Below, piece after piece: positions 1 through 21,296 of a stretch of 21,296 nucleotides of DNA. Made by a program: the position numbers and the translations under genes. A model generated the notes under the pieces. It worked only from the letters and a program-made list of their open reading frames with translations, was not told the DNA's origin and made no database searches. The DNA comes from a virus, in IMG/VR virus record IMGVR_UViG_3300030090_002684, positions 1 through 21,296 of that record. One strand, written 5' to 3'. Positions within the stretch are counted from its first letter, which is position 1. The number at the start of each line of letters is the position of its first letter.

Positions 1-3000
1 CCTTTGGTATCGGCGCTCGACATCTCGTATAAACTCATCGAATAGCTGGGGGTCTTGATAAACCTCAGTGCGCGTTTGATCGTTGCCCTTGAGAACTTCG
101 TTGATCAGCTTGCGAGGCAGCCCACCAGTCTTCTTTACCAGATTCTTTAGTTCATTTCGCCGCTCTACCCTTGCCTCATCGCCCAAGCCATCTGTGAACG
201 GCCTACCGATGGCTCTGTTCCACATACGCATCCACCAGATATCCATAGTCAACGGATCGTAGTTGCCTCGGATGTTCTGATAAAAGCCTTGGCCTATCTT
301 TGGCCCAAGGATGTAGCTGCCTTTAACAACTACATCAGCACCTTCTGCGCTGGGCACCTTGATAGCATCAAATCCAACTTCAGCATTGAAGTCATCAGCG
401 AAAGCAGAAAGCTCCCTGACCGTGAAGTCCTCATCTAGGAAGTCCCTGATGGCTTGGTTCTGACCGCTCTTGCTGAACTCATTGTGGAACTTAAACGCTT
501 CCAACATGGCGGCATTGCGCTCACCACCTTTGTTGAATTCTTTCGTAGTTTCTGGAAAGCGACCGTTCTTCATGTGATATCTAAAGATATCTGTCGCCAT
601 CTCGAAGTTATCCACAACTGCCTGCCCGTTTGACGTAACGGCAAGACCAAAATCAAACACCGCCTCTGTATCAGGCGACTGCATAATCTGCGGTTCGACA
701 AGTTGCATGACAGCCTTTGCTGCTTTTATCTTGCTGTCATACCAGCCAATCGCATTCGCATCGTTCTCTAGCGCCACCAGAGCCTCTGTGGCGAGCATGT
801 CTGACAATATGTCGATGTTCTCTGGAATGTATTCAAACGGCTCTGTGCGGCCTGTAGCGTTCTGCCAGCGGTCTTGTAAGAACTGTGCAGCCTCAACAAG
901 CGTTCTCTTCTGCTGCGGTTTGTAGGTGTTATCTTTCATCTGCTTCAACTCTTCCTGAGTCGGTAACAGATTCGTGTTAGTCATCCCGATAGAGGCAGCT
1001 TGACCTAAAGGACTGAGTGGGGCCGTTCTTGCAAAAGGCGTTTCTGGGACTTGTTCGATAACCCTTGAGACTTCTTCTTGATTAATTTGGGAGATGTTTC
1101 TAGCAACAATGCCTTTCGTACTAGATACATCAACTGGTTCTGCTAACTTTTCAGGGCCAATCATTTCGTAAAGAAACTTTGACTGCCCTGGCTTTATGTC
1201 AAACTTGCTTCCTTCTGGCACAAGATGTTGGTCTCTTGAGTCATCAAACTCCGCTTCGCCAACCTCAATAGGTTCCCCTACAGTGGCGTAGCCAACAAGC
1301 TTTGCAGGCCCAGAACCTGTTTCCACTATGCCAACACGCTTGCCAACATAAGGTCGAAGCGAGTCTTTATCGCGGCTCTCGTATTTCTTCTGACCGCTAA
1401 CGATTAAATCAGCATAATTTGTATCGCCATCAGTTCTAACATTGACACCCATCTCAACAGGCTCTGGCGCAACCACAGCCCTCCTGCTGAAGTCTGCCAT
1501 GCGAGGCTGACCCAAACGTCCCTCTTCCTCTGCTCCTGTCGTTGTTGAGGTGGGTGTTCTAACGGTGCCTGTAGGAGCATAAGAAGCCAGACCGGCCCGA
1601 CGCTCCGTTAGTTGTATTGTCCTGACATCGCGTGATCTGGCACCTATTCTGCCGGTGCTGATGTCCTGAATAATAGAATCGAATGATGTAAAGCCAGAGC
1701 CGTCCAAGGCGTTCTTTAGCTTCACCATGAACTGTCTGATTCTGTTTAGTAGTGCTCTTGGTTTTCCGGCAACAATCTTTGGATTAGCTCTTTGATCTCT
1801 TACTAACTCAGCAACAGCCTCTTCATTCTGCTGAACAGGGTTTAGTTCCTTGTAGTTTTCTCTGGCCCAATTGAGGTAGGTTTGATTGCCAGACTTCTTG
1901 AGTTCCTTCGCTTTCTTGCTAAGTAGATTCCATTCTTTCACCTTGAAGAGATCCATCATCCTCATGGCGTGAACGCTTTCATGGTTCAGCGTACTGATGA
2001 GAGCGGCCTCGACTTGCTCTTCAGTCATTGACGGATCTGTTTTCACCGCGTCAACAGACAAGAAGATCCTGTTGAGATCTGGCGAAAAGTATCCTTGACT
2101 TACTAGGCCAGCGGCTTTGCCCTCTGGATCAGCCTCCTCTTGGCGAACAAACGTGCGAGACCCTAGATCACCACCGACAACATCTTCTCGCGCAACCTCT
2201 TCGCCTGGTTGTCGCGGCCTGATGCCATAAACAACATTACCATCAGCGTCTCTTGATGATGATCGGAGAGCGTAGTCCACATTTACAGGGACATCTGAAA
2301 GGCCCAAGCCCTTCATCTCGCGCTCCATAGCTGCTCGAAAGCGATCTAGTGCAGCTTCATCTATGGGGGCAGGCGAAGGCAGTAGTGCGACTGGTGCCGT
2401 CTGCTCAGTAACACCTTGGGCTTGAACGTCTGAGATAACCTGATTGGCTGAGTCAAGATCAGTGATACCCGACTCTTCAGCCACTGTAACTGCGCTTGCA
2501 TTAGGGTCTCTTTGAAGGGTTTCGACGGCTTTCTTGAACTGATAGCCAGTGTATGGCTTGAGCTTGAATACAGGCAGCTTGGTTGGAGAATCGAATCTTG
2601 GCAGAGAGCGAAGCTTTTGCGCGAATAGCTTGAACTCACCCTCCGTCATCTGACTGAGGTTTGTATCTGGAGCAACCCCAGCAAAACGCTCAGCGAGATA
2701 CTTCAACTCTGGGGAGTCTATTGGCGATGTAATGTTTTTTGCGTCTAGTACGTTTTGCAGAAACTGCCTAGAGACAAACTTATCTCTGTAGACGGATTCA
2801 TCTACACGACCAATGCCTGTGTTCGCGTTAGCCTTGTCGGCAAATGCTTGAGCTTCGCCTGCATTCCTGCCAAATGGCACGATGCGAGGCATGTTTTTCT
2901 TTGGTCTGCCGGTTTCTAGATAGGCTTGTTTTTCTTGAGGATTTAGTTTTCTGCCTCGAACAACTTCGCCTGCGCTGCTGACCACAACATAGTTGGGCAC

Positions 3001-4770
3001 TGTAGCATTGCGCTTGCGCCTGTCTTCCACACGATAGCTTTCTGTCTCTGGCAGACCATTGACGCGAGTGTCTGTCAGATTAACTAGCTTGTCGCCTAGA
3101 ACATCTTTGGCTTCTTGTAACGTGAAATTGTTTGAGGCGGCTTTTCCGTCTAGAAGTCGTTGACGGTTGATCTTCTGTGATGCCGTCATTCTTGCTTCTT
3201 GACGCACCCCCGCACGAACATCTCGGATAACGTCTTCTAGCTTTTCGCCCTCGTAGAATCCTCTGTCAAATGTGGTTTCTGCGGCACTGTCTATCGCAGC
3301 GGATGTGAAGGTTTGTGCATCAGGGTCATTTGCCGCAAAGTTATAGCGTTGCAGGGTTTTCTTCTGGTCATCAGAATACATTTCTGGTGACGACTGAATG
3401 ACTGCGTCACCACCGTTGTAGACGGCGTCAACCTCCACTTGCTTATTGAGAGCAGACGCTAACGCCGCTGCGCGACCTTGGGTTTCTGATGGCTCTGCGT
3501 ATGTGTAACCCTCAGAATCGACTACTTGATAACGCTTGACTCCGTCTTGCCCGACAGGCTCGTCTCGAACACTGAAAGAAGAGTTAGCTGATGGGAAATA
3601 AATGCCCATTAACTGCTTGATTCCTGAAGCAGTTTCATCAACAGGCGCTTGTTCGCCTATAGGCAACTGGCCTATACGCTCTCTTACAACACGAAACCTT
3701 TCTTCTTCAGCGGTGGGCGCATTTTCGCGCTCTTGTCTTAACGTCTCTTGGAATGCTTGATCTAGCTCAAGGTCTGCTGACAGAGCCTCTGATCTTGCCT
3801 GTATGTTCTTTTCGTTTTGCTCTAGCTTGGCTTTTTCTTTCTCTAGCTGAGCATCGAAAGACGCTTTGTTTCTGCGTCCTGCTATAGCATTTACTACCAA
3901 GTCTGCGCCAGCACCAACTGCGCCACCGATAGTCAAATCGTCATACAAGTTGCCACCAAGCAACTCCAACTGCTCGTTGTAAACACCCTTTTCAATGGCA
4001 TTCTGGGCGATAGTTGCGCTGACTTCTTGAATAGCCTCTAGCGATCCGCTTCTCAAGGCAGATTTGAGTAGTTCCGTGGCACCGACAGGTAGCTTTTCTA
4101 GCGCATCTGGGTTCAGACGCTTGAGCAGTGTTGCTGGCAGTGCCAACTCGGATAAACCGACGAAGCCACCACTAACAATCGAGAGATCTTCTTGGTTTTC
4201 ACTGACATCTATACCGGCATCTCTTGCGGCCTGTATACGTTGAGCCTGATCACCAGCGCCAGCACCAGCGGCTAAGGTGCCACCAGCCACGGCTTCTGCT
4301 GCTCCCATACCACCTAGCGCGGCAACAGGTTTGCCAGCCAAACCAGCAAGCCTCAATGCTCCGGCAGGCGTAAAGAATGAAGCTAAAGAGCCTACACCTT
4401 CTCCGAACTTCGTTAGCCAGGTATCTTGATAGGCTTGATCAGCACCCAAGTACTCATCGATTGCCTTTCTACCCTCGCGTGAAGCAGCGACAAGGGCATT
4501 GTCATCACCACTATCAATGACATCTTCCAGACCAACAACGTTTGTAGCTGCGTCAGCAAGCTCTGCTAGACCCTCGCCAGCAGACAAGAAGGTGTTTGCA
4601 AACCCTCGAGGTATGGCCTTGAGTGTTTCTCCCGCTTGACCGAGTGCAGTACGCTCATCAGCGAACTGATCAACACCAAGAACCTCATTGACCGCTCTCT
4701 GGATTACGTCATCGTCAGTTCCATCAGGAAACTGTAATGTGCGCCCATCAGGGAGTTTCGCTCGAATCAT
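1..4770 (-). CDS. Giant polyvalent-type phage protein with metallopeptidase and ASCH-like domains (3' end outside window)
   Basis: The frame is open for 1590 codons from ATG at 4770 to the left edge, so the C-terminus is missing. Residues 1-35 contain KLPDGRTLQFPDGT followed by VIQRAV, an N-terminal motif I recall from large phage internal proteins. A Gly/Ala-rich, possibly membrane-active stretch lies at about 120-175 and a coiled coil at about 300-375. Residues 930-934 are HESVH (HExxH zinc-peptidase motif), and EEAVAE at 983-988 could give the third metal ligand. About 1006-1043 is a basic/hydrophobic helix region of the kind that often follows such peptidases. About 1107-1210 looks like an ASCH domain, with GQKKYESR at 1126-1133. 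Near 1489-1517, GPKIGQGFYQN and DIWWMRMW match a domain I recall from phage polyvalent proteins. It is probably packaged and injected to act in the host (inference). Its ATG shares one base with the upstream TAA (TAATG), which suggests coupled translation. Confidence 0.5.
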   Translation of the reverse strand, partial: MIRAKLPDGRTLQFPDGTDDDVIQRAVNEVLGVDQFADERTALGQAGETLKAIPRGFANTFLSAGEGLAELADAATNVVGLEDVIDSGDDNALVAASREGRKAIDEYLGADQAYQDTWLTKFGEGVGSLASFFTPAGALRLAGLAGKPVAALGGMGAAEAVAGGTLAAGAGAGDQAQRIQAARDAGIDVSENQEDLSIVSGGFVGLSELALPATLLKRLNPDALEKLPVGATELLKSALRSGSLEAIQEVSATIAQNAIEKGVYNEQLELLGGNLYDDLTIGGAVGAGADLVVNAIAGRRNKASFDAQLEKEKAKLEQNEKNIQARSEALSADLELDQAFQETLRQERENAPTAEEERFRVVRERIGQLPIGEQAPVDETASGIKQLMGIYFPSANSSFSVRDEPVGQDGVKRYQVVDSEGYTYAEPSETQGRAAALASALNKQVEVDAVYNGGDAVIQSSPEMYSDDQKKTLQRYNFAANDPDAQTFTSAAIDSAAETTFDRGFYEGEKLEDVIRDVRAGVRQEARMTASQKINRQRLLDGKAASNNFTLQEAKDVLGDKLVNLTDTRVNGLPETESYRVEDRRKRNATVPNYVVVSSAGEVVRGRKLNPQEKQAYLETGRPKKNMPRIVPFGRNAGEAQAFADKANANTGIGRVDESVYRDKFVSRQFLQNVLDAKNITSPIDSPELKYLAERFAGVAPDTNLSQMTEGEFKLFAQKLRSLPRFDSPTKLPVFKLKPYTGYQFKKAVETLQRDPNASAVTVAEESGITDLDSANQVISDVQAQGVTEQTAPVALLPSPAPIDEAALDRFRAAMEREMKGLGLSDVPVNVDYALRSSSRDADGNVVYGIRPRQPGEEVAREDVVGGDLGSRTFVRQEEADPEGKAAGLVSQGYFSPDLNRIFLSVDAVKTDPSMTEEQVEAALISTLNHESVHAMRMMDLFKVKEWNLLSKKAKELKKSGNQTYLNWARENYKELNPVQQNEEAVAELVRDQRANPKIVAGKPRALLNRIRQFMVKLKNALDGSGFTSFDSIIQDISTGRIGARSRDVRTIQLTERRAGLASYAPTGTVRTPTSTTTGAEEEGRLGQPRMADFSRRAVVAPEPVEMGVNVRTDGDTNYADLIVSGQKKYESRDKDSLRPYVGKRVGIVETGSGPAKLVGYATVGEPIEVGEAEFDDSRDQHLVPEGSKFDIKPGQSKFLYEMIGPEKLAEPVDVSSTKGIVARNISQINQEEVSRVIEQVPETPFARTAPLSPLGQAASIGMTNTNLLPTQEELKQMKDNTYKPQQKRTLVEAAQFLQDRWQNATGRTEPFEYIPENIDILSDMLATEALVALENDANAIGWYDSKIKAAKAVMQLVEPQIMQSPDTEAVFDFGLAVTSNGQAVVDNFEMATDIFRYHMKNGRFPETTKEFNKGGERNAAMLEAFKFHNEFSKSGQNQAIRDFLDEDFTVRELSAFADDFNAEVGFDAIKVPSAEGADVVVKGSYILGPKIGQGFYQNIRGNYDPLTMDIWWMRMWNRAIGRPFTDGLGDEARVERRNELKNLVKKTGGLPRKLINEVLKGNDQTRTEVYQDPQLFDEFIRDVERRYQR

Positions 4771-7301
4771 TAGATTCGATTGCCTTCTCTATCGAAAGAT
4801 ATTACCTGATCATCAGATTCTTCTTCCTGATTTTCATCCTCTGTTAGATCCGCTACAGATATTTGTAAAGTCCTAGCTGCCTTTCTAAGCAATATGTCTT
4901 GTATGTTACTAATTGCCTCATCTGACTTGCCTGCAAGGCCCATGTCACGCATTGAGTCTGTTACAAAGTCAAGCGCGGCTCTTCTGTTCAACGCATCTTG
5001 AGACTTGAACTGCTGATCACGATATCTATCTGTCGAGGCCAGAGAGGCCAACTTAGATTCGAGAGCTAGATCGAAGTTTAATATTGTTTGCTCAGACTTA
5101 TTGACCGCAACGCCAAGCTTGTTGAGCGTATCAATCTCAAATCTCATTGCGTCTATCTGGTCTTGCTCTTTCTTGACTTGATTAGCAAACGCAGCGTCTA
5201 TTTGGGATTTTTCTAGTCCCATTTGTATGGCTTGCTGACGCGCCTGCAAAGCCCTCCTCTGTGCGTTGCTAGTGGCAACCGCTTTGCCTGCATCAGAAAG
5301 CCCTGCGCCGAGATCACCCCTAGCAATTCCTGCTCCCAACGCTATCAGTGCTTGAGCGCCTCGCTCACTCTTTATTTCATCTAGCTGAGACTCCATCTGC
5401 TCTTGATACTTAGAGGCGAGACCCTCATAGGAAAGTTCTGGCCTTTCCCTAGTTCTAAGCATTTCAGCAAAAGACAATCCTCTAGCCGCCTCTTGCCCTG
5501 CAAAACCCACGTCACCCGCTGCAATTTGGCGTTGTCTGCCTCTCAGAGCCTCGAACTCTGGATATGGAGACCCAGTGCCCTGAACGGATTTTCCAGCAGT
5601 ACCTCCTCTGCTGGTGTCCTTTTCGTCTACCGTGGTAGATCTGTCTGAAAGGCTTGAGGATGTATCTCTAGTAAGGGCGGTTTCAACAACCTCTGGATCG
5701 GTCGCGGAGCCTGTTAACAACCCTCTTCCGCCATCAGTTTGCACTGCACTTGACTGATTGTTAGCTATATCAATCAGTTCTTCAAAATTACCAATAGCTG
5801 CACTAGGTTCTCTGTCTCGTCTTGCTTGAGATTCTTCCGCTAATCTGCGTCTAGCTATAATTTCCGACTTTGTGCCTTCAGGAATTAAGGGTAGTAACGG
5901 TGCGTTTTCTTGTGCTTCACGAATTCTTTCCATGGATGCAAGCATAGCTTGTCTTCTGGGGCTGTCGTTTGTTGACTGAATAAAATCTCCAACGGCAGAG
6001 CTGGGTTCTCTACCACGCCTAGCTTCAGATCCGGCGATCAATTGTTCTATCAACGCATTATCTTGTGGCACTGGCGCATCAAACGTGCCCACCGCTGCGC
6101 CCGGTTCAGTCCCACGTCGCGCTTGGGATTCTGCAATAAGTTGTGCTGCTAGATCAGGAGTATCAACCGCTGGTGGTGCGCTAACGGGAGCAGATCCATC
6201 CACGCTAGAAGGTGCTGGCATATCAGAACCAAAGAGATTGCCGACACTCCTACCACCTGTAGCTGGCGGTGGTGCGAGAGCTTGGTTAATCAAATCGGCA
6301 ACATTGGTGCCGCCACCTGTTGGGGTTTGCGCCAATATCTCCTCTGCAACTCTCGGACTAGGAGCAGCGCCACTAACGTTTGATAACGCTGGCATGTCCG
6401 AGCCTAGCAAGTTACCCACACTACGACTTCCTGTTGCCGAAGGCGGTGCAAGAGCGGCGTTGATTGTTTGCCTGTATGACGCAAAGTCTGGCATTGTGAA
6501 TTCTGGCAAATCAAAATCTGCTTGAGCAGCAGGAGTTGATGGGGTGCCTCTCAAAGCTTGTATCTGAGCTTGCAAGGCGTCTGCCGTACCCTCTGGGGCA
6601 CTACCTATCCCTCTTTGTGAAGGTGCAGGTCTTTCGACAGGGACGTTTGGTAGCGTCTGAGATTGTGCCATTTCTCTTGTCGTTACGCCAACTCGTGGCG
6701 ACAGCAGATCATCTGTGGTTCTTGGCGTAGCAAATTCCAATCCGTATGGAACTTTTCCTTCCTGCCTTGCGAAAATGTCAGCATATGCATCTTGACTGTA
6801 AGCATCAGGCTGCATCGTTGCTTCCATAGTGCCTATTGTCGGCAAACCAAGTTGGGCCATACGCTCCTCATTAAGCCCTAGCCTACGAATCTCTTGCGCG
6901 ATCTGCTCATCAGTCAAGCCTTGCGCTCTTAATTCTGCAAGTCTTGGGTCATCAAGGAAGGGTGTCATACGGCCTTCCGCCATTTGAATTGGCGGTGGCA
7001 TGGGCGACTGCTGCATTTCCATTTGAGAAGGCATGGGTTGCTGCATGCCCATCATCGCTGGTTGCATTTGTGGATCTTGCGGCACCATCGAAGCAATCCC
7101 TTGTTGCAATACTTGATCCTTCACAGTGCCTTGAGGTTGCTGCTGCTGTCTTTCAGCAAAACGTTGTCGCATGTCTGAACGTCTTTGAATCTCAGACACA
7201 ACCAGAAACTGCGGCACTTGCCCAGTAGGCATCTCAGCCTCTTGTTGCAACCGATCATCGGGCAACCCTTTCACCATGTCTTCGACTTCAAGTATATTCA
7301 T
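4770..7301 (-). CDS. Probable internal virion protein, 843 residues, with two internal repeat families
   Basis: No enzymatic motif is visible. The N-terminus (MNILEVEDMVKGLPDDRL, then QVPQFLVVSEIQRR) resembles that of proteins I recall from marine phages, next to the giant polyvalent gene. Residues 45-110 are Gln/Met/Pro-rich. Residues 230-510 are low complexity and hold two repeat families: a 35-residue unit at 280-314 and 338-372, and a 20-residue unit at 388-407, 421-440 and 487-506. The last third (about 580-800) is helical and coiled-coil-like, with a Gly-rich patch (ALIALGAGIARGDLGAGL). The tail is acidic (DENQEEESDD). It begins 6 bases after the TAG of the 566-residue protein with no strong ribosome binding site, so reinitiation is plausible. 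It is likely an ejected or scaffold-like protein. The repeat region may be flexible. Confidence 0.75.
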   Translation of the reverse strand: MNILEVEDMVKGLPDDRLQQEAEMPTGQVPQFLVVSEIQRRSDMRQRFAERQQQQPQGTVKDQVLQQGIASMVPQDPQMQPAMMGMQQPMPSQMEMQQSPMPPPIQMAEGRMTPFLDDPRLAELRAQGLTDEQIAQEIRRLGLNEERMAQLGLPTIGTMEATMQPDAYSQDAYADIFARQEGKVPYGLEFATPRTTDDLLSPRVGVTTREMAQSQTLPNVPVERPAPSQRGIGSAPEGTADALQAQIQALRGTPSTPAAQADFDLPEFTMPDFASYRQTINAALAPPSATGSRSVGNLLGSDMPALSNVSGAAPSPRVAEEILAQTPTGGGTNVADLINQALAPPPATGGRSVGNLFGSDMPAPSSVDGSAPVSAPPAVDTPDLAAQLIAESQARRGTEPGAAVGTFDAPVPQDNALIEQLIAGSEARRGREPSSAVGDFIQSTNDSPRRQAMLASMERIREAQENAPLLPLIPEGTKSEIIARRRLAEESQARRDREPSAAIGNFEELIDIANNQSSAVQTDGGRGLLTGSATDPEVVETALTRDTSSSLSDRSTTVDEKDTSRGGTAGKSVQGTGSPYPEFEALRGRQRQIAAGDVGFAGQEAARGLSFAEMLRTRERPELSYEGLASKYQEQMESQLDEIKSERGAQALIALGAGIARGDLGAGLSDAGKAVATSNAQRRALQARQQAIQMGLEKSQIDAAFANQVKKEQDQIDAMRFEIDTLNKLGVAVNKSEQTILNFDLALESKLASLASTDRYRDQQFKSQDALNRRAALDFVTDSMRDMGLAGKSDEAISNIQDILLRKAARTLQISVADLTEDENQEEESDDQVISFDREGNRI
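5784..6464 (-). repeat. Two interleaved repeat families in the 843-residue protein
   Basis: Family A (35 residues; core RSVGNLLGSDMPA or RSVGNLFGSDMPA) occurs at 6360-6464 and 6186-6290. Family B (20 residues; core ESQARRGTEPGAAVG and variants) occurs at 6081-6140, 5982-6041 and 5784-5843. Spacing is irregular, and the linkers are Pro/Ala-rich. Confidence 0.8.
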
Positions 7302-7307
7302 GTACCG

Positions 7308-9008
7308 CTACCGAGTTGCGTTATAAAGACCAACACCACCAATACCAGCGCCCAACAGTCTTTCTGTCTGACTTGGGCCACCGAATGTGGTGGTTTGTTG
7401 TCCCGGAGTGACAGGTAATCCTTGCAATAACTGACTGAAGAAAGCCAATTGCTCTCGTGGGAACGCCTGCTGACGCAAGAAATCTTGGTAACCGATATCA
7501 AGACCTCTTTGAGTGAGTTCCCTTTCGATTTGACCAGCCGCTTGCAAGTTCCGCAGACGCTCAATAGCCATCCTCTGTTCATCAGTTCCTAGTCTGCCTA
7601 ATAGCCCAGCAGCTTCGAGACGCTGCGCCTGAGTTGCCCGATCTGCATCAAGACCCGCAAATCCAAGCCTAGCCCTAGTCTCTTCGAGCGCAGCATTTTC
7701 TTGTCTTGCCCTCATTCGTGCTTCGTTCTCGGCTTGTAATGCTCGCTCTTGGATCTCGGCGGCACTTAGTCCAAGCCTAGCCGCCTCTTGCTCTGCTCTT
7801 TGTCTAGCCTCAAATACAGCACGTTCTTCTTGTTGTTGAGCTAATCTGAGTTGTTCGTTCTGTGCAAACTGCTCCTGACTAAATCTCTCTTGAGCTTGTC
7901 TTGCGGCATCCTCTTGCTGCTGTGCATTGAGACCTAGCTCTGCCGCTCGTTGCCTCGCCTGTTCGCCAGCCTCGAATGCTGCTTGGTTGAGCTTTTGCTC
8001 TAACGCTCTACCTTGTTCTGTCTGCGCGAAAGCATCTTGCCTGAACTTCTCTTGTGCTTGTTGCCCAGCTTGCTCCTGCTGCTGAGCTGTCAAGCCGAGT
8101 TCTGCGGCTCTTTGCTTGGCCTGCTCACCAGCCTGAAACGCGCCCTGCTCGAATGTCTCTTGCTGTATACGGGCAGCGCGATCAGCCTCGAAAGCCTTTT
8201 GAGCTTGCTCGAATGCTGCTTGACCGCCTCTGGCCTGTATGTCTTGAAGCTGCTCTGCAAGGTTCTTTTCTCTTTCAGATTGCATGATGGCTTCTCGGTA
8301 TCCGCCAAGGCCACCAGCTTGTGCTGCTTGCTGCTCAATCGCAGATCCCTGTATCTCAGATTGCTTTCTTGCCTCACGCTTTTCAATATCCGTCACCAGT
8401 TGCTGGTACGGATTCATATATTTTTCTAGTGTTTCTGCATCTGCAATGGTGCCTGGTCTAAAGCCAGATTGCCGCACAGAAGCTTCATATCCTGGATCAA
8501 CCTCTGAGGCTTCAAATCGACTGCGTAAGGTTCTCGCTCGATAATCTTGATCTAGATCACCAGCTTCATACCCTGGATCAAAGCGACCTGCTTGGTAATC
8601 GACACCTCTCTGACCCGCTTGGAACCCTTGACCTAAATCACCAGCTCGGTAAGAGCTACCAATCCTGCTCGCTTCATACTCAGATCTTTGCATTTCGGGT
8701 GAGAAGGATCGGGCGATGTCCATACCGCTGCCGATGTCTTGATAGCCAACTTGAGTGGCAATATCTGTAGCAGTCCTCATCTGTTGTGGAGCGCCAGCGG
8801 CAGCCATCTCTTGGAAGCCCTGCATTCCTGCCCGTTCAGCACCTGTAAAATCAGCTAGTCGCTGACCAGGGAAAGCCTCATAGGGTCGAGTGCTTTCAAA
8901 TACTGTTCTCTTGAGCATGTCCTCATAGTAGGGACGCGCATATTCTGGAAGATTTGTTTGGGTTACGACGCTTTCTTGTACGCCGCCACCACCACCACCT
9001 TTACTCAT
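7308..9008 (-). CDS. Coiled-coil internal virion protein, 566 residues, Gly-rich N-terminus
   Basis: The start is ATG at 9008 with a good ribosome binding site (AAAGGAGT at 9016-9023). It overlaps the upstream gene by 8 bases. The N-terminus is MSKGGGGGG, followed by an LPEYARPYYEDML segment I recall from marine-phage structural proteins. Residues 111-191 are nine tandem nonapeptides led by an aromatic residue (pattern [YF]xA[GS]). Residues about 200-460 are a long Glu/Gln/Ala/Arg-rich helical region with three 54-residue repeats starting at 294, 348 and 402. The C-terminus (ERLLGAGIGGVGLYNATR) is Gly-rich and hydrophobic. I see no catalytic motif. Its place among large low-complexity proteins upstream of the giant protein suggests a virion or ejection component, possibly a rod or a DNA-associated filament. 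This is inference. The coding call itself is firm. Confidence 0.8.
   Translation of the reverse strand: MSKGGGGGGVQESVVTQTNLPEYARPYYEDMLKRTVFESTRPYEAFPGQRLADFTGAERAGMQGFQEMAAAGAPQQMRTATDIATQVGYQDIGSGMDIARSFSPEMQRSEYEASRIGSSYRAGDLGQGFQAGQRGVDYQAGRFDPGYEAGDLDQDYRARTLRSRFEASEVDPGYEASVRQSGFRPGTIADAETLEKYMNPYQQLVTDIEKREARKQSEIQGSAIEQQAAQAGGLGGYREAIMQSEREKNLAEQLQDIQARGGQAAFEQAQKAFEADRAARIQQETFEQGAFQAGEQAKQRAAELGLTAQQQEQAGQQAQEKFRQDAFAQTEQGRALEQKLNQAAFEAGEQARQRAAELGLNAQQQEDAARQAQERFSQEQFAQNEQLRLAQQQEERAVFEARQRAEQEAARLGLSAAEIQERALQAENEARMRARQENAALEETRARLGFAGLDADRATQAQRLEAAGLLGRLGTDEQRMAIERLRNLQAAGQIERELTQRGLDIGYQDFLRQQAFPREQLAFFSQLLQGLPVTPGQQTTTFGGPSQTERLLGAGIGGVGLYNATR
7650..8129 (-). repeat. 54-residue (162-bp) helical tandem repeat in the 566-residue protein
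   Basis: Units begin at residues 294 (GEQAKQRAAELGL), 348 (GEQARQRAAELGL) and 402 (RQRAEQEAARLGL), each followed by AQQQE or AAEIQE. The third is more diverged. The unit is Glu/Gln/Ala-rich and should form an extended coiled-coil rod. Confidence 0.8.
8436..8678 (-). repeat. Nonapeptide (27-bp) tandem repeat, nine copies
   Basis: Residues 111-191 of the 566-residue protein split into nine units of nine residues. Examples are YEASRIGSS, YRAGDLGQG, FQAGQRGVD, YQAGRFDPG, YEAGDLDQD, FEASEVDPG and YEASVRQSG. The first position is always Tyr or Phe and the third is Ala in eight of nine. The fourth is usually Gly or Ser. Codons vary between units. Confidence 0.85.
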
Positions 9009-9516
9009 CTTCTAAACTCCTTTCATACACCACATATGAACGCTCGAACTGGTCTTGCTCTAACCATTTCCAAAAACCCATACGGGCCGTGGCCTCCAAA
9101 CCAGAGCAACCTGTGTCCTTACCGAAAGATTTGAATTTATCTAGCATGTCCCAAACCCAGTCGTTGAATCTGTCACCACCTAGAAATTGTATTCCCAGCA
9201 TCTTTTTTTCTGGGTACTGAAGGATCTCAGTGGTGCCCACGCCATCGATAACTTGGTCTTCGTCAAACGCCAACCAAAGCTGCTGATTGCCACTGAGTAT
9301 CGCAGCGTATAGAAACTCTAAGTTCCATCTGCCATTAGATCGAGCAACCGCTCTCCCAAGTTGCTCCCTTACCTCACTCCACATCGTGCTTGCATAGTTG
9401 GGGGGCACCATCGTTATGGTGTGAGTAACTTCTCTTGGTTCATCCCTGCGCCGAACTTTAGGCTCACGGGATATATCTTTGATCTTTGACGCATCAAAAT
9501 CTAAAAGGTTGTTCAT
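9001..9516 (-). CDS. GNAT-like phage protein, 171 residues
   Basis: The protein has an alternating beta/alpha look from about residue 35. The segment QQLWLAFDEDQVIDGVGTTE (78-97) resembles the central strands of acetyltransferase folds. The segment GCSGLEATARMGFWKWLE (136-153), followed by YVVYERSL, resembles the C-terminal GNAT region with a conserved Cys and Arg. Similar proteins sit among structural genes of many tailed phages. A clear acetyl-CoA-binding loop (Q/RxxGxG/A) is not obvious, so it may be a fold relative without activity. The start ATG at 9516 overlaps the upstream stop as ATGA. The stop lies inside the start region of the 566-residue gene. Confidence 0.6.
   Translation of the reverse strand: MNNLLDFDASKIKDISREPKVRRRDEPREVTHTITMVPPNYASTMWSEVREQLGRAVARSNGRWNLEFLYAAILSGNQQLWLAFDEDQVIDGVGTTEILQYPEKKMLGIQFLGGDRFNDWVWDMLDKFKSFGKDTGCSGLEATARMGFWKWLEQDQFERSYVVYERSLEDE
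9016..9023 (-). promoter_or_regulatory. Ribosome binding site for the 566-residue gene
   Basis: The minus strand reads AAAGGAGT upstream of the ATG at 9008, within the 3' end of the GNAT-like gene. Confidence 0.75.
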
Positions 9517-11648
9517 GCTGGCAATATTCCTCCCCTCTTAGCCATCAACGGAGCAGGTTGTTGCGTTGTTCCTGTGCGCTCCATACGAACCCGATCCATC
9601 ATTCCTTCAAGGTCTTTTGCGCCAGCGTTTGTGTCGCCGTCTCCTAGACCAGAAACCACATCTGCTGGGACGATAAACTCGCCCGGAGAAACAGCCACTG
9701 GCTGTTGGTCACCTATCATTCCCGGTACAAGATCATCCATGCCACTGCCGACACCTTCAATCAGTCCCTCTTTTTGTGAGTCCGGCACAACGTCTTCGAG
9801 GACTACCGATCTTAGTTGTTGAAAAGTTTCTAAACCAAACTCGTCAATAAACCGATTTATAATGATTTCTGATTCTTCCTCATCAAGTCTGCCCAGTAAT
9901 GCCATTCTCGTTTGTTCTAGAAGCTTTTGGGCGTCTTCTAACGCTTTGTTCGTTTCACCACCCCCTTGCATACCTATTCCACGACCCATGCCGCCTCTGC
10001 CAAGCGCAGATTCCATAATCAACGCTCTTGTTTCTGGAGGTATGTTACCGCTTTCTAGGTTTGCTTGAAGGATAGACTCAATGCCCGAAGGCGTCGGTGA
10101 TGTAGCTGCTGACGTAGAAACCGCTGGAGCAAAGGCTGTTGGAGTAGCGGCTTCAGAAGATGCTGGCGGTGGCGTGGCATCTCTGTAGTAAAACTCTTCT
10201 ACAGATTCTTGTGCGCCTGGCACACCGAACTCTTTTTCAAATCTTTCGACCCTTGCCTTGGCAGCTTTTCTCTTCCTTACGGAACCACCTCCGCTTTCTA
10301 CTGTCGATTTAGCCTTTTGATATAGGCTTTGTTCTTTGCTGAAGTCTCTATCGGGATCTGCTTTAGCAGACATGATTGCTGATCCAGGGCTTGTATCAGG
10401 AGTCGGTGTTGGGGTTGGAGTGCCTGCGGGTGGTTTTGCCGCATCAATCTCTTCTTGAGTTGGCTCTCTGAAGTATTTTATTTCGGGATCGAACCCTGGC
10501 CTATACCCCTCTAGCTCCTCCGGCTTTATAACCACAGAGCCTCTCAGTGCCGCTTGTGCGCGGGTTGATCCGCCTAGCCCGTAGCTTGGTGAAGGGTTGA
10601 AACTTGGGCCACCCTCTCTCATACGCTTCACAGGCGGCATCTCTCCAGCTAAGCCGTGCAACTCTGTTTGCCTTCGCATGAAATCTTCTGGATTAATCGA
10701 CGTAATACCGCCTTGAGACAGACCAGTCGGGAAATAAGGATCATCTCCTAGATAGTCATATGCACCGTAGCCTTCGCCAGTCACGTTCAGATATCTTGCG
10801 GAGTCCAACGCTTCCTCTGCTCGACGCAACTCCTCCTCAGATCTTGCTCGGTCTGCGTCAAACATCCTGTCCATCTCTTCCCGACGCGCCATAGCGGCTC
10901 GCTCACCTTCACCAATCGCTATAGGGATGGCTGCTCCGGGAGTAAGAAGGTTCTTTCCAACATTGCCAAGACCACCTCTGCTAATAACTTCAGTCGGAGC
11001 CATTTCCTTAGCCGCCATCAAAGAATCCTTAAGAGCTTGATCAGCAACTCCAGCTTCAGCAACAGATGGCAACTTACTTAGCGCCTCGGTGGTTAATGTT
11101 GGATCTGCTGCCAATGCTGCCGCTTTTGCAGACTCTGCTGTTTTCGCAGCAGTGGCTGCTTCTTTAGCTAATTGTTCTGTTCCAGCAAGAGCTTTTGCTC
11201 CTGCCTCAAATGCTTTACCTATACCAAAGCCTGTAAGCCCAGAAACCAAACCTTCTTTTAGATCGCCCGTCACCGCTGTTGTAGCAAGCCCCGAACCAAT
11301 TGCGCTAGCGACGGGTGCAGATGCTCCAGCAAGCGCACCAGCTAAACCAGTCCCTGCGGCAGTCGCTGTGCCTAAACTGCCCAAGCCCAACGCACTAGCG
11401 CCGGAAGCAAGTGCCCCTGTGATGGTGCTCCCAAACACGCTCCCCAGCAGTGGTGCTAGAAAGGGCAGGAATGCTTCAGGCTGTCCTGTCATGGGGTTGG
11501 TCGTAAGCCGCCCCGTGGGCGACAGAGAGGCGATACCAGCGACCTCTATCGGGTTCATGTGAACCAGCATGCTGTCGCCAAATCGGCCTTGTTGAGCCAT
11601 CTGCTCAGCCATAGGCTGCATCGGGAAAGGGGGTTGTTGATTCATCAT
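9513..11648 (-). CDS. Gly/Ala-rich internal or tail protein, 711 residues, with conserved C-terminal module
   Basis: I chose ATG at 11648 (protein MMNQQPPFPM...) because it shares one base with the upstream TAA (TAATG). The longer frame from 11732 would overlap the preceding gene by 85 bases, and its extra 28 residues look like an out-of-frame read. Residues about 60-155 are Gly/Ala/Ser-rich and hydrophobic (FLPFLAPLLGSVFGS onward), as in membrane-active ejection or tail proteins. The middle (270-560) is low complexity, with a Pro/Thr-rich PTPTPTPDTSP linker and charged coiled segments. The last 80 residues contain GEFIVPADVVSGLGDGD and GMMDRVRMERTG, a module I recall at the C-terminus of structural proteins in many uncultured marine phages. 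Its precise role is unknown. A role at the portal, tail or membrane is inferred from composition and neighbours. Confidence 0.75.
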   Translation of the reverse strand: MMNQQPPFPMQPMAEQMAQQGRFGDSMLVHMNPIEVAGIASLSPTGRLTTNPMTGQPEAFLPFLAPLLGSVFGSTITGALASGASALGLGSLGTATAAGTGLAGALAGASAPVASAIGSGLATTAVTGDLKEGLVSGLTGFGIGKAFEAGAKALAGTEQLAKEAATAAKTAESAKAAALAADPTLTTEALSKLPSVAEAGVADQALKDSLMAAKEMAPTEVISRGGLGNVGKNLLTPGAAIPIAIGEGERAAMARREEMDRMFDADRARSEEELRRAEEALDSARYLNVTGEGYGAYDYLGDDPYFPTGLSQGGITSINPEDFMRRQTELHGLAGEMPPVKRMREGGPSFNPSPSYGLGGSTRAQAALRGSVVIKPEELEGYRPGFDPEIKYFREPTQEEIDAAKPPAGTPTPTPTPDTSPGSAIMSAKADPDRDFSKEQSLYQKAKSTVESGGGSVRKRKAAKARVERFEKEFGVPGAQESVEEFYYRDATPPPASSEAATPTAFAPAVSTSAATSPTPSGIESILQANLESGNIPPETRALIMESALGRGGMGRGIGMQGGGETNKALEDAQKLLEQTRMALLGRLDEEESEIIINRFIDEFGLETFQQLRSVVLEDVVPDSQKEGLIEGVGSGMDDLVPGMIGDQQPVAVSPGEFIVPADVVSGLGDGDTNAGAKDLEGMMDRVRMERTGTTQQPAPLMAKRGGILPA

Positions 11649-11977
11649 TAGCTGGTCTCCACTCCAAACATATTGAAGCTTACATTTGCTGCGCTTGCGT
11701 AAACTTTCACGACATCTGCCTGTCCTAGACAAATACCGATTACAACGGTGCGGCTAGTTGTTGCCGCAAGATCCTCATCGAAAAATATAAACTGCTTGTC
11801 ATCTGCTGTTGCCCCAGCAACATGAATACTTACTCTGAAGGTTATTGCAGATCCGCCTCGGTTACAGATGACCAGAGAACTTACAGTTGTTTGCGTCAAA
11901 TCTGGGACGGTGTAAAGCGTTGTCGTTGTAGTCGCACTTACATCGACTTGACCCAAAACCTTTATGACATCTGTCAC
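11648..11977 (-). CDS. Small beta-rich probable virion protein, 109 residues (GTG start)
   Basis: The start codon is GTG at 11977, overlapping the upstream TGA as GTGA. The sequence alternates hydrophobic and polar residues throughout (TLYTVPDLTQTTVSSLVICN, then SAITFRVSIHVAG, then DVVKVYASAANVSFNMFG), which predicts a beta sandwich. There is no signal peptide or catalytic motif. I recall close relatives of this size next to tail genes in marine phages, where a decoration or tail role is assumed. It follows the gp10-like tail protein and the 65-residue protein in a coupled series. The structural call is an inference. Confidence 0.65.
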   Translation of the reverse strand: MTDVIKVLGQVDVSATTTTTLYTVPDLTQTTVSSLVICNRGGSAITFRVSIHVAGATADDKQFIFFDEDLAATTSRTVVIGICLGQADVVKVYASAANVSFNMFGVETS

Positions 11978-12171
11978 GATGCACCCATCAGAAGAAACTG
12001 GAATCTTCGCATCGCCAACGATCCCGTTTTATCGTCCTGAGTCTTGGCAACAAGAACCTCGTTCTCAAGACGGTCTAGTGCAAACTCAATCGTTCTACGG
12101 TTGATCGACTCTTCACTTGGATTGTAGCTTGGTGCGGGAATAGGTAGTGGATTCTGTCTTGTCTTAGCCAT
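11974..12171 (-). CDS. Small phage protein of unknown function, 65 residues
   Basis: The protein is basic and Pro-rich at its start (MAKTRQNPLPIPAPSYNPSE). A helix-forming stretch follows (RRTIEFALDRLENEVLVAKT), and it ends FQFLLMGAS. The ATG shares one base with the TGA of the gp10-like gene (TGATG), and GGAAG lies seven bases upstream. Its end overlaps the next GTG start. The tight packing between two probable structural genes supports a real gene. I do not recognise a function. The helix may be an adaptor or chaperone segment, but that is speculation. Confidence 0.6.
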   Translation of the reverse strand: MAKTRQNPLPIPAPSYNPSEESINRRTIEFALDRLENEVLVAKTQDDKTGSLAMRRFQFLLMGAS

Positions 12172-14027
12172 CAGCGTCTTCCGTCTTGTCTCATGTCGAA
12201 TCTCAAGCTACCTAAGCGCCAACCATACCCAACCCCAGAACTTTCAACCCTCAAGACGGTGTGTCTTGCTCTGGCTCTAATGTGATTCTGTTTTGTAGAT
12301 GATGTGACGGTCGATGTCGCTAACGTGCTGGGATCTTCCAAAGGAAAATTGCTGCCCTTCACCGTGAGATCCACGCTCGCATCGCTGGTCGTGCCGCTGA
12401 ATTTGAAGTCTGGCAGTATCCTGCTGATCATCATAAAACGCTCGCCGTCACCGATCTCTAGATCGCCGGACTCAACAAAAGCTGTCATCGCAGAGCCATC
12501 GTCATCGTGGCCCACCTCATGCTCAAACAGATAGTTAACCGACGAGTTACTGTCAATACAGGTAGCAGCCATCGGTTTGTTACGAACTGATGCTCCAGCC
12601 CAAGCGCCTCTTTCTAGTGTGCCGACAGCCCAGAGGTTATCTGCGTAGTTATACGAAACGTAATTCGTTATTTCTGTGTTACCAGAGCCTACTGGATAGA
12701 ACCAGATAACCTCAGAGAAGGCGTTATTTTCTGCGGCGAAAATCTTGAAGGCTTGATCTTGGTTTATGTTTGAAAAGACATGCTCTTTTACCGAGCACGG
12801 CAAAGGCTGCACCGAGCCGTTGTAAACATAAAACCCACCCTTATCCATGAAGAACACAGACCCCCTAGCATTGACCGCTGCTTTCGGAGATATCATGGAT
12901 ATATCGGTGCTTAGTGTAGAAAACTGAAAAGTAAATGGCGCACCGACGAACCTCATAGAGTGCAAACTTGCATCAGTCCAGATGAGTATTTCTTCTCGCG
13001 CCTGAACCGCGCCGATGATCTGTGAGCCAGAATTTATTCTTACGCCACCCGCCGTGTTAGTCGCAGTCGGCGTCCAATCTGCTGCGTTCTGTTGATCAGA
13101 AAATCTAACAAACAAAGGATCTATATTGTCTGAGCCTATTGGATTAGACCCAAACGCGATTACATGCTGATCTACATCAGAAACCATAATCTGCAAAGCG
13201 ACTGTAGGAACATTGGATGCCCCAGCTAAAGCTGTCGCATTTATCGCTCTTGCCCCAGTACCAGAGGACTCGTCCCAGTAAAAGATACCGCCGCCTCGGA
13301 TATTGAATATCAGGTCTTCACCGAAGTTGTCTTGGCTAATCAACCTAAGCTGACCAGAAGCAGAAACGCTGCTCGCGCTTCCCCATGTCCCAAAGCCCCA
13401 CGACCCAGCGCCCCATCCAGTTCCTTGAACAAATGCGTTCAGGCCAGTGTTAATCTGGTAAGCACCTACCACTGAGCTACCACCGTTGCCAGTGTCGCTA
13501 GAATTGGCTGTAACCTCTGCACCGCTTGTATCTTTAGCCGTAATAGTAAACGTGTTTGTAGTCGGCACCGACGCGATCTGATATTCCTGATTGAGCACGG
13601 AAGCAATAACATTGCCCCCCAACGAGGCGGCCCCACTGAAAGTTACGAAATCGTTTACGACTGCACCGTGGGCGGTATCTGTCACAGTGATGGTGGATGA
13701 TCCATCAGTAGCAGCAAACGTCACATCACCCGCAGATGTGGTGCTCCTTAGAGGGGTTACATCGTTAAGGCTGTTGCCCTCAATCACATAAAATTTCAGG
13801 TTGGTGCCAAGACCGATATACTTGATCGACTCCAAGGATGACCAGTTGTGGATAGATCTAGCAATCCCTTGGAAAGCAGACTGTATTAGTTTCTGCCAAC
13901 CACCTATCTTTTCAACTCTACCTTGTCGGAACCTAATCTTGTCGGAATCGAACCAGCCTGAGTCTGCCGTGTATTCGGTGCCCTCTTTATTTACTCCAGG
14001 AGCAAACTGTATTTTTGCCAGAGGCAT
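12171..14027 (-). CDS. P22 gp10-like phage stabilisation / tail accessory protein, 618 residues
   Basis: The N-terminus (FAPGVNKEGTEYTADSGWFD, then DKIRFRQGRVEKIGGWQ) and the repeated beta-strand pattern with WxxG and FYW patches fit the family of phage DNA-stabilisation or tail-hub proteins related to P22 gp10. That family closes the portal after packaging and joins it to the tail. Residues about 100-185 (GDVTFAATDGSSTITVTD onward) look like an inserted Ig-like beta domain. Residues 203-216 form a Gly/Trp cluster. The remainder (LRLISQDNFGEDLIFN, NARGSVFFMDKGGFYVYNG) suggests beta-propeller-like repeats. The start ATG shares one base with the upstream TAA (TAATG). The family call is by recalled similarity and composition. 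A different tail-hub family is the main alternative. Confidence 0.65.
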   Translation of the reverse strand: MPLAKIQFAPGVNKEGTEYTADSGWFDSDKIRFRQGRVEKIGGWQKLIQSAFQGIARSIHNWSSLESIKYIGLGTNLKFYVIEGNSLNDVTPLRSTTSAGDVTFAATDGSSTITVTDTAHGAVVNDFVTFSGAASLGGNVIASVLNQEYQIASVPTTNTFTITAKDTSGAEVTANSSDTGNGGSSVVGAYQINTGLNAFVQGTGWGAGSWGFGTWGSASSVSASGQLRLISQDNFGEDLIFNIRGGGIFYWDESSGTGARAINATALAGASNVPTVALQIMVSDVDQHVIAFGSNPIGSDNIDPLFVRFSDQQNAADWTPTATNTAGGVRINSGSQIIGAVQAREEILIWTDASLHSMRFVGAPFTFQFSTLSTDISMISPKAAVNARGSVFFMDKGGFYVYNGSVQPLPCSVKEHVFSNINQDQAFKIFAAENNAFSEVIWFYPVGSGNTEITNYVSYNYADNLWAVGTLERGAWAGASVRNKPMAATCIDSNSSVNYLFEHEVGHDDDGSAMTAFVESGDLEIGDGERFMMISRILPDFKFSGTTSDASVDLTVKGSNFPLEDPSTLATSTVTSSTKQNHIRARARHTVLRVESSGVGYGWRLGSLRFDMRQDGRR

Positions 14028-14566
14028 TAGCCCAAAAACCCGCCTATGCCAGACCGAGTCAATCCGCCGTTATTGAACCCCGCGTATCCAAAATTCTGGG
14101 GTAGCTGTCGCATCATACTGCTGGGCACGCCATAATTTGGAGAGGAACCCATTCCCATATACATTGTTGGGCTGCCAAGATTTTGAGGCAGAGGCTGCAT
14201 CATCCCCCCTCCCATACCACCTTTGCTGCCCCTTGAGGGCATGGGGGCAAAGTTTCCCGGAGCCATAGGGCTAGGCATAAAAGAGGTGCGATAATTTTGC
14301 TGTGGTTGCGAATACATAAACTGCGGGGAAGCAGGCCGGCCCTGCCGCTGAACCATAAAATTCTGGGGATTAGACGGGCCTTGGTTCTGAAAATAAGCCT
14401 CACTCTGCGCTTTTTGCATATCTGCAGGACTAGGCTGTCTTTGCCCATACCCCTCCAAAGCCGGTCGCCTTGCGGGTTGGATAAAGTTGCTAAATTGTGG
14501 TGGTACGTTAGGACTTCCTCGAAAAGGTACGGATCGACCTCCGCCTACTCCTGCGCCTTTACTCAT
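14027..14566 (-). CDS. Gly/Met/Pro/Asn-rich low-complexity protein, 179 residues
   Basis: The gene starts at ATG 14566, overlapping the lysozyme stop as ATGA, with a strong AGGAG seven bases upstream (14574-14578). The N-terminus (MSKGAGVGGGRS) is like that of the 566-residue protein (MSKGGGGGG). The whole chain is low complexity, rich in Gly, Pro, Met, Gln and Asn, with a weak internal repeat: MMQPLPQNLG near residue 122 and MMRQLPQNFG near 152. There are no membrane segments and no enzyme motif. The strong ribosome binding site and the overlap argue that it is translated. A flexible virion component is possible. The function is unknown. Confidence 0.65.
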   Translation of the reverse strand: MSKGAGVGGGRSVPFRGSPNVPPQFSNFIQPARRPALEGYGQRQPSPADMQKAQSEAYFQNQGPSNPQNFMVQRQGRPASPQFMYSQPQQNYRTSFMPSPMAPGNFAPMPSRGSKGGMGGGMMQPLPQNLGSPTMYMGMGSSPNYGVPSSMMRQLPQNFGYAGFNNGGLTRSGIGGFLG

Positions 14567-14982
14567 AAATATTCTCCTGACCTAATCATTTCAGTAACTC
14601 GAATAGCTCTTGTCCCAACTTGTTGCGCCCACTTGCTATCCATGAACTCATCCGCTGCCACATCAAACTGCTCTCTACTCATGGCAGTCAAAGCATTAAC
14701 AAACCCGCGCAGTTTGGTAAGACCAAGGTTAAAACAAATATCGACCATCGCATCGCGCCTAGCCTCATTTAGTCCACCGAACCAAAAATATGTTTCTTGA
14801 AGTTCCTCTCGCACTCGCTTGATATCGTTTTCAAGAAGATAATCTATCTCGTCATCAGACAATCCAAGGCCAGACTCTGAGATATTTCTGCCAACGCCTA
14901 TGGTTTCGTAGCCAGCACTACACAGGTAAACCTTTGACTTCACACCCTCATGGCGCTTGATCATTTCGACAAGCTTACTCAT
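14563..14982 (-). CDS. GH24 T4-type lysozyme (endolysin), 139 residues
   Basis: This is a muramidase that cleaves peptidoglycan during lysis. The active-site layout is E12, then eight residues, then C21, then five residues, then T27 (HEGVKSKVYLCSAGYETIGVG). It matches the GH24 pattern E-8-D/C-5-T, with Cys where T4 lysozyme has Asp20. The rest fits a short lysozyme domain (DIKRVREELQ, then ARRDAMVDICFNLGL, then GTRAIRVTEMI). There is no signal peptide or SAR segment, so release should depend on a holin, and a 3TM holin gene lies immediately upstream. The start ATG shares one base with the holin stop (TAATG). At 139 residues it is slightly shorter than T4 lysozyme (164) but complete. Confidence 0.92.
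   Translation of the reverse strand: MSKLVEMIKRHEGVKSKVYLCSAGYETIGVGRNISESGLGLSDDEIDYLLENDIKRVREELQETYFWFGGLNEARRDAMVDICFNLGLTKLRGFVNALTAMSREQFDVAADEFMDSKWAQQVGTRAIRVTEMIRSGEYL
14574..14578 (-). promoter_or_regulatory. Ribosome binding site for the Gly/Met/Pro-rich gene
   Basis: The minus strand reads AGGAG, seven bases before the ATG at 14566, inside the end of the lysozyme gene. It supports translation of the low-complexity protein. Confidence 0.75.
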
Positions 14983-15365
14983 TACTTTTCCCGTGCTACT
15001 TGGTTGACCTTCTCGTAGGAGCGCATAGCGCCTAAACCCAAAAGCCCCATCATAACGGGCACCAGCAAGGTTGTATCCACTGGATCAACCTCCAGCCAGA
15101 TGCCCAAAATATTTACTATGATAGTGTTGTAAAGCAAGCCGAGCGCACAGATCCAACCGATGGCAGGTCGCCACCCGGCAACAAATAAAGATTTATGTGC
15201 CGCCTCCATCTTATTAATTTCAAGCTGACCCTTCAGAGCTTCTTGAGCATGACGTTCAGACATGGTGGCAATCTCATGTGCCAAAGCATTTTTCTGATCT
15301 TTATCCTCAATGAACTTATCCAGCAACCCAGTGACTGGGCCAATTAGCTGTCCGACTAAACTCAT
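14982..15365 (-). CDS. 3TM-type phage holin, 127 residues
   Basis: After an amphipathic helical N-terminal half (1-57) come hydrophobic segments at about 60-92 (FVAGWRPAIGWICALGLLYN, then TIIVNILGIW) and about 99-116 (LLVPVMMGLLGLGAMRS). The WRPAIGW signature fits the 3TM holin family related to the gene-transfer-agent holin (PF11351). Holins make the inner-membrane lesions that let endolysin reach the wall. It lies directly upstream of, and coupled to, the lysozyme. A ribosome binding site (AGAGGAAA at 15372-15379) precedes the ATG, which overlaps the upstream stop by four bases. Confidence 0.85.
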   Translation of the reverse strand: MSLVGQLIGPVTGLLDKFIEDKDQKNALAHEIATMSERHAQEALKGQLEINKMEAAHKSLFVAGWRPAIGWICALGLLYNTIIVNILGIWLEVDPVDTTLLVPVMMGLLGLGAMRSYEKVNQVAREK

Positions 15366-15706
15366 CTACCATTTCCTCTGTTTGACCATGCCTGCGCTCC
15401 AAAGAACGCTGCCAATATACCCGCAACTGAAACAAAGTAGACTGAGGCCATGTCACCAAGAATACTTGCTGCCTGAACTAGACCAGCCCAACTGCTTACC
15501 ACCACTAACGATGGGTACAAGAGCATTCCCCACAAAGCAAACCAACTCATACTGCGCTGAGCCTGCGCCCTTTCATTGCTGATTTTTAGCTCTTGTAGCT
15601 CCTTGCTAGTCTCTAGCTCATCATCAGTGACAACGCCGTCACCATCGGTGTCGTACTGATCATAGTCTGATCCAGGTTCTAATTTCTTCGCTGCCATCTC
15701 AGTCAT
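15362..15706 (-). CDS. EF-hand membrane protein in the lysis cassette, 114 residues
   Basis: Residues 19-30 (DTDGDGVVTDDE) form a canonical 12-residue EF-hand calcium loop: Asp at 1, 3 and 5, Gly at 6, Val at 8 and Glu at 12. A charged helix follows (30-52), then hydrophobic segments at about 54-77 (WFALWGMLLYPSLVVVSSWA) and 82-107 (ILGDMASVYFVSVAGILAAF). The size and membrane layout resemble a small holin with an N-terminal calcium module. I recall similar proteins in uncultured marine phages, but no assigned function. It overlaps the upstream gene by eight bases and the 3TM holin by four. An alternative start is ATG at 15697 (residue 4). A role in lysis is inferred from position. A dockerin-like binding module is another reading of the same loop. 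Confidence 0.75.
   Translation of the reverse strand: MTEMAAKKLEPGSDYDQYDTDGDGVVTDDELETSKELQELKISNERAQAQRSMSWFALWGMLLYPSLVVVSSWAGLVQAASILGDMASVYFVSVAGILAAFFGAQAWSNRGNGR
15372..15379 (-). promoter_or_regulatory. Ribosome binding site for the holin gene
   Basis: The minus strand reads AGAGGAAA, about eight bases before the ATG at 15365. It supports the four-base overlap start over a downstream one. Confidence 0.65.
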
Positions 15707-15914
15707 AAAATTGTGTGTTTTGCGGCACCTTAACAGGGATGCAGTAGGCTGTAATATTCTCTTGGGTGTTGATACGCCTGCCCTCTATGGGCTTGATTGT
15801 CCCGTGTTCTAGCCAGTATGCGAACTGATTGCACCTGTGAATGTTGCGGAAGTGAAATCTACCTGCGACTTGCTCGCCCTCGACCATCATGACAAGCAGA
15901 AACGCCATAATCAT
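15699..15914 (-). CDS. Small probable exported protein, 71 residues
   Basis: A short hydrophobic N-terminus (MIMAFLLVMM) is followed by a polar domain with two cysteines (C28 in NIHRCNQ, C58 in TAYCIPV) that could form a disulfide in the periplasm. The hydrophobic stretch is shorter than a usual signal peptide and has no basic n-region, so export is uncertain. The ATG overlaps the upstream TGA as ATGA. A second Met at residue 3 (15908) is an alternative start. Its position between two membrane proteins in a lysis-type module suggests a periplasmic helper. I do not recognise the family with certainty and see no lipobox. Confidence 0.6.
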   Translation of the reverse strand: MIMAFLLVMMVEGEQVAGRFHFRNIHRCNQFAYWLEHGTIKPIEGRRINTQENITAYCIPVKVPQNTQFYD

Positions 15915-16375
15915 CCGAAGGCTTTGAGAATCAGGACAAAGATCAAGACTGCAATGCCGCCTCCGATGATAAGAGTCGTGCCGCCGACAAGCAGTTGTTG
16001 AATTAGGATTTGCTTTTCGCGCTTACGTTTTGCCATTAGCCTCGCGTGTGCCCTCCTGTCTTGTTCCTGCTGCCTAATTGCTTGGTCGTAGTCCTCTAGC
16101 AGTTTGGGGTCTGCAACCAGGAGCAAATCCCTCAGATCTTTTTGATATCTTTCCTGGTTCCTACGAAGCATCTGTAGCTTGAGGATGTCATTCTTTGAGA
16201 GCGCATTGAACGTCGAGCTTTTACGTTGTACCTCGAAGTTGTTAAGAGCTTCTCCGAAATCAGACACAAGAGCCATCGCTTGTTGCACGTTGGCTTTGCC
16301 TTCATTGACATTTTGGATCACCGAATTGATCTGCTGGAGAAGCATCCCAGCGGCTGCAACAGACTCGATAATCAT
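15911..16375 (-). CDS. C-terminally anchored membrane protein, 154 residues, possible lysis accessory
   Basis: The N-terminal 100 residues are amphipathic helices (SVAAAGMLLQQINSVIQNV, then YQKDLRDLLLVADPKLLEDY). A strongly basic coiled stretch (QDRRAHARLMAKRKREK, about 105-121) comes next. One transmembrane segment follows at about 127-151 (LLVGGTTLIIGGGIAVLIFV) with a short tail. The layout suggests a cytoplasmic domain anchored in the inner membrane. Marine phages often carry a protein of this shape near the holin and lysozyme. It is not a typical spanin: there is no N-terminal membrane segment, and the neighbouring small gene has no lipobox. Function unknown. Confidence 0.65.
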   Translation of the reverse strand: MIIESVAAAGMLLQQINSVIQNVNEGKANVQQAMALVSDFGEALNNFEVQRKSSTFNALSKNDILKLQMLRRNQERYQKDLRDLLLVADPKLLEDYDQAIRQQEQDRRAHARLMAKRKREKQILIQQLLVGGTTLIIGGGIAVLIFVLILKAFG

Positions 16376-16378
16376 GGG

Positions 16379-16582
16379 TTATACGCTTATATTTACTCGT
16401 TGTGTCGATGCTAATTGCTGCGCCTCGACCCTGTTACCCTCTTTGGTGTACATAGTCGGTATGATTGTCTCTACCGCTTCGCGCACAGTCTCGCCTTCAG
16501 CGCCGGTTCTCAAACGCTCCTGCTTTTGCACAGCAACTTGCTTCCAACTGATCTGCGCTGTTTCATTAATGTTTATTTCCAT
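16379..16582 (-). CDS. Small phage protein of unknown function, 67 residues
   Basis: This gene starts inside the end of the oxygenase gene (17-base overlap), preceded by a GAGG ribosome binding site. The protein is soluble and mostly helical (SWKQVAVQKQERLRTG, then ETVREAVETIIPTMYTKEG), with Gln/Val-rich ends. I see no membrane segment or metal-binding motif. It ends three bases before the next ATG. The coding call rests on the ribosome binding site, the tight packing and a sensible composition. No function can be assigned. Confidence 0.55.
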   Translation of the reverse strand: MEININETAQISWKQVAVQKQERLRTGAEGETVREAVETIIPTMYTKEGNRVEAQQLASTQRVNISV

Positions 16583-17276
16583 CTTGTGATCCCTCTACAG
16601 GAAAACAATTTATGTTGGCGGCTACTGTCCTTCGCTCGCCTTCCCCCTGAAACGGATACACCATGTGCTGCATCCAGCTCGGAAACATATATAGCCTGCC
16701 CACCTGCGGCCTCACTACGACGTTCTGCGTGGGCTTGAGCCGTTCTCTGTCCCATGTGCTTGACTGTCCATAATTGAAACAGAGACAGCCATCGCTTTCA
16801 CCAGAGGCATTATACAATCCGTACTCTTGCGATCCCGGCCTCGGCCCCTGCACTATCTGGGGCGGCACCTTTGTCCATGTCGTGCAGCTAATACCCATGA
16901 TTGTTTTAGTGCCATGATCATGGATCGGGTTATAGTCACCTTCATAGCTATGCACTGACCATAGCTCATCCATTTCGACGTTACGATTACCGTCCAGCAC
17001 CTGACCGGATTGGGCCATGAACTGATTGATGTATGTCACGCCCATCTCGCACAAGAACCTAGAAAACGGTGCCAGCCTCGGATCTTCGTGATCCATAACA
17101 AGCTGTTCCCCTGCCTTGATCTGACCAACCAACGTATGCGCTGCGCTGACCTTATCATCTTGCGTAACTAGCTCATCAAGGTAATCGTTACAGGATTCAA
17201 CAAACTCTGTCGGGATGTCCAGCTCCATCAGGAATACTGACGGAAGCGGGTGCATCATGTACTCGATCTCAGCCAT
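16566..17276 (-). CDS. 2OG-Fe(II) oxygenase (prolyl-hydroxylase-like), 236 residues
   Basis: The protein is likely a non-haem iron, 2-oxoglutarate-dependent hydroxylase of the kind common in marine phages. The core motif is YNPIHDHG (115-122), giving candidate iron ligands H119 and H121 or D120. The distal histidine is H204 in MFPSWMQHMVYPFQGEGERR, and R215/R216 could bind 2-oxoglutarate. The intervening strands (TIMGISCTTW, then GRLYMFPSW) fit a double-stranded beta helix. The N-terminal 90 residues are helical. The substrate is unknown. A virion or host protein side chain is possible. The start ATG lies inside the upstream gene's end (8-base overlap). The family call is firm. The exact subfamily is not. 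Confidence 0.85.
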   Translation of the reverse strand: MAEIEYMMHPLPSVFLMELDIPTEFVESCNDYLDELVTQDDKVSAAHTLVGQIKAGEQLVMDHEDPRLAPFSRFLCEMGVTYINQFMAQSGQVLDGNRNVEMDELWSVHSYEGDYNPIHDHGTKTIMGISCTTWTKVPPQIVQGPRPGSQEYGLYNASGESDGCLCFNYGQSSTWDRERLKPTQNVVVRPQVGRLYMFPSWMQHMVYPFQGEGERRTVAANINCFPVEGSQDGNKH

Positions 17277-17457
17277 TCAGAGCTTCGACAGCAGCTTCTT
17301 CCTCGCCTTCTTCTGGCTCTTCTTCAGGTTCAACCAACTGAGCATCAGCTTGCACTTTTATTTTCATCATTAAAGGCCATGTCCCGCTTTTACTAGGCAT
17401 ATCGCCAAGAATCGCTAGGATTGCGTTGATCTCGTTTTCCTCTAGGTTGATTTGCAC
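17269..17457 (-). CDS. Small acidic-tailed phage protein, 62 residues (GTG start)
   Basis: The start is GTG at 17457, with AAGGA about ten bases upstream. The first 40 residues (EENEINAILAILGDMPSKSG, then WPLMMKIKVQADAQ) form a compact helical domain that I recall as a common small protein of marine phages. The C-terminus is very acidic (EPEEEPEEGEEEAAVEAL). It lies between the 84-residue protein and the oxygenase and overlaps the oxygenase start by eight bases. No function is known to me. Confidence 0.6.
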   Translation of the reverse strand: MQINLEENEINAILAILGDMPSKSGTWPLMMKIKVQADAQLVEPEEEPEEGEEEAAVEALNG

Positions 17458-17470
17458 GGTCTATTTTTCC

Positions 17471-17725
17471 TTATGGCTTGTATGCTTTTGCGGCTGCTAC
17501 GGCAGAGTCGATGGCGGTAAAGTCTTCTGACCCCCAGTCACCGAGCGCCTTGCCGTATTCTAGATAACCCGCACTGCGCAGTACACGCTCCTGCTTTTCA
17601 GCATTCGTCATGTCGTTGCAAAACTCGTTGTTTGCATCCAGCACGCTGGTGATGACATTCGCGCCATCTAACATGGCTTGATACATCTTGGCTTTGTCTT
17701 CGTCGGTTCTAGTTTCCTCAGACAT
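17471..17725 (-). CDS. Small phage protein of unknown function downstream of the tail fibre, 84 residues
   Basis: The start is ATG at 17725, supported by a strong AAGGAGGA (17731-17738) that overlaps the tail-fibre stop codon. The protein is acidic and helical (DEDKAKMYQAMLDGANVITS, then NAEKQERVLRSAGYLEYGKA). It ends with DWGSEDFTAIDSAVAAAKAY. It has no membrane segment. Its place directly after the fibre could suit a fibre-assembly or tail chaperone role, but nothing in the sequence proves it. The coding call is well supported by the ribosome binding site. Confidence 0.65.
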   Translation of the reverse strand: MSEETRTDEDKAKMYQAMLDGANVITSVLDANNEFCNDMTNAEKQERVLRSAGYLEYGKALGDWGSEDFTAIDSAVAAAKAYKP

Positions 17726-17730
17726 TTCAG

Positions 17731-17738
17731 TCCTCCTT
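17731..17738 (-). promoter_or_regulatory. Strong ribosome binding site for the 84-residue gene
   Basis: The minus strand reads AAGGAGGA, five bases before the ATG at 17725, and overlaps the tail-fibre TAA. It fixes the start of that gene. Confidence 0.85.
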
Positions 17739-20700
17739 ATGATTCTAGTGCGCTAACTTTTGCTTCAAGGGTTTCAATACGAGTCATTGCCTCTTGCAAG
17801 GCTTTGACAGCTTTCATATACAAAACGCTGTATTTAACGCTTTTGGTTTCTGTCTCTAATGTGTTCCCTTCCGTATCTTGGTCAGGACTGGTTGAGACTA
17901 AGCCGGACATGCCAGCAGACTCGACTTCTTGAGCGACTACACCAAGCATATTCGGCGCGTCTAAATTGTCCTCTTTGAAACTGAACTTACGAACTCTTAA
18001 CGCTTTTAGGTCTTCCCATTGCGAGCCTGCGTCTTCAATGTTTTCTTTCAGTTTTTGATCCGAAATGCCTGCGTAGCTGTTGTTTGTGTTTTGAACATTC
18101 CCGTTTGTTTGAACGAGAAACCTCACCGTCGCTGAACTTCCAACGGTATCCGTGGAACCAGAAAAAGCTCGTATTAAGTTGTAAGTCGTGCCAGAGGCTG
18201 TAGCACTTAATATGTGTAAACTGTTGTGATTAGCGGTTCTACTGTAAATAGTTGAAGTGCTATTGGCGTTTGTGAAAAACGGAATATTTCCGTCTCCATC
18301 CGACAAAACGACGTGATTGCTTGAGGCACGAATATCTAAGCCATGTTCATTTCCGTCATATCGGCCTAGAATAGTGTTTTTTTCGCCACTAGTGATATAA
18401 CGTCCAGCTTGGAAGCCGATGTAGGTACTGTTATCGTTTCCAGAACCAGTCGAAGAGGTTCCTGCAAGCGAACCTACGCATGTGTTGCCTACGCCAGAGC
18501 TAATTGACACGGCTGCGTTGTATCCGACCGCCGTATTGTAAGAAAGAGTGGCAGCCCCAGTGTTAGCATTGAGCAGGGCTTGAGCTCCAACAGCAGTGTT
18601 CGCGCCGTCAGTCACTGCTGACGAAAGCGCCCCATACCCTACGGCGACGTTAACATCCGCATCCGTTAAGGAATCACCCGCAAGCCCTCCAATAAGGGTA
18701 TTCTGAGTTCCCGTGGTGACTGAGACACCTGCATTGAAGCCAACGGCTGTGTTGTAGGCATCCGTAGCCGTAGTAAAGTTTTGTGCAGTAAGTGCTGATC
18801 TACCGATAGCTGTTGATCGGCTACCTAAAGTATCTGCGCTAAGAGCCGCAATGCCTACAGCAGTGTTGAAATCAGCATCAGTCAAAGCATCGCCTGCTCC
18901 AGAGCCGATGAGCGTATTTTGAAGACCCGTAGTGATGTTTTTACCCGCGCTATGTCCAACAGCCGTGTTGTTAGAAGTTGTAGCCGTAGTAAAGTTTTGA
19001 TCCTGTAAGGCTAAATGACCTATCGCAGTGGAAGAAGTGCCTAATGTATCTGCGCTCAAAGCACCGTAGCCCAGCACAGTATTTTGGCTAGAATCGGTCA
19101 GCGCGTCACCAGCTAGCCCACCCACAATGGTGTTGTTGGTTCCCGTACTGATAAGCGCACCTGCGTTATATCCCACCGCTACGTTGTAATTATCAGTCGC
19201 TGTAGTGAAGTTTTGAGTTGCTAAAGCAGATAATCCGATTGCAACAGCCCTGCTTCCTTTTGTATCCGAGGTCAAAGCAGATTTGCCGTAAACAGTGTTT
19301 CTTTCACCCACCGTGAGAGCATCAGCGGCAAGACCGCCAGTAATCGTGTTGAAGGTTCCCGTAGTTACGCTCTGACCTGCACCAAATCCAACTGCTACAT
19401 TATAAACATCCGTTGCAGTGGTGAGGTTTTGTTGATTTAAGGCAGCACGACCTATAGCCGTTGATTTACTACCTAACGTATCGCTTGATAAAGCCTCCTG
19501 ACCCACAACCGTATTTTCATCAGCGTCAGTGAGAGCGTCTCCAGCGAGACCACCAATGATCGTGTTCCTAAGTCCCGTGGTAACTGCCGCTCCTGCTTGC
19601 ATACCAACGGCTGTATTGTAAGAAGTGGTCGAAGTTGTAAAGTTTTGATTTTGTAACGCGCTTTTGCCAATAGCGACATTTTGAGCGCCTAGAGTATCTG
19701 TCGTTAATGCCTCAACGCCCATTGCCACGTTATTATAGCCGGTGGTTAGAGCGTCACCTGCAAGACCACCGACTAGGGTGTTCTGGGTTCCCGTGGTGAT
19801 TTGGACACCTGCTTGATAACCGACGGCTACGTTGTAAGCATTTGTTGCCGTGGTAAAGTTTTGAAAAAGTAGGCATCCATCACCAACAGCTACTGACCTA
19901 CTCCCTAACGTATCTGACCCTAACGCCTGTGAGCCGACTGCAATGTTGTTCGCCCCTTCTGTGAGAGCATCAGCCGCAAGACCACCAACAATTACGTTGT
20001 TAGTTCCTGTTGTGATAGCACTTCCTGCCGCATGTCCTACCGCCACATTCAACGAATTCGTAGCAGTGGTCATATTTTGTGTGCCAAGGGCCGTGTAGCC
20101 TACAGCAACGCTCATGGAGCCTAGAGTGTCTGACGTAAGAGCGCCGTAACCCACCGCTACGTTGAAGTCGGCATCTGTTAGAGCATCACCTGCAAGAGAG
20201 CCGACAAAGACGTTCTGGGTGCCCGTGGTCAGCGAACCACCAGAAGCGTATCCCACCGCCGTATTGTGGTCAGCGGCAGCTAAAGCATCGCCTGATAAGC
20301 CGCCAATAAAAGTATTGAACTGTCCCGACGTAATGCTTTTGCCTGCATCAGAGCCTACCGCTACATTGTAAAAATCCGACGCTGTAGCGAAGGTTTGATC
20401 TTTGAGCGCGTTGACGCCAATGGCTACAGAGTGTGAACCCATCACATTCGTAGTGAGGGCGTTGTAGCCCAAGGCGACATTGTTGCTCGCGGCAGTGGTA
20501 GCGTCACCTGCTAGGCCACCTAAAAACGTGTTTTGAACTCCCGTTGTGACTGCTGTTCCTGCATTGAAACCAACGGCCACGTTATAAGCGTCGGTGGCAG
20601 TAGTAAAATTTTGTGCTTCAAGTGCGGAACGTCCAATAGCTACGCTTCTTGACCCTAATGTGTCTGTTTTTAAAGCATTTCTGCCAACAGCTACATTAAA

Positions 20701-21296
20701 ATCTGCATGGGTGAGTGCTTCACCAGCACGTGAACCTATAAGCGTATTTTGTACTCCCTCTGTGACTGATAAACCAGCTTGATACCCAACCGCCGTATTA
20801 AAAGCATCTGCACCAGCATTCAGGGTTTTGAGAGCTTGATACCCAACAGCCACGTTGTCACCATGACCATCCTCAGTGCTTAACGCCTCAAAGCCTATGG
20901 CTACGTTGTTATCGCCCGTAGTCAAAGCCGTACCCGCTTCATCGCCCACTAAGACGTTGTAATTACCGCCAGAGGTAATGCTATCGCCAGTATTTACTCC
21001 TATGCGTGTGTTAGATGTTCCTGCGGTGCTTGTAGATATGCTCGGCACAGATAAATCAGTAAACGCATCGACCATCGCACCGCCGGAGCCAGCGCCATCA
21101 GAGTAAATGGCTTTTACTTGACCATTAGCAATTGTGACCGTAGCGCCAGAGCCTTGCTTGATGATGATGTTATACGGGCCAGATGAACCTGAATCTGTCG
21201 TTGCATTTTCTATGAACCACAACTTAGAAACAGTATTCGGCCCTATAGTGACGGTGCAATCGCTATCAAGAGCGCCAGTGTATTTAAGAAACATGC
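17737..21296 (-). CDS. Phage tail fibre, C-terminal part, with YadA-like beta-roll repeats and peptidase S74 chaperone
   Basis: The frame is open to the right edge. The first in-window Met (21294) lies within a region typical of the middle of a fibre (LKYTGALDSDCTVTIG), so the N-terminus is probably outside the window. At least 1185 residues are present. Residues 95-975 are a beta-roll built from short turns of the NxAVGxxA type, as in trimeric adhesin heads, arranged in 72-residue modules. Residues about 980-1070 are a beta-rich spacer. Residues 1078-1185 are a peptidase S74 intramolecular chaperone starting at SDQKLKENIED, where family members cut themselves before the Ser after trimer folding. 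They end in a coiled coil (RIETLEAKVSALES). It is probably a receptor-binding fibre. The repeat is described separately. Confidence 0.9.
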   Translation of the reverse strand, partial: MFLKYTGALDSDCTVTIGPNTVSKLWFIENATTDSGSSGPYNIIIKQGSGATVTIANGQVKAIYSDGAGSGGAMVDAFTDLSVPSISTSTAGTSNTRIGVNTGDSITSGGNYNVLVGDEAGTALTTGDNNVAIGFEALSTEDGHGDNVAVGYQALKTLNAGADAFNTAVGYQAGLSVTEGVQNTLIGSRAGEALTHADFNVAVGRNALKTDTLGSRSVAIGRSALEAQNFTTATDAYNVAVGFNAGTAVTTGVQNTFLGGLAGDATTAASNNVALGYNALTTNVMGSHSVAIGVNALKDQTFATASDFYNVAVGSDAGKSITSGQFNTFIGGLSGDALAAADHNTAVGYASGGSLTTGTQNVFVGSLAGDALTDADFNVAVGYGALTSDTLGSMSVAVGYTALGTQNMTTATNSLNVAVGHAAGSAITTGTNNVIVGGLAADALTEGANNIAVGSQALGSDTLGSRSVAVGDGCLLFQNFTTATNAYNVAVGYQAGVQITTGTQNTLVGGLAGDALTTGYNNVAMGVEALTTDTLGAQNVAIGKSALQNQNFTTSTTSYNTAVGMQAGAAVTTGLRNTIIGGLAGDALTDADENTVVGQEALSSDTLGSKSTAIGRAALNQQNLTTATDVYNVAVGFGAGQSVTTGTFNTITGGLAADALTVGERNTVYGKSALTSDTKGSRAVAIGLSALATQNFTTATDNYNVAVGYNAGALISTGTNNTIVGGLAGDALTDSSQNTVLGYGALSADTLGTSSTAIGHLALQDQNFTTATTSNNTAVGHSAGKNITTGLQNTLIGSGAGDALTDADFNTAVGIAALSADTLGSRSTAIGRSALTAQNFTTATDAYNTAVGFNAGVSVTTGTQNTLIGGLAGDSLTDADVNVAVGYGALSSAVTDGANTAVGAQALLNANTGAATLSYNTAVGYNAAVSISSGVGNTCVGSLAGTSSTGSGNDNSTYIGFQAGRYITSGEKNTILGRYDGNEHGLDIRASSNHVVLSDGDGNIPFFTNANSTSTIYSRTANHNSLHILSATASGTTYNLIRAFSGSTDTVGSSATVRFLVQTNGNVQNTNNSYAGISDQKLKENIEDAGSQWEDLKALRVRKFSFKEDNLDAPNMLGVVAQEVESAGMSGLVSTSPDQDTEGNTLETETKSVKYSVLYMKAVKALQEAMTRIETLEAKVSALES
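18355..21012 (-). repeat. 216-bp (72-residue) tandem repeat of the tail fibre
   Basis: The QNFTTAT motif or its variants starts at residues 228, 300, 406, 478, 550, 622, 694, 766 and 838. The spacing is exactly 72 residues except 300 to 406, which is 106 (72+34). A degenerate copy continues in phase at 910, and an N-terminal copy in phase begins at residue 166. At DNA level the 20-mer gtagccgtagtaaagttttg occurs at 18764-18783 and 18980-18999, exactly 216 bases apart. Each module is a 34-residue half A (AVGxxAGxxITTG, then GGLAGDALT) plus a 38-residue half B (TLGSRSVAIG, then QNFTTAT). Copies differ at many third positions. Confidence 0.93.

Follow-up and report, generated by a model that had tools for sequence, protein, structure and literature searches.

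Shaft modules of uncultured phage tail fibres appear to be exchanged in register, with a preferred junction near a conserved DNA word

A tail fibre with a modular shaft

The stretch of marine phage DNA analysed here (the window; 21,296 nt, IMG/VR record IMGVR_UViG_3300030090_002684) ends in a fibre gene that encodes a long array of 72-residue repeats. This raises the question whether such a repeat is a unit of structure, a unit of recombination, or both, and whether the repeats arise within one array or travel between phages. The gene and its C-terminal part are located as follows:

17737..21294, minus strand: tail fibre gene (ORF with 1185 codons seen; 5' end cut by the window edge)
17740..18378, minus strand: C-terminal region, residues 973-1185, with a short tip and the S74 chaperone domain (PF13884)

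Sequence matches identify the gene product as a tail fibre that ends in an S74 chaperone domain. The ORF matches the tail spike family phrog_4636 (E 6e-88), residues 1078-1127 match Peptidase_S74 (PF13884; E 4.9e-7, 30.4 bits versus a cut-off of 22), and an S-D-x-K-L-K-E-N-I region is conserved in an alignment of 29 fibre C termini. A sub-threshold Pfam match to PDR_assoc was discarded. The gene does not truly start at the ATG at 21294: the near-identical relative L002 and all other relatives checked begin 65 residues further upstream, with MATYVNDLRLKEI or a variant of MATYVNDLRLKEI, so that the 5' end of the gene is truncated by the window edge (21294-21296).

The neighbouring genes encode a 2OG-Fe(II) oxygenase, an endolysin-like protein, a holin-like protein and a virion structural protein. 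For the latter, the nearest annotated phages, including DSL-LC04, CRP-901/902 and HTVC023P/027P, are just 31-40% identical, which marks the window as part of an uncultured phage. Near-identical relatives in the fibre gene are L002, L003 and L043. The genes directly downstream of the fibre (16388-17752) share 84-94% DNA identity with relatives whose fibre arrays are about 65% alike, and the fibre is thus a hypervariable island between conserved genes.

The repeats were delimited with a turn parser based on unconstrained dynamic programming with no preferred turn length, which resolved residues 166-919 into turns of 17-17-17-21 residues (A-B-C-D), that is, ten 72-residue (216-bp) modules and an extra 34-residue A-B pair, with no register slip. 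Self-identity of the fibre protein is highest at lag 72, where it reaches 49%, compared with a maximum of 16% in 200 shuffles. The resulting features are listed below; "word" denotes copies of the conserved DNA word treated in a later section.

20800..21012, minus strand: lead-in turns 18-17-17-19, residues 95-165 (turn parser)
20584..20799, minus strand: module 1 (A-B-C-D), residues 166-237
20368..20583, minus strand: module 2, residues 238-309, with a one-mismatch copy of the word at 20539-20550
20266..20367, minus strand: extra A-B pair (half-module), residues 310-343
20050..20265, minus strand: module 3, residues 344-415
19834..20049, minus strand: module 4, residues 416-487
19618..19833, minus strand: module 5, residues 488-559, with a one-mismatch copy of the word at 19789-19800
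19402..19617, minus strand: module 6, residues 560-631, with a one-mismatch copy of the word at 19573-19584
19186..19401, minus strand: module 7, residues 632-703, with a two-mismatch copy of the word at 19357-19368
18970..19185, minus strand: module 8, residues 704-775
18754..18969, minus strand: module 9, residues 776-847
18538..18753, minus strand: module 10, residues 848-919
18709..18720, minus strand: exact word copy GTCACCACGGGA in module 10
18379..18537, minus strand: tail turns 17-19-17, residues 920-972 (turn parser)

An earlier note on this DNA had read the array as about eleven modules over residues 166-920. The strict phase and the half-module stand, and the count of full modules becomes ten; the span of 18355-21012 that the note gave also takes in the lead-in and tail turns, which are off the grammar. 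The lead-in of 18-17-17-19 is common also among relatives. The extra A-B pair is 52% identical to its neighbour and as diverged as the other copies, indicating that the half-module is not a recent slip.

Turn grammar among relatives

The comparison set comprised 487 modules from 92 non-redundant genes and contains four turn types: A (NVAVGyxAGxavTTGxq), B (NTLiGGLAGDALTdaDx), C (NVAvGyxALsaDTLGSr) and D (SVAIGxxALxxQNFTTATdsY). Leave-one-gene-out classification of A, B and C turns reached 96%, and the 21-residue turns are spaced four turns apart in 404 of 464 successive cases (87%, versus 11% for random placement). Fifty complete modular relatives share the four-turn grammar with 2-12 long turns each, so that module number varies among relatives while module length is nearly always equal. 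The constant module number and unequal module lengths that the earlier note had named as refuting its reading were not observed. Gaps between related arrays favour sizes of 17, 34, 53, 55, 72 and 106 residues, and of 55 gaps between 60 and 300 residues long, 22 are exact multiples of 72.

Every relative in which the 17-17-17-21 grammar was found is a metagenomic contig. The grammar is absent from the YadA-like arrays parsed in the named phages CRP-1, CRP-7, HTVC111P, HTVC112P, Venkman and P-SSM2, which consist almost entirely of 17-residue turns (or of turns of 16-18 residues). Similar arrays of 17-residue turns are encoded also in bacterial bins (L316-L331; Bacteroidetes, WWE3 and others), some of which have pairs of 22-residue turns in place of single 21-residue turns.

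Predicted fold of the shaft

A 288-residue slice comprising four modules was modelled as a single chain with AF2, together with 100 slices of relatives, which yielded a mean pLDDT of 96.1 and one short strand per turn. The best PDB matches of this model are the heads of the trimeric autotransporters BpaC (Z 17.3 over 225 residues) and UspA1 (Z 17.1), followed at lower scores by CbpF, EibD and YadA (Z 12-14); other repeat folds match as well, namely a curli subunit (15.9), an ice-binding protein (12.9) and GlmU (about 11). In Foldseek, the match to BpaC has an E value of only 0.0078 at a probability of 1.0. By structure comparison, the shaft shares with the autotransporter heads (BpaC, UspA1, YadA, EibD, BoaA and CbpF) a left-handed parallel beta-roll and the turn motif N-x-A-V/I-G. 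The shaft is therefore, according to the model, a left-handed parallel beta-roll of the YadA-head type with about 50 turns, and it is probably a trimer. With a layer rise of about 4.8 Å in such beta-rolls (PMC9543794), the length of a 50-turn shaft is estimated at about 24 nm.

Autotransporter head turns have 14-15 residues, unlike the turns of 17 and 21 residues in the window fibre with their super-unit of four, and the shaft is therefore assigned to the same fold but not to the ordinary YadA head repeats. Weak matches to Pfam YadA_head (PF05658; E up to 1, best 5e-6) in 54 of 101 four-module slices, among which the window slice itself is not listed, suggest a distant sequence relation. A sequence search against solved structures gave no match for the fibre protein, and a profile search gave only a chance match. 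The window protein is a phage fibre with an S74 domain and not an autotransporter; no C-terminal YadA membrane anchor is listed for it, its C terminus being occupied by Peptidase_S74. The model of the C-terminal region is weak (pLDDT 69) and confident in the chaperone part only.

The proposal that four turns form a unit of the shaft is borne out by the distinct turn types and the spacing of the long turns. In the monomer model, however, every turn is alike, which makes the four-turn unit a periodic pattern rather than a separate folded domain.

Old copies within a gene, exchange between genes

The module copies within the window are old. Pairs of modules share 50-64% DNA identity and no exact run longer than 20 nt; where residues are conserved, their codons agree in 38.5% of cases versus 32.9% expected. 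This is close to synonymous saturation and agrees with the view of the earlier note that recent slippage alone does not account for the array. Tandem Repeats Finder reported nothing for the array, because the copies are too diverged. Among all 487 modules, the best identity to another module of the same gene has a median of 0.62 and a maximum of 0.82, whereas the best match in a different gene has a median of 0.73 and reaches 1.00, with 119 modules reaching at least 0.85. Individual modules are shared at 90-98% identity by the fibres of different phages, usually at different positions.

These figures bear on the possibility that modules owe their number and variety mainly to duplication or unequal crossing-over inside a single array. 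Although the range of 2-12 long turns among complete modular ORFs and one within-gene pair at 82% (in L005) would fit such a process, the near-saturation of copies in the window, the low within-gene identities and the location of recent similarity between genes make it quite improbable. Since modules within a gene are nearly saturated, recent internal duplication, sought by within-gene identity in the window and in the 487 modules, was not seen. Of the proposed change of fibre length by unequal recombination, the variation by whole modules holds, but its attribution to events within an array, whose copies are old, is not supported.

The window illustrates the alternative. Module 4 is 88% identical at the DNA level to modules located elsewhere in the arrays of L010 and L047, and a 214-nt tract reaching from module 5 into module 6 is 96% identical to L010, where it lies at turn 6 instead of turn 22. 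The window modules at turns 18 and 22 thus match L010 modules at turns 14 and 6, which means that both place and order have changed. When shared tracts were defined as at least 60 nt at 90% identity between genes, 513 of 513 kept a common frame, and the 490 to which a phase could be assigned all agreed in module phase. Among interior tracts, 107 of 133 lie at shifted positions, and the length distribution of shared tracts peaks at one module. In each of 44 phage pairs, the cassettes are more similar than the flanks downstream of them (93.8% versus 83.1%), a difference to which selection by the 90% cut contributes. As far as metagenomic contigs can tell, the sequence comparison shows that related phages exchange modules of their fibre genes in register and in frame, and that the preferred junction lies in turn A. 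The four-turn module is thus a unit of recombination, as had been suspected, in the sense that single-module cassettes are exchanged between the fibres of different phages.

Because every modular relative comes from a metagenome, the mosaics might be assembly chimeras joined at the word. This is highly improbable, as the shared tracts are mostly 90-98% and not 100% identical, the identical stretch at breakpoints (about 13-20 nt) is judged to be shorter than the usual assembly k-mers, and the same turn string was recovered from separate metagenomes (e.g., L025/L026/L027).

Breakpoints of exchanged tracts

The ends of exchanged tracts cluster within the module. Unique tract starts fall at phase 24-48 in 51% of cases and unique tract ends in 32%, versus 15% and 9%, respectively, in a null simulated with uniform true breakpoints and similar extension scoring. 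Binomial p-values overstate independence because tracts share donors; among 52 independent cassette families, starts fall at phase 24-48 in 25 of 45 cases and ends at phase 24-60 in 24 of 45. Only about half of the breakpoints lie inside this late-A-turn zone. Among tracts with both ends in the zone, 25 of 26 measure 206-235 nt, which corresponds to one module, and the remaining one measures 461 nt.

The same zone emerges from a linkage profile that makes no use of tract ends and gives the probability of near-identity persisting over the following 36-nt window. With bootstrap resampling over genes, linkage is lowest at phase 36-48 (0.32; 0.09-0.54), with the listed bootstrap minima between phases 24 and 66, and highest at phase 126-138 (0.96; 0.89-1.00). 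On the basis of the simulation and this profile, an artefact of alignment ends was rejected as the source of the clustering. The cassette boundary falls in the middle or late part of turn A (about nt 30-48) and not at its start. By breakpoints and linkage alike, exchange thus breaks at a short conserved motif, as in fibres of the T-even type.

A conserved DNA word in turn A

The strongest synonymous conservation of the module lies in five consecutive codons, A-turn residues 10-14, which give the word CAGTCACCACGGGA. Codon divergence from the modules' own usage is 0.41-0.80 bits at these residues, compared with a median of 0.10 over all residues; one other codon (residue 49) also reaches 0.41 bits. 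At residue 10, the codon is GCA in 74% of cases when the residue is Ala and TCA in 73% when it is Ser, thus ending in A either way. The codon of T13 is ACG in 69% of modules, versus 21% in the TTG of B turns and 10% in arrays with 17-residue turns only; the codon bias of the word is absent from both. Identical 12-mers at the word are up to 7.5 times more common than after synonymous shuffling. Near-exact words in the tested near-complete records concentrate in the fibre array, with spacings that are mostly multiples of 216; a single match, in G004, lies outside the array.

The word is degenerate, with two or fewer mismatches in only 43% of non-redundant modules and in only five of the ten modules of the window. 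Its strength is weakly linked to the number of sharing partners (rho -0.27, p 0.025), the word is weaker in genes for which no sharing was detected, and words at breakpoints are closer to the consensus than others in a comparison that is partly circular. The most common 12-mer of the modules is a different one, TCAAAACTTTAC in turn D (phase 185-197; many loci), which is only about twofold above synonymous expectation and coincides with few tract ends.

We consider it likely that the beta-roll shaft undergoes in-register exchange of cassettes between phages, seeded at the conserved word. During co-infection, phage recombination would cross over between otherwise diverged modules, with the word in late turn A providing the short homology. 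Since a crossover at the word would preserve the turn register, the fibre could change its surface residues, and at times its length, while still folding correctly. The benefit of the exchanged modules, by analogy with fibres in general, may be altered host attachment.

The role of the word as the cause of exchange has one main rival. Crossovers might occur anywhere in the module, with only those in the late A turn giving rise to foldable proteins, so that selection on protein junctions would replace a DNA hot spot. The B, C and D turns and the front of A may indeed form a co-adapted set, and phase 120-160 is almost never broken. Such selection, however, gives no reason to expect the synonymous conservation of these five codons, which extends to residue 10 whatever its amino acid, nor the absence of the codon bias from the B-turn TTG and the 17-only arrays, and we regard it as unlikely. 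An even less probable explanation is that the conserved codons serve translation or mRNA structure (e.g., pausing once per module) and coincide with the breakpoints by chance. A coding-strand word repeated once per module would fit such a role, but the signal takes in the third base of a residue that varies and is lacking in arrays that have the same turn motif but no D turns. It is similarly improbable that a phage or host enzyme recognises the word as a dedicated site of recombination, with programmed one-module exchange diversifying attachment.

Recent events

Two pairs of close relatives capture recent changes. L032 and L078 are identical at the DNA level over their first 18 turns and nearly the same over their last nine, with a difference of 288 residues (four modules) between these two stretches. 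On the left, the junction lies inside the word (GGGGGTTCAG/(C or T)CACCACGGGAAT), and on the right, in a similar TTG stretch of a B turn. Window and L002 differ at 16 of 3558 nt, 14 of which are located in a single patch:

18658..18708, minus strand: 51-nt replaced patch (window versus L002), beginning directly after the word in module 10

L043 carries a third version of this patch. No exact donor of the window/L002 patch was present among the loci compared. A diversity-generating retroelement was rejected as its source, judging from the patch differences alone, because they involve all kinds of bases, unlike those caused by adenine mutagenesis.

Relation to known systems

The closest precedent in mechanism is the distal tail fibre of T-even phages, in which, as reportedly described by Tetart, Desplats and Krisch in 1998, recombination between short conserved motifs swaps modules. 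The principle is shared, in that recombination at a short motif within a fibre or adhesin gene swaps modules between phages, but in fibres of the window type the motif is repeated with every structural module of a long shaft, and what is swapped is a single module of that shaft. The likeness is one of mechanism and not of membership, as the best family matches of the fibre are phrog_4636 and S74.

Among bacterial adhesins, recombination in the YadA-headed UspA1/UspA2 of Moraxella has been shown experimentally to exchange modules and change length, with transfers of long segments of about 200 residues; the available part of that study reports no one-module cassette with a phased DNA word (PMC3458076). 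An expansion by several turns (three layers) is present in the BpaC head (PMC9543794). Marine metaviromic islands contain tail fibres that are hypervariable between close relatives, one of these fibres having a YadA domain, although the available part of the study documents this as loss of read recruitment, with no module grammar or breakpoints (PMC3909814). Recombination at conserved motifs in T-even phages, exchange of UspA modules, expansion of BpaC and variability of marine phage fibres are thus already known. What looks new is a single shaft in which structural module, recombination cassette and phased DNA word coincide; a limited set of paper searches on the shuffling of tail-fibre repeats yielded nothing that matches the array or the word.

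Each repeat of such a shaft would carry its own crossover point, which offers a concrete route to remix and resize a long repetitive phage fibre while its fold is kept. The speed of fibre variation in marine phages becomes directly testable from reads, and the modules provide a natural set of interchangeable beta-roll blocks. The 2OG-Fe(II) oxygenase gene of the window lies near the fibre (16566-17276), and genes of this kind are listed also for marine phage islands (PMC3909814).
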